Source: Alphaproteobacteria bacterium UBA4588
Lineage (GTDB): Bacteria > Pseudomonadota > Alphaproteobacteria > Puniceispirillales > Puniceispirillaceae
Length of the DNA: 55,072 nt
Assembly (NCBI GenBank): GCA_949529445.1
Contig: CATISA010000032.1
Location: forward strand, 1 to 55,072
Reading direction: 5' to 3'
Part shown: in pieces, positions 1 to 55,072 of the stretch
How the letters are laid out: each line of letters starts with the position of its first letter
Position numbering within the stretch: position 1 is the first letter of the stretch
Made by a program: the position numbers and the translations under genes
Notes under the pieces: generated by a model
Database searches by the model: none
Told to the model about the DNA's origin: nothing
The model's input: the letters and a program-made list of their open reading frames with translations, nothing else

Positions 1-1419
1 AAGGATATGGTTGCGTATCAAGAAGAAGTGCGGGACCCGTCGCGAATAGCGGAAGTCCTAAACCGAGTGATTACGCAAGCTAAGCGTCTCAGCGCCCCGG
101 CACAGATTAATATTCCCCGTGATTACTGGACGCAGGTCGTTGATATTGAGTTACCTGAGATTCTTGACTTCGAGCGCCCAAATGGCGGTGAAGATGCAAT
201 TATAGAGGCGGCAAAGCTTCTATCTGAAGCAGAATTTCCGGTTCTGCTGAATGGGGCAGGTGTTGTGTTGAGCGGTGGTATCGCTGACACAATAGCACTA
301 GCAGAGCGTCTTGATGCACCTGTTTGTTGTAATTATCAGCATAATGATGCGTTTCCAGGATCACACCCTTTGTTTGCGGGGCCACTTGGCTATAACGGTT
401 CAAAGGCAGGCATGGAGTTGATTTCCAAGGCTGATGTTGTGCTGGCCCTTGGAACCAGATTGAACCCATTTTCAACGCTTCCTGGTTACGGCATTGATTA
501 TTGGCCAAAAGACGCAAAAATTATTCAAGTTGATATCAACCCCGACCGCATTGGGTTAACCAAGTCGGTAAGTGTTGGGATTGTCGGTGATGCAAAGAAA
601 GTAGCGCAATCGCTTCTTGAACGTCTTACCCCAACGGCAGGTGATAAGGCTCGTGAGGTTCGCAAGTCGCTTGTTGCGCAGACAAAATCATCATGGGCAC
701 AAGAATTAACCTCTCTCACACACGAGGATGATGACCCAGGAACAAGCTGGAATAAGCGCGCTCGATCACGTGAGCCGGAAAAGATGAGCCCACGTATGGC
801 ATGGCGTGCTATTACAGCATCACTGCCCAAAAATGCGATCATCAGCTCTGATATTGGCAACAACTGTGCTATCGGTAATGCGTATCCCACATTTGAAGAG
901 GGCCGGAAATATCTGGCACCTGGTCTATTTGGTCCATGTGGTTATGGCTTTCCAGCTATCGCAGGGGCAAAAATTGCTAAGCCTGATGTGCCGGTTATTG
1001 GATTTGCCGGTGATGGAGCCTTCGGTATCTCAATGAATGAAATGGTATCTGTTGGCCGTGAAGAATGGCCTGCCATCACCATGGTTATCTTCCGCAATTA
1101 TCAGTGGGGTGCTGAAAAGCGCAACACAACATTGTGGTTCGAAGATAATTTTGTTGGTACAGAACTCGATATGGAAGTGTCTTATGCTGGTATTGCAAAC
1201 CAGTGTGGCCTAAGCGGTGTTCAGGTATCCACCATGGACCAGCTTACAGATGCCTTGAACAAAGCTGTGGATGCGCAGATGAAGGAAAATAAAACAACCT
1301 TTATCGAAGTTGTGCTAAATCAGGAACTTGGTGAGCCGTTCCGACGTGATGCTATGAAAAAGCCGGTTGCTGTTGCAGGTATCGACCCGGCTGACTTCCG
1401 TCCTCAGACTAGCGTGTAA
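1..1419 (+). CDS. xsc: Sulfoacetaldehyde acetyltransferase, C-terminal ~470 residues (5' end outside window)
   Basis: Thiamine-diphosphate enzyme that converts sulfoacetaldehyde plus phosphate to acetyl phosphate and sulfite in taurine and other C2-sulfonate catabolism; cytoplasmic. The reading frame is open from base 1, so the gene is cut by the window edge; the family is near 590 residues and about 120 N-terminal residues are missing. The fragment keeps the central ThDP-enzyme domain and the C-terminal PP-binding domain, with the GDGAFG motif near nt 1009-1026 and the matching Asn in RNYQWG about 28 residues later (ThDP/Mg site). The opening VAYQEEVRDPSRIAEVLNR stretch is characteristic of Xsc rather than of acetolactate synthases. 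pta follows after 13 bases, the usual partner, since Pta turns acetyl phosphate into acetyl-CoA. Confidence 0.93.
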   Translation, partial: KDMVAYQEEVRDPSRIAEVLNRVITQAKRLSAPAQINIPRDYWTQVVDIELPEILDFERPNGGEDAIIEAAKLLSEAEFPVLLNGAGVVLSGGIADTIALAERLDAPVCCNYQHNDAFPGSHPLFAGPLGYNGSKAGMELISKADVVLALGTRLNPFSTLPGYGIDYWPKDAKIIQVDINPDRIGLTKSVSVGIVGDAKKVAQSLLERLTPTAGDKAREVRKSLVAQTKSSWAQELTSLTHEDDDPGTSWNKRARSREPEKMSPRMAWRAITASLPKNAIISSDIGNNCAIGNAYPTFEEGRKYLAPGLFGPCGYGFPAIAGAKIAKPDVPVIGFAGDGAFGISMNEMVSVGREEWPAITMVIFRNYQWGAEKRNTTLWFEDNFVGTELDMEVSYAGIANQCGLSGVQVSTMDQLTDALNKAVDAQMKENKTTFIEVVLNQELGEPFRRDAMKKPVAVAGIDPADFRPQTSV

Positions 1420-1432
1420 GAGGTCTACAGTA

Positions 1433-2377
1433 ATGGCCGGGTCATCCTTCCTCAGCACTGTGAAGGCAGGATGCCCTGAGGCCCTGTTGGCGGCTGCCAA
1501 AGAAAAAGGACCGTTCGTACTTCTTGTTGTTCGTGCCGCTGGCAGCCTTCCTATGCAAGCAGCTTTTGATGCCTGGAAGGCAGGAATTGCATCACCTCTT
1601 CTAATCGGCGAACCAGAAATAATCCAAACCCATGCAAACCAGCTTGGTTGGGACATTCGAGATGATATGATCTTGCCGGCTACAGGCGAGCAAGAAGCGG
1701 CTTCAGTGGCAGCACGTTATCTTATTCAAAAAGGAACAGACTCAGTTGGTGCTGTCATGAAAGGACAGCTTCATACAGATGTGTTTATGGGCGCTCTTTT
1801 GCCACGGGATGTTGGGTTGCGGACAGGTAACCGGCTGGTTCATGTCTTTGCGCTCTATCCGGCTGATGGCGGAGTGCCGATGCTGATTTCTGACGCGGCT
1901 GTGAATGTTACGCCTGATGAAAAGACATCACAGCAAGCGATGCGTGAAATGGTCCGGCTTTCATCCCTCCTTGGTCATGAAAAAGCCCGGATTGCTGTGT
2001 TATCTGCTACTGAAACGCCTATCGCCTCAATGCCGCAATCCGAAACTGCAGCACTGCTTGCACATTGGGCCCATAATGAATTTGCAGACCGCGATGATGT
2101 TGCTATTTCTGGCCCATTGTCATGTGATCTGGCGCTCTCTCGCGCGTCAGCGGCAATTAAAGGACTTGGTGATGATGATGTTGCTGGTCATGCAAATTGC
2201 TTGCTCATGCCAGAAATTGTCGCTGGTAATATTCTCTATAAGGCATTTGTTTACCTAGCAGGTGCATGTGCGGCAGGTATTGTTGTTGGCGGCGCCGTTC
2301 CTATTCTTCTGACCAGCCGCGCCGATCCGCCCGAAGCACGGCTTGCCTCTATCGCACTCGCCTCTGTAGCACGCTAG
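1433..2377 (+). CDS. pta: Phosphate acetyltransferase (short form)
   Basis: Transfers the acetyl group of acetyl phosphate to CoA, completing sulfonate carbon entry into central metabolism after Xsc. 314 residues, the size of the compact single-domain PTA_PTB family rather than the ~700-residue E. coli Pta. The ATG at 1433 lies 13 bases after the xsc stop, and an upstream in-frame extension would run into xsc, so this start is preferred. A phosphotransacetylase-like core is visible (AVMKGQLHTDVFMGALL, then ISDAAVN, and a Gly-rich C-terminal segment). The TAG stop shares its bases with the stop of the convergent dehydrogenase gene: the palindrome CTAG at 2374-2377 encodes both. Co-transcribed with xsc. 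Confidence 0.9.
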   Translation: MAGSSFLSTVKAGCPEALLAAAKEKGPFVLLVVRAAGSLPMQAAFDAWKAGIASPLLIGEPEIIQTHANQLGWDIRDDMILPATGEQEAASVAARYLIQKGTDSVGAVMKGQLHTDVFMGALLPRDVGLRTGNRLVHVFALYPADGGVPMLISDAAVNVTPDEKTSQQAMREMVRLSSLLGHEKARIAVLSATETPIASMPQSETAALLAHWAHNEFADRDDVAISGPLSCDLALSRASAAIKGLGDDDVAGHANCLLMPEIVAGNILYKAFVYLAGACAAGIVVGGAVPILLTSRADPPEARLASIALASVAR

Positions 2378-4860
2378 CCCCGCATTTTTTCGCCTGATGG
2401 GTCGTATAGAGGTTTCAGGCTTGCTGTGGCGCTCACAATTTGTCCTGCTACATCTATCTGATAAGAAGAGGCAAGCATCTCTGCTGCGCTCTCCTGCGGC
2501 ATGCAGGCGACGTAACCTAGACCGATTGCTGCCCCGAGATGATGCCCATAATTGCCACTCGTCAGATAGCCTGCGATTTTCCCGTCCCGTAAAATAGGCT
2601 CATTATGATAAAGTAGGGGTGTGGGGTCATCTAGTTTGAACTGGATTAAGCGCTTGCTAAGGCCGGCATCTTTTTTGCGCAACACAGCATCACGCCCAAT
2701 GAAATTACCAATTTGTGAGGGTGTTTTATCAAGTTTTACAGCAAAGCCAAGTCCAGCTTCCAAAATATGATCTTCATCAGAAATATCATGGCCAAAATGC
2801 CGAAACGCTTTTTCGATACGGCAGCTATCAAGAACATGGAGCCCAGTAAGACGGAGATCATGGCTCATCCCTGACTGCCAAACAGTATCGAATACATGCT
2901 CGGCCATCTCAGCAGGGACGTAAAGCTCCCAGCCGCGCTCCCCGACATATGAGATGCGATGCGCCCGTGCTTCAGCCATGCCAATATGAACTGTCTGGGC
3001 TGTGCCAAATGCGAAATCACCATCCGTAAGAGACTGCGAGATAACGGGTTGGAGAATATCGCGGGCATATGGTCCCATTATAGCCAGAACCGCTTCTCCA
3101 GAGGTGACGTCAATCGCATAACAGTGCGCCTGTTCAGGAATATGACGGGTAAGCCAGCTCATTTCACGCCGTATTGTTGCAGCGGGTGTGATAACTAGAA
3201 ACTCATTTTCAGCAATGCGTGTAATCGTGATATCTGCTTCTATGCCGCCTGCGTCATTGAGCCATTGTGTATAGACGATTTTGCCAACAGAAACAGCAAT
3301 GTCAGCTGCAGATATATATTGAAGTACAGCTTCAGCATCGCTTCCTAACACTCTGATTTTACCAAAAGTTGATAGATCAAATAATCCAGCAGTCTCACGA
3401 ATAGCTTGATGTTCTGCACCAGCGTAATCAAACCAATTTTGGCGACCCCATTGATAGTTATATTCTGGTGTTTTCCCGCGGTTTGCTTCGTCTGCTGGCA
3501 GGAACCAGTTAGCCCGCTCCCACCCGGCAACTTCACCAAAGCAGGCATGATGTTCTGCAAGCTTGTGATGCAGAGGCGTACGCCGAATGTTGCGCGCAGA
3601 AGCAAATTGGCGATACGGATAATGATCGGCATAAAGTAGCCCAAGTGTTTCTGTTACCCGTGCAGAAAGATAATGCCTATTTGCCTGAAATGGCATGATA
3701 CGTCGGATATCAACATCCCAGATATCCATTTGGGGTCTCCCGGCATCCATCCATTGTGCCAGCGCCATACCAGCACCGCCGGCAGACTGAATGCCAATCG
3801 AATTAAAACCGGCTGCAACATAAAAATTCTTTACTTCAGGGGCTTCACCAAGCAGGTAGCGATCATCGGGGGTGAAACTTTCCGGGCCATTGAAAAACAT
3901 CTGGATTCCCGTTGTCTCTAATAGGGGCAGCCGATCAATTGCCTGTTCCATAATGGGCTGAAAATGGTCAAAATCATCGGGCAGGGTGGTAAATTCAAAA
4001 TCATCTGGAATGCCATCACCGCCCCATGGTTTTGCCACAGGCTCAAACGCACCAAGCAATAGCTTTCCGGCATCCTCTTTATAATAGGCGCATTCATCCG
4101 GTACCCGGAGCACTGGGAGGTCACGTTTTAGGCCATCAATCTGTTCTGTGACGATGTAGAAATGCTCACAAGCATGAAGTGGCACAGACACACCTGCCAT
4201 AGCGCCGATATCACGGGCCCACATACCGCCGCAATTAACAACGTAATCAGCTGTGATATCACCATACGAGGTTGAAACACCTGTTACACTGCCGTTTTTT
4301 TGATGAATATCAGTAACTGCAACACCCTCACAAATACGAGCGCCGCGCATGCGGGCGCCTTTGGCAAGAGCTTGGGTGATATTAACGGGGTCTGCTTGTC
4401 CGTCCTTATCAAGGAAGACACCACCTTTTACATCAGAAACAGTAAGCCCCGGATAATGGGCAGCAATATCTGATGCTGATATTTCTTCGATACGGACATC
4501 AAAGGCACGCGCCATAGCCGCGCCGCGCCGTAATTCTTCCATCCGCGCATCTGTTAGTGCTACGGTGATTGACCCATTTTGTTTAAAGCCTGTTGCCACG
4601 CCTGTCTCAGCTTCCAGCCGAGTGTAGAGTTCTTGCGAATATTTTGCGAGGCGTGTCATATTCTGGGTTGCCCGCAACTGTGCAATAAGGCCTGCTGCGT
4701 GCCATGTTGTGCCAGAGGTTAGCTGTTTGCGTTCAAGCAAAACAATATCTTTCCAGCCTAATTCTGAGAGATGATAGGCAACCGAACAGCCAACAATCCC
4801 ACCACCAATTATAACAACACGAGCATGAGAGGGCAAAGTTATCGAGTCTGTACCGTTCAT
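2374..4860 (-). CDS. FAD-dependent dimethylglycine/sarcosine dehydrogenase-like protein with GcvT domain (paralogue 1)
   Basis: An 828-residue fusion of an N-terminal FAD-dependent amine oxidoreductase (DAO fold, GGGIVGCS at residues ~19-26), a central FAO_M-type linker and a C-terminal folate-binding GcvT plus GcvT_C region (~440-820). The family oxidatively N-demethylates dimethylglycine, sarcosine or related amines and passes the C1 unit to tetrahydrofolate. The TTWHAAGL motif (~51-58) carries the His that covalently binds FAD in mammalian DMGDH and sarcosine dehydrogenase. The ATG overlaps the TAA stop of the upstream paralogue by one base (TAATG), implying translational coupling. Exact substrate cannot be told from sequence. 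Confidence 0.87.
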   Translation of the reverse strand: MNGTDSITLPSHARVVIIGGGIVGCSVAYHLSELGWKDIVLLERKQLTSGTTWHAAGLIAQLRATQNMTRLAKYSQELYTRLEAETGVATGFKQNGSITVALTDARMEELRRGAAMARAFDVRIEEISASDIAAHYPGLTVSDVKGGVFLDKDGQADPVNITQALAKGARMRGARICEGVAVTDIHQKNGSVTGVSTSYGDITADYVVNCGGMWARDIGAMAGVSVPLHACEHFYIVTEQIDGLKRDLPVLRVPDECAYYKEDAGKLLLGAFEPVAKPWGGDGIPDDFEFTTLPDDFDHFQPIMEQAIDRLPLLETTGIQMFFNGPESFTPDDRYLLGEAPEVKNFYVAAGFNSIGIQSAGGAGMALAQWMDAGRPQMDIWDVDIRRIMPFQANRHYLSARVTETLGLLYADHYPYRQFASARNIRRTPLHHKLAEHHACFGEVAGWERANWFLPADEANRGKTPEYNYQWGRQNWFDYAGAEHQAIRETAGLFDLSTFGKIRVLGSDAEAVLQYISAADIAVSVGKIVYTQWLNDAGGIEADITITRIAENEFLVITPAATIRREMSWLTRHIPEQAHCYAIDVTSGEAVLAIMGPYARDILQPVISQSLTDGDFAFGTAQTVHIGMAEARAHRISYVGERGWELYVPAEMAEHVFDTVWQSGMSHDLRLTGLHVLDSCRIEKAFRHFGHDISDEDHILEAGLGFAVKLDKTPSQIGNFIGRDAVLRKKDAGLSKRLIQFKLDDPTPLLYHNEPILRDGKIAGYLTSGNYGHHLGAAIGLGYVACMPQESAAEMLASSYQIDVAGQIVSATASLKPLYDPSGEKMRG

Positions 4861-7355
4861 TACGAAACTCCTTTTAAAAGAGTGTTGTCAGGATCATAAA
4901 CGCCGCCATGACTCAAAACGGAAACAGAGCGCGACCGACCAACAATTTCAGCTCTTAGTGGGGTTGCCGTATAATCAATATCTGCATCAATGATAGCAAG
5001 GGCAAGGGACTGGCCTATTCTATGACCATAGCCACCAGACAGGATAAGACCCACCGGCTTATCTCCCCTCATGACCGATGACAGATAGATAGCCTCTCCA
5101 AAATCAGCACTGCCATCGGGGTCGTCAACTGATAAGGTAACAAACTGACGATGCGGACCGTTAGCCCGTGCCATTAGAGCGTCTTTGCCGACAAAATTTC
5201 CTTTGGATGAATGTACCCAGCGCGCAAGGCCGGCATCATACATATCATAGTCGGAGGTAAGATCGCCTTTCCAGCTTCGATAGCCTTTTTCAAGCCGCAT
5301 GGAATCAAGAGCAAGCATGCCGAATGGTTTAATATTTTGCGCGGCTCCAGCGCCCATTACGGCATCATAAACAGCGCTGCCTTCGTCACGGGCAACATGG
5401 AGCTCCCAGCCAAGCTCGCCTGTAAAAGAGACCCGCATGGCGCATATTTTTGCACCAGCAATGGTCACGAATTGATGGCTCAGCCACCCAAACGAATTAT
5501 CCGATAAGTCAGAATCACAAACAGAGCTAAGCACTGTGCGGGCTTTTGGTCCTGTTAAAAGGAAACAGGTAAACTCTTTTGTCTGGTCTTGTATAACGAC
5601 AGAGCCATCGTCGGGAAGACTATGCATCAGAAGGTCTCTGTCATGCCAATAGGCGCCCACACCACTCATAAGCCAGAACCGGTCCTCTTCGAACCGAGTG
5701 ACAGTCATCTCTGCCAATATTTTTCCTTTTGCAGAGGCAAAATAAGCAAGTCCAATGCGCCCTATCTTTGGCAATTTATTTGTGGTGAGGCCCTCAAGCC
5801 ATGCCGCAGCGCCCGCGCCTGAGATTGCAAAGCGAGAAAAGCCTGGCAGATCTAATAGTCCTACATGAGTTTGCACATGGCGACATTCTGCGCCGACAAT
5901 AGAAAAGAAAGGTTGGCGATCATAACTGTTGACTTGTTCTGGGGTGAAAGCGCTATCTGGGAAGTAATCAGCGCGCTCCCAGCCACCATATGCGCCCATT
6001 TCAGCGCCCATTGAGCGCAAAACACTATCAACCGGACCTGTTTTCGCATCGCGTGCTGCATCCCACTGAATGTGGGGGAAATGTATTGCATATTCATGTG
6101 AATAGGTCTCAATTGCTTTGGCTTCGGTATATGCTGCATCAACATGGTCAGTAAAACGCCGCGGATCTACAGCCCAGCTATCTGCCTCTGTTTCACCCTC
6201 TAATAGCCATTCAGCCATCATTTTGCCAGCGCCGCCAGCCTGTACAATACCAAAGGTAAAGACACACGCATCAAAAGCATTTTTCAGGCCAGGCATGGGG
6301 CCAAGAAGCGGCAAGCCATCCGGCGTATAGGGGATGGGGCCGTTAACGACCCGTGTGATGCCTGCTGTGCTCAGAATTGGAACCCGTGCGCAGGCATCTT
6401 CAATATACCATTCCAGCCTGTCTAAATCATCAGGATAGAGCTGAAACGAGAAGTCTTCAGGCATTGGATCAGAAGAATTTGTCCAATGTGCCCGGCAATT
6501 CATTTCATAAGGCCCAAGCAAAAGACCATCTTTTTCTTGTCGAAGATAGTATGAACTGTCTGGGTCCCGAAGCAGGGGAAGTTTATCACTGCGCTCGCTC
6601 AATACGTCAATGCCTTCAGTTATCAGATATTGATGTGCCATAGATACGCATGGCACATCACGGCCTAGCATTGCACCAATCTCAGCGGCTCGATAACCCG
6701 CTGCATTAACAATTTTCTCGCATGCAATCGTACCAGCCTCTGTTTCAACATGCCACAAACCTGCATTGCGTGTAATGCCTATTACCGGACAAAACCGGAT
6801 AATTTTAACGCCTTTGTCACGCGCACCTTTCGCAAAAGCTTGGGTGAGTTGGGCAGGGTCAATATCGCCGTCATACTGATCCCAGAGCCCGCCCTCAAGG
6901 TCATGAGTTTCAAGAAATGGATAGACATTTTTCATGTCGGCCTTCGACATTATTTCCATCTCACAGCCCATTTGGCGGGCCATGCTGCGCACGTGAGAAA
7001 ATTCTTCCATACGTTGGCGTGAATGTGCCAGCCTGACAGAACCTGTCACATGATAATTCATTGGATAGTCCGTAAGGCCGCCAAGCTTACGATAGAGCTG
7101 GGTTGAATAATGTTGCATCTTCATCATCGTCCAGGACCCAACATAGTTAGGGCAATTTCCAGCAGCATGCCATGTAGAGCCAGATGTCAGCTCATTTTTT
7201 TCCAGTAATACAACATCGCTTACACCAGCTTCGGCAAGGTGCCAGGCAATAGAGCATCCAACAGAACCTCCGCCAATGATAACAATTGCAGCACGGTCAG
7301 GCAGTGCAGATGTTGGTCCCTTTGGTGACGTATTATTCTCCTGTGTCTGGGTCAT
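4860..7355 (-). CDS. FAD-dependent dimethylglycine/sarcosine dehydrogenase-like protein with GcvT domain (paralogue 2)
   Basis: An 831-residue homologue of the next gene, with the same order: FAD-binding GGGSVGCS (~29-36), flavin-linking STWHAAGN (~60-67), oxidoreductase domain, then GcvT and GcvT_C. It is the first gene of a two-gene minus-strand operon. The two proteins are clearly diverged throughout, not a recent duplication, so they may take successive substrates such as dimethylglycine then sarcosine (inference). The first ~20 residues are a polar extension before the Rossmann strand. Upstream lies a 324-base intergenic region shared with the divergent hom gene, including a perfect 10-base palindrome about 20 bases before the ATG. 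Confidence 0.87.
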   Translation of the reverse strand: MTQTQENNTSPKGPTSALPDRAAIVIIGGGSVGCSIAWHLAEAGVSDVVLLEKNELTSGSTWHAAGNCPNYVGSWTMMKMQHYSTQLYRKLGGLTDYPMNYHVTGSVRLAHSRQRMEEFSHVRSMARQMGCEMEIMSKADMKNVYPFLETHDLEGGLWDQYDGDIDPAQLTQAFAKGARDKGVKIIRFCPVIGITRNAGLWHVETEAGTIACEKIVNAAGYRAAEIGAMLGRDVPCVSMAHQYLITEGIDVLSERSDKLPLLRDPDSSYYLRQEKDGLLLGPYEMNCRAHWTNSSDPMPEDFSFQLYPDDLDRLEWYIEDACARVPILSTAGITRVVNGPIPYTPDGLPLLGPMPGLKNAFDACVFTFGIVQAGGAGKMMAEWLLEGETEADSWAVDPRRFTDHVDAAYTEAKAIETYSHEYAIHFPHIQWDAARDAKTGPVDSVLRSMGAEMGAYGGWERADYFPDSAFTPEQVNSYDRQPFFSIVGAECRHVQTHVGLLDLPGFSRFAISGAGAAAWLEGLTTNKLPKIGRIGLAYFASAKGKILAEMTVTRFEEDRFWLMSGVGAYWHDRDLLMHSLPDDGSVVIQDQTKEFTCFLLTGPKARTVLSSVCDSDLSDNSFGWLSHQFVTIAGAKICAMRVSFTGELGWELHVARDEGSAVYDAVMGAGAAQNIKPFGMLALDSMRLEKGYRSWKGDLTSDYDMYDAGLARWVHSSKGNFVGKDALMARANGPHRQFVTLSVDDPDGSADFGEAIYLSSVMRGDKPVGLILSGGYGHRIGQSLALAIIDADIDYTATPLRAEIVGRSRSVSVLSHGGVYDPDNTLLKGVS

Positions 7356-7679
7356 AATAGTGTCTTTCCTTTATTCGAAGCGCTTCATAAGACATATTGA
7401 TTGTCTAAAGATAATCATTGCCAATATTCTGTCCCTATTCCATATCCTAACTTTTCATAAAAAATTACGCCCAACAAGCTCCTTTTTTATGAGGTGGTGG
7501 CGTGTTAGCGTACTTATCAAAATAGACGGTTAACGAATGTCACTGGTGCTATTTTTGGCTTGGCAAAGGGGCGTGCAGGGCATTAAAACAGAGCTTTGGT
7601 AGTCAATTGTCTTCAACCCTCCTAACGCTTCATTATATCTGCCGGTTCTAATGCTGTGCATGATTAGGGAATATAGTCT
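7356..7679. other. Intergenic region between divergent dehydrogenase operon and hom
   Basis: 324 bases without a convincing ORF. It must hold the promoters of both divergent units. A perfect palindrome GAAGCGCTTC lies at 7377-7386, about 20 bases upstream of the minus-strand ATG, and could be an operator. A weak promoter-like pair for hom is TTGTCT (7607-7612) and CATTAT (7631-7636) with an 18-base spacer. An AGGGA at about 7665 is the likely ribosome-binding site for hom. None of this is proven. Confidence 0.35.
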
Positions 7680-8972
7680 ATGTCACATCTTTCACTCGGT
7701 CTTGCTGGTCTTGGCGTTGTTGGCGCAAAAACCGCAGAATTACTGTTATCAGAGGAAAATATCTTGTACCAAAAGACAGGTAAAAAGCTCACGCTGACAG
7801 CTGTTTCCGCCAGAGACAGAACAAAGGATCGTGGTATTAACTTGTCGGGCGTTGATTTTGAAGAAGACCCCGTTGCTCTGGCGCACCGAGACGATATTAA
7901 TATTGTTATTGAATTGATTGGTGGCTCAGAGGGGCCTGCACGAGCGCTCGTAGAAGCAGCACTTACATCAGGCAAGCATGTGGTGACCGCTAATAAGGCG
8001 CTTATTGCCCATCATGGCCATGCTTTAGCAACGCTGGCAGAGCAGCATGGGGTTCAACTGTTTTTTGAAGCAGCTGTTGCAGGCGGAATTCCTGCGCTTA
8101 AAGTGCTGCGCGAAGGATTAGCGGCAAATAATATTAGTCGTGTTACGGGTATTTTAAATGGCACTTGTAATTATATCCTCACTGAAATGACGCAAACTGG
8201 CCGTGATTTTGGCGATGTGTTATCCGAAGCCCAAGCAAAGGGGTATGCCGAAGCGGATCCGAGTTTTGATGTAGATGGCGTGGATGCCGCTCACAAGCTT
8301 GCTATCCTTGCAGCGCTTGCTTATGGCGAGCAAATTGATTTCTCGTCCGTAAATATTTCTGGCATCCGCTCAATTACTGGTACTGATATCGCTTATGCGG
8401 GAGAGTTGGGCTATGTTATAAAGCTGTTGGGGATTGCTGAGCGGTCTGGGATCCGGTCTGTTCAGCCATGTTTAATTGCAAGCAACGACCAGCTCGCAAA
8501 AATTGATGGCGCTCTGAATGCTATTGCCTTTGAAGCAGAGCCTGTTAAGACGATACTCACGACAGGTCCGGGGGCAGGCGCTGGGCCCACAACTTCAGCG
8601 GTGCTGGCAGATATTCTTGATATAGCAACGGGTCGCGGTGGCCTGCCATTTGGCCGGTTTGTTCATACGCTTGAGAATTCGTCACATGTGCTGCATGATT
8701 CAGAAGAACGGCGCTATTATCTGCGGGCTATGGTGCCTGATAGAGCCGGGATATTATCTGCGATTACGTCTATTCTGAAAGATAAGGATATTTCTGTTGA
8801 ATCTATGCTTCAGAGAGGCCAATCTGATGACGCGCCGGTTGCCCTTGTGATGACCCTGCATCCCGCGCGTGCAGATGCTGTTTTGGCAGCTTGTGATATT
8901 CTAACAGCTAGTGATTTTATCAATGGTAGTGTGCTTGCCCTGCCAATTTTGGATATGATTGAACGACATTAA
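7680..8972 (+). CDS. hom: Homoserine dehydrogenase
   Basis: NAD(P)-dependent reduction of aspartate semialdehyde to homoserine, the branch point to threonine and methionine; cytoplasmic. 430 residues, the usual monofunctional length. In order: Rossmann domain with GLAGLGVVG (residues ~6-14), catalytic domain with the NGTCNYIL and DVDGVDAAHKLAIL signatures, and a C-terminal ACT regulatory domain (~345-430, YYLRAMVPDRAGILSAI) suggesting threonine feedback control. The ATG at 7680 has AGGGA about 10 bases upstream. recJ follows 47 bases downstream on the same strand. Confidence 0.96.
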   Translation: MSHLSLGLAGLGVVGAKTAELLLSEENILYQKTGKKLTLTAVSARDRTKDRGINLSGVDFEEDPVALAHRDDINIVIELIGGSEGPARALVEAALTSGKHVVTANKALIAHHGHALATLAEQHGVQLFFEAAVAGGIPALKVLREGLAANNISRVTGILNGTCNYILTEMTQTGRDFGDVLSEAQAKGYAEADPSFDVDGVDAAHKLAILAALAYGEQIDFSSVNISGIRSITGTDIAYAGELGYVIKLLGIAERSGIRSVQPCLIASNDQLAKIDGALNAIAFEAEPVKTILTTGPGAGAGPTTSAVLADILDIATGRGGLPFGRFVHTLENSSHVLHDSEERRYYLRAMVPDRAGILSAITSILKDKDISVESMLQRGQSDDAPVALVMTLHPARADAVLAACDILTASDFINGSVLALPILDMIERH

Positions 8973-9019
8973 TATCGGTCCACTGGTCATAAAAAACGTC
9001 TAAGGAGGTGACACGGTAT

Positions 9020-10819
9020 ATGAGAATGGCACAGAGCAGCCAGTCGCTTTCGGGTGCTATATGGCATAAGGCGCCCTCTCTCCTATCAGAGGTGCAAACA
9101 CAGCGGATGGCCCAGCATTTACGACAGGCACATAGCGTCCCTCTTGCGATTGCGATGCATCTGGCACGTATAGGCGTTACATCAGACACACTAGATGATT
9201 TTCTTGAGCCGCGTTTGCGCAATCTACTGCCTGACCCCTTGGTTATGTGCGATGCAGATAAGGCAATTAGCCGTATTTGTGATGCGATTCAAGATGGTCA
9301 TCCCATCGGTCTTTTTGGTGATTATGATGTTGATGGTGCCTGCTCAGCCGCCCTGTTCAGGCAGGTTCTTGGGCAGTTTGACATTCCTGTTTATTGCCAT
9401 ATTCCTGACCGCTTTTCTGAGGGCTATGGGCCAAATATCGCGGCCCTTCAAAAATTAAAAGAGAAGGGCGCGCGCCTTATCATCACAGTTGATTGCGGTA
9501 TTACCGCCCATGAACCTCTGGCAGAAGCCGCAGCGCAGAATATGGATATTCTGGTCATCGACCATCACAAAGCGGGTCCAACCTTGCCGATTGCAACAGC
9601 CGTTGTGAACCCAAACAGGCTGGATGATGATAGTCAACTTGGCTATCTGTGTGCTGCAGGAGTTTGTTTTCTGTTGCTTGCAGGCGTGATGCGGGAATGT
9701 CGGGTACGCCAAATTACACCGCCATCAGGCACAATGCCAGACCTACTGACCTTGCTTGATATAGTGGGGCTTGCAACAGTGTGTGATGTTGTCCCATTGC
9801 AGGATATTAATAGGGTGTTTGTGAAGCAGGGATTAAAAATACTCGCGACCCGCCAGAATATTGGTTTGCGGCATTTATGCGATGTTGCCGGACTTGCTAC
9901 TTCGCCAACCACTCATACGCTTGGGTTTCTGCTCGGTCCGCGCATTAATGCAGGGGGGCGACTTGGTCAGTCCGATCTTGGGATACAATTGCTGACAGCA
10001 CAAGATGCTGATATTGCCGGCTCTCTTGCTATCAGGCTAGATGAATTGAATGGTGAAAGACGCGCAACCGAACAGGCTGTTCAATTACAGGCAGAAGCAT
10101 TAGCAGAAGAGCTGCTGACAGAAGATTCTGCACGGTCGGTTTTAGTCCTGTCTGGGGAGGGCTGGCATGAGGGTGTTATTGGCATTGTTGCGGGCAGATT
10201 GAAGGATAAATATAACCGGCCAGTCATTGTGATTGCTTTTGATAAAGAAGGCAGAGGCAAGGGATCTAGCCGGGGTGTGCCGGGCTTGTCATTGGGTGAT
10301 ATTATACAGGCAGCGCGGCAAGAAGGCCTGTTATTATCTGGTGGCGGGCATGATATGGCGGCAGGATTATCGTTGCATCGCGATAAACTCTCTGCATTCA
10401 CTAATTTTATTACCCAGCGGGCCCGTGCAGCCTTTGGTGATGCGCCACCAGCACGGTCTTTTGTTGCCTCACACACTTTGTCAGTGGCTGGATGTACATC
10501 AGAGATTACTGACTGGTTAGAAAAGGTAGGTCCTTTTGGCGCGGGTCATCCAGAACCACGCTTTATTATCACGCATTGCCAGTTAAAAAATCTGCGGTGG
10601 GTTGGTTCTGAAAAACAACACCTTTCTGTTCAGTTGGATGACAAAACGGCTCGTCCGCTCCCTGCCATCTGTTTTTCAGCCGCAACCACGCCCCTTGGCA
10701 GGGCGCTGGTAGCAAACCCTGACCCAGGCCCAGTCTCAGTTTTAGGTAGGGTGAGGGTCGATAATTTTCGTGGCGGCGGCGCTGTCCAGCTCCATATTGA
10801 AGATATCGCTATTGGCTAG
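9020..10819 (+). CDS. recJ: Single-stranded-DNA-specific exonuclease RecJ
   Basis: 5'-3' ssDNA exonuclease of recombination and mismatch repair. 599 residues from the ATG at 9020. Motifs in order: DYDVDGACSA (~100) and DCGIT then DHHKAG (~180) of the DHH phosphoesterase domain; GGRLGQSDLG; then the DHHA1 region with GSSRGVPG and SGGGHDMAAG (~440), and a C-terminal OB-fold-like region. A strong Shine-Dalgarno AAGGAGG (9002-9008) sits 11 bases before ATG 9020; the in-frame GTG at 9008 overlaps that site and is unlikely, and ATG 9026 is an alternative. Probably co-transcribed with hom. Confidence 0.95.
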   Translation: MRMAQSSQSLSGAIWHKAPSLLSEVQTQRMAQHLRQAHSVPLAIAMHLARIGVTSDTLDDFLEPRLRNLLPDPLVMCDADKAISRICDAIQDGHPIGLFGDYDVDGACSAALFRQVLGQFDIPVYCHIPDRFSEGYGPNIAALQKLKEKGARLIITVDCGITAHEPLAEAAAQNMDILVIDHHKAGPTLPIATAVVNPNRLDDDSQLGYLCAAGVCFLLLAGVMRECRVRQITPPSGTMPDLLTLLDIVGLATVCDVVPLQDINRVFVKQGLKILATRQNIGLRHLCDVAGLATSPTTHTLGFLLGPRINAGGRLGQSDLGIQLLTAQDADIAGSLAIRLDELNGERRATEQAVQLQAEALAEELLTEDSARSVLVLSGEGWHEGVIGIVAGRLKDKYNRPVIVIAFDKEGRGKGSSRGVPGLSLGDIIQAARQEGLLLSGGGHDMAAGLSLHRDKLSAFTNFITQRARAAFGDAPPARSFVASHTLSVAGCTSEITDWLEKVGPFGAGHPEPRFIITHCQLKNLRWVGSEKQHLSVQLDDKTARPLPAICFSAATTPLGRALVANPDPGPVSVLGRVRVDNFRGGGAVQLHIEDIAIG

Positions 10820-10877
10820 CAGAAATGACGAAATAACCGATTTTTCATCCCTGATGTGTTTTTGGTAATTAGCAGGG

Positions 10878-10906
10878 TTGATTTTCGCTTCTGTTTTGAT
10901 TAGTTA
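10878..10906 (+). promoter_or_regulatory. Possible promoter of tRNA-Glu
   Basis: TTGATT (10878-10883) and TAGTTA (10901-10906) with a 17-base spacer, ending 16 bases before the mature tRNA 5' end. Geometry fits a housekeeping promoter, but the -10 match is poor. Inference only. Confidence 0.3.
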
Positions 10907-10922
10907 TGCGATCACTTACTGC

Positions 10923-10998
10923 GTCCCGTTCGTCTAGTGGTTCAGGACACCGCCCTTTCACGGCGGCAACACGGGTTCGAATCCCGTACGGGATGCCA
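10923..10998 (+). tRNA. tRNA-Glu (anticodon TTC)
   Basis: Complete 76-base cloverleaf including an encoded CCA. The 7-base acceptor stem is GTCCCGT with ACGGGAT (a G-U pair at the end), the anticodon stem-loop reads CCGCC CTTTCAC GGCGG with anticodon TTC, and the T arm is ACGGG TTCGAAT CCCGT. Its 3' part from 10950 is repeated at 14285, marking it as the probable integration target of the TRAP cassette that follows. Confidence 0.97.
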
Positions 10999-11038
10999 CT
11001 TAACTTTAGTTAATATATTCATACATCTAACAAGCCCT

Positions 11039-11067
11039 CAGCCTCTGGTTTGGGGGCTGTTTGTTTG
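11039..11067 (+). terminator. Probable intrinsic terminator after tRNA-Glu
   Basis: Stem CAGCCTC (11039-11045) with GGGGCTG (11053-11059), one G-T wobble, 7-base loop, followed by an interrupted T-rich tract (TTTGTTTGTGTTTGTT). It lies 40 bases after the tRNA. Confidence 0.55.
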
Positions 11068-11157
11068 TGTTTGTTATAGTTTTTCTTGCTCTAAATTTCC
11101 AATGTTTTGAGACTGTTATTGTAAATTCAAGAAAAACGATATTTGTATGTCCTCAAG

Positions 11158-11180
11158 GGCGGCAACACGAGTTGGAACTC
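11158..11180 (+). repeat. Degenerate third copy of tRNA-Glu T-arm region
   Basis: GGCGGCAACACG followed by AGTTGGAACTC matches the tRNA-Glu segment around its variable loop and T arm in 19 of 23 positions. It lies 24 bases from the dctM stop codon and may mark an older attachment site or an internal boundary of the cassette. Confidence 0.4.
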
Positions 11181-11203
11181 TATCTCAGAGAGGATGGCCG
11201 TGA

Positions 11204-12475
11204 TTAATGGCGCAAGAGTGAGGGTAGCCAGGTTGAAGCTTCGGGAATTAGAATCATAATAATTCCATAAAAAATACCAACACCGACAAATAGAGGCACC
11301 TCTCGAAAAGCTTTTGCTGGATTTTCTTGGATGACGCTTGCGCTTGTATAGATACCAACACAAACTGGAGGTGTAATCATACCAATCCCTGCAAAGGCAA
11401 CAAAAACTACGTAGAGATGAAGCAAACTTTCGTCGAAGGATAATGTGATTGCTGCAAAAATGGGAACAGTAAGGTAGAATACTGGAACAATTTCGATGAA
11501 TGTACCAAGCAGCAAACAAGTGACTGCAAGAGCTACCCAAAACAGCGCAAAAGTCGCACCCATTTCTGTGAAGTAACTTACGATTTGTTGCGGTATTTGA
11601 CTGTAAGTTAGAACAACGCTTAGGAAAGTTGCGGTAGCGATTATTGCAAAAATGATCGCTGTAATTGTTGCTGTTTCTCGTAATGCAAGAATTAATGATT
11701 TAAGTGTTAGTTCTCGATAGATGAGAAAACCCATAAAAATCGCCCAAATACCAGCTACTGCTGCAGATTCTGAGGGGGTAAGCAAGCCTGCATAAATTCC
11801 TCCTAAAATTATAACTGGTGTTAGCAGTCCAGGAAGTGCCGCTAAAAAACACCGCCATCTCTCTGCTGCTGATGCTGGTTCCGGGTTTCGAATGTTTCGA
11901 CATTTTATAAGAACAACTAGTACCATTAATAATAATAAAATAAGTCCGGGTATAACACCTGCCGCAAAGGTTTGGGAAACGGGGACATTTGTTAATGCAC
12001 TAAACAATATAGCCGCATTAGATGGAGGTATGAGAGCTTCAAGAAGAGCCGCAGAAGCTGCTAGGACAATGACAAATGGTTTTGGATAGCCTTGTTCAAG
12101 CATTTTAGGCATCATAATGGTGCCGACTGCTGTGATGGCAGCAAGTATAGACCCACAAAAGGCAGCAAAGAACCCCATCGCTATTACCATAGCAATACCA
12201 AGCCCTCCAGGCCAATGTCCAACAAGTGCTGTTGCAAAGTCCACTAGGCGTTTTGCAGCTCCACCTCTTAACATAGCCATTCCGGCAAAGATGAATAATG
12301 GAACCGCAACTAGTACATGCTTTGTCATAGCGCCAAAAGATACCTGAATCAGAGTAGACCACGGCAAACCAAGGCCGAAAATTGCTGCTGCTGAGCTGCC
12401 TATTCCAAAGACTAAAAATATAGGTACCGATAGAATTAGAAGTATGAGTGATGAAAAAATTGCAAGACTGTACAT
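11204..12475 (-). CDS. dctM: TRAP transporter large permease subunit (DctM type)
   Basis: The ion-coupled membrane channel of a tripartite ATP-independent periplasmic transporter for organic acids or similar solutes. 423 residues and almost wholly hydrophobic, with about 12 predicted membrane segments. DctM signatures include MLRGGAAKRLVDFA, GGLGIAMVIAMGFFAAFCGS, ALIPPSN and FAGIGMITPPVCVG. It follows dctQ by 6 bases, and dctP-dctQ-dctM form one minus-strand operon. The substrate cannot be deduced. The gene ends 24 bases from a degenerate tRNA-Glu repeat, at the edge of the proposed cassette. Confidence 0.92.
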   Translation of the reverse strand: MYSLAIFSSLILLILSVPIFLVFGIGSSAAAIFGLGLPWSTLIQVSFGAMTKHVLVAVPLFIFAGMAMLRGGAAKRLVDFATALVGHWPGGLGIAMVIAMGFFAAFCGSILAAITAVGTIMMPKMLEQGYPKPFVIVLAASAALLEALIPPSNAAILFSALTNVPVSQTFAAGVIPGLILLLLMVLVVLIKCRNIRNPEPASAAERWRCFLAALPGLLTPVIILGGIYAGLLTPSESAAVAGIWAIFMGFLIYRELTLKSLILALRETATITAIIFAIIATATFLSVVLTYSQIPQQIVSYFTEMGATFALFWVALAVTCLLLGTFIEIVPVFYLTVPIFAAITLSFDESLLHLYVVFVAFAGIGMITPPVCVGIYTSASVIQENPAKAFREVPLFVGVGIFYGIIMILIPEASTWLPSLLRH

Positions 12476-12481
12476 TAATTA

Positions 12482-12994
12482 TTACCCTCTCAAAGCTTGC
12501 AAATTTATCAATTCAGCAAGAATGAGTTCAACTGAGAAAAGTGCTAAAATTCCAAATCCAGTTGGAAAGGCAAGATATACCCACCAAATAGGAATCTCGA
12601 TTTCGAGTTCCATAGTTTGACCCAACATGAAATATAAATTTGTGGCTTCAAGCCCTGCAATTAAAAACACAATTGATGCTAAAAGGGCAATGAGTGCGAT
12701 TAGCAGCCTGAGCATTGATAACTGCCAATTTTTGAGGAAAATAGTCAATACATCTACTTTGATGTGGCCACCTGATTTTAGCAGGGGACCTAGAAGTGGA
12801 AACACTAACCAGCTTGATAACACTGGTGGTAGTTCGATAAACCAATCATAACCCGTTCCTGAAACATATCTGATTAGAGCACTTAAAAAAAGAGCGAGCA
12901 CCATATTTGCAACGATAAATATTGCAAGTGAATAAATGGCTTTTTCAAGCCATTTATTCGTTGTTGATATGAAGGAATGTGCTGCACTCAGCAC
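12482..12994 (-). CDS. dctQ: TRAP transporter small permease subunit (DctQ type)
   Basis: Small integral membrane subunit that pairs with DctM in TRAP transporters. 170 residues with four hydrophobic segments, around residues 20-42, 57-75, 96-118 and 138-160, the expected DctQ topology. The first ~17 residues are polar. It lies 36 bases after dctP and 6 bases before dctM on the minus strand. Identification rests on topology and operon position more than on strong motifs, as is normal for this divergent family. Confidence 0.87.
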   Translation of the reverse strand: MLSAAHSFISTTNKWLEKAIYSLAIFIVANMVLALFLSALIRYVSGTGYDWFIELPPVLSSWLVFPLLGPLLKSGGHIKVDVLTIFLKNWQLSMLRLLIALIALLASIVFLIAGLEATNLYFMLGQTMELEIEIPIWWVYLAFPTGFGILALFSVELILAELINLQALRG

Positions 12995-13030
12995 GGCTGA
13001 CCTCTGCCAAGTACAACATCACTCAAGAGA

Positions 13031-14050
13031 CTATTTGCTTGCATAGTTTTGAGCCTCAGAAAGTGTATCCTTATCAAACATATCTGCCATTGCAGGCATT
13101 ACTTTTTCTTGCATCAGTTTGTCAAACTTTGCTTTTTCGTCGCCGGAGAGTTCTGTAATTTTACCGCCACGCTCAACAAATTTTGTTAAGGTTTGCTCTC
13201 CAGCATTAAGGATCGTATTCGTTGAAATTGAACCAACCTCAGCACCAACAGTAAGAACGAGATTTCTTAGATCTTCAGGCAGGCTGCTCATCCAGTCCTT
13301 GTTTGCCATAATGTAGGCGTCAGCAAAATACTGATAGGGTTTTTGCCCATATGAAAGAAATTCCCACCAACTATATGCTTCAATTGAGCCAGGGGGGCTA
13401 TTGATGGTATCAATCATTCCAGTTTGGAGTGAAGTGTAGACCTCGCCAGTTGGCAATGAAACTGCATTTGCTTCTAGAGCCTTCCACATAGGCAATTCAC
13501 TTTTTAATAAGCGCCTTGCTTTTAAACCCTTCATGACATCGATGCCAGTTAACTCACGCGCACTGCTGAAAGTCATCACTGGACCCACTGGATTATACAT
13601 AATTAGCTGTGATTTACTCTTCGCTGTAATGTCATTCCAAATCGCTTGTCCTTTAGCAGAGTCTTTAAAAAATCCACGTTGTTGTTCATAAGACGAAAAT
13701 AGACCGGGGTATGACGCTACGTTGAAGTTTTTGTTTATTGGAGGAAAACTTACTACGCCAACCACTCCACCTAGCTCTACAGCTCCAGATGTTATTGCAC
13801 CTAAAACTTCACGAATACCAAATAGCTGCTTAGACGGGTAATATTCAATTTTTAGCCTTCCATCTGACCTTTTTGTGACCTCGTCTGCAAACATTTGTGC
13901 ATGAATTGAACTTTGGTGCGTTGGGCTCCAATGACCTGACATTCGCGCTATAATTTGTTCTGCGTTTGCTTGGAAAGAGGTCACCACAACAATTAACGCG
14001 GCTATAAGGGAAACTGGTCTTATTATGCCGTTACTAAGGTATTTCCACAT
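13031..14050 (-). CDS. dctP: TRAP transporter substrate-binding protein (DctP type)
   Basis: Periplasmic receptor that delivers solute to DctQM. 339 residues with an N-terminal Sec signal peptide ending near FQANA (~27-31). DctP-family features include LFGIREVLGAITSGAVELGGV and the downstream GLKARRL segment that contains the conserved Arg contacting substrate carboxylates in characterised DctP proteins, followed by TGEVYTSLQTGMIDTINSPP. First gene of the operon, with AGGAG about 9 bases upstream of the ATG. The conserved Arg suggests a carboxylated ligand; the identity is unknown. Confidence 0.93.
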   Translation of the reverse strand: MWKYLSNGIIRPVSLIAALIVVVTSFQANAEQIIARMSGHWSPTHQSSIHAQMFADEVTKRSDGRLKIEYYPSKQLFGIREVLGAITSGAVELGGVVGVVSFPPINKNFNVASYPGLFSSYEQQRGFFKDSAKGQAIWNDITAKSKSQLIMYNPVGPVMTFSSARELTGIDVMKGLKARRLLKSELPMWKALEANAVSLPTGEVYTSLQTGMIDTINSPPGSIEAYSWWEFLSYGQKPYQYFADAYIMANKDWMSSLPEDLRNLVLTVGAEVGSISTNTILNAGEQTLTKFVERGGKITELSGDEKAKFDKLMQEKVMPAMADMFDKDTLSEAQNYASK

Positions 14051-14092
14051 TTGATTTCTCCTGTCATCGTTCTCATTTTAATAAAACGTTAC

Positions 14093-14113
14093 AGCGAAAG
14101 CGCTCCAAGTCAA
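14093..14113 (-). promoter_or_regulatory. Possible dctP promoter with embedded inverted repeat
   Basis: Reading the minus strand, TTGACT (14113-14108) is a good -35 match. It is followed within 4 bases by the inverted repeat AGCG-CTTT-CGCT (14104-14093), and a poor -10 TAACGT follows after a 16-base spacer. A repressor site overlapping the promoter is a plausible reading; no regulator gene is nearby. Confidence 0.3.
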
Positions 14114-14284
14114 ATTCAGGAGTTTTTATTTCACAAAAGTTAAACTCTAAAATCAGTAACTGTTGCAATGTAAAAACCTAGGTGAGCTTTAAAAGTGGTC
14201 CAAGTTTCTGGCTGCCATGTGGTCTCACTGGCAACCAAAACACCCCATAAACTGCGAAAAAACACCCTCTAAAACTGCGTAAAT

Positions 14285-14344
14285 CCGCCCTTTCACGGCG
14301 GCAACACGGGTTCGAATCCCGCACGGTATGCCACTTCTCTTTAG
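14285..14344 (+). repeat. Displaced copy of the tRNA-Glu 3' half (candidate far attachment site)
   Basis: Repeats tRNA-Glu 10950-11009 from the anticodon stem through CCA and a few bases beyond, with four substitutions in 60 (first 37 identical). It has no 5' half (no acceptor 5' strand or D arm), so it is not a functional tRNA. Surrounding bases 14051-14467 show no ORF. Confidence 0.85.
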
Positions 14345-14467
14345 ATTGTGCTTTATTGTCTGTTCGCCCGCTTCACAATGCTGGCGTCTGGGGTAATGGG
14401 TTTATCTCGCTATTGCTCATGATCGATTTTTAGCGCTAGGATGCTTCCGATGAGCTGGTGTTTATGA

Positions 14468-15589
14468 ATGAAGAGAAATGTGATGACACATCCCCCATTG
14501 ACGACCTTAAATGAAAGCCTGCCATCAACAGTTCCATTTGTGGGACCTGAAACTCAGGAACGCCAACTAGAGCGGGAATTTCTGGCACGTATTGGCGCGA
14601 ATGAAAGTGTGTTCGGTCCATCGCCTCTGGTTTGCGAAGCAATTAAGCAGGAGGCTGGCGCAATTTGGCAGTATGGCGATCCAGAAAATTTTGATTTGAA
14701 AGTGGCTCTGGCACAAAAACATAAAGTTGATTTCAGCAATATCGTGATAGGCGAAGGGATAGATGGGCTACTTGGCTATTTGGTAAGGCTGTTTGTGACG
14801 AAAGATGTATCTGTTGTGACAACTGATGGTGCCTATCCAACATTCAATTATCATGTAATTGGATTTGGTGGCACACTTATTAAAGTCCCATTTTTACATG
14901 ATCATGAAGACCCATCAGCTATCATTAAAATGGCGCATGATACACAGGCTCGTCTGGTCTATGTCTCAAATCCCAACAATCCTATGGGCACATTTCATGG
15001 TCCTGAAATAATTCATAAAATGCTTCAGGACCTGCCTAAAGAATGTTTGCTATGTCTTGATGAGGCTTATGCAGATTTTGTTGAGGAGAGCGCGTTACCT
15101 GTATTTGATGCTAACCATCCACAGCTTATCCGGTTTCGCACATTTTCAAAAGCCTATGGGCTTGCTGGAGTAAGAGTTGGCTATGCCATCACAAACGCAT
15201 CGCTTTCAACAGCGTTTAATAAGGTAAGGAACCATTTCGGCGTGAATCGGTTGGCTCAGGTGGCAGTACTCGCCGCGTTGAGTGATACGGCTCACCTTGA
15301 AGCTGTGAAGGCACAAGTAAAGCACTCTCTGGCGCGCATTGCTGATATTGCGGCTGCCAATCACTGTAAAGCGATAGCTTCACGAACGAATTTTATTGCG
15401 ATAGATTGCATGAAGGATGGTGCATTTGCCCAGCGCGTTCTTGCCGTATTGATCAGCAAGGGTATGTTCGTGAGAATGCCGGCTGTTGCACCCCAAAATA
15501 GATGTATTAGGATATCTGCTGGCACCGAACAGCATCTAGATTTATTCGAAAAGATATTCCCTGAGGCTTTAAAGATTGCTGAACAATAA
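14468..15589 (+). CDS. hisC: Histidinol-phosphate aminotransferase-like PLP enzyme
   Basis: Class II aminotransferase, 373 residues, the HisC length. Visible features are the N-terminal ARIGANES substrate loop, the SNPNNPMGT motif, LDEAYADF around the PLP-ring Asp, the PLP lysine in FSKAYGLAGVRVGYA, and the C-terminal IRISAGT Arg. HisC normally interconverts histidinol phosphate and imidazole acetol phosphate, but HisC-like paralogues also act on aromatic or other amino acids, and no his genes are nearby. The downstream signal-less binding protein follows by 40 bases. The ATG at 14483 has an AAGAGA 7 bases upstream and is an equally good start. Confidence 0.85.
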   Translation: MKRNVMTHPPLTTLNESLPSTVPFVGPETQERQLEREFLARIGANESVFGPSPLVCEAIKQEAGAIWQYGDPENFDLKVALAQKHKVDFSNIVIGEGIDGLLGYLVRLFVTKDVSVVTTDGAYPTFNYHVIGFGGTLIKVPFLHDHEDPSAIIKMAHDTQARLVYVSNPNNPMGTFHGPEIIHKMLQDLPKECLLCLDEAYADFVEESALPVFDANHPQLIRFRTFSKAYGLAGVRVGYAITNASLSTAFNKVRNHFGVNRLAQVAVLAALSDTAHLEAVKAQVKHSLARIADIAAANHCKAIASRTNFIAIDCMKDGAFAQRVLAVLISKGMFVRMPAVAPQNRCIRISAGTEQHLDLFEKIFPEALKIAEQ

Positions 15590-15629
15590 GCAGGACTTAA
15601 CAAGCAGACTAAAATAAGGATAAACAGAT

Positions 15630-16355
15630 ATGAATGAGGCTATTCTGAGAGCGCTTGCGCCGTATGGTGAGCTTAGAGCTGCTATTAATATGAGTAATTT
15701 TTTGCTGGTATCGGGCCGCTCTGCTGATGATAGTCCTGATGGTCTTTCTCCCGACCTTGCAAAGGAAATTGCAACCCGCCTTGGTGTTCCCTGCCGCCTT
15801 ATACCATTTGAGGGGCCAGGTCAGCTCGCGGATGCTGTCGGACAGGATATTTGGGATATTGGCAATATCGCGCTTGAGCCGGAACGGGCCCAGACAATTG
15901 ATTTTAGCGCATCTTATATCAAGATAGATGCTAATTTTCTGGTGCGGGAGAACTCCGACATCAAGACTAACGCTGAGGTAAACAAACAAGGCATTGAAAT
16001 TATTCTCTATAACCGAAGCGCTTATGATTTATGGTTAAAAGAAAATTTCAGTCACCCAGATTATGTACGAGTCCCTTCGATCCAAGAGTCTCATAAAATG
16101 TTCTATGATGGCAAGGCAGATGTGCTGGCGAGCTTAAAACCGAGATTAGTAGATGAGTTAGCAAAAATAGCTGGTTATAGGATCATTGAACAGCCATTCA
16201 CCTCTATCCATCAATCGGTTGGCATTCAAAAGGGACATCCAGAGGCATTGGAATTTCTTAATAGTCTTATTGCTGACTTGAGTGGCAATGGATTTATTGA
16301 AAGATCATTGAAACGGCACGGTGTTGAAGAAAAGCTAAGCATGACTGTCTTCTAA
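15630..16355 (+). CDS. Family 3 solute-binding protein-like domain lacking a signal peptide
   Basis: 241 residues with the SBP_bac_3 fold pattern of amino-acid ABC binding proteins: the LRAAINMSNFLLV opening strand, GLSPDLAKEIATRLG, WDIGNIALEPERAQTIDFSASYI, and a late QSVGIQKGHPEALEFLN. The N terminus has no hydrophobic signal segment, so it is predicted to be cytoplasmic, unlike its transport relatives. AAGGA sits 10 bases before the ATG, supporting this start. It probably shares a transcript with the aminotransferase 40 bases upstream. A cytoplasmic ligand-binding or enzyme-like role is inference. Confidence 0.75.
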   Translation: MNEAILRALAPYGELRAAINMSNFLLVSGRSADDSPDGLSPDLAKEIATRLGVPCRLIPFEGPGQLADAVGQDIWDIGNIALEPERAQTIDFSASYIKIDANFLVRENSDIKTNAEVNKQGIEIILYNRSAYDLWLKENFSHPDYVRVPSIQESHKMFYDGKADVLASLKPRLVDELAKIAGYRIIEQPFTSIHQSVGIQKGHPEALEFLNSLIADLSGNGFIERSLKRHGVEEKLSMTVF

Positions 16356-16439
16356 CTTAAATCCTTATCGATTACTAAGTGAATGGAACAAATATTGCAT
16401 TTAAAAGTGTCGACTTACTTGTGCGCTGGAACATAAAAA

Positions 16440-18461
16440 ATGAAAAAGTTAAAAATTTTTCTTGGTGACTTAAGTTACATTAATAAAGAAAATCGATTCA
16501 ATTTGTTTGTCCCCCTAAATATTGGATATATAGCTTCCTATTCTAAGAAGTGCTTTGGTGAGCAAGTTGAAATAATTTTATTTAAAGATCCAAACAAGCT
16601 TCTAGCTGCAATCGAAAGTGAAAAGCCTGATGTTCTTGGGCTTTCTTTTTCCTACTGGAATACTAAGCTAAACCACGTAGTTTCTCGAAAAGCAAAAGAA
16701 ATTTTAGACAACAATCTGATGGTCGTATGGGGTGGACCATCAGTTGATACAGACGCAGACCAACAGCTTGGACTTTTTCGAAGATTTCCTTTTGTGGATG
16801 CCTTTGTCACAAATGAAGGTGAACTTGGATTTGCGAATTTGATAGAAAAGCGCTTATCTAAAAATAGCAAGGAAATGTGGTCAGATCCAATTGATGGTGT
16901 TGTGCATCTTTATGGAGGCAGACTTTTCCAAGGTTTCAATATTGGGCTTTCTCTAGACCTAAGCACACTAGATTCCCCCTACCTTACAGGTATTCTAGAC
17001 CCTTTTTTAGGGGGTGATTTCCTTCCAATGTTGCAGACATCTAGACTATGCCCCTATACTTGCACATTCTGTGTTTCTGGGAAAAATAAAGGTAAATTAC
17101 GTGCCTTTCCTGACCAGCAGGTGATAGACGAAGTAAAATTTATTACTAAACACTTCCGTGATAAACCGCATCTGCCAATGCATATTGTTGATGAGAATTT
17201 TGGTATTCTCAAGCGTGATGCCGCTCTGTCTGATTTTATTTTGGAGACGTCAAAAAAGCACGGCTACCCCCAAGGGTTATTCTTTTATAATGACAAAAGA
17301 TTTAGTGAGACTGCGAAGCATGTCATTAATAATCTAGGTCATATGACACTTTATGGAATGGCCCTCTCATTGCAGACTGAAAATCCAGAAACGCTAAAAG
17401 AAATAAAACGCCGTAATCTTACATCAGAGCAAATTGATGAAGCTATCGCTTGGGCCGCTGAAAGAGGGTTGCCGTCAACTACCGAGTTGATTTTTGGGTT
17501 GCCGTATGAAACGAAAACATCATTTGTTTCTTTTCTTAACAACGCGCTAACTAGGGGTTTTGATTCGATACTTATTAATAATCTTTATATAGTCGACGGC
17601 ATTGAAATGGCACGAGAAGGCTACCGAGAGAAACATGAACTTAAAACCCGTTTTAGGCTTACGAGTGCTAATCAAGGGCTTATCGGTGGTGAGTTTTGCG
17701 CTGAATATGAAGAAGTTGTTGTTGGATCAAATTGCATTTCGTTAGACGATTTCAAGTTCATGCGTACATTGAATTTCATGTTCTATGGGATCTTTTCTCT
17801 TAATTTTTATAAGTGGTTTTTCCAGTTCGTTCGGCATTCAAATATTCCCATGGCAGATTTTATTGCTGAACTTATTAAACCGAAAGATGAAGATGAAAAG
17901 GACACACCTTGGAAAAACTTTATCAAGACCTTCGAAAAAGCAGCTATGGATGAATTGCACTCGTCACCTGAAGTTCTTCATGAGCATGCTTACAAGACGT
18001 TTACAGAAAATAAAAATCAAGTTTCAACGCCCTCTTTGCTTAATGTTTATTATGGCGCACAAATGATATGTCTGGATAACAAAGTCATTGAGGATGCTCT
18101 ATTTACAACTCTTAGAAAGTTTGTATCAGAAAAAGAGAACCCTGAGATATTTAAAACTGCAAAGTTTTTGATTGAAATATGTAAGTCTGAGAGAATTAAT
18201 ATTTTTAAAGACGAAAAGCCTAAGCCCGTGTTGACTACATTCGATTTGCCTAAATGGAAAAAAGATAAGTTCAAGCAGCCAATAACCAATTATAAGACAA
18301 AGCAATGCGAACTTGTGTTTTCAGAAAAGCCAGAATTTCTTATGAAGTTTCCAGAATTCAAAAAATCATTTTCAGACTTGGATGAGAAGAGCTTTTACTT
18401 CAACGCCTTGCAATTTATGGTGCCGCGAACGCAGCTACTATATGATGCTACGCTAAGATAA
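16440..18461 (+). CDS. Radical SAM protein with N-terminal B12-binding-like domain
   Basis: 673 residues. Residues ~1-130 have a cobalamin-binding-type Rossmann pattern (PLNIGYIASY, GLSFSYWN, VVWGGPSV), but the classic DxHxxG histidine motif is absent. A radical SAM domain follows with the 4Fe-4S cluster motif CPYTCTFC (~203-210), IVDENFGI and TELIFGLPYET. The last ~250 residues are Lys/Glu/Phe-rich with no domain I recognise. The gene is visibly AT-rich with A/T-ending codons compared with its neighbours, stands alone, and has a poor ribosome-binding site, suggesting recent transfer. Product and substrate unknown; such proteins often modify lipids, cell-surface sugars or natural products. 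Confidence 0.8.
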   Translation: MKKLKIFLGDLSYINKENRFNLFVPLNIGYIASYSKKCFGEQVEIILFKDPNKLLAAIESEKPDVLGLSFSYWNTKLNHVVSRKAKEILDNNLMVVWGGPSVDTDADQQLGLFRRFPFVDAFVTNEGELGFANLIEKRLSKNSKEMWSDPIDGVVHLYGGRLFQGFNIGLSLDLSTLDSPYLTGILDPFLGGDFLPMLQTSRLCPYTCTFCVSGKNKGKLRAFPDQQVIDEVKFITKHFRDKPHLPMHIVDENFGILKRDAALSDFILETSKKHGYPQGLFFYNDKRFSETAKHVINNLGHMTLYGMALSLQTENPETLKEIKRRNLTSEQIDEAIAWAAERGLPSTTELIFGLPYETKTSFVSFLNNALTRGFDSILINNLYIVDGIEMAREGYREKHELKTRFRLTSANQGLIGGEFCAEYEEVVVGSNCISLDDFKFMRTLNFMFYGIFSLNFYKWFFQFVRHSNIPMADFIAELIKPKDEDEKDTPWKNFIKTFEKAAMDELHSSPEVLHEHAYKTFTENKNQVSTPSLLNVYYGAQMICLDNKVIEDALFTTLRKFVSEKENPEIFKTAKFLIEICKSERINIFKDEKPKPVLTTFDLPKWKKDKFKQPITNYKTKQCELVFSEKPEFLMKFPEFKKSFSDLDEKSFYFNALQFMVPRTQLLYDATLR

Positions 18462-18499
18462 AGTTTAAATTGAGCGTTTTCCCCTTGATATAATTAAAA

Positions 18500-19522
18500 T
18501 TAGGAGGTTTTTATTTGCAGCTCTTTGTTTTGAGAGAAGCATAGCCGAGTCTGCTGATGATAGGGTCTGTCTGGAGTAATTTCTATTGAGGGGAAATGAG
18601 GCTGATGTGGCGCATCGGGGAGGGCTTGTGCTTCTAGGCAGAGGCCAGAAAAAGGGGCGTATCGTTTGCCATCATGTCCAGTAAGCCCGTCTTTAATGCC
18701 TTGCCCGGTATAGAATTGCAAGCCTGGCTGGTCACTCATCACAGTCATGCTAATGCCAGAATGACTGCTTGTGAGGGTGGCACGTTCACGAAGTATGCGA
18801 GGTACGTCATTATTTTCATTAATCCAGCAAAAACAATGGTCAATAGGATGTTCAGTGCCTGAAATGAGGGGGCTTAAGCTGCGAGTGGTGCGATAATCGA
18901 AGGTGGTATTGTTAACGCTTTCAATCCGCCCCGTAGGGATTTTTTCATTAGATATTGGCAGGTAGTGGGAGGTGTCAATCTGCAGGCTATGGTGACGAAA
19001 ATCTTCTGCATCATCGAGACAAAAATACGGATGGCTTGCAAGGTTGCAGAAACTTTTTTGATCTGTTTCAGCCTCTAGAGTCAGGACCAGTTCAGCGGCA
19101 TCTGTTACATGATAGTGACAGGATAATCGTAACGGCCCCGGAAATCCAAGATACCCATCATCTAAGGTCAGGGTAAGCCGCACACTAGCTTCGGTTTGGT
19201 CAACAATGGTCCAGGCTAGCCGTCCCGTTCCCAGCGCGCCGCCATGCAGCGTGTTCAGGTTATTTTCGTTCTTTTCAAAACTGAGCATTTTGCCGTCAAG
19301 TGTCGCTGTACCGCCGGCAATCCTATTTGCAACAGGACCTGCAATGGCCCCAAAATGACCGGAGCGCATGTGGTAATCTTTAGCGTCCGGAAACCCAAGC
19401 ACAAGGCTGTAGGGTATATCGGCCAGTCTTAGCTCACATAAACTTGCCCCGTAGGTAAGGATGCGGGCTTCCAATATTTTGCTGCGGATTATTGCTTCAT
19501 GACCGTTACTAGATGGGTTCAC
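18500..19522 (-). CDS. galM: Aldose 1-epimerase (mutarotase family)
   Basis: Interconverts alpha and beta anomers of aldohexoses. About 340 residues, the GalM size. Seen are NRIAGGTATLDG, NTLHGG, the catalytic His in CNLASHPYFCL, the D-rich middle strand, and the catalytic Glu in GLCLEAQALPD followed by HFPSIEITPD. No ATG fits the N terminus. The GTG at 19522 has AGGA 9 bases upstream and is preferred; an in-frame TTG at 19549 would add nine residues. It converges with the radical SAM gene. No sugar transporter or kinase neighbours suggest the pathway. Confidence 0.9.
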   Translation of the reverse strand: MNPSSNGHEAIIRSKILEARILTYGASLCELRLADIPYSLVLGFPDAKDYHMRSGHFGAIAGPVANRIAGGTATLDGKMLSFEKNENNLNTLHGGALGTGRLAWTIVDQTEASVRLTLTLDDGYLGFPGPLRLSCHYHVTDAAELVLTLEAETDQKSFCNLASHPYFCLDDAEDFRHHSLQIDTSHYLPISNEKIPTGRIESVNNTTFDYRTTRSLSPLISGTEHPIDHCFCWINENNDVPRILRERATLTSSHSGISMTVMSDQPGLQFYTGQGIKDGLTGHDGKRYAPFSGLCLEAQALPDAPHQPHFPSIEITPDRPYHQQTRLCFSQNKELQIKTS

Positions 19523-19805
19523 TGGGAAATTTCCTATCTGCAGAAACAAGTCTTTATTCTGCCTATATTAACAGCTGTTATTGAAGCAAATTTTTGCTCA
19601 CTTATTTTAAAATTATTATATTAAAGCAACTTAATGGTATTCCAATAGATTATGTGACATATTTTCAGCATATAGTAGTTGCATTTTTGAAAAATCGAAT
19701 GAAAACTTGTTTGTAGATTGCTTTTCCTTTGGTGAGGTCTTCAGGGGAAAACGTGACTTCCATTAAGTTGGCCTCCGTGAGAAAGATTTTAATAGGAGCG
19801 TTTTT

Positions 19806-20630
19806 ATGAGTAATGGTCTTGCCCCTCGTCCAGCGAATGAAGAGCGTCGCGTTCAGGCTGTTGTGAAAACAGGTCTTGTTGATTCGCCAAACCCTGATTT
19901 TTTTCAAGTTTATTGTGATTTAGCCAGCGATATTACTGGGTTTTCTATGGCAACTTTTAGTTTATTTGATGGAGAAATGCAGTGCGGAATGGCTGCAACG
20001 GGACGTGATGGCTGGGAAGCTGGCGGTAAAACGGAAAGAACTGAAACAAATCTGTGTTCCTATGTTTTGCTTGATAAAGAACCGCTATTGTTTAGCGATT
20101 CATGGTCTGAACCAGACTGGCAATGGCACCCGATGATAAAAGCCAGAAAAGCACCTCGAGCCTATGCTGGTTTTCCTGTGATTAATAAGGATAATTATGC
20201 CTTGGGCACATTATGTATGATGAATATGGAGCCAATGACTTTGTCAGAAGAGCAGATTGTGATGATCAAAAAAATCACTCAAAATCTAGCTCTTCTGCTT
20301 GATATTCAAACGGAGCAGAAAGAAATCACCTCTCATAAGATTCTTGATGCGCTAAAAGGATTTCAAGCTTATGACAGCTCTTTGACAATGGAAGATTTCA
20401 CAGCGTTCATTACATTATGCAGTGATATGCCGATTGCAGATATTCCTTCCACAAGCCTTCTTGACTCCGGCCTTATCTTCAGAGGGGAGAGCGGGGCCTT
20501 CTCACTCAGTGCAGGTGGCCGATCTTTACAGGGAGAAATGAAGCTACAAGCAAAGGTCATGAAAAAATTTAAGGTGGAGGGCGATGCAGCTGAATCACTG
20601 CTTAACGAAATGTTGACGGAGTTATCGTAA
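19806..20630 (+). CDS. GAF-domain sensor-like protein
   Basis: 274 residues. An N-terminal GAF domain (~25-165) shows the MATFSLFDGEMQ strand, TNLCSYVLL, and YAGFPVINKDNYALGTLCMMN, which is close to GAF domains found before histidine kinases and GGDEF proteins. There is no output domain. Residues ~180-274 (MEDFTAFITLCSDMP onwards) resemble no family I know. TAGGAG lies 9 bases upstream of the ATG. The following small gene starts one base after its stop, so the two form a tight operon ended by a strong hairpin at 20982. A ligand- or redox-sensing role is only inferred. Confidence 0.75.
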   Translation: MSNGLAPRPANEERRVQAVVKTGLVDSPNPDFFQVYCDLASDITGFSMATFSLFDGEMQCGMAATGRDGWEAGGKTERTETNLCSYVLLDKEPLLFSDSWSEPDWQWHPMIKARKAPRAYAGFPVINKDNYALGTLCMMNMEPMTLSEEQIVMIKKITQNLALLLDIQTEQKEITSHKILDALKGFQAYDSSLTMEDFTAFITLCSDMPIADIPSTSLLDSGLIFRGESGAFSLSAGGRSLQGEMKLQAKVMKKFKVEGDAAESLLNEMLTELS

Positions 20631-20631
20631 G

Positions 20632-20955
20632 ATGTATGCAAAAGTATATAATTTGAAATTCTCAGGGGTCTCAGAAGCAAAAATTGCTGCTACTTTTTGC
20701 TCGGACGCATTTGGTAAAAGGATAGTGTCCTGTAACATGAGGTCTCTCAATATATCGATTGGGCAATGTGGTAGCCTAACGATCCAAACAAAATTTGAAG
20801 AAAGTAAAGATTTGAAAACTTTTGAGAGGCATGCAGTGGAGACTTTTGATGATCTTCGCAAGACAATGGCCTATCGTGAGAACCATTATTCTGGTGTCTA
20901 TGTGTTCAATTTTGAAGCTGAGGCAACAGATACCTCTCTTGCTCTTAAGCATTAG
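20632..20955 (+). CDS. Hypothetical small protein coupled to the GAF protein
   Basis: 107 residues, unrecognised. The ATG begins one base after the TAA of the GAF gene (TAA-G-ATG), so translation is probably coupled and the products may interact. Predicted alpha/beta, soluble and without a signal peptide. Two cysteines lie in the N-terminal third (FCSDAFG and SCNMRS) and there is one further Cys (GQCGS). The tight spacing and the shared terminator immediately after it argue that it is real despite the lack of recognised homology. Confidence 0.6.
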   Translation: MYAKVYNLKFSGVSEAKIAATFCSDAFGKRIVSCNMRSLNISIGQCGSLTIQTKFEESKDLKTFERHAVETFDDLRKTMAYRENHYSGVYVFNFEAEATDTSLALKH

Positions 20956-20981
20956 TGCCGCTCTTTCTGAACTCCCGGTAT

Positions 20982-21011
20982 CAGTGGGCAATATCCCACT
21001 GTAAATTTTTT
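20982..21011 (+). terminator. Intrinsic terminator of the GAF operon
   Basis: Perfect 7-bp stem CAGTGGG (20982-20988) with CCCACTG (20995-21001), a 6-base loop, then TAAATTTTTT. It lies 27 bases after the stop of the small gene and 70 bases before the MttB start. Confidence 0.85.
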
Positions 21012-21083
21012 ATTGACGTTCTTTTTCGCTTCTGTTCAAGCTTCAGCATATTGGTTTGTAATAGATTTCGTTAGGGATGTGTT

Positions 21084-22640
21084 ATGGATGAGCTGAAGCC
21101 CTCAAGAACAGTGAAGCGAAGAAGTGGTGGACGGCTGGCGCGTCAGCAGGAACGGTCAAGCCCCCTTGCCGTGAATAGAAAGCCCATTAGGCCTGGCCTT
21201 CTTGGCGGAAGTTATCAGCCGCTTGCGCCAGATCAGATAGCAGCGATCAGCGACACGGTGTTTCAAATTCTTGAAGAAATTGGCCTTTCGCAGGCGCCGC
21301 AATCTGGCATTGACTATATGGTCACTGCCGGGGCTGTCTGCGGTAATGATGGTCGTGTTCGTTTCCCGCGTGCCTTGGTAGAAGATACAATTGCCATAGC
21401 CGCCCGTAATCTAACCCTCCATGCACACGACCCGGAACATGATCTTTTATTGTCAGGCGCGCGGGTGCATTTCGGGACAGCAGGTGCTGCCGTTCACGTT
21501 GTAGATATTAATAATCACAGCTACCGCGAGAGCCACCTCAAAGATATTTATGACGCGGCGCGTATTGTCCAGAATATGGATAATATTCATTTTTTTCAGA
21601 GGCCTATGGTAGCACGTGATATCCCAGATCCTGCTGATTTAGATTTGAATACTCTTTATGCTTGCCTGAAAGGTACAACAAAGCATGTGGGGACGAGTTT
21701 TACTGAAGCCTTTTTTATGGGCCCTGCTATTAGCATGCTTCATGATATTGCAGGGGGTGAAGATAAATGGCGCGCGCGGCCGTTTGTGTCTAACTCAAAC
21801 TGTTTTGTTGTTCCGCCATTGCGATTTGCTACGGAAAGCTGTCTGGTTATGGAGGAGGCGGTAAAAGCAGGTATGCCTGTATTGTTGCTGTCAGCCGGAC
21901 AGGCAGGAGCAACAGCTCCGGCAAGTATAGCTGGAGCGGTTGCGCAAGCCGTCGCCGAAGTGCTTGCAGGACTTGTCTATGTAAACGCCATGGTGCCGGG
22001 CTATCCTGCTATTTTGGGGACATGGCCCTTTGTGTCTGATTTGCGTACTGGCGCAATGTCTGGTGGTTCTGGCGAGCAAGGGTTGTTAACAAGCGCCTGT
22101 GCACAGATGATACGGCATTTTGACTTGCCAGGCGGGGCAGCATCTGGGATGGCGGATGCAAAGATGCCGGATGCACAATCAGGGTTTGAGAAGGGCAGTA
22201 CAGCGGTCATGGCGGGGCTATCAGGGCTTAATATGGTTTATGAAGCTGCCGGCATGCATGCCTCACTTCTTGGTTTTTGTCTTGAAAGCCTTGTGATTGA
22301 CAATGATATGCTGGGGCAATGTTTGAGGTGCGTGCGTGGTATCGAAGTAAATGAAAATACGCTTGGCTTTGATGTCATGAAAGATGTTTGTCTTGATGGG
22401 CCAGGGCATTATCTAGGTCATCAGCAAACGTTGAACCTGATGCAGACAGAATATGTCTATCCAGCTGTCAGTGACCGTTCTAGCCCAAAGGAATGGGAAG
22501 AAATTGGGAAACCTATTCTCACAGATGTTGCACAGAAAAGAGTGGCAGACATTTTAGAGAAATATCACCCTGTGCATATTTCCGCATCCTTGGATAGTGA
22601 GCTGCGAAGCCGGTATAAAATTTTATTGGATGACATCTAA
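21084..22640 (+). CDS. MttB-family (trimethylamine/glycine betaine-type) corrinoid methyltransferase, non-pyrrolysine
   Basis: 518 residues with the MttB TIM-barrel pattern (FQILEEIGLSQAPQ, TAGAVHVVD-like GTAGAAVHVVD, NIHFFQRPMVARDIP, GTTKHVGTSF, GSGEQGLLTSACAQM). Pyl-containing MttB proteins read through an amber codon; this frame has no internal TAG, so it belongs to the non-Pyl branch, whose characterised members demethylate glycine betaine and similar quaternary amines with a corrinoid protein. No corrinoid protein or activase gene is nearby. The N terminus is unusually basic (TVKRRSGGRLARQQERS). A role in betaine use, upstream of the DMGDH-like enzymes, is inference. Confidence 0.85.
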   Translation: MDELKPSRTVKRRSGGRLARQQERSSPLAVNRKPIRPGLLGGSYQPLAPDQIAAISDTVFQILEEIGLSQAPQSGIDYMVTAGAVCGNDGRVRFPRALVEDTIAIAARNLTLHAHDPEHDLLLSGARVHFGTAGAAVHVVDINNHSYRESHLKDIYDAARIVQNMDNIHFFQRPMVARDIPDPADLDLNTLYACLKGTTKHVGTSFTEAFFMGPAISMLHDIAGGEDKWRARPFVSNSNCFVVPPLRFATESCLVMEEAVKAGMPVLLLSAGQAGATAPASIAGAVAQAVAEVLAGLVYVNAMVPGYPAILGTWPFVSDLRTGAMSGGSGEQGLLTSACAQMIRHFDLPGGAASGMADAKMPDAQSGFEKGSTAVMAGLSGLNMVYEAAGMHASLLGFCLESLVIDNDMLGQCLRCVRGIEVNENTLGFDVMKDVCLDGPGHYLGHQQTLNLMQTEYVYPAVSDRSSPKEWEEIGKPILTDVAQKRVADILEKYHPVHISASLDSELRSRYKILLDDI

Positions 22641-22741
22641 TCTGGCTTAAGTGTTATTTTGTTGCTTTCTCTTTCGGCACAGACAGGCTATATGCTTGAA
22701 TATAGTTTACCGAAACCTAACCTATCGAAGGGCATGATAAT

Positions 22742-22840
22742 ATGAGCGAAACACTTGGTCTTTTTCTGGTAATTGGCTTTCCGCTGTGTCTTGTGATTAG
22801 CATTTGGGCTTTTGGTCGCTTTTCTCCTGAACCCAAATAG
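22742..22840 (+). CDS. Small single-pass membrane protein (32 aa)
   Basis: An ATG at 22742 opens a 32-codon frame ending in TAG at 22840. The peptide has a polar N terminus (MSETLG), one ~20-residue hydrophobic helix (LFLVIGFPLCLVISIWAFG) and a short polar tail (RFSPEPK). GAAGGG about 10 bases upstream is a good ribosome-binding site. Its stop directly abuts the stop of the convergent scaffold gene, so no sequence is wasted. The composition is typical of a real membrane mini-protein. Function unknown. Confidence 0.55.
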   Translation: MSETLGLFLVIGFPLCLVISIWAFGRFSPEPK

Positions 22841-23263
22841 CTAGGTCAGCGTATCTTCGGCTGGCGCGAGATGGCTGACGGCAGAAAACGCTAATAAAAC
22901 GCATTTATGTCTGTTTTTAATAGCTCTTACAGGGTGTAGTGCTTCTGCATCCTGTATGGGCACGTCTAATGTAGGCTGGGTGAGCCAGTCAGCCATTTGT
23001 GTACCAACCGTTATTAGCTCGTCACACGTCTTCTCAGGAGCAATAGAGGCAAGCAGTCCTGCACCTGCCTCGCACAAAGCACACCCTTTTACCGCAACGT
23101 AAACGCCTGTAATCACCTTGCCAGAAACCGACACTGTCAAGGTAACACGGTCTCCACAAATAGGATTATTTAGAGTTGCTGTAAGACCTGGCTGCGATAA
23201 CGGCGTAGATGCGCGGGCTTTTTGGGCGAGTAAAAGAAGTTTATCTTGATAAAGCGTATCCAT
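22841..23263 (-). CDS. NifU/IscU-like Fe-S cluster assembly scaffold (SufU type)
   Basis: 140 residues of the IscU/NifU N-terminal family. All three ligand positions are visible: NPICGDRVTL, GCALCEAGAGLLASI and NRHKCVLL, giving the conserved three Cys. It transfers or stores nascent Fe-S clusters. The second motif, Cys-Ala-Leu-Cys, and the shortened C terminus match the SufU-like subgroup more than classical IscU. No other isc or suf genes are near, and the gene stands alone on the minus strand upstream of a small membrane protein. Confidence 0.85.
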   Translation of the reverse strand: MDTLYQDKLLLLAQKARASTPLSQPGLTATLNNPICGDRVTLTVSVSGKVITGVYVAVKGCALCEAGAGLLASIAPEKTCDELITVGTQMADWLTQPTLDVPIQDAEALHPVRAIKNRHKCVLLAFSAVSHLAPAEDTLT

Positions 23264-23307
23264 AAGCGGTTCCTGTGTCCATCTGAGATGTGTCAGGATG
23301 AGGGGCT

Positions 23308-23439
23308 CTAGGCGCCCTTAAGCAGAAGATAAAGTGCCGCAACTGCTACAATATAAGTCAGAATAACCGTCCAGTGGATAGAATGATATTCATTCTCTTC
23401 TGGAACGCCTCTTGGGCGATTTGTTGTATTTGTTGCCAT
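23308..23439 (-). CDS. Small single-pass membrane protein (43 aa)
   Basis: 43 residues from the ATG at 23439: a polar, Asn/Thr-rich N-terminal half and a C-terminal membrane helix (WTVILTYIVAVAALYLLLKGA). GGGGG about 6 bases upstream of this ATG favours it over an in-frame start 19 codons earlier. It lies between the NifU-like gene and nhaA on the same strand, after the nhaA terminator hairpin. No family recognised. An accessory role in the envelope is all that can be said. Confidence 0.5.
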   Translation of the reverse strand: MATNTTNRPRGVPEENEYHSIHWTVILTYIVAVAALYLLLKGA

Positions 23440-23499
23440 TATATCCCCCGATATTGTCGACGTATTAAGATATGCCACATTAATACTGTCATACAAAAC

Positions 23500-23537
23500 A
23501 AGCAGGCATCATTCAAGTCTGGTGCTGATGCCTGCTT
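23500..23537 (-). terminator. Strong hairpin terminator downstream of nhaA
   Basis: Perfect 12-bp inverted repeat: AAGCAGGCATCA (23500-23511) with TGATGCCTGCTT (23526-23537), 14-base loop. On the minus strand it is followed by GTTTTGT and begins 8 bases after the nhaA stop; the plus strand also has ATTTGTTTT after it, so it may work both ways. Confidence 0.75.
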
Positions 23538-23544
23538 ATTTGTT

Positions 23545-24795
23545 TTAGGTAATTTTCTTCACACCAATGATTTTTGCAACAATCAGCGATAAGAATACTG
23601 CACCAAATGAAAAGAGTGCTCCCATTTTTGCTGCGTCCTGAACCAGGCCTGGGCCAAAAGCAACAGCCGAGATAAAGAGCGATACAGTAAAGCCAATCGC
23701 AGCCACAAAACCAATAATAATAAGGTCAATGAGGCGCATACTTTTCGGCAGGCCAAGGCGAAAGACAGAGACAGCGATAAATCCAAAAATGAAAATACCA
23801 AGCGGTTTACCGATGATGAGCCCGCCAAGAACAAGCCATGTTGCATCCCCTATTGAGGAGAACACAACGCCGGCATTGGCAAAACCAAACAACATGAGGA
23901 TAACCTCTACTGGTGCTTTCAGTGTATGTTCTGCTTGGTTAAGCATGTCCCCATCATGGGGCTCATCATTGCCAAACAAGCTGAATGCTGTATCAGCATG
24001 AGGCAGAGCTGGAACAATAGGTAGCAGGCCAAGAGCGGGGTGAATACCAGCTTCTTGGAAGCCAAACCAGCTCGCACAAGCAGCAATAACATATGGAATT
24101 AAGCCAAAACGCGCCCGCACAGTTGATGATACAGGGCGCGATGCCTGACCTTTATCAAGGATGCGTGGCAGCTTGTTAAACAAAAACCAAACGCTGATGC
24201 CTGCGCCAACAGAGAGCAGAAGCCATTCCAGATTTAGGTCGCCCTGCGGATAAAATACAGCAAGAATAATCAGGCCTGCGGCATCATCTGCAATGGCAAG
24301 AAGAAGTAGAAATCCGACAGCAGGATGCTTGGCACCAAAAATAATCCGACCAACAAGATATGAAAATGCAATGTCTGTTGCTGTTGGAATGGCCCAGCCA
24401 TTAGAGAGAAGGGCAAATTTACCAACCATGGCAGCGCCAAGAAGATAAACCGTGATAGGGCCAAACATACCGCCAGCGGTTGCAATAAGGGGCGTTAGGG
24501 CCTTTTTGCCGCGAAGGCTACCCGATTTGAGCGCCAAAGCCTCCCAAACTTCTTTACCTGCAATAGCAAAAAATAGCGCCATCAATACATCATTAATAAG
24601 GTAATGAAGGGTAAGCGTCCTGTGACCATCATGCAGATGACCAACTAGAGAATGCTCAATGAGCACCATATCAACGATATGATGATAACTATCAAAATCG
24701 ATATTTGCCCATGCAAGTGCGCCAAAGGCACCAACGACAAGCAAAACCGAGTATTCTTCGATAAAAGACCAAACAGAATTTTTTGAGGATGACAT
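23545..24795 (-). CDS. nhaA: Na+/H+ antiporter NhaA
   Basis: Electrogenic Na+/H+ exchange in the inner membrane, for pH and salt homeostasis in a sodium-rich habitat. About 416 residues with roughly 12 membrane segments. NhaA landmarks include NDVLMALFFAIAGKEV, ATAGGMFGP, GWAIPTATDIAFSYLVG (the unwound helix region) and LLLLAIADDAAGLIILAVFY with the adjacent Asp pair that binds Na+. ATG 24795 has AGGGG 8 bases upstream and is preferred over the in-frame GTG at 24831. Divergent from the deacetylase-like gene with a 101-base gap. Confidence 0.95.
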   Translation of the reverse strand: MSSSKNSVWSFIEEYSVLLVVGAFGALAWANIDFDSYHHIVDMVLIEHSLVGHLHDGHRTLTLHYLINDVLMALFFAIAGKEVWEALALKSGSLRGKKALTPLIATAGGMFGPITVYLLGAAMVGKFALLSNGWAIPTATDIAFSYLVGRIIFGAKHPAVGFLLLLAIADDAAGLIILAVFYPQGDLNLEWLLLSVGAGISVWFLFNKLPRILDKGQASRPVSSTVRARFGLIPYVIAACASWFGFQEAGIHPALGLLPIVPALPHADTAFSLFGNDEPHDGDMLNQAEHTLKAPVEVILMLFGFANAGVVFSSIGDATWLVLGGLIIGKPLGIFIFGFIAVSVFRLGLPKSMRLIDLIIIGFVAAIGFTVSLFISAVAFGPGLVQDAAKMGALFSFGAVFLSLIVAKIIGVKKIT

Positions 24796-24896
24796 ATATT
24801 TCGCCCCTAACTTACCAATTAAAAGTTTCACTACTAGATAACACTTTAGAAACGTTTACTATTCCCAAAATTCCAAATTGATGGCAGTTTTACCGC

Positions 24897-25982
24897 ATGA
24901 GTCATAATAAATCAATTTCTGTGATACACGAAAGCCAAGCCACCATCTTTTTAGGCTCAGATATCTTCAGAGGGTCTGTTTATGGAAAAGGCCATCCGTT
25001 AAACATTGCCCGTGTTTGGCCTGTCATAGATATTTGCCGTGCGTTTGGCTGGTTGGATGATAATTGTTTTGAGACTGTTGCGCCGGCAAGCGCTGTTGCC
25101 TTGCAGCGTTTTCATTCTGCTGACTATATTGCTGCGTTAAGAGACGCACAAACATATCAGGCGCTTGATGAAAGCCGTCGTCAGCGTCACCGCATCGGCA
25201 TGGATAATAATCCTATTTTTCCGCAGGTCTATGACCGTCCTGCAACCGCAGCAGCGGCGAGCATACGTGGCGCACAATATTTGCTTGAAGGTTGCTATCG
25301 AACGGTATTCAACCCATCTGGCGGCACGCATCATGGTATGCCAGATAAAGCAAATGGGTTCTGTTTTGTGAATGACCCGGCATTAGCATTGCTTACCCTT
25401 GCGGAACAGCCGGATATCAAGATTGCATATCTTGATATTGATGCCCATCATCCAGATGGGGTTCAAGATACACTTTCATCGCATCCGCGTATTAAATTAT
25501 GGTCAGTACACGAAGAAAATAGGTGGCCACGTACCGGACAGCCCGATGATAATGGTGGCGGTCAGGCACGAAATTTTACACTTCCTCGTGGCGCAGATGA
25601 TGATGCATTTCTTACTGTTATTCAGCGCTATATTCTGCCTGAAATAGCAATTTTTGCGCCGGACTATCTGATTCTTCAGGCAGGGTGTGATGGTCTGGGT
25701 GATGACCCACAATCTGGTTTGATGTTCACGACCACAGGCTATTGGCGAAGTATCGAAATGTGTCTGTCGTTATCTCTTCCGACAATGATTTTGGGTGGCG
25801 GTGGCTATAACCCGTTTACAACAGCTCGAGCATGGTCTGGTGTTTGGGGGCTTATCAGAGGACACTCGCCCTATGACACCAAGGCCCCGCAAAGTGTTAT
25901 AGACATATTGACCTCTCTTGAATGGTCACATAGACTTGCACGATCGCGCCCCGACAGGTGGGTGACCCGTCTTTATGATTAG
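24897..25982 (+). CDS. Histone deacetylase-superfamily (AcuC-like) hydrolase
   Basis: 361 residues of the zinc-dependent arginase/deacetylase fold. It has FHSADYIAAL near the N terminus, the paired His in GGTHHGM, the metal-binding DIDAHHPDGVQDT, a later LQAGCDGLGDDP Asp and GGGGYN. The family deacetylates lysines, polyamines or small acetylated compounds. In most members the metal motif reads HHG[ND]G; here the Gly is replaced by Pro, though the metal ligands remain. Substrate unknown. The DUF192 gene follows by 12 bases, suggesting co-transcription. Confidence 0.85.
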   Translation: MSHNKSISVIHESQATIFLGSDIFRGSVYGKGHPLNIARVWPVIDICRAFGWLDDNCFETVAPASAVALQRFHSADYIAALRDAQTYQALDESRRQRHRIGMDNNPIFPQVYDRPATAAAASIRGAQYLLEGCYRTVFNPSGGTHHGMPDKANGFCFVNDPALALLTLAEQPDIKIAYLDIDAHHPDGVQDTLSSHPRIKLWSVHEENRWPRTGQPDDNGGGQARNFTLPRGADDDAFLTVIQRYILPEIAIFAPDYLILQAGCDGLGDDPQSGLMFTTTGYWRSIEMCLSLSLPTMILGGGGYNPFTTARAWSGVWGLIRGHSPYDTKAPQSVIDILTSLEWSHRLARSRPDRWVTRLYD

Positions 25983-25994
25983 GCGTCTCATGCT

Positions 25995-26450
25995 ATGCAT
26001 GCCATTCAATTTTTGAGACTAGCAGCTGTTTTTGGAACGCTATTTATGGCGCTACCTGTTGCAAGTGAGCAGATTACCTTTTCCCGTGGGGATATTCAGC
26101 TTGTCCCTCCCGGCGATGATCCGATCAGCTTTGAGGTTGAATTTGCCATAACACCAGCTGAACGCCGGCACGGGTTGATGTACCGTACGGCCCTTGATGA
26201 GAAAGCTGGCATGTTGTTTGTATTCAGTAATAATGCGTTGCGTCATTTCTGGATGAAAGACACTCCATTATCTCTAGATATTCTGTTTTTCACTGCAGAG
26301 CAGAAGCTGGTTCATGTAGTACCTTCCGCAGAACCCAATAATGATGCCGTGATTTCATCACTTGTGCCAGCGCGTTATGTTCTAGAACTAGAAGCGGGAT
26401 CAGTGAACCGTTTTGGGCTCGCAATTGGCACAGCGCTTGTCATTCCCTAA
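25995..26450 (+). CDS. DUF192 family exported protein
   Basis: 151 residues with an N-terminal signal peptide (hydrophobic ~5-20, likely cleavage near PVASEQ), so periplasmic or membrane-associated. The DUF192 core is clear: VEFAITPAERRHGLMYRTAL, GMLFVF, and RHFWMKDTPLSLDILFF, ending in VLELEAGSVNRFGLAIG. The molecular function of this family is not established. It starts 12 bases after the deacetylase-like gene. Confidence 0.88.
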   Translation: MHAIQFLRLAAVFGTLFMALPVASEQITFSRGDIQLVPPGDDPISFEVEFAITPAERRHGLMYRTALDEKAGMLFVFSNNALRHFWMKDTPLSLDILFFTAEQKLVHVVPSAEPNNDAVISSLVPARYVLELEAGSVNRFGLAIGTALVIP

Positions 26451-26573
26451 GGCTCTATTCAGGAATGTATCCCTGTAATTACCTGCATATTGGTTCTATC
26501 AGGGCGTTAAGTTACTTTATATGCAATTTTAAACTTGAAAATAGGGCAGGTGACAGTGTAGAGATTGCGCAGT

Positions 26574-26650
26574 CGGAGTGTAGCGCAGCCTGGTAGCGCA
26601 TCTGTTTTGGGAACAGAGGGTCGGGAGTTCGAATCTCTCCACTCCGACCA
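26574..26650 (+). tRNA. tRNA-Pro (anticodon TGG)
   Basis: 77-base cloverleaf with encoded CCA. Acceptor CGGAGTG pairs with CACTCCG, the anticodon arm TCTGT TTTGGGA ACAGA reads TGG, and the T arm is GGGAG TTCGAAT CTCTC-like. No displaced 3' copy of this tRNA is seen in the window. Confidence 0.96.
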
Positions 26651-26894
26651 TTTCATCCTATTATATTGTAAATGACCTTTTCTGCTCAGTTCTGGGACAT
26701 CTTGCTCGCGTGCCAGATGGCGGGGTATTCCTTGTCAAAGGCATGATCAAGGGCTGATAGTCACGATGCCTGCGACAAGTTTAACAGTAGGATAGCAGAA
26801 TACAGCGCTTAACTTTTCAAGCATGGCACGATATAACAACATTAATGGTCGTTGTTGAGGGACGCGATTGGCAGAATTTCAGGGAAATATTGCA

Positions 26895-27203
26895 ATGAGC
26901 AAAGCACGTATTTATCAGCCAGCAAAAACAGCCATGCAGTCTGGCCGTAACAAATCGAAAAAGTGGGTTCTGGAATTTGTCCGCTCATCGCGTGTCGAGC
27001 CTGAGCCTCTTATGGGGTGGCAGTCATCAGCTGATACAATGCGTCAGGTTAAGCTGCATTTTGATAGCGTTGATAATGCTGTTGCTTATGCTGAAAAGTA
27101 TTCTCTGGACTATGTTGTAAATTTGCCGCAAAAGCGGTCCCCAAAACCCAAAGCCTATGCTGATAATTTCGCCTTTGGCAGAGCAGGGTCTTGGACACAC
27201 TAG
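26895..27203 (+). CDS. NADH dehydrogenase (complex I) accessory subunit, NDUFS4/ETC_C1 type
   Basis: 102 residues from the ATG at 26895. The family is the 18-kDa complex I subunit found in mitochondria and alphaproteobacteria but not in most other bacteria. Conserved stretches are ARIYQPAKTAMQSG, KKWVLEF, EPLMGWQSS and KAYADNFAFGR. An in-frame TTG at 26868 would add nine residues; family members begin at the MSxARIY position, which supports the ATG, with AGGGA about 10 bases upstream. It stands apart from any nuo operon, as is usual for this gene. Confidence 0.9.
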   Translation: MSKARIYQPAKTAMQSGRNKSKKWVLEFVRSSRVEPEPLMGWQSSADTMRQVKLHFDSVDNAVAYAEKYSLDYVVNLPQKRSPKPKAYADNFAFGRAGSWTH

Positions 27204-27284
27204 TCCAAGATAACAGGGGGCAGGGGCCGTAACGTCAAACTTAAATTTACAGAAGTTTTTATTTCCTGTAAAAACCATCGCAAC

Positions 27285-27361
27285 GGTTCCGTAGCTCAAC
27301 TGGATAGAGCAGCTGACTTCTAATCAGCAGGTTGGGGGTTCGAGTCCTCCCGGAATCGCCA
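27285..27361 (+). tRNA. tRNA-Arg (anticodon TCT)
   Basis: 77-base cloverleaf with encoded CCA. Acceptor GGTTCCG pairs with CGGAATC, the anticodon arm GCTGA CTTCTAA TCAGC reads TCT, and the T arm is TGGGGG TTCGAGT CCTCCC-like. The portion from the D loop onward is repeated exactly 1000 bases downstream. Confidence 0.96.
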
Positions 27362-27579
27362 CAATTTCAGGTACTTGCTGATTGCGGATTTAAGCTAACT
27401 GATACGTTAGGAAGCCATCATGGGCATAAGAAATAGCAATCAGTTGGCCCTTATCATTTATCTACGTCCGTTAATGTTATTCGGGTAACCCAAAAGATAA
27501 ACATTTGAAGCATTCATATAGAAAAGAAGGGTAGTTTTCTATTGTATTTGAGCAAGTGCATCAATGTTAAACTTTTGGG

Positions 27580-27900
27580 TTAGTCTCGAGAGTCCCATCT
27601 CAAACGAACAACACCTCTGTCGGCTGTTGTAATTGCTGCATTCTCCTCATCCTGAGGGATGCCGTTCAATATCTTTTGGCACTCTATGAAAGCTTTCTCA
27701 TCTCGATAGGCATAATAAGTACCTATTCTAAATTTTCCCTGCTTGTTCCAAACTTGTGTCACAGTGAATGATACTAACCCTGCTTTTCGCATTGGTTCAC
27801 TGTATTTCTCTATATTCTTTTCAAATTCGGTGATTTTCATTTCCATATGTGCTTTAGTTGGATAATCCTCAGTGTTGTAACTCAATAATTTTGCATCCAT
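27580..27900 (-). CDS. Hypothetical protein in the tRNA-Arg-bounded segment
   Basis: 106 residues from the ATG at 27900 (an in-frame TTG at 27912 is also possible); a GGGGATAG stretch upstream could be the ribosome-binding site. Charged, soluble, no signal or membrane segment: N-terminal MEMKITEFEKNIEKYSEPMRKAG, then a beta-rich VSFTVTQVWNKQGKFRIGTYYAYRDEKAF. The pattern of an amphipathic helix followed by strands recalls dimeric alpha/beta ferredoxin-like folds (antibiotic monooxygenase type), but no family can be assigned. It is the only sizeable ORF between the two tRNA-Arg copies. Confidence 0.5.
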   Translation of the reverse strand: MDAKLLSYNTEDYPTKAHMEMKITEFEKNIEKYSEPMRKAGLVSFTVTQVWNKQGKFRIGTYYAYRDEKAFIECQKILNGIPQDEENAAITTADRGVVRLRWDSRD

Positions 27901-28016
27901 ATCTATCCCCAATCAATTCACAATTTTGCTAAGAAATTTTGCTTATATTCACTTAGCCAATAATTTTGATTTCTCTTCAACAAATTATTTATCGACTGAT
28001 AACTTTTGACAGCTTT

Positions 28017-28226
28017 TTAGCCAATTTCTGAAGTTTTCTCTAATGAAGTAGCTCGTATCACTGTTTGCTTCAGGTTCAGGAGAAAAGCTTGAGCGCTAGG
28101 GTTGTCTGACGGAATATTAGCTTCAATAAATGCCAACTTTGGTCTCAAGTCTATTAGCCAACTCATATGGAAATAAACGTTTGAATTACTGGCGGTCGCC
28201 AAGTTCAACTGATGAATTATTTGCAT
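28017..28226 (-). CDS. Doubtful small ORF
   Basis: 69 residues, no recognised motif, no convincing ribosome-binding site. It sits in AT-rich DNA between the 106-residue ORF and the decayed tRNA-Arg copy. Mixed composition without a membrane segment. It may be a remnant of a longer gene or non-coding; listed because nothing else explains this stretch. Confidence 0.2.
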   Translation of the reverse strand: MQIIHQLNLATASNSNVYFHMSWLIDLRPKLAFIEANIPSDNPSAQAFLLNLKQTVIRATSLEKTSEIG

Positions 28227-28296
28227 CTATTTCGCACGGCGTGGTATATTAAAGACATCAGTCGACCTTCTGTAACTGTTGCTCTTCCAAGAAAAA

Positions 28297-28361
28297 CAAC
28301 TGGATAGAGTAGCTGACTTCTAATCAGCAGGTTGGGGGCTCGCTTCCCCCCGGAATCGCCA
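28297..28361 (+). pseudogene. Decayed 3' copy of tRNA-Arg
   Basis: Repeats tRNA-Arg from the D loop to CCA with five substitutions in 65. The anticodon arm is intact, but the T loop is changed (TTCGAGT to CTCGCTT) and the upstream bases cannot form the acceptor 5' strand or D stem, so it should not give a functional tRNA. Confidence 0.8.
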
Positions 28362-28477
28362 TTTTTTCGAGCAATTCGCTGATAAGCAAAACGTGCTAAC
28401 CGATACGTTACGACCGATTACAAAGGCTCAAAGTTTCTTAGATAGCACTCAGTATTGGATAGTTATCAGTGCAAGTA

Positions 28478-28753
28478 TTACCCATAAAAAAGCCCCACCA
28501 AAAGGTAGGGCTTTCCTGAAATTAACTCTCTGCAACCACTGTTGCTAACTAGTTGTTTCTGTGCTGAAGGAGCAGAATCATTAATTTCTGTGGTTGTTCT
28601 TGCAAAAATCACGCCAGATATGGTAAATAAAACCATTCTCGCCAAGGTGAGAGCTTCAGGAGAGTCCAGATAAGCATCCTTATTCCATTCATTGTACCAG
28701 CATTTTGACCATCTATTTAGCTTGTAGTAATGGTCTGTGGTTATTTTTTTCAC
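28478..28753 (-). CDS. Small ORF overlapping its own terminator (uncertain)
   Basis: 91 codons from a GTG at 28753 with no clear ribosome-binding site. The middle part looks protein-like (NRWSKCWYNEWNKDAYLDSPEALTLARMVLF, with a possible short membrane segment), but the last dozen codons lie within an intrinsic terminator (28484-28514) and the stop codon is beyond its T tract. Either the frame is broken near the end, or the transcript is a terminator-ended small RNA and the ORF is incidental. Confidence 0.3.
   Translation of the reverse strand: MKKITTDHYYKLNRWSKCWYNEWNKDAYLDSPEALTLARMVLFTISGVIFARTTTEINDSAPSAQKQLVSNSGCRELISGKPYLLVGLFYG
28484..28514 (-). terminator. Intrinsic terminator (minus strand)
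   Basis: On the minus strand, AAGCCCTACC and GGTGGGGCTT form a 10-bp stem with one U-G wobble and a TTTT loop, followed by TTTTT. On the plus strand the wobble would be a C-A mismatch, so the minus-strand reading is the functional one. Confidence 0.8.
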
Positions 28754-29124
28754 AACAGAGGTAAGAAGCGAAGAACGGCACCGTTCTGAAAGTGCTTTTC
28801 CCCTTTTAGCAGAAGGTTACAGTCTGTAGCGGATTGAGCTCTTTTTCCTGTCGTTAAAAGTTCACTTACGAGATGTAAAACGGCAAAATCACTTCTGCGC
28901 ATTTGGCAATATGCATTAGGGTCTTATTCAGATGATAAGACTGCACCCTATGATAAGCCGATGCTTGTTATCAGAACATTTTGGGTGCTGCTTCATATTG
29001 CAACTTGCTTATTTATCGTTGCGGGTAACGGCAAAATCCTCGGCCTCTAGTAGGAGCTGCCTCGCCTCTCAACACACAACTTATTTATGAAAGGGAGGCC
29101 GTGATGTAGCGCGTTAGTCATACC
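28754..29124. other. 371-base stretch without a conventional gene
   Basis: No ORF with a standard start fills this gap. The plus strand holds a strongly protein-like open frame ending at 29050 (listed separately). A 7-bp inverted repeat CGGCCTC/GAGGCCG (29041-29047 and 29095-29101) encloses a 47-base loop just before the end of the DUF2938 gene. Confidence 0.4.
28880..29050 (+). CDS. Probable small membrane protein with no canonical start codon
   Basis: The plus-strand frame is open from 28838 to TAG at 29050 but contains no ATG, GTG or TTG at its N-terminal end. From the ACG at 28880 it would encode about 56 residues: a basic amphipathic start (AKSLLRIWQYALG), a charged middle (SDDKTAPYDKP) and a membrane helix (TFWVLLHIATCLFIVAGNG). 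This composition and order look strongly coding. ACG is one base from ATG, so the start may be a rare codon, lost by mutation (pseudogene) or a sequencing error; CTG 28895 and ATT 28901 are other candidates. Confidence 0.4.
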   Translation, partial: TAKSLLRIWQYALGSYSDDKTAPYDKPMLVIRTFWVLLHIATCLFIVAGNGKILGL

Positions 29125-29601
29125 TTATCCCAACTGCGAAAAGGCTAACCCCATTGCTGTGCCGAAGACAGCATGTGACAGCATCGCCAGAATGCATGCT
29201 TTCAGCGGTGTGGGTGTACCACGGGCAAAAAAACCTTTGCCAAGAGCCGGCATGAAGAAACACCACGGAACAACAGAACTTAGAATGCCAAAAATTAGGC
29301 CATCCTGGCCGCTATAGGAGAGCATAGTGAGCTTTTCAACCAGCACCCAATAAGCAACGGCATAGCCAATACCAACGAGGTAATGCACAACCCAGCCGAG
29401 CGTTACTTCACCTGGCAGTGCCGGCATGTCATCAATCGCAGGATTAATAAGAGCGCCTTTGGTAACCCCATAATAGGACCAGCGTCCCACAATGCCCCAG
29501 TTTGAGGCTGGAATATTAACAGTTAACTGAAGCAGCTTTTGCCAGATATCCATTGCAGCACAGGCAACAATGCCAGCGGTGATAATCGCAATAATAGACA
29601 T
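29125..29601 (-). CDS. DUF2938 family membrane protein
   Basis: 158 residues from the ATG at 29601, which has AGAAAGG about 6 bases upstream; a longer in-frame start at 29631 is not supported. About four to five membrane helices: an N-terminal helix (IIAIITAGIVACAAMDIW), HYLVGIGYAVAYWVLV, GLIFGILSSVVPWCFFMPALG and a final LSHAVFGTAMGLAF. The conserved Asp in the first helix and the central WVVHYLVG stretch match DUF2938 as I know it. Function unknown for the family. Confidence 0.75.
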   Translation of the reverse strand: MSIIAIITAGIVACAAMDIWQKLLQLTVNIPASNWGIVGRWSYYGVTKGALINPAIDDMPALPGEVTLGWVVHYLVGIGYAVAYWVLVEKLTMLSYSGQDGLIFGILSSVVPWCFFMPALGKGFFARGTPTPLKACILAMLSHAVFGTAMGLAFSQLG

Positions 29602-29766
29602 GTTACACCTTTCTGAAAACGTTCTTGTCATAACTGTAAAGCCTTATCTGCTTGTCTTAAAGCTCCTTTTTTCCCTTTTGTGGCAATGTTGTTTTCTTCT
29701 GGCAGTATTATGCTGGATATCCTACGATTTTGTCTGTGATATGCGCGTTGAGGGTAAGGGGGCAAG

Positions 29767-30594
29767 ATGTCAGAGAGAAAAAATGAAAAGATAAAAGAAG
29801 AAATGTCGTTTGAGACATTGTTGTTTGATGTTGCTGATAATATCGCAACGATCACATTGAACCGTCCGGATAAGCTAAATGCTCTAAATTATCAGATGGC
29901 ACATGATTTATTAGCTGTTGCAATTCAATGTGACGAGCGTCGTGACATTCGGGCGGTTGTTATCACTGGGGCAGGCGATAAAGCGTTTTGTGCTGGGGGT
30001 GATTTACTTTCATTTCATGCACACTCCCCTGATATGGCCTCTCACCTGAAATCAGTGACCCTGTTGTTACATGGTGCTATATCGCGGTTCACGCGCATGG
30101 ATGCACCTGTTATTGTGGCGATAAACGGCGTGGCGGCAGGAGCAGGCATTTCGTTTGTTGGGTTTCCGGATTTAGCCATTGCCTCGTCTGAGGCGCGATT
30201 TGTATCTGCTTATACTGGCTCTGGCCTTACCCCTGATGGTTCATCAACTTATTTTCTGCCGCGCATTATAGGTCAGCGTCGTTATCTGGAATTGGCAATG
30301 ACGAACCGTGTGCTATCAGCTGATGAAGCAGCGGAATGGGGGTTGGTGAATAAAGTTGTGCCGCATTCCTCTGTAATGCAGGAAGCTCATAATCTTGCAA
30401 CCACTCTTGCTGCTGGCCCATCTCGTGCCTTTGGCCGGCTGAAGGATATGATTCATCAATCCTTTGGCGCATCTGCGGAGGGGCAGATGGAGCTAGAAGC
30501 ACGGATGTTGGCAGAGTCAACAAAGACAGAAGACGGGCAGGCAGGTATTGCGGCATTTGTAGCAAAAACAAAGCCGATATTTTCAGGGAAATAG
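29767..30594 (+). CDS. Enoyl-CoA hydratase/isomerase family protein (PaaG-like)
   Basis: 275 residues of the crotonase fold. Present are LNRPDKLNALNYQM, the oxyanion-hole AFCAGGDLLSF, and the second oxyanion strand VAINGVAAGAGISF. At the catalytic position the sequence is GLTPDGSSTYFLPR, where an Asp stands in place of the second Glu of classical hydratases; this is the pattern of PaaG-type isomerases and related enzymes. The first ~15 residues are a Lys/Glu-rich extension. Monocistronic as far as visible; substrate not predictable. Confidence 0.87.
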   Translation: MSERKNEKIKEEMSFETLLFDVADNIATITLNRPDKLNALNYQMAHDLLAVAIQCDERRDIRAVVITGAGDKAFCAGGDLLSFHAHSPDMASHLKSVTLLLHGAISRFTRMDAPVIVAINGVAAGAGISFVGFPDLAIASSEARFVSAYTGSGLTPDGSSTYFLPRIIGQRRYLELAMTNRVLSADEAAEWGLVNKVVPHSSVMQEAHNLATTLAAGPSRAFGRLKDMIHQSFGASAEGQMELEARMLAESTKTEDGQAGIAAFVAKTKPIFSGK

Positions 30595-30660
30595 CCAGAG
30601 TTAAGGTTGAGGTTCTTTATCTTAACGGTAACAAGCTGTACTTTTTTACTGGCTTAAAAT

Positions 30661-30679
30661 GCGAATGATTATTACTTAC
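30661..30679. promoter_or_regulatory. Weak Fur-box-like sequence upstream of iron-type permease
   Basis: The 19 bases starting at 30661 match the classical E. coli Fur consensus at 12 of 19 positions. This is a borderline score in AT-rich DNA, and many alphaproteobacteria use Irr or RirA instead, but the position 117 bases before an iron-type permease is suggestive. Confidence 0.22.
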
Positions 30680-30723
30680 ATCTTTAGCTGGTAGTAATTG
30701 TCTCTAGTCAATATCATGCGAGC

Positions 30724-30737
30724 GTGTATTGATACAC
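30724..30737. promoter_or_regulatory. Perfect 14-base palindrome, candidate operator
   Basis: GTGTAT-TG-ATACAC is a perfect dyad 58 bases upstream of the permease ATG. Its size and symmetry fit a dimeric repressor site. No regulator gene is nearby to name. Confidence 0.3.
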
Positions 30738-30795
30738 ATCATTTCAGACGAGGTAAGAGGCGGATTAATATCTCCGCAAGGGAAGTCATATACGA

Positions 30796-32466
30796 ATGTC
30801 ACTATTTCGTAATTTGTCGATTGGGTTTGGACCGGTTCACAATGTTGTGAGCTTTCAGCAACGTGTCTGGCAGGTCATACTGACTATCTTGTGCTTGTTG
30901 CTTCTGGCACCCATCATGGCAGTTATTGTGTCGGCCATTGGCGATACAAGCGGACTTTTGCGCCATCTTACCTACACAGTGCTACCGACTTACGTGACAA
31001 CTACGCTTTCCTTGATGTTTGCGGTTGGCCTTATTGCCCTGCTGTTTGGAGTCACAACCGCGTGGATTGTTAGCCGGTATCAGTTTTTTGGGAAAAGAGT
31101 CATTGAATGGATGCTGGTTCTTCCTGCTGCTATTCCTGCCTATATCATTGCCTATTGCTATACAGATTTTCTCGAATATGCTGGCCCTCTTCAGACAGGG
31201 TTGCGGGCCTTGTTTGGTTGGCAGAGTTCGCGGGATTACTGGTTTCCTGAAGTGAGGTCTTTTGGCGGCGCAGCGCTTATGATGGCCTCTGTTCTGTATC
31301 CATATGTCTATCTTCTTGCGCGGACAGCTTTTCGCCAGACATCACGAGATCTTTTTGAGATGACGGCTTTGTCAGGCCGAAATATGTTCGTCTATGCTGC
31401 TCTGCCGCTGGCGCGTCCTGCAATTGTAGCTGGCTTATCACTCGTGCTGATGGAAGTTGTGTCTGATTTTGGCACTGTTGAATTTTTTGCTCTTGAAACA
31501 CTCACTCTGGGTATTTTCAATGTATGGCTAGGGATGAATAATATTACTGCCGCGGCTCAACTTGCAGTATTTGCATTTTTTCTGATTGGCGGATTGCTGA
31601 TGATAGAAATTTTTGCTCGGTCGCGCGCCTCTTTCCGGCATGGTGGTAGCGGACGCCATGGGGTTCCTGTTATCAGACTTTCTAGAAGTAAAGCAGCCTT
31701 ATCGATTCTGTTATGCAGTATTCCTATTATCATTGGGTTTGCGGGGCCGTTTGCTATTCTCCTCACATTTGTGATTGACGATCTTATGTGGGGTTTTCAG
31801 ATAGCACAGGCGGCTAATATTAGTCGCCTGGCTACAAACTCGCTTCTGCTTGCAGCTGTTATCGCAGGGCTAATTTTATTACTCAGTGTGATTATTGGAC
31901 TCATCTCAACCTATCAGTCAGGCCGATTTGGACAGATACTCTCTGCTGCCTCTGCAATTGGATATGCCTTTCCTGGAACCATACTTGCGCTTGGCGTCTT
32001 GGGATTTACCGGATATTGGGACGGAGTTTTTCACTCTGTCTTCTCGACCACATTTTTTGCCGGAGGGTTTATGGTCCTGATTCTCGGGCTTATCGTGCGC
32101 TTTCAGGCTGTTGGTTTTGGGGCTGTATTGTCCGGGCTTGAGCGGATGCCGCCCCATATGATGGAGTCGGGTCGCATTTTAGGGCATGGGTTTAGTCAGT
32201 CTGTGCGCTCAGTTATCTTTCCATTATTACGGAGTTCAGTGCTTGTTGGGGGACTTTTGGTATTTGTTGATATTCTAAAAGAACTTCCCATGACATTGAT
32301 TTTACGTCCATTTTCGTTTGAGACATTCTCAACATTTACCTATCAATATGCTAAAGAGGAAATGTTGGAACAGGCGGCATTGCCAGCATTATTTATTGTT
32401 CTTGCTGGTCTTGCGCCAGTGATAGTTGCAAATTCAGCGTTACGGGCTAGCACCACCAAAATGTAG
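30796..32466 (+). CDS. Fe(3+)-type ABC transporter permease (FbpB/SfuB-like), orphan
   Basis: 556 residues comprising two fused permease halves, each with about six membrane helices and a binding-protein-dependent transport domain. EAA-like loops are seen at FEMTALSGRNMFVYAALPLARPAIVAG and MMESGRILGHGFSQSVRSVIFPLLRSS. The double-length architecture is typical of ferric iron uptake permeases (FbpB, SfuB, HitB) and of ThiP. Neither the ATPase nor the binding protein is adjacent, so partners must be encoded elsewhere. Upstream are a weak Fur-like match and a perfect palindrome. Iron is the likeliest substrate but is not proven. Confidence 0.83.
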   Translation: MSLFRNLSIGFGPVHNVVSFQQRVWQVILTILCLLLLAPIMAVIVSAIGDTSGLLRHLTYTVLPTYVTTTLSLMFAVGLIALLFGVTTAWIVSRYQFFGKRVIEWMLVLPAAIPAYIIAYCYTDFLEYAGPLQTGLRALFGWQSSRDYWFPEVRSFGGAALMMASVLYPYVYLLARTAFRQTSRDLFEMTALSGRNMFVYAALPLARPAIVAGLSLVLMEVVSDFGTVEFFALETLTLGIFNVWLGMNNITAAAQLAVFAFFLIGGLLMIEIFARSRASFRHGGSGRHGVPVIRLSRSKAALSILLCSIPIIIGFAGPFAILLTFVIDDLMWGFQIAQAANISRLATNSLLLAAVIAGLILLLSVIIGLISTYQSGRFGQILSAASAIGYAFPGTILALGVLGFTGYWDGVFHSVFSTTFFAGGFMVLILGLIVRFQAVGFGAVLSGLERMPPHMMESGRILGHGFSQSVRSVIFPLLRSSVLVGGLLVFVDILKELPMTLILRPFSFETFSTFTYQYAKEEMLEQAALPALFIVLAGLAPVIVANSALRASTTKM

Positions 32467-32467
32467 A

Positions 32468-32527
32468 AAACCTACTTCATTATTATTTGTTATTTATACT
32501 AGAGTAGGTTTAGTAGGTAGGTATAAT
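32468..32527 (+). promoter_or_regulatory. Inverted repeat and TATAAT box upstream of the DHDPS-family gene
   Basis: AAACCTACT (32468-32476) and AGTAGGTTT (32503-32511) are a perfect 9-base inverted repeat with an AT-rich 26-base interval. A further GTAGGT follows at 32513-32518, directly before TATAAT (32522-32527). It could be an operator cluster at a promoter; the hairpin lacks a T tract and is a poor terminator. Confidence 0.35.
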
Positions 32528-32570
32528 GGATATTAACATTCATATGATTTTTACAAGATGAGAGGCTGCC

Positions 32571-33476
32571 GTGATTAAAGGATTGATAGCGCCACTGCTG
32601 ACGCCGTTTAATGATCAGATGGAAGTGGATCAGATACTGTATAATGCTCTTGCGGCCCGCCTTCTTGATCAGGGTTGTTCAGGTCTCGCCCCATTTGGAA
32701 CAACCGGCGAGGCGCTTTCTGTTAGTTCGCGTGAAAGAATGGAGGCTCTTGAAGGGTTGGTGGCATCAGGCATTAATCCATCGGTGATTATCCCCGGAAC
32801 AGGATTATGTAATCTGCCCGATAGTGTTGAGCTAAGCCGCCATGCTCTTGAGTTAGGCTGTGCAGGTGTGATGACATTACCGCCATTTTATTTTAAAGGC
32901 GTGTCGGATGATGGTTTATTCAATTATTATGAGCAGCTTATTGCTGCGATTAATCATCCTGTATTAAAAATCTTTCTGTATCATATCCCGCAAGTGTCGG
33001 GTGTTGGCCTTTCGATTGATTTGGTTGCCCGTTTACGGTCTGCTTATCCAGATGTGATTGTTGGTATTAAAGATAGCTCTGGTGTGTGGACTAATACCAC
33101 TGAGTTGCTAAAAATTGATGGTCTTACTGTCTATCCGGGGGCTGAATTACCAGTTATTGACGCTATTAAACTTGGCGCACCGGGCTGCATTTCTGCTACA
33201 GCAAACTTAAACCCAACAGATATTGCCGCTGTGATTGACCTCTGTCACGAGGGAAAGTGGGATGAGGCTGAGACCTTGCATGAAAAGGTAAAAAAAGTGA
33301 GACTGCTGTTTCAGGATTATGCGCCTATTCCTGCTCAGAAAGCATTAATGGCACGCATTACTGGGGATGAGAAATGGCATAATTTACGCGCGCCGTTACA
33401 AGCCATATCAGCTGAAAAAGCACGAGAGCTGGAAACTGTTCTGACTACTGATTTTGGGTTTAATTTCGATTCTTGA
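32571..33476 (+). CDS. Dihydrodipicolinate synthase/N-acetylneuraminate lyase family aldolase
   Basis: 301 residues, TIM-barrel class I aldolase. Conserved sites are APFGTTGEALSVS (pyruvate carboxylate binding), the Tyr in KIFLYHIPQVSG and the Schiff-base Lys in VIVGIKDSSGVW. Starts with GTG at 32571 with GAGG 5 bases upstream. Only 20 bases separate it from a GlcD-like dehydrogenase, so the pair probably forms a catabolic operon rather than serving lysine synthesis. The actual 2-oxo acid substrate is not evident. Confidence 0.87.
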   Translation: MIKGLIAPLLTPFNDQMEVDQILYNALAARLLDQGCSGLAPFGTTGEALSVSSRERMEALEGLVASGINPSVIIPGTGLCNLPDSVELSRHALELGCAGVMTLPPFYFKGVSDDGLFNYYEQLIAAINHPVLKIFLYHIPQVSGVGLSIDLVARLRSAYPDVIVGIKDSSGVWTNTTELLKIDGLTVYPGAELPVIDAIKLGAPGCISATANLNPTDIAAVIDLCHEGKWDEAETLHEKVKKVRLLFQDYAPIPAQKALMARITGDEKWHNLRAPLQAISAEKARELETVLTTDFGFNFDS

Positions 33477-33496
33477 GTTAAAAAAGAAGCGGTACA

Positions 33497-34879
33497 ATGT
33501 TTGATAAACAAAATGTCTCTGATGCGATTGCGGTTCTGAAACAGCAATTCGGTGAGCGTCTTACCGAAGCTACTTCAGTGCGACAGCATCATGCGCAATC
33601 AACAACACGGATGGCTCAGCAATTACCAGATGCGGTTATCTTTGCGTATTCAACTCAGGATGTATCAGACATTCTTTCAATCTGTAATCGCCATAAATGC
33701 CCGGTTATTGCCTTTGGTGTTGGCTCGTCACTTGAAGGTCATGTAAATGCAGCTCATGGCGGTATTTCCATTGATATGAATAACATGAACAATATTCTTC
33801 AAGTTAATGGTGAAGATTTGGATGCTGTTATTCAACCTGGCGTAACACGTGAGCAGTTAAATGAACATCTGCGTGATTCAGGATTATTTTTCCCTATTGA
33901 TCCGGGGGCAAATGCTAGTCTTGGTGGTATGGCGGCAACGCGAGCATCGGGCACAAATGCTGTTCGGTATGGTACGATGAAAGACAACATCCTGGCCCTT
34001 GAAGCTGTAATGCCGGATGGTCGGATTATTCGTACAGGAACAAGAGCGAGAAAATCGTCTGCTGGGTATGATATGACGCGCCTTCTTATCGGGTCAGAAG
34101 GCACGCTCGGTATTATTACTGAACTCACGGTGAAATTACATGGCATACCGGAGAAAATTGCTGGTGGTATTTGTTCGTTTCCGACGATCAAAGCAGCCTG
34201 CGATACTGTAATTTCCGTTATCCAGTTTGGCATTCCTGTGGCGCGGATAGAATTGTTGGATGCCTTGCAGGTAAAAGCCTGCAATGGCTATTCGGGTCTT
34301 ACTTTGCCTGAGGAGCCACTTCTTCTGATAGAATTTCACGGCAGTGAAGCATCGGTCGCTGAACAGGCTGAATCTTTTGGAGATATAGCGTCTGAGTATA
34401 CTGAAAGCGAGTTTGTCTGGACAACCAATACAGAAGAGCGCTCAAAGCTCTGGAAGGCACGACATGATGCTTATTGGGCGTCAATGTCATTAATGCCAGG
34501 TGCTGTATCTGTTTCAACTGATGTTTGTGTGCCTATCTCGCGTCTTGCAGAATGTGTTGAACTCACCCGAATTGATATGCAAGAACACGGTATTATTTCG
34601 CCAATGGTTGGGCATGTTGGCGACGGCAATTTCCATTGCTTGCCGCTGACGATGCCGGATGATGATAAAATGCAACAAGCCATCACAGATTTTTCCAAGC
34701 GATTATCAAAGCGCGCCATCGATATGGGCGGTACCTGCACAGGTGAGCATGGAATAGGGCAGGGCAAGCAAGCCTATTTGCTCGATGAGCTTGGCGATAC
34801 AGTCGATTTCATGCGGCAAATAAAGACAAGTTTTGACCCTAATAACATAATGAATCCAGGTAAAATTTTCTTATCTTAA
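33497..34879 (+). CDS. FAD-linked D-2-hydroxyacid dehydrogenase (GlcD / D-lactate dehydrogenase-like)
   Basis: 460 residues of the VAO/PCMH flavoprotein family. The FAD-binding region has PVIAFGVGSSLEGHV, DAVIQPGVTREQLNEHL, FFPIDPGANASLGGMAATRASG and LLIGSEGTLGIITELTVKL. The C-terminal oxidase domain has GHVGDGNFHCL and CTGEHGIGQGK with metal-binding His residues, ending in FDPNNIMNPGKIF. It probably oxidises a D-2-hydroxyacid such as D-lactate or glycolate. Operon partner of the preceding aldolase, which could make or use the corresponding oxo acid (inference). Confidence 0.9.
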   Translation: MFDKQNVSDAIAVLKQQFGERLTEATSVRQHHAQSTTRMAQQLPDAVIFAYSTQDVSDILSICNRHKCPVIAFGVGSSLEGHVNAAHGGISIDMNNMNNILQVNGEDLDAVIQPGVTREQLNEHLRDSGLFFPIDPGANASLGGMAATRASGTNAVRYGTMKDNILALEAVMPDGRIIRTGTRARKSSAGYDMTRLLIGSEGTLGIITELTVKLHGIPEKIAGGICSFPTIKAACDTVISVIQFGIPVARIELLDALQVKACNGYSGLTLPEEPLLLIEFHGSEASVAEQAESFGDIASEYTESEFVWTTNTEERSKLWKARHDAYWASMSLMPGAVSVSTDVCVPISRLAECVELTRIDMQEHGIISPMVGHVGDGNFHCLPLTMPDDDKMQQAITDFSKRLSKRAIDMGGTCTGEHGIGQGKQAYLLDELGDTVDFMRQIKTSFDPNNIMNPGKIFLS

Positions 34880-34924
34880 GTGTTAGTTAAGGCTAGCGAA
34901 TGCTTTTTTAAGGCTGGCTAAACC

Positions 34925-36094
34925 CTAGCGTAACCCGTCTAACATCGTTATCACATCGGCCATCTGGTCATCAGAATGTTCTAAACCAGTGTAAATGCGT
35001 ATGATGTGACCCTCCGGCAGGTCTGGGCGGAGGCTTCTTAGCTTTTCAGTAATATGTGCCTGTTTGATAAGACTCTCATATCCGCCCCAGCTATCGCCAA
35101 TATAAAATACGCTCATTGCCTCAATTGCAGCATCGATGGATGTCTGTGAAATTTCTGGCTTTAGCACAAGACCAAAAAGGCCACAGGAGCCTACAAAATC
35201 TCTGTTAAAAATTGTATGGTCTCGGTTAGAAGGAAGGCCAGGGTGAAGCACAGAGATAACAGCATCGTGGCCTTCAGCTGCCCTAGCAACGGCCAGACCA
35301 TTCTCAGCTGATTGAGAAAGGCGGAGCTTCATGGTGCGCAATCCACGCAGACCAAGATATAAATCTTCAGGACCCGCGCAGATGCCAAGCGCGATAGCTG
35401 TGCGCCTCAATTCCTTTCCATGAGTGCCATTTGCCGCCGCAATACCCAGATTGGTATCCGAATGCCCACCAATATATTTTGTTGCTGCTTCGACCACAAT
35501 GTCAGTACCCAATTCAAAAACAGGATAATGCAAAGCTGTTCCCCAAGTATTGTCAATCATGGTGGTAATGCTAAGGCTGCGTGCGGCAGCTGTCATGGCT
35601 GGCACATCTTGGATTTCGAACGTCAAAGAGCCAGGTGATTCCAAATAAAGCAGAGACGTATTACTTTTAAAAAATGTTGATATATCTCCATTTATGCGTG
35701 GCGGATAAAAGGCAATATCTACCCCCATTTTAGGAAGCATGCTAACAACAAATCTGCGTGCAGATCCGTACAGAGAATCGGGGAACAACATATGGTCGCC
35801 CGTTTTTGCAACTGAAAGGATGGCTGTAGAGATGGCAGACAACCCTGATGGTGTAGAAATGCATGATTCTACCCCATATAGAGAGGCAATTGATTGTTCA
35901 AACGCGTGCGAAGTGGGGGTTCCAACACGGCCATAAGAGAATTTTTTCGTTATTTCGCCTCTATGTTGGGCTAATGTATCTGATAAAATAGTAGATGTGC
36001 GGTAAATGGGAGGGTTTGGGATTCCAAAATTTTCTTTAGGAGAAAGACCAAGATGAGCTAGTTTTGTTTCAATTTCCGGTATTTTTTTGGGCAT
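34925..36094 (-). CDS. metC: Cystathionine beta-lyase
   Basis: PLP-dependent Cys/Met-metabolism enzyme of 389 residues, cleaving cystathionine to homocysteine. Seen are the start THLGLSP-like TKLAHLGLSP, SYGRVGTPTSHAFE, TPSGLSAIS, the MIDNTWGT Asp that contacts the pyridine nitrogen, and the PLP lysine in EAATKYIGGHSD. The MetC subgroup is favoured over MetB/MetY by the SDTNLG and WGGYESLI segments. Converges with the GlcD-like gene. I checked the upstream region for a SAM-II-type riboswitch and did not find a convincing one. Confidence 0.9.
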   Translation of the reverse strand: MPKKIPEIETKLAHLGLSPKENFGIPNPPIYRTSTILSDTLAQHRGEITKKFSYGRVGTPTSHAFEQSIASLYGVESCISTPSGLSAISTAILSVAKTGDHMLFPDSLYGSARRFVVSMLPKMGVDIAFYPPRINGDISTFFKSNTSLLYLESPGSLTFEIQDVPAMTAAARSLSITTMIDNTWGTALHYPVFELGTDIVVEAATKYIGGHSDTNLGIAAANGTHGKELRRTAIALGICAGPEDLYLGLRGLRTMKLRLSQSAENGLAVARAAEGHDAVISVLHPGLPSNRDHTIFNRDFVGSCGLFGLVLKPEISQTSIDAAIEAMSVFYIGDSWGGYESLIKQAHITEKLRSLRPDLPEGHIIRIYTGLEHSDDQMADVITMLDGLR

Positions 36095-36292
36095 TTTTAG
36101 CGTCCCCTGCTATTTTTTTTCACTTCGTGTGCGTATTCCGTTTATTCGCCTCACTACTATATTAATTTAAATGTTTATCTAATCTTATAAAATCGCTAAC
36201 CTATCACCAAGTTGGGGCCGCGTAGTGTAAAGAATTAATCATTTTGGGCCTAGCATACAAACTAATAATTCATAAACTCAGGGATCTAAATT

Positions 36293-37366
36293 ATGAAAAA
36301 CATTACCATAGCCATTGTTGCTATTGTAGCCGCTGCTGTCGGTTATTTTGGTGGCACGTCAATGAACAAAGAAGCTCCTGCTCCTGCAGCTACGGAGACT
36401 GAAACAGCTGCTGTTGAAGCAACGCTCAATGCAGTCAAAGCAAAAGGATTTGTACAGTGCGGCGTGAGCCAAGGTCTGCCGGGCTTCTCAAATGCTGATG
36501 ACGCAGGTAACTGGACGGGTATCGATGTTGATGTATGCCGCGGTGTTGCTGCTGCTGTCTTCGGCGATGCGTCTAAAGTAAAATACACCCCACTGTCATC
36601 AAAGCAGCGTTTTACTGCTCTTGCATCGGGTGAAATCGACATGTTGTCACGTAATACAACATGGACGATGACACGTGATACACAGCTTGGTCTGAACTTT
36701 GCTGGTGTTAACTATTATGATGGACAGGGTTTCCTAGTTCCAACAAAACTTGGTGTTAAGTCTGCTCTTGAAATGGACGGCGCAAATGTTTGTTCTCAGA
36801 CTGGAACAACAACTGAGCTGAATGTAACTGACTTCTTCCGCGAAAACGGTATGAAGTTCAACCTTGTTGCCTTCGAAGAAGCTGATGCGGTTGTTGCGGC
36901 ATATGATTCTGGCCGTTGTGATGTTTACACAACAGACCGTTCAGGTCTTGCTGCTCAGCGCACAAAGCTTGCAAATCCAGATGCACATATGGTGCTTCCA
37001 GAAATTATCTCGAAAGAGCCTCTTGGCCCAGTTGTACGCCAGGGTGATGACCAGTGGTTCAACATTGTTCGCTGGACATTGAATGCGATGATTAATGCTG
37101 AAGAAATGGGAGTTACGTCAGCAAATGCAAAGTCAATGGCAAATGATAACAACCCTGCAATCAAGAGACTTCTTGGTACAGAAGGAACATTTGGTGCAGA
37201 ACTTGGTCTGTCAAATGACTGGGCACTGAATATCATTTCACAGGTTGGTAACTATGGTGAAAGCTACGAAGCTCACGTTGGTCCAAACACACCTCTGAAA
37301 CTTGACCGCGGTGTTAACGCATTGTGGAGCCAGGGTGGTATCCTTTACGCAGCGCCAGTTCGCTAA
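36293..37366 (+). CDS. aapJ: General L-amino acid ABC transporter, substrate-binding protein
   Basis: 357 residues. An N-terminal hydrophobic helix (IAIVAIVAAAVGYFGG) serves as signal or anchor with no lipobox Cys, followed by a low-complexity Ala/Glu/Thr linker and the SBP_bac_3 domain: GFVQCGVSQGLPGFSNADDAGNW, GIDVDVCRGVAAAVFGD, DMLSRNTTWTMTRDT and YTTDRSGLAAQR. This is the AapJ/BztA type of broad amino-acid receptors. First gene of aapJQMP; AGGGAT lies 10 bases before the ATG. A strong hairpin follows the gene and likely lowers expression of the membrane subunits relative to the receptor. Confidence 0.95.
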   Translation: MKNITIAIVAIVAAAVGYFGGTSMNKEAPAPAATETETAAVEATLNAVKAKGFVQCGVSQGLPGFSNADDAGNWTGIDVDVCRGVAAAVFGDASKVKYTPLSSKQRFTALASGEIDMLSRNTTWTMTRDTQLGLNFAGVNYYDGQGFLVPTKLGVKSALEMDGANVCSQTGTTTELNVTDFFRENGMKFNLVAFEEADAVVAAYDSGRCDVYTTDRSGLAAQRTKLANPDAHMVLPEIISKEPLGPVVRQGDDQWFNIVRWTLNAMINAEEMGVTSANAKSMANDNNPAIKRLLGTEGTFGAELGLSNDWALNIISQVGNYGESYEAHVGPNTPLKLDRGVNALWSQGGILYAAPVR

Positions 37367-37380
37367 GTAGATGTAAGAAG

Positions 37381-37412
37381 CTGGCCGGACAGTTTGTCTG
37401 GCCAGTTTCATT
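37381..37412 (+). terminator. Intra-operon hairpin between aapJ and aapQ (attenuator or RNA stabiliser)
   Basis: CTGGCCGGACA (37381-37391) pairs with TGTCTGGCCAG (37395-37405) over 11 bp with one wobble and a 3-base loop, followed by TTTCATTCT. It starts 15 bases after the aapJ stop. The weak T tract suggests partial termination or 3'-end protection, giving excess binding protein. Confidence 0.65.
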
Positions 37413-37443
37413 CTAAAATTTCTTTAACTTAAAATGTGAATAA

Positions 37444-38661
37444 ATGTTTATAAACAGCAATAATTTGTCTGCCTTCATCAATGATGCCCGTGTTCGCAAT
37501 ATCGGGTTTCAAGTGCTCATTATTGGCGCACTTGCATTTTCGGTGTGGTGGTTGATGGATAATACTCTCACCAATCTTGAAAATAGAGGGAAATCCCTTG
37601 GTTTCGGGTTTTTAGTTCAGACTGCCGGATTTGAAATTAGCGACACACTCGGCACGTGGCTGTTTGATTATGAAGTTGGTGTATCCTCTTATACTGATAT
37701 CTATTTTATCGGTATTACCAACACACTTTTAATTGCAGTACTTGGGATTGTCTTTGCCTCGATCATTGGGTTTGGCGTTGGCATCATGCGGTTATCTAAT
37801 AACTTTGTTTTAAAATATTTTGCGACCGTCTACGTTGAAATTATTCGCAACGTGCCGCTGCTTTTGCAGCTTTTTTTCTGGTATTTTGCCGTTCTTGGTG
37901 TGTTGCCAGGTGCCCGTAACCAGTTAGAAATTTGGGGAGGTCTTGGTGGCCTGAATATTACAGGGCTTTATCTTCCCGCACCTATATTCCAACCCGGTTT
38001 CGGACTCGTGTTTCTAGCCTTTATCGCCAGCCTTATTATAGCGTTTGTTGCATCACGGATTTCCAAAAAGAAACAGGATGAGACAGGGCAGGGCTTTAAC
38101 CTTCTATTCATCATACCGGCCCTCATTATCTCAATAACCGGTGTGACATATGTCATCATGGGCAGCCCACTTGACTGGACGTTCCCTGAATTTAAAAATA
38201 CTGGACCAATCTTTAAACGTGGATTTCAGGATGATGCTGGCATGGTGCTTGTGCCTGAAATGCTTGCTGTCCTGTTGGCTCTAACGCTTTACACTGCTGG
38301 CTTTATTGCAGAAATCGTGCGCGCTGGTATCATCGCTGTGTCGCATGGCCAAACAGAGGCATCCTATTCTCTTGGATTGCGTCCTAGCATCACCCTGCGG
38401 CTGATTGTCATTCCGCAGGCAATGCGTATTATCATCCCGCCTTTGACGTCTCAGTATTTGAATTTGACGAAAAATTCGTCTCTTGCTGTTGCGATTGCTT
38501 ATCCGGAGCTTGTGTCTATTTTTGCTGGTACGGCGCTGAATCAGGTGGGGAAAGAAATTGAAATGATCTTTATGGTTATGAGTACCTACCTCATAATTTC
38601 ATTGATCACTTCGTTCTTCATGAACTGGTTTAATGCCAGAGTGAAAATTGTTGAGCGCTAG
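37444..38661 (+). CDS. aapQ: General L-amino acid ABC transporter permease
   Basis: 405 residues. An N-terminal membrane helix (~25-40) is followed by the HisMQ-type permease domain: ITNTLLIAVLGIVFASIIGFGVGIMRLS, VEIIRNVPLLLQLFFWYF, and the EAA loop EASYSLGLRPSITLRLIVIPQAMRIIIPP, which contacts AapP. A long insert in the middle with additional hydrophobic segments is typical of AapQ/BztB. The ATG at 37444 lacks an obvious ribosome-binding site. Second gene of the operon. Confidence 0.94.
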   Translation: MFINSNNLSAFINDARVRNIGFQVLIIGALAFSVWWLMDNTLTNLENRGKSLGFGFLVQTAGFEISDTLGTWLFDYEVGVSSYTDIYFIGITNTLLIAVLGIVFASIIGFGVGIMRLSNNFVLKYFATVYVEIIRNVPLLLQLFFWYFAVLGVLPGARNQLEIWGGLGGLNITGLYLPAPIFQPGFGLVFLAFIASLIIAFVASRISKKKQDETGQGFNLLFIIPALIISITGVTYVIMGSPLDWTFPEFKNTGPIFKRGFQDDAGMVLVPEMLAVLLALTLYTAGFIAEIVRAGIIAVSHGQTEASYSLGLRPSITLRLIVIPQAMRIIIPPLTSQYLNLTKNSSLAVAIAYPELVSIFAGTALNQVGKEIEMIFMVMSTYLIISLITSFFMNWFNARVKIVER

Positions 38662-38681
38662 GCAAGGGATTAGATGATAAA

Positions 38682-40076
38682 ATGACACAAAATTCCCATA
38701 ATTCAGTCTTCGTTAGAAAAGTTGATGCCGAAACGTTGCCGCCACCGCAGAATGAAATGGGTATAAGAGGTTGGTTATGGCGGAATCTGCTTTACAGTGT
38801 AACGGATTATTCATCTGTCAGTGCGGCTCTTCGGTCGCTAGCAATGATCTTTTTTACTGTCCTTGTTTCCTATGTAGGGCTGACACAATTATGGCTGTTG
38901 CTTGATTTTGTCTTTTTCTCAGCAGTCTGGTCAGATCCAACCGGTATCAAACGGGAGGCATGCTGGACATTATCCCAAGGCGGCACCCTACCTGATGACT
39001 GGCATGCTGCCTGCTGGCCATTTATTTTTGCAAAGCTGAAGTTTCTGGCTTACGGTCCTTATCCCATGGACGAGTTGTGGCGGGTTAATGTTACAGGTCT
39101 GCTGGGGCTTGCAGGGTTGTGCTGGGTCCTTATTGAAGCTCTACCATACCGTCGGCTCGTTGGTGTCTTGATGCTAACAGCCTACCCTGTGATTGCCCTT
39201 ATTTTGCTTACAGGGGGCGCGAGTGAAGCTAACTATTTCAATGCAACAGCCTATATTTTTGTTGGGCTGGCTCTGATTACCGTTGGGCGTCTTGGTCAGC
39301 GCGACCTGCTGGGCATTGTGGCATCTGATTTTGCTAGCATTATTGGTTTTGTCGGTTGGTCACTCATCGTTTTTCAGGTGCTCATGCTTATCTTTAGTGT
39401 TGATGTTGGGCTAAAACCTGTTGGGACAGGCGATTGGGGCGGGCTTATGATCACCCTAGTTGTTGCAGTAACAGGGATTGTTGTATCGCTACCACTCGGT
39501 GTTATCCTTGCCCTCGGCAGACGCTCTAATATGCCTGTAGCGCGACTTCTCTGCACTATTTTCATTGAATTCTGGCGTGGCGTGCCTTTGATTTCAGTCC
39601 TGTTTATGGCGTCTGTTATGATCCCGCTATTCCTGCCTGAAGGGGTTAATTTTGATAAACTTATGAGAGCACTTATTGGCGTGATGCTGTTTTCTGCTGC
39701 TTACATGGCCGAAGTTGTTCGTGGCGGGTTGCAGGCGATCGATAAGGGGCAGTATGAAGCCGCAGAAGCTATGGGTCTTACATATTGGCAGTCTATGCGG
39801 CAGATTATTTTGCCACAGGCTCTCACCCATGTCATTCCAGGCATCGTGAACACCTTTATTGGTTTGTTTAAGGATACAACACTTGTCTCTATTATCGGAC
39901 TGTTTGATCTGCTTGGTGCAGGTAAGTCTGCGATTGCTGACGCCTCATGGTCATCACCAGTGCAGGCAATTTCAATCTACCTGTTTGTTGGGTTCATTTT
40001 CTTCATCTTCTGTTTTGGCATGTCGCGATATTCAATCTTCATGGAAAACAAACTAAGTAAATCGCGGTCACACTGA
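38682..40076 (+). CDS. aapM: General L-amino acid ABC transporter permease
   Basis: 464 residues, longer than the ~385 of rhizobial AapM because of extra hydrophobic segments in the N-terminal half. HisMQ-type domain near the C terminus: [54 protein letters not shown] and the EAA loop [29 protein letters not shown]. The [24 protein letters not shown] segment is a recognisable AapM/BztC element between helices. It follows aapQ by 20 bases and pairs with it in the membrane. Confidence 0.94.
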
Positions 40077-40104
40077 CCCGTCTAATTTTTTTGGAGGCTT
40101 TATT

Positions 40105-40884
40105 ATGGCTGGAAAATCTCGTACCTCATCTAACATGGTTGTCAAAGATGAAGTCATGATATCTATGCAAGCTGTTAATAAATGGTTCGGCAATTTTCAT
40201 GTTCTAAAAGATATTAACCTTACGGTTAATAAAGGTGAGCGGATTGTTATTTGTGGACCATCTGGATCGGGAAAGTCGACTCTTATCAGGTGCCTCAATC
40301 GCTTAGAAGAACATCAGGCTGGCACGATTAAAGTACAGGGAATTGAACTTAACAATGACCTGAAAAAAATTGATGAGATTCGTCGCGAAGTTGGCATGGT
40401 GTTTCAGCACTTTAATTTATTTCCACATTTAACAATTCTCGAAAACTGCACATTGGCGCCTATCTGGGTGCGTAAAACACCAAAGGCAGATGCCGAAGCG
40501 ATTGCGATGAAATATTTGGAAAGGGTAAAGATCCCTGAACAGGCCCATAAATATCCTGGTCAGCTGTCTGGTGGTCAACAGCAGCGTGTTGCAATTGCAC
40601 GCTCTCTTTGCATGGAACCCAAATTAATGCTGTTTGATGAGCCAACATCAGCGCTTGACCCAGAGATGATAAAAGAAGTGTTGGACACCATGGTTTCACT
40701 GGCTGAAGATGGCATGTCGATGATTTGTGTGACCCATGAAATGGGCTTTGCGCGTAAAGTGGCAAACCGCGTTATTTTTATGGATGAAGGTCAGATTGTT
40801 GAACAGAATGAACCTGAAGAGTTTTTCCAGAATCCACAATCAGACCGCACAAAATTATTCCTGAGCCAGATTCTCGGACATTAA
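40105..40884 (+). CDS. aapP: General L-amino acid ABC transporter ATP-binding protein
   Basis: 259 residues. Walker [10 protein letters not shown] (~52-60), Q-loop [10 protein letters not shown], signature [15 protein letters not shown], Walker B LMLFDEP with the catalytic Glu, and the H-loop CVTHEMGFA. This is the polar amino-acid ABC subfamily (GlnQ/AapP). GGAGG sits 9 bases before the ATG at 40105, but internal ATGs could also start the conserved part, which begins near residue 17. It energises AapQM and completes the operon. Confidence 0.96.
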
Positions 40885-40914
40885 CCCTCTTTTTTTAATC
40901 GCCTATCGGCAGGA

Positions 40915-41778
40915 TTATCCTTTTTCGGCTGGCCCTGTTTCTATCGGGGCGTCAGAACTACCCCACTGTGTCCAAGATCCATCAAACAGATGCACATCAG
41001 TTTTGCCGAGCAGAGCAAAGGCAAGCGTCAGGCCAGCAGCTGTGACGCCTGACCCGCAACTTGTGATAACCGGCTTTTGCCAGTCAATGCCTGCTTGATC
41101 AAATAGCGTTCGCAGTTCCTCTTTTGATTTCAATAGACCTGTATTGGCATCAAGAATATCATTTATAGGCAGGTTTAGCGCGCCTGGTATATGTCCTGAA
41201 CGTAACCCTGGGCGCGGTTCTGGCGCTTGCCCCTCAAAACGGGCGCTTGCACGCGCATCCAGAATTTGCGGCGCTGTGCCTGCTTCTACAAGGCCTCTTA
41301 GCTGGTCCATTAATATCACCTGAGCCTGTGTCGTAGCAGAGGGGGTGAATATCGTCTCTGAGAGAGGTGTCTCATTATCACCTGAAGCTACCGGTCCACC
41401 AACATCAAGCCATGCGCGCCATCCACCATCTAGCACAGCGACATCCGAATGCCCAAACATGCGCAACATCCACCATGCTCGCGCAGATGAGAGAAATACT
41501 GACCGGTCATAAACAATAATTTTTTTATCTGAGGATATGCCAAGAGCATTCATATGATGGGCAAATATCTCGGCCGTTGGGAGCATATGTGGCAAATCAT
41601 CATCTGGTGCTGCAATCGCATCTATGTCGAAAAACCGAGCGGATGGAATATGTGATTTTGTGAATTCTGCTTTCGCGTTTCTGTCCATCGTCGGCAGGAA
41701 GAAGGTTGCTTCTACTATTTGGATATCATCATCATAATTTGATTTCAGCCAATCGGCTGTAACTATCTGTGACATCAT
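40915..41778 (-). CDS. sseA: 3-mercaptopyruvate sulfurtransferase (two-domain rhodanese)
   Basis: 287 residues forming two tandem rhodanese domains. The N-terminal inactive copy has SARFFDIDAIAAPDDDLPHMLP and WWMLRMFGHSDVAVLDGGW; the C-terminal active copy has the catalytic Cys in TSCGSGVTAAG. CGSGVTA is the mercaptopyruvate sulfurtransferase loop rather than the CRxGxR loop of thiosulfate rhodaneses. The ATG directly follows the TAA of cysK, so the pair is translationally coupled and links cysteine synthesis to cysteine sulfur transfer. Confidence 0.93.
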   Translation of the reverse strand: MMSQIVTADWLKSNYDDDIQIVEATFFLPTMDRNAKAEFTKSHIPSARFFDIDAIAAPDDDLPHMLPTAEIFAHHMNALGISSDKKIIVYDRSVFLSSARAWWMLRMFGHSDVAVLDGGWRAWLDVGGPVASGDNETPLSETIFTPSATTQAQVILMDQLRGLVEAGTAPQILDARASARFEGQAPEPRPGLRSGHIPGALNLPINDILDANTGLLKSKEELRTLFDQAGIDWQKPVITSCGSGVTAAGLTLAFALLGKTDVHLFDGSWTQWGSSDAPIETGPAEKG

Positions 41779-42783
41779 TTAATCTTCCATCCACTGCGGT
41801 AGGGGTAAGTTTTTCGCACGCAAAAATTCTGGGTTCCAGACTTTGGACTGATAACGGGCACCTGAATCGCACAATATTGTGCAGATGGTGTGTCCTGGTC
41901 CCATAGCTAAAGCCATCTGACGAGCGCCCGCAACATTAATAGCACTAGAGCCCCCAAGAAACAGGCCTTCCTCTGCTAATAACTTATACAGAATGGGTAA
42001 GGCGTCTTCATCTGAAACTTGATAAGCATCATCAACTGGAGCGCCTTCCAGATTTGCAGTTAGACGACCTTGTCCTATACCTTCAGAGACTGAATTTCCC
42101 TCTGATTTAAAGCTACCATGAACATAATGGTGATACATTCCAGAGCCAAACGGGTCGGCGACGCCTATCCGAATTTGAGGGTTTTGTTCCTTTAAATATA
42201 AGCCGGTTCCGGCAAGCGTGCCGCCTGATCCAATTGCACAGATAAACCCATCGACTTTACCGCCAGTCTGAGCCCAGATTTCTGGTCCTGTTGATGTATA
42301 ATGGCCTTGTCTATTTTCGGTATTATCGAACTGGTTTGCCCAGATAACGCCGTCTTCTGTTGTTTGTGACAGCTCTGCTGCAAGCCGTTCAGAATAGCGT
42401 ACATAATTATTGGGATCTTTATAGGGAACTGCTGGTACAAGCCTTAAGTCTGCCCCATAAAGGCGTAGGGCATCTTTTTTTTCCTGACTTTGGGTTTCCG
42501 GCATAACGATGATTGACCGATAGCCTCTGGCATTTGCAGCCAATGTCAAGCTAATGCCCGTATTACCGGCAGTTCCTTCAACAATTGTACCGCCCTTTTT
42601 CAAGGCGCCTGATGCCTCTGCAGCCTCGATAATAGCCTTGGCTGCCCTATCTTTAACAGAGCCTCCAGGGTTCATAAATTCAGCTTTTCCGTAGATGTCA
42701 CAGCCCGTCTCTGCTGATACTGCCTGTAATTTAACCAATGGTGTGTTTCCTACAAGATCAAGAAAACTATCTGCATTCTTCAT
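41779..42783 (-). CDS. cysK: Cysteine synthase (O-acetylserine sulfhydrylase)
   Basis: PLP-dependent synthesis of cysteine from O-acetylserine and sulfide. 334 residues. The PLP lysine is in NPGGSVKDRAAK, the Asn/Thr substrate loop is VEGTAGNTGIS, and the Gly-rich phosphate loop is IGSGGTLAG. The C-terminal extension (SKVWNPEFLRAKNLPLPQWMED) is longer than in E. coli CysK and resembles the eukaryote-like cysteine synthase subgroup. First gene of a two-gene minus-strand operon with sseA. Confidence 0.93.
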   Translation of the reverse strand: MKNADSFLDLVGNTPLVKLQAVSAETGCDIYGKAEFMNPGGSVKDRAAKAIIEAAEASGALKKGGTIVEGTAGNTGISLTLAANARGYRSIIVMPETQSQEKKDALRLYGADLRLVPAVPYKDPNNYVRYSERLAAELSQTTEDGVIWANQFDNTENRQGHYTSTGPEIWAQTGGKVDGFICAIGSGGTLAGTGLYLKEQNPQIRIGVADPFGSGMYHHYVHGSFKSEGNSVSEGIGQGRLTANLEGAPVDDAYQVSDEDALPILYKLLAEEGLFLGGSSAINVAGARQMALAMGPGHTICTILCDSGARYQSKVWNPEFLRAKNLPLPQWMED

Positions 42784-42984
42784 AAAGCGTATTCCTTTTT
42801 ATTTTAAGGCAAGCTGATACTAGCAGTAGGCGATCTTAAACTCAAATAGCAGATTATGTCTTTTGCATGCGGCATGACTGCTGAAACTTCTAGACGATAA
42901 TATTTTCACTGCTACTGTGATGTGTTTAAGATTTTAGGCAGAACGTCTTCCATTCATTTTCATGATAGAGCAGATAGGTTTTTT

Positions 42985-43482
42985 ATGGCGGCACAAGTGA
43001 TTTTACTTCGGCATGGTAAGTCTGATTGGGATAAGCTTTCACATAGCGATTTTGACAGACCTGTATCTGCACGGGGTATCAGTCAGTTGCCACTAATAGC
43101 AGAACAGCTTGCCCCTATTATAAAAGAGAATAGCAAAATCATTTGCTCGCCTGCAGTGCGCACCCGTGAAAGCTTATCTCTCGTAACACCGTTCTGGCCT
43201 ATCTGTGAGGCCGTCTTCGATGCACAAATTTACGAGGCAGGACCGGCAGAGTTATATGCCTGCTTGAAAGAACATGGTGACTGCAGCTCTCTTATTATGA
43301 TTGGCCATAATCCGGGATTGGTTATGCTGCTTAACAAGTTGTTAAAAGAAGGTGAGTTTACCCCAGAGGCAGCACATCTGCCAACGAGCAGTGCGGCTGT
43401 TCTTACATCTAATGTTGCCACATGTTCGTTAATTAAGCCAAATTCTGCTAATTTGATTACATTACTGAAACCAAAGACCTGA
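42985..43482 (+). CDS. SixA-like histidine phosphatase
   Basis: 165 residues from the ATG at 42985; an in-frame GTG at 42922 would add 21 residues of unlike composition. Catalytic His in ILLRHGKSDWDK, a conserved SPAVRTRES Arg and the second catalytic His in IMIGHNPGL. It belongs to the small SixA branch of the histidine phosphatase superfamily, whose E. coli member dephosphorylates a phosphohistidine protein. Its partner here is unknown. The AMP-ligase gene follows on the same strand after 69 bases. Confidence 0.87.
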   Translation: MAAQVILLRHGKSDWDKLSHSDFDRPVSARGISQLPLIAEQLAPIIKENSKIICSPAVRTRESLSLVTPFWPICEAVFDAQIYEAGPAELYACLKEHGDCSSLIMIGHNPGLVMLLNKLLKEGEFTPEAAHLPTSSAAVLTSNVATCSLIKPNSANLITLLKPKT

Positions 43483-43551
43483 AATAATAGGCTAGAAATT
43501 TACATTGATATTAGGGTAACGCTATAGGATAGCGAGCCAAAGGATAGAATC

Positions 43552-45306
43552 ATGAGCGACAGTTTTATAAAAGCCTATAAGTCTGATAGCTCCTTGGTGG
43601 GCGCCTTTTGCGCCGCTGTATTAACGCACCCCGATAAAGCATTGCTCCATGAAAAGCGTGATGGGCAGTGGCTAGCACAGTCATATTCTGAGGTTGCTGA
43701 TAAAGTGGCACGGCTTGCTTTATATCTGCAGGCTACGGGTATTCAAAAAGGTGACAGGGTTCTTATTTGTTCAGAAAACCGCTCTGAATGGGCGATATCT
43801 AACCTTGCTATTATGGCCATTGGCGCTATCGCCGTTCCAGCTTATACAACCAATACTGTTGGTGATCATAAGTTTATTCTTGAGCATGCGCAGGTCTCTC
43901 TCATTCTATGTTCTGGCGGTAACATAGCTCAACGTCTAAGCCTGGCAGCGGGCGACTATCGTAAAGATCAGAAGATACCTCTTCCCCTTATCTGTTTTGA
44001 TAAACCAGAACAGGGCATGCTCTCATTTGATAACTGTTTAAACGCTAAGAACGCGCTGACCGAGGAGATAGACCTTAGTTGTAGGCCAGTAGCATCAGAC
44101 ATTGCGTGTATTATTTACACATCTGGAACTGGTGGTAGGCCCAAAGGTGTTATGCTAACACATGCTTCTATTCAGGCAAATATTGATGCCGCTCTAGATT
44201 TGGTGCGCGAGGGCAGGGCTGATCAGAATGCTGTATTTTTATCGCTTCTGCCTCTCTCACATGCTTATGAACATACTGCTGGTATGCATTTACCCCTGCA
44301 GATTGGCGCAGAAATATGGTATTGTGGCTCGCCCGATCAGGTTGCGCCTCTGCTACAAGAGGTGCGGCCGACGATTATGACAGCAGTCCCCCGTCTTTAT
44401 GAAGCCTTGCATGATAGGATAATGCGCGGCATAGCGGCAAAAGGCGGTTTGACCAAGAAGCTATTTGAACAGGCGATATTGCTGGGCAAAAAACAACAAT
44501 CAGGTGAGCGTCTCGGGATTTTTGAATGGTTTCAAAATAAATGTCTCGATTTTCTTGTGCGCCGGAAGGTAAAGGCTCGCTTTGGAGGGCGTCTTGCCTA
44601 TTTTGTATCTGGTGGAGCGGCCCTTAATCCAGAAATTGGAACCTTCTTTCTGGCTTTGGGGATAAATATACTTCAGGGTTACGGCCAAACAGAAGCCTCT
44701 CCGCTAGTGTCTGCAAACAGGCCCTCTAAAATACGTATTGACACAGTAGGGCCTGCAGTTAGAGGCGTGGCAGTCACAATTGCTGCTGATGGTGAGCTTC
44801 TTGTGCAAGGTGCGTGTGTTATGAAAGGCTATTGGCGTGATGATAAAGCGACTGCAGAGGCTTTGCGTGATGGCTGGCTTTATACAGGCGATCTCGCAAA
44901 AATTGAGGATGATGGCTATATCACGATCAAAGGCCGAAAAAAGGATATTATTGTTACCTCTGGCGGCGATAATATCGCACCGGCAAAAATTGAAGCAGCT
45001 TTGACTTTCCTACCGGAAATTGAACAGGTGATGATTTATGGTGACCAGCGTGCGTGGCTGTCGGCTGTTATTGTGCCGTCTGAAGCCGAAGGCAGCACGC
45101 CAGATACCATAAAACAAAATATTTCGCGCTGTATTGATGAGGTGAATAACACATTGCCACAAGCTGAAAAGATACGCAGATTTCTTATCGCGGATGAACC
45201 TTTTACGATTGAAAATGGCCAGATGACCCCCACTTTAAAGGTCAAGCGGCTAGTGGTAACAGAAATGTATCGTGATCGCCTTGCGGCGCTTTACCGGAAA
45301 GGCTGA
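43552..45306 (+). CDS. Long-chain acyl-CoA synthetase (AMP-forming)
   Basis: 584 residues of the ANL superfamily, FadD15/long-chain type, activating fatty acids to acyl-CoA. Motifs are IIYTSGTGGRPKGVMLTH (P-loop-like A3), GYGQTEASPLVS (A5), YTGDLAKIEDDGYITIKGRKKDIIVTSGGDNIAP (A7-A8) and PTLKVKR at the C terminus with the catalytic Lys. The P-loop has Gly where many members have a second Thr. A cytoplasmic or membrane-associated role in fatty acid uptake or membrane lipid recycling is likely. Confidence 0.9.
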   Translation: MSDSFIKAYKSDSSLVGAFCAAVLTHPDKALLHEKRDGQWLAQSYSEVADKVARLALYLQATGIQKGDRVLICSENRSEWAISNLAIMAIGAIAVPAYTTNTVGDHKFILEHAQVSLILCSGGNIAQRLSLAAGDYRKDQKIPLPLICFDKPEQGMLSFDNCLNAKNALTEEIDLSCRPVASDIACIIYTSGTGGRPKGVMLTHASIQANIDAALDLVREGRADQNAVFLSLLPLSHAYEHTAGMHLPLQIGAEIWYCGSPDQVAPLLQEVRPTIMTAVPRLYEALHDRIMRGIAAKGGLTKKLFEQAILLGKKQQSGERLGIFEWFQNKCLDFLVRRKVKARFGGRLAYFVSGGAALNPEIGTFFLALGINILQGYGQTEASPLVSANRPSKIRIDTVGPAVRGVAVTIAADGELLVQGACVMKGYWRDDKATAEALRDGWLYTGDLAKIEDDGYITIKGRKKDIIVTSGGDNIAPAKIEAALTFLPEIEQVMIYGDQRAWLSAVIVPSEAEGSTPDTIKQNISRCIDEVNNTLPQAEKIRRFLIADEPFTIENGQMTPTLKVKRLVVTEMYRDRLAALYRKG

Positions 45307-45319
45307 TAGAGGCCTAGGA

Positions 45320-46078
45320 TTATGGGTGGTCGCGTAAAAATACCATTTTATGGGCATCAGATTGGTCTGCCTGATAACGATAACCACCACTTGAAAAATT
45401 CCTGAGCTCTTCTGGTTCTTGTACCTGATTTTGAATAATATACCGGGCCATTGCTCCACGCGCTTTTTTCGCAAAAAAGCTCACAATTTTTGCTGTGCCA
45501 TTCTTTTCTTCCATAAATACAGGTGTAATGATCTGCGGCGTCAGCGATGAGCTATCGACAGCACCGAAATATTCCTGCGAGGCGCAATTGACCAGAGCGT
45601 TTGCGTTAGTAGCAAGTGCCTGCGCATTCAAGGCTTCAGATATTTGTGTTCCCCAATAGTCATATAGTGAGGCTCCGTGCGATGTTTTTAGCCGGCTTCC
45701 CATTTCCAGACGATATGGTTCAATCGCATCAAGAGGCCGCAAAAGACCATAAAGCCCCGATAAAATCCGCAAATGTGTCTGAGCCCATGCCATATCTTCT
45801 GGTGTTAATGTTGCAGCATCAAGCCCCTGATATGTGTCTCCGGCAAAGGCGAGGGCGGCTGGTTTTTTATCTTGCGTTCCAAAAGCAGCAAAGCGGTCAA
45901 CATTTAGCTGAGCGAGGGTTTCACTCACCCCCATTAACGACTGAAGATCTGCACAAGACAATGTTTGCGCTACTGCTACTAGGTCATCAGCATTGCGGGA
46001 AAAGGCAGGCTCAGTGGCGACAACACCATTGTCAGGCTGCATATTCAATTTTTTGGCAGGTGAAACAACAACCAACAT
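45320..46078 (-). CDS. yaaA: YaaA family peroxide stress protein
   Basis: 252 residues, the full family length. Conserved MLVVVSPAKKL start, ILSGLYGLLRPLDAIEPYRLEMG, LVNCASQEYF and FFAKKARGAMARYIIQN. In E. coli YaaA limits free iron during peroxide stress and binds unusual DNA structures. The gene converges with the acyl-CoA synthetase. A 7+7-base inverted repeat lies about 25 bases upstream of its ATG and could be a regulatory site. Confidence 0.93.
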   Translation of the reverse strand: MLVVVSPAKKLNMQPDNGVVATEPAFSRNADDLVAVAQTLSCADLQSLMGVSETLAQLNVDRFAAFGTQDKKPAALAFAGDTYQGLDAATLTPEDMAWAQTHLRILSGLYGLLRPLDAIEPYRLEMGSRLKTSHGASLYDYWGTQISEALNAQALATNANALVNCASQEYFGAVDSSSLTPQIITPVFMEEKNGTAKIVSFFAKKARGAMARYIIQNQVQEPEELRNFSSGGYRYQADQSDAHKMVFLRDHP

Positions 46079-46410
46079 TGCATTCTCCTCTAAAAGAGGA
46101 TCACGTTAACTTGTTTTAACGTAATCGTCCATAAACATAGCGGTGGGTGTTAAAGATATTATGTCTTAATAATAGTGTGACATTTGTTTTTGGACACCTC
46201 TCTGGCTATCGTAACCGATCGCGCATAAAAATATGCGCTTCTAGCACACTCAGCAACACCTCGATTTCACGATTTCACAAAGATTTTCAGTGCAACTAAC
46301 GACATATTGATTTTTGTTAGCGATTACGCCTCTGAACAATCCGGTCGCCTGAAAACCCTCAGAAAATATTGGATTATCAGGTATTAAAGCTAACATATAA
46401 AAGAAAATTT
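46079..46410. other. Intergenic region between yaaA and tRNA-Asn
   Basis: 332 bases without a credible gene. It contains the yaaA ribosome-binding site (AGAGGA region near 46095), the dyad at 46103-46122, and a small hairpin GCGCATA-AAAA-TATGCGC (46221-46238) without a good T tract. An open frame on the minus strand continues from tRNA-Asn into this region but is judged spurious. Confidence 0.4.
46103..46122. promoter_or_regulatory. Inverted repeat upstream of yaaA, candidate operator
   Basis: ACGTTAA (46103-46109) and TTAACGT (46116-46122) form a perfect 7-base dyad with a 6-base spacer, 25 bases upstream of the yaaA ATG. The centre-to-start distance fits a repressor site at or near the transcription start. 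It does not look like a canonical OxyR site. Confidence 0.3.
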
Positions 46411-46485
46411 TGGCTCCCCGGGACGGATTCGAACCGCCGGCCAAGCGATTAACAGTCGCTTGCTCTACCGCTGAGCTACCGGGGA
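46411..46485 (-). tRNA. tRNA-Asn (anticodon GTT)
   Basis: 75-base cloverleaf on the minus strand with encoded CCA. Acceptor TCCCCGG pairs with CCGGGGA, the anticodon arm AGCGA CTGTTAA TCGCT reads GTT, and the T arm is centred on GGTTCGAATCC. A spurious ORF runs through it. Confidence 0.96.
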
Positions 46486-46581
46486 CCATAGCGTAGATGG
46501 CAAACTTATACATTATCATCAACAAGATGCAAGACCTGTTTTTCTTATGAAAGGTCGTACATATTCTCTGATTTACTTTCT

Positions 46582-47670
46582 TTATCGTGCAACACCGTCA
46601 CTTAACATATTTTTGCTTATTTCAGCAGTAAGCGAAAAAATCTGTGTCGCCGTTTTCGTAAGGCTGGCGGCGCCGCAATCTTCTTGTATTATAATGGCGA
46701 TTTGGTCGCGGTTATGCTTGCTCACTGATCGATCATAAGCGGGGTCGTAATGATGTTCTAAAATATCCATGGCAAGGGTAGTCCAGTCCTTACCATCCAA
46801 TAATGATCGCCAATAAGCCATCCGGTCTACGCCAAGCCGCAGGCCCATACCGCCAATTAATTTTTTGATCGCTGTTTCATCACGCATTAGATGATCATAC
46901 CCTGCCATCAGGAACGCAGCGCGGGCAGGGCGCGGCGTATCAATCGTTATTTGGCACGCTGTTGCCATCTTTTTCCAGATATCACGGGGGATTTGGAGCT
47001 CACCGATACGTGAGCTTTCTGATTCAACAAATACAGGTTTTTCAGATGATAGCCCGTGAAGTTGCTGATAGAGATGAGATTCAAACAGTCGCTGTGAGGG
47101 TTGGGGTGCGTCAGGCAATGCACCCAGAAGTGATCCTCTATGAGCTGCAGCCTCTTCGAGATCAAGAATTTGGGCGCCATGCCCTGCTAATTCAGACAGC
47201 AGTGCTGTTTTCGCATTGCCTGTGCGACCTGAAATCATAATAAAGGTTAAATTTTGTGAAAAGGTTTCCAACCCGGTTAAAACAGCTTTGCGATAATATT
47301 TATATCCCCCGTCAAGAAGATAGCATGTCCAGCCAATCTCTGAGCAAATATGGGCAAAGGCGCGCGAGCGTTGCCCGCCACGCCAGCAATGGATAAGCGG
47401 TGTAAAGCCAGCGGGCTTATCACTCAGAACTGAGTCGATATGAGACGCAATATTTCGAGCCGCAATAGCTGCGCCTCGTTTACGCGCAATAAAGGCGCTT
47501 TGCTGCTTGTATAATGTACCAACTTCAGCACGCTCATCATTTGACATGACCGGCATATTCACAGCGCCAGGGATATGGTCATCAGCAAATTCAGCCGGCG
47601 AGCGAACATCAATGACCATATCATAATCAGCAGACATCCAGTTTTGGGTTTTACGTATTGGAGCACTCAT
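46582..47670 (-). CDS. selU: tRNA 2-selenouridine synthase (SelU/MnmH)
   Basis: 362 residues. An N-terminal rhodanese domain has DVRSPAEFADDHIPGAVNMP and the catalytic Cys in HCWRGGQRSRAFA; a P-loop-like C-terminal domain follows (FIMISGRTGNAKTALLSEL, ~147-165), in which the usual Gly before Lys is Ala. The enzyme replaces the 2-thio group of wobble uridine in tRNA-Lys, -Glu and -Gln by selenium, using selenophosphate. Lies 31 bases after selD on the same strand, and the two form the complete selenouridine pathway. No selA or selB is visible in the window. Confidence 0.93.
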   Translation of the reverse strand: MSAPIRKTQNWMSADYDMVIDVRSPAEFADDHIPGAVNMPVMSNDERAEVGTLYKQQSAFIARKRGAAIAARNIASHIDSVLSDKPAGFTPLIHCWRGGQRSRAFAHICSEIGWTCYLLDGGYKYYRKAVLTGLETFSQNLTFIMISGRTGNAKTALLSELAGHGAQILDLEEAAAHRGSLLGALPDAPQPSQRLFESHLYQQLHGLSSEKPVFVESESSRIGELQIPRDIWKKMATACQITIDTPRPARAAFLMAGYDHLMRDETAIKKLIGGMGLRLGVDRMAYWRSLLDGKDWTTLAMDILEHHYDPAYDRSVSKHNRDQIAIIIQEDCGAASLTKTATQIFSLTAEISKNMLSDGVAR

Positions 47671-47701
47671 ATTCTAAAATCTAAGCAGGAAAGGAGGAAA
47701 A

Positions 47702-49933
47702 TCAAGAGAGGGTCAGCCCTGGTGATTTGGTGAAACTGCCAATTCGCGCCACCAGGCTACACTCAGGACTGGTAAGCGCCGTGATAACAGTCTCAGCGTC
47801 TTGCGAGGGAATGGCGGCAAGAACACCGCCTGATGTTTGCGGGTCGAACAGGATAGATATTTCTTCAGGTGCCAGATTAGGAGCAAGGTGCTGGTCAGGA
47901 ACAGCTCGCATATTGCCGTCCTTGAGGCTGGAGGCAATACCGCTGGCAGATAATTGTGCGGCGCCATTTAAAAACGGAATATCATCAAGCCTGAGGTGAA
48001 CACCTGAAAATCCACATCGCGCCGCAAGATTAAGTGCATGCCTTGCAAGACCGAACCCTGTGACATCTGTCATGGCTGCAACGCGACATGCGCCTATAAT
48101 AGCTGTTGCCGGCGCGTTTGAGGTTGCCATTACTCGATATGCCTCTTCAAGGGCCTCAGCTGGCGCAAGGCCACGCATCTGAGCTGCAAGAATAATCCCG
48201 ATACCAAGAGGCTTGGTCAGGATCAGTGTGATGTCATCTCGACTTGTAGGCAGTTGTGATGATGAAACCCGTTCACCAATAATTGAAAATCCAAGTCCTG
48301 CTTCTGTTGCGCTGACGGTATGCCCGCCAGAAAGCTGGCAGTGATGGGCTGAAAGCTCAACAAGAGCGCCCGCCAGCATTTGTGATAAGTCGCGTTGCTG
48401 AACTTTGGGCACAGCACGCTGCGTCATCACCACGCCAAGCGCTGTTAGGGGTTGTGCCCCAGCAACCAAAATATCACTCATTGCATGTAGCGCCGCTATT
48501 CTGCCAAATAAAAAAGGGTCTGAGACTGCTTGCGATAGGTAATCCACTGACTGAATCAGGCCGCTCTTGATGCGAGCAGGCGGCAAATCCGCCGCATCAG
48601 AAAATATATCGTCTGGCGGAAAATAAGCAGGGTTTGCTCCCAGCGATAGCGCTATCTGAAAGGCCTCTTTTAACGCTGCACTCAGCAGACCTGCCTCTGC
48701 TTTTGAGCCGCAGCCCGTACAATACATCTCAGGAAGTGTGCTATTATTGGCATCAGGAGAAGCTATATCATTGTTATCAAGTAAAGGGAGCAGACGCGGC
48801 GACACTGTCTGCATGCGTGGTAGATCAGAAAATTTTGCCATAAACCGTTTATCTATCCAATGTTTCAGCTGTAGCCATATCCGCCCCGTTGATACCAGAG
48901 AGCCGCGTACCGCAAGAGCCTGCCCGTTGGCAAGTCCAATAAGCGCTAGATAGCGCTTTTGAGGGTGCCAGCTGATGAATGGCTTACCCGTCAAAGCAGC
49001 TCTCAGATTATTCACAAGAACAGGTCCAGCCCGCACCGCAAATACACCAGCTTTTTCTCGCTTATAGCCAATTACAGAGGCTATATCACCAGCTGCAAAG
49101 ACATCAGGTCTATCTGGGAGATGTAGAGAGGGAGTAACGGCCAAAAACCCGCGGTCATCTTTGGCAACGGGAAGTCCTGATACCCAGTCTGCTGGACGAG
49201 CGGCTGTTACCATAAGACAAATATCAGCCTGGATGACAGCACCATTCTCAAGCGACACAGACTGTGAATCAATTGTGGTAACAGCAGACCCTAGATGAGA
49301 CCGAATTTTAGCCTTATCCAACGCCCGTTGCATGACCCGTGATGCGGCGAGAGGATGGCGTGGCAGAATATGATCTGCGCGACCAATAAGGTGTATATGT
49401 GGCTTTTGAGCCAATGCTGTCACACGCGCCTTAAGGGCAAGAGCTAATTCACTTCCTGCCGCCCCAGCACCAATAATAGCAATATCACTTAGTGTCTTAT
49501 CAATCATAGGAAGCTTATGTAGAAATCCTGAGATTGGCTTTACGGGGAGGGCATGTTCCTGCGCTCCCACAATCTGTGATTTGTCTGGAACAGCGCCAGT
49601 ATTAAGTGATATAATGTCATAAGAAACAGGTGCAGAAGATTGAAGAAAAACAATTTTTTCTTCAATATCAATATGAGTAATAGCCGAATGAATGAGGCGT
49701 GCTCCTGCAAAAGCAGATAAGGCAGCTAAATCAAACATGATGTTATCTTCAGACCAAATACCCTCAACAAATCCAGGCAGCATACCTGAATAAGGCGCTT
49801 TCAATACATCTGTGATCAGCGTGAGGCGTACCCCTTCAATCGGGTTCATGCCAAACGAACGAAGCACTTGGATCGTAGCATGGCCGCCGCCAACAAGAAC
49901 AAGATCATGCTGAATAGGCGCCGTTTTTAACAT
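47702..49933 (-). CDS. selD: Selenophosphate synthase fused to an N-terminal NADH-dehydrogenase-like flavoprotein
   Basis: 743 residues from the ATG at 49933. Residues ~1-380 are a pyridine-nucleotide-disulfide oxidoreductase: FAD site VLVGGGHATIQVLRSFG, NAD site IAIIGAGAAGSELALAL and FAAGDIAS. Residues ~400-743 are SelD: catalytic YCTGCGSKAE (Cys and Lys of the GCGxK motif, with Cys not selenocysteine), SVDYLSQAVSDPFLFGRIAALHAMSD, LSGGHTVSATEAG and TDVTGFGLARHAL. It makes selenophosphate from selenide and ATP; the flavoprotein may supply reduced selenium (inference). Its ATG overlaps the stop of the upstream EamA gene (ATGTTAA). Confidence 0.93.
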   Translation of the reverse strand: MLKTAPIQHDLVLVGGGHATIQVLRSFGMNPIEGVRLTLITDVLKAPYSGMLPGFVEGIWSEDNIMFDLAALSAFAGARLIHSAITHIDIEEKIVFLQSSAPVSYDIISLNTGAVPDKSQIVGAQEHALPVKPISGFLHKLPMIDKTLSDIAIIGAGAAGSELALALKARVTALAQKPHIHLIGRADHILPRHPLAASRVMQRALDKAKIRSHLGSAVTTIDSQSVSLENGAVIQADICLMVTAARPADWVSGLPVAKDDRGFLAVTPSLHLPDRPDVFAAGDIASVIGYKREKAGVFAVRAGPVLVNNLRAALTGKPFISWHPQKRYLALIGLANGQALAVRGSLVSTGRIWLQLKHWIDKRFMAKFSDLPRMQTVSPRLLPLLDNNDIASPDANNSTLPEMYCTGCGSKAEAGLLSAALKEAFQIALSLGANPAYFPPDDIFSDAADLPPARIKSGLIQSVDYLSQAVSDPFLFGRIAALHAMSDILVAGAQPLTALGVVMTQRAVPKVQQRDLSQMLAGALVELSAHHCQLSGGHTVSATEAGLGFSIIGERVSSSQLPTSRDDITLILTKPLGIGIILAAQMRGLAPAEALEEAYRVMATSNAPATAIIGACRVAAMTDVTGFGLARHALNLAARCGFSGVHLRLDDIPFLNGAAQLSASGIASSLKDGNMRAVPDQHLAPNLAPEEISILFDPQTSGGVLAAIPSQDAETVITALTSPECSLVARIGSFTKSPGLTLS

Positions 49934-50814
49934 GCGTCTTTCTCTTGGGCTGTATCTGCCAAAAGAACGGCAAGAAAGATAGCAGCACAGCCAATTAGGG
50001 CAAGCATCGTTAATGTCTGTCCCAGGATAATCCATCCTGATAATGCCGCAAACACTGCTTCAAGCGAGAGAATAAAAGCAGCAAGCGTGGCGCTCGCATA
50101 GCGTTGTGCTACGAGTTGCAATGTGTAGGCAATGCCAACAGAAAATAACCCAGCATAAATAAGCTCAGGCATAACTGGCAGAAAATTCCCAAAATCGGGT
50201 TTCTCAAAACTATAGGTCAGGATTCCTGCAAGCCCCGCACATACAACTGACTGCAAAAAGGCGAGCTGAAAGGGGGCTTTTATTGTCTTTGTGACCACAC
50301 CAATCAGAACGATATGCCCTGCCCAGAATAGGGCACCGGCAATTACTAGAATATCGCCCCATTGCGAGAGCACATCTGTACCGCCCGATAGCATATAAGA
50401 TCCGACGATAGACAGCATAAGCCCTATCCAAATCTTAGGTAAAATGCGGGTCCTAAATATCAGCCAAGCCAATAACGGAACACAAGGTACATAAAGAGCC
50501 GTTAGGAAGGCTGCATTTGCGACTTGGGTATATTGTAGCGCTGTCTGTTGAAAGCCGATGCCTCCAAACATCAAAACGCCAAGCCCGATAGCCTGCCACA
50601 TCTGCTTTGGAGAGGCATTTAGATGGCTCATCAGGCTCATAGAGCGCGCTTCATAAAGAGCGAGCGGCAGAACGGCAATAGCACCAATTATATAGCGCGC
50701 CATTGTAAACCCCATTGGCCCGATTGTCTCCATACCAGTTGTTTGTGCAATGAAGGTTGTGCCCCAAATAAAAGCTGCCAGCAACATAAGTAAATGAGCA
50801 GACATTCGAGACAT
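49927..50814 (-). CDS. EamA-family (DMT superfamily) transporter
   Basis: 295 residues from the ATG at 50814, which has GGAG 6 bases upstream; the longer open frame to 51036 overlaps the neighbouring gene and is not credible. Ten hydrophobic helices arranged as two EamA repeats: the first begins LLMLLAAFIWGTTFIAQTTGM and ends near YMLSGG; the second begins GDILVIAGALFWAGHIVLIG and ends LAVLLAD. Likely exports small metabolites. It overlaps selD by 7 bases, so it is in the selD-selU operon, though a link to selenium is not established. Confidence 0.87.
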   Translation of the reverse strand: MSRMSAHLLMLLAAFIWGTTFIAQTTGMETIGPMGFTMARYIIGAIAVLPLALYEARSMSLMSHLNASPKQMWQAIGLGVLMFGGIGFQQTALQYTQVANAAFLTALYVPCVPLLAWLIFRTRILPKIWIGLMLSIVGSYMLSGGTDVLSQWGDILVIAGALFWAGHIVLIGVVTKTIKAPFQLAFLQSVVCAGLAGILTYSFEKPDFGNFLPVMPELIYAGLFSVGIAYTLQLVAQRYASATLAAFILSLEAVFAALSGWIILGQTLTMLALIGCAAIFLAVLLADTAQEKDAC

Positions 50815-50857
50815 GAAACTCTCCAGGAATAGATTAAAATTGCGTATGACAACGTGT

Positions 50858-52093
50858 CTATTGTTTGCGTGACCGCAGTGTACGGATGGTCTTGGCAATA
50901 AACAAGGTTGTTCGAGGAATATACATATAGGCTTTGGTTGTCGGCACATCAGGACGGATACGTGATCGGTAGAGTGTAAATAAAAGGAGCAATGCATGCA
51001 GACCTGCAAAATAGCTAAACATCGCATTAGGGCCAAACCAATCTATCAGCTCGGCAGCAAGAACTGGCGAGATAATCGCACCTCCAGCAAAGAAAAAGAT
51101 CAGCGAGGCACTAAGGGCTGTCATATCCTGCTGTGTAGTAAGGTTGTTTGCATGTGTTGCACATAAAGAATAGAGCGGCATTGTTGACGCACCGAAGATA
51201 AAAATTAAAATGAAAAGTGAAGGAATGCCGCCAATGGTAATATCACCGAAAAAGCGAAAGGCAAGTGAGCATATCAAAGCCAACAGGCTTAGCGTGGCAA
51301 GCATTTGCCGGTTTGAATAACGTTCTGTTAAAAACCCAAAGGGCATTGAGGCGACAGCACCTCCGACGACAAAAAGAGCGAGAAACGCTCCTGTTTGTGT
51401 GGTGCTCAGCTCACTTTTATAGGCAAAGAGCGGACCTATCATCCGTATAACCGAGGATGTTGCGCCAACAATAACAACCCCAATGACAGCCAAGGGCGAT
51501 ATTTGAAAGGCAAAAAGCGGGCGAAATTTTTCCTGTTTAGGCATTTGGGGCTGGACTGACTGGGTAAGACCAAGCGGCAAAAGCGATAAGCAAATCAGCA
51601 CGGCAATCACCGTATAGGAAACAAAATGGGCTGGCAGCAGCACAATAATCATGATTTGCGCGACAAGACCTCCAACCATATCAATAGTCCGATAAAATGA
51701 GAAATATCGGACTCTATTCTGGTTGTTTAGTTTTGCATTTAGCCAGCTTTCTATCGCTGTAAAGGAACCTGCTATCGCAATGCCGTTGAAAATACGAAGC
51801 ATGAGCCATGCCCAGAAATACGGCAGAACCGGATGAAGAATGACAGCCATAATAGCAAGACTGGCAACAACACCATAAGCCCGTGCATGACCTACCCGTT
51901 TTACAAGAGCAGGTGAAATGATACATCCAATGATGAACCCCACAAAATGGGCGCCACCAATAGAGCCAATTTGAGTGCTGGTAAAGCCCATTTCAATCGC
52001 AGAAAGAGCGTCCAGAGGCCCCAGCGCGCCCGAGCCTGCCTGCATCAGAAAAATAGTAAACAGTAGAGCTGATATTGCTAAAAGGGTATTCAT
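50858..52093 (-). CDS. Major facilitator superfamily transporter (YcaD-like)
   Basis: 411 residues with 12 predicted membrane helices. MFS features are the first-loop motif region GGAHFVGFIIGCIISPALVKRVGHARAYG, ESWLNAKLNNQNRVRYFSFYRTIDMVGG in the first half and GFLTERYSNRQMLATLSL in the second. The ESWLN stretch and the C-terminal tail YMYIPRTTLFIAKTIR resemble the YcaD subfamily of uncharacterised carriers. Lies 43 bases upstream of the EamA gene on the same strand, probably the first gene of that transcript. Confidence 0.88.
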   Translation of the reverse strand: MNTLLAISALLFTIFLMQAGSGALGPLDALSAIEMGFTSTQIGSIGGAHFVGFIIGCIISPALVKRVGHARAYGVVASLAIMAVILHPVLPYFWAWLMLRIFNGIAIAGSFTAIESWLNAKLNNQNRVRYFSFYRTIDMVGGLVAQIMIIVLLPAHFVSYTVIAVLICLSLLPLGLTQSVQPQMPKQEKFRPLFAFQISPLAVIGVVIVGATSSVIRMIGPLFAYKSELSTTQTGAFLALFVVGGAVASMPFGFLTERYSNRQMLATLSLLALICSLAFRFFGDITIGGIPSLFILIFIFGASTMPLYSLCATHANNLTTQQDMTALSASLIFFFAGGAIISPVLAAELIDWFGPNAMFSYFAGLHALLLLFTLYRSRIRPDVPTTKAYMYIPRTTLFIAKTIRTLRSRKQ

Positions 52094-52233
52094 GCGACGT
52101 TATCACAATAAAAAGAAAGGACTATTAGTGAGAGTTCGCTCTGATTAAACCAATTCGTCAATCGTTATTTCAGCAATAGATAGGGTATGAAAAATTTTGG
52201 CTGCCCCCTTTGCAACGGAGCGATAGCAACATT

Positions 52234-53067
52234 ATGCTGGCGACCATGTCAGTAAAGCCATTTCTTAAATGGGTAGGAGGTAAGCGACAGTTGCTTCCTG
52301 AGATCCAATGTTTGATACCACAGAGGATCGAAAGATATGTCGAACCGTTCATGGGTGGGGCAGCTGTCTTCTTTCATCTTGCTCCTGAAAAAGCGCTTCT
52401 TAATGATATTAATAAAGAACTTGTTAATTGCTACACTGTGATAAAAACCTCTCCAAATGAGCTCATTAAAGAGTTAAAAAAGCATGTTTATCACATTGAA
52501 TATTATAATGAAATTCGATCTCTTGATAGGACTGAAGGTGGACTTCTAGCACTCAGTAAAATAGCCCGTGCAAGCCGGTTTATCTATTTGAATAGAACAG
52601 GCTTTAACGGACTTTATAGAGTGAATAGTAAGGGATTTTTTAATGTTCCTATGGGCCGTTACAAAAACCCAAGGATCGTTAATGAAGACGGAATCCTCGC
52701 TTGCGCGCGCTGTTTGCAATCTGCTGAGATAACGAATACTGGCTTTGAGGAGACTCTGATGGGAACCCGTACAGGTGATTTTGTTTATCTTGACCCGCCT
52801 TACATCCCACTATCAGAAACCTCGTCATTTACTAGCTATGCTGGTGGCGGGTTTGATATGGATGCCCAAATAAGGCTTGCTAATGCTGTACGAGATATTG
52901 ATTCGCGGGGCATCCACTTTCTTGCCTCAAATTCATATACAGACAAAATATTCTCATTATATCAGGGGTTTAGGATAATCGAAGTTTCGGCAAGCCGGGC
53001 AATAAATAGCAAAGCAAATGGCCGAAAGCCTGTTAGAGAAGTTCTCATTACAAATTGTGAGGCGTGA
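52234..53067 (+). CDS. dam: Dam-like N6-adenine DNA methyltransferase, orphan
   Basis: About 277 residues, the size of Dam/DpnM-class D12 methylases. SAM-binding motifs FLKWVGGKRQLLPEI near the N terminus and YVEPFMGGAAVFF, then the catalytic DPPYIPLSETSSF with the FTSYAGGGF region. The usual target of this class is GATC. Most alphaproteobacteria use CcrM (GANTC) instead, and here no restriction endonuclease or mutH is adjacent, so it is a solitary, possibly acquired or phage-derived, gene. More AT-rich than neighbours. ATG 52234 has GGAG 13 bases upstream; ATG 52246 is also possible. Confidence 0.88.
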   Translation: MLATMSVKPFLKWVGGKRQLLPEIQCLIPQRIERYVEPFMGGAAVFFHLAPEKALLNDINKELVNCYTVIKTSPNELIKELKKHVYHIEYYNEIRSLDRTEGGLLALSKIARASRFIYLNRTGFNGLYRVNSKGFFNVPMGRYKNPRIVNEDGILACARCLQSAEITNTGFEETLMGTRTGDFVYLDPPYIPLSETSSFTSYAGGGFDMDAQIRLANAVRDIDSRGIHFLASNSYTDKIFSLYQGFRIIEVSASRAINSKANGRKPVREVLITNCEA

Positions 53068-53106
53068 TATCAAAAATCTGATGATCGGTTTTGCAGCATA
53101 TTTCTG

Positions 53107-53451
53107 TTAGAATAGATACATAGCAAGCGCAAAACTGCTCATCCCGACGAGAATAGAAAGCCAGAGAATTTTGGCAATAAGCATACATATTAGCCCTACA
53201 AAAAGAGCCCCTAGCCGGTAATCAAGAGGGGTTGTTGACAGAATGCCACTTGGATAAACAAGGATAAGCATTAGCACGCCTGCCACCATGGCATAGGCAA
53301 GGGCATTGATCCATATCATCAAAAAGCTATCTGTTTTAATCCTATTTGCAAGCATAACGCCAAGAAAGCGCCACATAAAGGTAGCGATAAAGGCAAGTAT
53401 AACAGCTACCCACATCTCAGATATGCCGAATAAGGAACTATCAGGGTTCAT
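53107..53451 (-). CDS. azlD: AzlD-family branched-chain amino acid exporter subunit
   Basis: 114 residues with four hydrophobic helices (WVAVILAFIATFMWRFLGVML, MIWINALAYAMVAGVLMLIL, YRLGALFVGLICMLI, WLSILVGMSSFALAMYL). AzlD proteins pair with AzlC to export branched-chain amino acids or analogues. Its ATG overlaps the azlC stop by four bases (ATGA), so translation is coupled. The assignment rests on length, topology and the azlC neighbour. Confidence 0.82.
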   Translation of the reverse strand: MNPDSSLFGISEMWVAVILAFIATFMWRFLGVMLANRIKTDSFLMIWINALAYAMVAGVLMLILVYPSGILSTTPLDYRLGALFVGLICMLIAKILWLSILVGMSSFALAMYLF

Positions 53452-54185
53452 GAACTTTCCTTATCTGTTCGTATGGAAGCATAACGAACGATAAAAGCGC
53501 TCAGTGTCCCGCCGATAAACCCTGCATACAAAATAGCCCAGTCACCTGCCAATGGGTAGAGCAGGGGACATGATGTCCCGCCAATCACAACCGCTAGTTT
53601 GTTGGTTGTTTGTTTTGCATTTATAATGAGCAGAAGCAGATAAAGCGGGGTAACAAAAATCACGATGCGTAACACATGATCCGGGATTAGATTTTCTAGA
53701 TAAAACCCAATAATAGTTCCAGACATGGCAAAGACATAAATTGCAGAGGCAAAACCCTTATAATAGTGCAACAGGTCGTTTGGCGCGATGATATCCTGTT
53801 TAAACCCTATTTGCGCCCAGCCGGTTATTGCCATGGCTTGCATCAGCAAAATACGTTTCCAGAACGGTAGATTATGTTGCGGAAGGTTGAGCAAATCAGA
53901 ACCAGAAATAACCATTAGCATCATCCGCAAATTAGCCAGACTGACAGCAATAAAGATTAATAGTAACGAGGCGCCACCTGCATAAAGGCTTGCCATTGCA
54001 ACCTGACCTGGCATGCCAAACACCAGTAATGTTGTTGTGGTTGTCATCCAGATATCAAAACCAGCCTCGCGCGCAATGGCGCCAAACCCAATCAGCGTAG
54101 AGCAAAGAGCAAAGCCAGGCACATTTATCGCTTCGATAACGCCGCGTCGTGCTAATTGCGCTGGACTAAGAGTTAGATAAGGCAC
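53448..54185 (-). CDS. azlC: AzlC-family branched-chain amino acid exporter subunit
   Basis: About 245 residues. AzlC landmarks are GFALCSTLIGFGAIAREAGFD, TTTLLVFGMPGQVAMASLYAGGASLLLIFIAVSLANLRMMLM (PGQ and the NLR motif) and a set of C-terminal helices. The open frame continues upstream through tRNA-Cys, which cannot be coding, so the start must lie below 54240. The GTG at 54185 with AGGT upstream is my choice; the GTG at 54215 is an alternative, and no ATG is available. Two-gene operon with azlD. Confidence 0.82.
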   Translation of the reverse strand: MPYLTLSPAQLARRGVIEAINVPGFALCSTLIGFGAIAREAGFDIWMTTTTTLLVFGMPGQVAMASLYAGGASLLLIFIAVSLANLRMMLMVISGSDLLNLPQHNLPFWKRILLMQAMAITGWAQIGFKQDIIAPNDLLHYYKGFASAIYVFAMSGTIIGFYLENLIPDHVLRIVIFVTPLYLLLLIINAKQTTNKLAVVIGGTSCPLLYPLAGDWAILYAGFIGGTLSAFIVRYASIRTDKESS

Positions 54186-54240
54186 AATAAATGAAAGACC
54201 TAAGAAACGGAGCACATGACATGTGCAGATTGAATAAAGG

Positions 54241-54314
54241 TGGAGGCCCGGACCGGAATTGAACCGATGTACACGGTTTTGCAAACCGCTGCATAACCAC
54301 TCTGCCACCGGGCC
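54241..54314 (-). tRNA. tRNA-Cys (anticodon GCA)
   Basis: 74-base cloverleaf on the minus strand with encoded CCA. Acceptor GGCCCGG pairs with CCGGGCC, the anticodon arm GCGGT TTGCAAA ACCGT reads GCA, and the T loop is TTCAATT. It lies just upstream of azlC on the same strand. Confidence 0.96.
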
Positions 54315-54643
54315 ATCAAAAAGGTTTTCGAGAACACTGCACAAGCGATAGTGTAGTTACTAAGGGAGGATAACTTAATCTGTCAATAAAAAGACAGTTT
54401 TCACGGTGTTATAATCTGTCTGGTGTTGATAGACAGTCTTTTAGGGAAAAAAGGACGCAGACATTAGCTTGATGCCAAAACTAGGTTTCTTTGATTGATC
54501 ATGATTTTAATTGCCGATATAACCTGTCTCCATAGCAGTGTGTCTGCGTGTCGCTTTGGTCTCATTCAACTCTATAGATGGACAGGTAACACTCAGGTTA
54601 CACAGGTAGGCTACAAAAACACTCCTGTAAGAGGTTATGCGAC
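54315..54643. other. Divergent intergenic region between tRNA-Cys and pcm
   Basis: 329 bases with no supported gene. It must contain promoters for tRNA-Cys (minus) and pcm (plus). The notable content is a TATAAT box at 54410-54415 surrounded by three alternating complementary hexamers, listed separately. Confidence 0.4.
54392..54436. promoter_or_regulatory. Three alternating AGACAG/CTGTCT sites around a TATAAT box
   Basis: AGACAG (54392-54397), CTGTCT (54416-54421) and AGACAG (54431-54436). The middle copy can pair with either outer one, and it directly follows TATAAT (54410-54415). Either a cluster of operator half-sites over a promoter or mutually exclusive RNA hairpins would fit. No -35 box at standard spacing is evident. 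Confidence 0.3.
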
Positions 54644-55072
54644 ATGAATGATATGCATTTTGCAACGTTGCGCAAAGCAATGGTCGATAGCCAGATTCGC
54701 CCAAACAAGGTGATTGATGACCGTGTTATCGCGGCGTTTTCAGCTGTCCCGCGCGAACAATTTGTTACCAAGCAAATGCAGGATATTGCATATCTGGATG
54801 AAGATATCCACTTGACAGGTGGTCGCTTCATTTTAGAAGCTATGGTTATGTCCCGTATGATACAGGCGCTTGAAATCAGCAGCAATTGCAATGTTTTAAC
54901 AATCGGTTCAGGCACAGGATATGGTGCAGCTATCATGTCATTTCTCGCGGCTGCGGTGATTGCCGTTGAAACGCGCAGTAACATGGTTGAAAAAGCACAA
55001 AATAATATGTCGAACCTTGAAATTGGCAATGTGGCCATGGTGAAAAGCCGGTTGCAGGACGGTTTTGCCTCT
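54644..55072 (+). CDS. pcm: Protein-L-isoaspartate O-methyltransferase, N-terminal 143 residues (3' end outside window)
   Basis: SAM-dependent enzyme that methylates isoaspartyl residues in damaged proteins, or a relative of it. The frame is open to the last base of the window. The start is ATG 54644 with AGAGG 10 bases upstream. Visible are AMVDSQIRPNKVIDDRVIAAFSAVPREQFV, which is typical of the alphaproteobacterial Pcm-like branch, and the SAM motif I VLTIGSGTGYGAAIM followed by IAVETRSNMVEKA. The TIGSGTGY loop fits Pcm. Family members are ~215-220 residues, so about a third is missing. Confidence 0.9.
   Translation, partial: MNDMHFATLRKAMVDSQIRPNKVIDDRVIAAFSAVPREQFVTKQMQDIAYLDEDIHLTGGRFILEAMVMSRMIQALEISSNCNVLTIGSGTGYGAAIMSFLAAAVIAVETRSNMVEKAQNNMSNLEIGNVAMVKSRLQDGFAS

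Follow-up and report, generated by a model that had tools for sequence, protein, structure and literature searches.

Organization of the tRNA-Glu locus

The window (the whole stretch of DNA analyzed, 55,072 nucleotides from a SAR116 genome) carries an intact tRNA-Glu gene and, further along, a partial copy of that gene; the only genes between the two are dctM, dctQ and dctP of a TRAP transporter, all on the minus strand. The resulting cassette is 3.3 kb long. The features of the locus are as follows.

9008-10819, plus strand: recJ (Pfam DHH, DHHA1, RecJ_OB), conserved gene flanking the integration site upstream
10923-10998, plus strand: tRNA-Glu(TTC), intact by ARAGORN, no other intact tRNA-Glu having been found in the genome; attL
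10950-10966, plus strand: att core, anticodon stem-loop CCGCC-CTTTCAC-GGCGG, a 5-bp inverted repeat with a 7-bp loop (read from the sequence)
11032-11063, plus strand: terminator-like hairpin that accompanies the tRNA 3' half, a layout as in phage attP (read from the sequence)
11070-11085, plus strand: P' arm-type site TTTGTTATAGTTTTTC, one copy, with a motif as in phage L144 (read from the sequence)
11150-11198, plus strand: decayed third copy of the tRNA-Glu 3' end, bounding a gene-less micro-element of about 150 bp (window ~10999-11150)
11204-12475, minus strand: dctM, TRAP large membrane subunit (PF06808, E = 1.8e-81)
12482-12994, minus strand: dctQ, TRAP small membrane subunit (PF04290, E = 1.4e-16)
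13031-14050, minus strand: dctP, TRAP solute-binding protein (PF03480, E = 8.7e-40)
14195-14281, plus strand: P arm of the attachment site, a homologue of the arms of phage attP; arm-type motif GTGGTCCAAG lies close to its 5' end
14285-14333, plus strand: copy of tRNA-Glu nt 28-76, identical to the genome's own tRNA at 47 of 49 bases; attR, the previous tRNA 3' half
14468-15589, plus strand: aminotransferase (Pfam Aminotran_1_2), the first chromosomal gene past the cassette

DctP, DctQ and DctM occurring together satisfy the criterion for a TRAP transporter, with Pfam scores far above cut-off. The gene recJ stands upstream of tRNA-Glu in nearly all relatives.

A repeat search of the window aligns 10950-11009 with 14285-14344 as a 60-nt direct repeat (93% identity, 56/60). 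The partial copy extends from the anticodon stem's 5' arm (stem-loop CCGCC-CTTTCAC-GGCGG) through CCA. By BLAST, the tRNA-Glu 3' repeat occurs at two places only in the whole 1.93-Mb genome (E = 4e-34 and 8e-17), and is therefore far beyond chance. Inverted-repeat arms around an overlap of 6-8 bp, placed in a tRNA gene that is restored on integration, are the criterion for a tyrosine recombinase attachment site, and the locus meets it. The tRNA gene is likely composite, its 5' half being chromosomal and its 3' half contributed by the last element to insert. The third copy is identical at 18 of 20 positions at its best-preserved stretch (11158-11177), reaches a local score of 16 where none of 2000 shuffles exceeds 11, and has a weak counterpart at equal spacing in two other genomes (G001 and G061). 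The P arm matches a hidden Markov model built from viral arms only (E = 1.2e-6; best null match 0.35), and also arm model R1 (E = 2.7e-8), for which it is the sole match in the 1.93-Mb genome. Each arm in the window has one recognizable arm-type site, and the P' motif (GTTATAG) differs from the P motif (GGTCCAA).

An earlier note on this locus, made without database searches, had reported a tRNA-Glu repeat identical at 56 of 60 bases with only dctM, dctQ and dctP in between, and identity from the anticodon stem through CCA as in the attachment sites of tyrosine recombinases. Both claims held, the latter as the nt 28-76 copy; the third, decayed copy and the phage-type arm had been missed.

Related cassettes in SAR116 genomes

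Among the 61 genomes of the family (SAR116) used for comparison, 11 have partial tRNA-Glu copies, which begin at tRNA nt 25-33. The 19 cassettes examined, from 10 of these 11 genomes, range from 1.4 to 6.2 kb (median 3.3 kb) and are arranged in tandem, as many as four on one contig. A search whose positive controls score E < 1e-90 finds no integrase in any of the 19. An arm of about 110 bp lies upstream of the repeats, at the far end of each cassette; arms distant from the tRNA are decayed, and in older cassettes they are either decayed or swapped. Single-cell assemblies, AG-911-J17 and AG-901-J20 among them, are the source of at least five array contigs, so metagenome chimeras do not explain the arrays. 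Contig breaks at tRNA-Glu in further genomes (G019, G055, G062, G072, G074-G076) were considered as a sign of population polymorphism, an argument we dropped because tRNA-Pro shows similar contig ends.

Cassette cargo, where scanned with Pfam, belongs to host metabolism (transporters, TauD, FAD enzymes) and includes no phage genes. One TRAP cassette is found at differing array positions and in differing genera. Alongside the empty sites described below, a stepwise series of cassette sites is found. P'-P fused scars of about 150 bp remain in G050 and G020, and at tRNA-Asp in G049, while in G046 a phage-like small ORF is kept beside the arm at one cassette end.

The TRAP tree is not vertical: it rejects genus monophyly (AU p = 9e-13 and 1e-8). 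TRAP proteins of G046 are 96% identical to those of G059 although RecJ of the two is only 66% identical; against the genus-mate G016 the values are 89% for TRAP and 83.5% for RecJ. (High DctM identity by itself was rejected as proof of transfer, and tree conflict with the AU test used instead, since even the DctM of Roseibium shows about 75% identity.) Several species also have same-family TRAP operons at a locus that is not a tRNA gene; therefore not every TRAP transfer used the tRNA-Glu route.

The proposal in the earlier note, that an integrase-less nutrient cassette moves here as cargo, is supported by these data, with actual movement remaining an inference. It would have been refuted had all relatives carried the TRAP operon in the same place, with vertical phylogeny and with neither empty sites nor alternative cargos, and this is not what is found. 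Empty sites exist, both in G070, where the gene directly after tRNA-Glu is of the aminotransferase family found past 14333 in the window, and at the DNA level in G044 compared with G042 and G045. Other cargos lie between tRNA-Glu repeats in nine genomes (G016, G022, G046, G050, G057, G049, G045, G042 and G058).

Phage attachment sites and inferred integrase specificity

A scan of viral contigs for the tRNA 3' half yields 35 with that of tRNA-Glu. The tRNA 5' half is absent from 34 of the 35, and about 30 of these have a cassette-type arm, giving an attP architecture of arm, tRNA 3' half and terminator, in most cases beside a tyrosine integrase. Integrases of a single family (PF00589/PHROG) are encoded by 27 viral contigs. 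Their best relative among isolate phages is only about 32% identical over part of the protein, with no record covering 80%; in cellular genomes the phage-type integrase has no more than short, weak matches, and the 61 genomes yielded no integrated helper prophage. That these temperate phages infect SAR116 is inferred from the att site alone. A phage-only arm model matches cassette ends at E-values from 1e-21 to 1e-5 (best null match 0.35), and in a genome-wide arm search 16 of the 17 matches with E < 2e-5 fall on tRNA-Glu array contigs. Searches with DctM, TauD and TAXI-TRAP found no cassette cargo in viral contigs. Gene transfer agents were also considered as a vehicle and rejected, the GTA_TIM family being absent from the 61 genomes while the Caulobacter control was positive.

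In every phage a pair of arm-type motifs flanks the core, one to either side, and P/P' concordance within phages is significant by permutation (p = 5e-4). The motif is of the GTTATAG type in L144 and of the GGCAAC type in L158, for instance. Among the youngest, tRNA-proximal cassettes concordance is likewise evident (p = 0.0015); over all 19 cassettes it is weak (p = 0.048). The arm motif covaries with the integrase N-terminal domain: for integrases whose C-terminal halves are about 96% identical, identity in the N-terminal third is 95.5% where the motifs agree and 78% where they differ. Phage concordance and this covariation together meet the criterion of arm-type repeats that the two arms share and that the integrase N-terminal domain reads. 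A GGTCCAA scan for the helper phage of the window's own cassette gave four matches (L215-L218), none with a tRNA-Glu copy, arm or integrase.

Proposed mechanism and alternative explanations

It would appear likely that the cassettes are integrase-less, attP-carrying elements moved by temperate-phage integrases acting in trans, their movement being inferred. In this model each cassette would consist of cargo plus a complete phage-type attP (P arm, core with the tRNA-Glu 3' half and terminator, P' arm). A tyrosine recombinase would integrate it at the anticodon stem-loop, swapping the tRNA 3' half and leaving the tRNA intact, and the displaced old 3' half would stay at the far end of the cassette. 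Repeated insertion would build tandem arrays with the newest cassette adjoining the tRNA. The recombinase would come from temperate phages whose attP has matching core and arm architecture, the set of usable phages being determined by the arm-type repeats that the integrase N-terminal domain is predicted to read. The earlier note had reasoned that the recombinase must either act in trans or have been lost, and integrases of these undescribed temperate phages, with matching attP arm and core, are now the in-trans candidate. The components of the model (repeats, arms, absence of integrases, phage attP with its integrase, covariation of motif and integrase, empty sites, alternative cargos, the non-vertical TRAP tree) are shown; that a phage integrase excises or integrates cassettes, and the route by which DNA passes between cells, are inferred, no excised circle or cassette attP junction having been seen.

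The cassettes might instead be dead remnants, left by prophages or cargo-bearing phages that lost their phage genes, with arms that are mere relics and nothing moving now. The fused scars are what deletion between arm repeats should leave, and the phage-like ORF in G046 and the decay of arms far from the tRNA also fit. We nevertheless consider this unlikely: cargo scanned with Pfam is host metabolism rather than phage genes and was not seen in the phages in searches with three cargo proteins, the youngest cassettes retain intact, concordant arms, and one and the same cassette recurs across array positions and genera. Also unlikely is homologous recombination only, in which incoming DNA would recombine between tRNA-Glu fragments and conserved flanks without any site-specific recombinase. 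The 49-bp near-identical repeat and the arms do supply homology, and TRAP operons are also found away from tRNA genes, but this explanation does not predict recurring boundaries at the anticodon stem-loop core, arm-type repeats matching at both ends of young cassettes, or integrase-bearing phages with shared att.

A cellular, island-borne integrase at tRNA-Glu could be the helper, as islands of G014 and G015 located there bear integrases of 425-426 aa, and in G044 an integrase of 334 aa lies some 2 kb away from an array fragment. This we regard as very unlikely. The G014 and G015 islands share only tRNA nt 54-76 and 58-76, which places their crossover elsewhere, and have no cassette arm; the window genome itself has two strong XerC/XerD-like matches, plus an integrase on one short contig that carries no tRNA.

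Comparison with known systems and significance

A close counterpart in mode of action is that of the CIMEs and microCIMEs of streptococci, integrase-less att-flanked segments with genes (1.2-13 kb) or gene-less (130-220 bp), lined up in tandem at the 3' end of a gene and mobilized by another element's integrase in a process called accretion (PMC7563491). SAR116 cassettes meet the criterion of being att-flanked without an integrase, and gene-less micro-elements resembling microCIMEs occur in the window (~10999-11150) and at tRNA-Asp in G049. CIMEs, however, derive from conjugative or mobilizable elements, while the cassette arms are of the temperate-phage attP type; the cassettes may thus work like CIMEs with a phage helper, mobilization being inferred.

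Tycheposons of Prochlorococcus, also present in Methylophilaceae, span 4-200 kb and have a tyrosine recombinase (PMC10872708). The cassettes share their tRNA target, streamlined marine hosts, nutrient-related cargo and border tRNA 3' repeat, but fail on both the recombinase (0/19) and size (1.4-6.2 kb), so the analogy drawn beforehand holds only in the sense of "works like". The additive island fGI-2 of 'Ca. Methylopumilus' has recurring 20-bp tRNA-Lys 3' repeats before variable islands (PMC10872708), a similar arrangement in which some islands have transporters; about 79-80% of its proteins are unknown, and the relevant sections of that report describe no arm, helper phage or recombinase. Dehalococcoides ssrA islands stand in tandem at a single-copy RNA gene, with catabolic operons and RNA 3'-end repeats, 15 of them without an integration module (PMC3146451). 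These use a serine recombinase (DsiB), a tmRNA target and a 20-bp repeat, many having an integrase, in contrast to the tyrosine-type att with arms and the absence of an integrase from every SAR116 cassette examined. CALIN integron arrays are likewise cassettes without an integrase, mobilized in trans (PMC11389934), but rely on attC and IntI rather than on phage-type att derived from a tRNA. Lacking an integrase of their own and carrying metabolic cargo, the cassettes do not meet the criterion for phage satellites of the PICI/PICMI type, which have their own integrase together with regulatory or packaging genes and rely on a helper for packaging.

A bolder reading, which on balance we narrowly doubt, is that an open exchange system links SAR116 with a group of undescribed temperate phages, in which nutrient operons would be "attP-only" hitchhikers between attP arms, moved by whichever phage integrase has a matching arm-binding domain. 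The arm motif would be a swappable address, changing with the integrase N-terminal domain, and the tRNA-Glu and tRNA-Asp arrays would be integron-like cassette stores of a streamlined ocean lineage.

If the mechanism is true, abundant streamlined ocean bacteria could gain and lose uptake systems operon by operon while carrying no transposases or integrases, and the CIME idea would extend from conjugative elements to temperate phages. The helper would also become predictable, the arm motif of a cassette naming the class of phage integrase expected to move it. A scan with one cassette's own motif, TGGATAC, finds two viral contigs that target other tRNAs, not tRNA-Glu, both with a cassette-type arm and an integrase; the att architecture of the phages so recovered is the expected one.

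The tRNA-Glu cassette in the window and its counterparts in related genomes

The 60-nt repeat proposed in the earlier note (10950-11009 against 14285-14344, 56 of 60 bases identical) is confirmed, as is its claim that only dctM, dctQ and dctP lie between the two copies; all three genes are on the minus strand. The features at its ends are as follows.

10923-10998, plus strand: intact tRNA-Glu(TTC), called by ARAGORN
14285-14333, plus strand: partial tRNA-Glu copy, tRNA nt 28-76, from a whole-genome search

These two are the sole matches in that search of the window's genome, and the partial copy extends from the anticodon stem, at its 5' side, to CCA. Absent from the earlier note were a conserved arm immediately upstream of the distal copy and a decayed third copy at 11158-11177 (it scores 16, whereas the best of 2000 shuffles scores 11). 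The claim that the cassette has no recombinase of its own also held: when 19 cassettes of 1.4-6.2 kb, with a median of 3.3 kb, were searched in all six frames using a profile from phage and island integrases, no integrase was found in any, with four positive controls below 1e-90. A separate 3-kb contig of the window's genome (L129, G000:C66) carries an integrase ORF that is complete and another, integrase-like, that is truncated.

A search of named genomes gave SAR116 and Candidatus Puniceispirillum records as the closest DctQ relatives. Across relatives recJ-tRNA-Glu is kept upstream and the downstream content varies; partial copies of tRNA-Glu were found in 11 of the family's 61 genomes (G000, the window's own, and G016, G022, G042, G044, G045, G046, G049, G050, G057 and G058). 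Array contigs include G016:C4, G046:C4, G050:C19, G049:C34 and G057:C14, which we take to be AG-911-J17, AG-901-J20, AG-325-I21, AG-447-A06 and AG-390-P06. Names of the AG series we take to denote single-cell genomes, and these arrays are therefore not metagenome chimeras.

The row in G016 reads tRNA, TRAP, copy, methyltransferase and FAD enzyme, copy, TAXI-TRAP, copy; its genus-mate G022 has this row minus the TRAP cassette, and in G046 the TRAP operon lies past the last copy. G044, G042 and G045 make up a series with zero, one and two cassettes, and the chromosomal sequence past the last copy is the same in all three. The checks suggested in the earlier note, for an empty site and for other cargos between the same repeats, both succeeded: in G070, an empty site, the aminotransferase family found past the window's cassette comes directly after tRNA-Glu, and Pfam typing of cargos identified transporters (TRAP, TAXI-TRAP, tripartite tricarboxylate, ABC) as well as TauD, FAD reductase, beta-lactamase-fold hydrolase, methyltransferase, DUF1800/DUF1501 and others. 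G001, of the window's genus, has LysR, CoA-transferase and GST genes at the cassette position. The farther a copy lies from its own tRNA, the lower its identity to that tRNA tends to be, a trend that placement of the newest insertion beside the gene would produce.

Several minor observations concern these loci. On G044:C20 (L073, L128) a cassette pair with its tRNA copy is inverted about 15 kb past tRNA-Glu and a 334-aa integrase lies about 2 kb further, which suggests a rearrangement. Integrase-bearing islands of about 10-12 kb occupy the same tRNA-Glu in G014 (L042) and G015 (L043), with shorter 3'-end repeats (nt 54-76 and 58-76). Two other families of the order have partial tRNA-Glu copies (G035:C66, G124:C29, G118:C43, G091:C96), and caspase-domain (Peptidase_C14) proteins adjoin att copies in two families (L071:9239-11176 in G046; L055 in G035). 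Gene-less scars, in which the terminator and arm just after a tRNA portion (P') are fused straight to the far-end arm (P), occur at L235:1356-1650 (G049) and just after tRNA-Glu in G050 and G020; judged from sequence alone, they may reflect interior deletion between arm repeats.

Non-vertical history of the TRAP operon

Between G000 and G016, RecJ is 50-51% identical, while DctM, DctQ and DctP are 91, 75 and 86% identical. Because DctM by itself is conserved (about 75% identity to Roseibium), tree topology was used in place of identity. In the concatenated TRAP tree G046, a member of genus g8, clusters with genomes of g4. Monophyly is rejected by the AU test for both groups, g8 at p = 9e-13 and g4 at p = 1e-8. 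Vertical phylogeny of the operon, one part of what the earlier note said would refute mobility, is not observed. In several g4 species TRAP operons also occupy a locus that has neither tRNA nor arm, and therefore other routes exist.

Phage attachment sites carry the same arms

A pattern scan of 2.9 million viral contigs with the tRNA-Glu 3' half matched 35, only one of which (L161) has the whole tRNA gene. Three (L137, L143, L151), phages of a different type, share the tRNA-Glu core and have a T7-like RNA polymerase, a different integrase and unrelated flanks; L133, with a different arm, was left out. The roughly 30 remaining share the arm of the cassette ends, the main type being told by eye from variants (L136, L141, L147, L158, L165; L142 and L152). 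One integrase family (PF00589 and PHROG integrase) is present in 27 viral contigs, usually about 100-200 bp downstream of the core, with neighbours including endolysin, Erf-type annealing protein, HTH regulator, small terminase subunit and structural protein.

A profile of 19 non-redundant viral arms, including no cassette sequences, matches cassette ends in G046, G057, G050, G022, G049, G016, G045 and the window (E from 1e-21 to 3e-5; window arm 14196-14275, E = 1.2e-6), against a best E of 0.35 in a reversed-sequence control. With a genome-wide arm model run on 61 genomes, 16 of the 17 best matches (E below 2e-5) fall on tRNA-Glu array contigs; the window arm, left out of the model, is the single match in its own genome (E = 2.7e-8). 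The cassette-end arms are phage attP arms.

Arm motifs and the integrase N-terminal domain

Each phage has a tandem motif at 10-11 bp spacing in its P arm (e.g. GTCCCAG, GGTCACG, GTTATAG, GGCAAC) and the same motif in its P' arm. The P/P' match within phages is 9.93 of 10 versus 7.61 permuted (p = 5e-4, the permutation floor). It is 8.89 versus 8.07 for nine tRNA-proximal cassettes (p = 0.0015), and weak for all 19 (p = 0.048). For integrase pairs whose C-halves average 95.8% in both classes, N-third identity is 94-99% if motifs agree and 75-83% if they differ; profiles along four pairs show that the three with different motifs lose identity within roughly the first 80 aligned positions. The integrase pairs are not independent of one another. 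Such covariation is what would be expected if an arm-binding domain changed together with its sites. In phage integrases of the viral contigs L132-L166, near-identical catalytic halves are combined with exchanged N-terminal domains, which follow the arm motif; these integrases have no close isolate relative.

A viral-contig scan with the G057 cassette motif TGGATAC, set as a test, gave two matches, each with arm and integrase and with other tRNA 3' halves at the core, one tRNA-Asp-like. The same scan with GGTCCAA, the motif of the window's P arm, gave no relevant match. In the window the P' arm has one GTTATAG site, versus GGTCCAA twice in the P' arm of the near-identical TRAP cassette on G061:C6; the arm-type sites differ while the flanks stay similar. 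This contig (L076), whose tRNA is identical to that of the window and whose TRAP operon is 98-100% identical, is part of a genome that is assigned to another genus and has a second tRNA-Glu contig; the contig is likely a binning contaminant.

Proposed mobilisation in trans and known systems

The simplest account is that attP-carrying cassettes would be mobilised in trans by temperate-phage integrases. The earlier note's recombinase in trans has a candidate only, sharing arm and core, whose action is inferred. Integration and excision by phage integrases, the vehicle between cells and the entry of new cargo between arms are likewise inferred, without direct demonstration. Cargo-protein searches found no cassettes in viral contigs, and no helper prophage was found in the cellular genomes searched. 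Transfer by GTA was considered as the vehicle and is disfavoured.

CIMEs, which are att-flanked and lack an integrase, move with conjugative elements through accretion, and gene-less microCIMEs exist (PMC7563491). By analogy, SAR116 cassettes would work like CIMEs with a phage replacing the conjugative helper. The window's single GTTATAG site and decayed third copy suggest that a small, gene-less, microCIME-like element might adjoin the tRNA in its genus, a reading from sequence alone. Fifteen Dehalococcoides ssrA islands lack an integration module (PMC3146451), and hitchhiking elements have been reviewed (PMC11389934). The comparison with tycheposons, described together with Methylophilaceae tRNA-repeat islands (PMC10872708), holds only for the way they work; by the recombinase criterion the cassettes, which encode none, are not tycheposons. 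Our limited search of open-access literature found no report of such a cassette system in SAR116.

A second site at tRNA-Asp

SAR116 tRNA-Asp(GTC) also has partial 3' copies, at L244 (G041), L245 (G007), L246 (G044), L247 (G062) and L248 (G049). In G041 and G007/G062 the copy is preceded by integrase-free cargo; G044 and G049 have further copies. Examples of the cargo, named by eye from sequence, are an aldehyde-dehydrogenase-like ORF (G041) and a CobW-like GTPase ORF (G007/G062).
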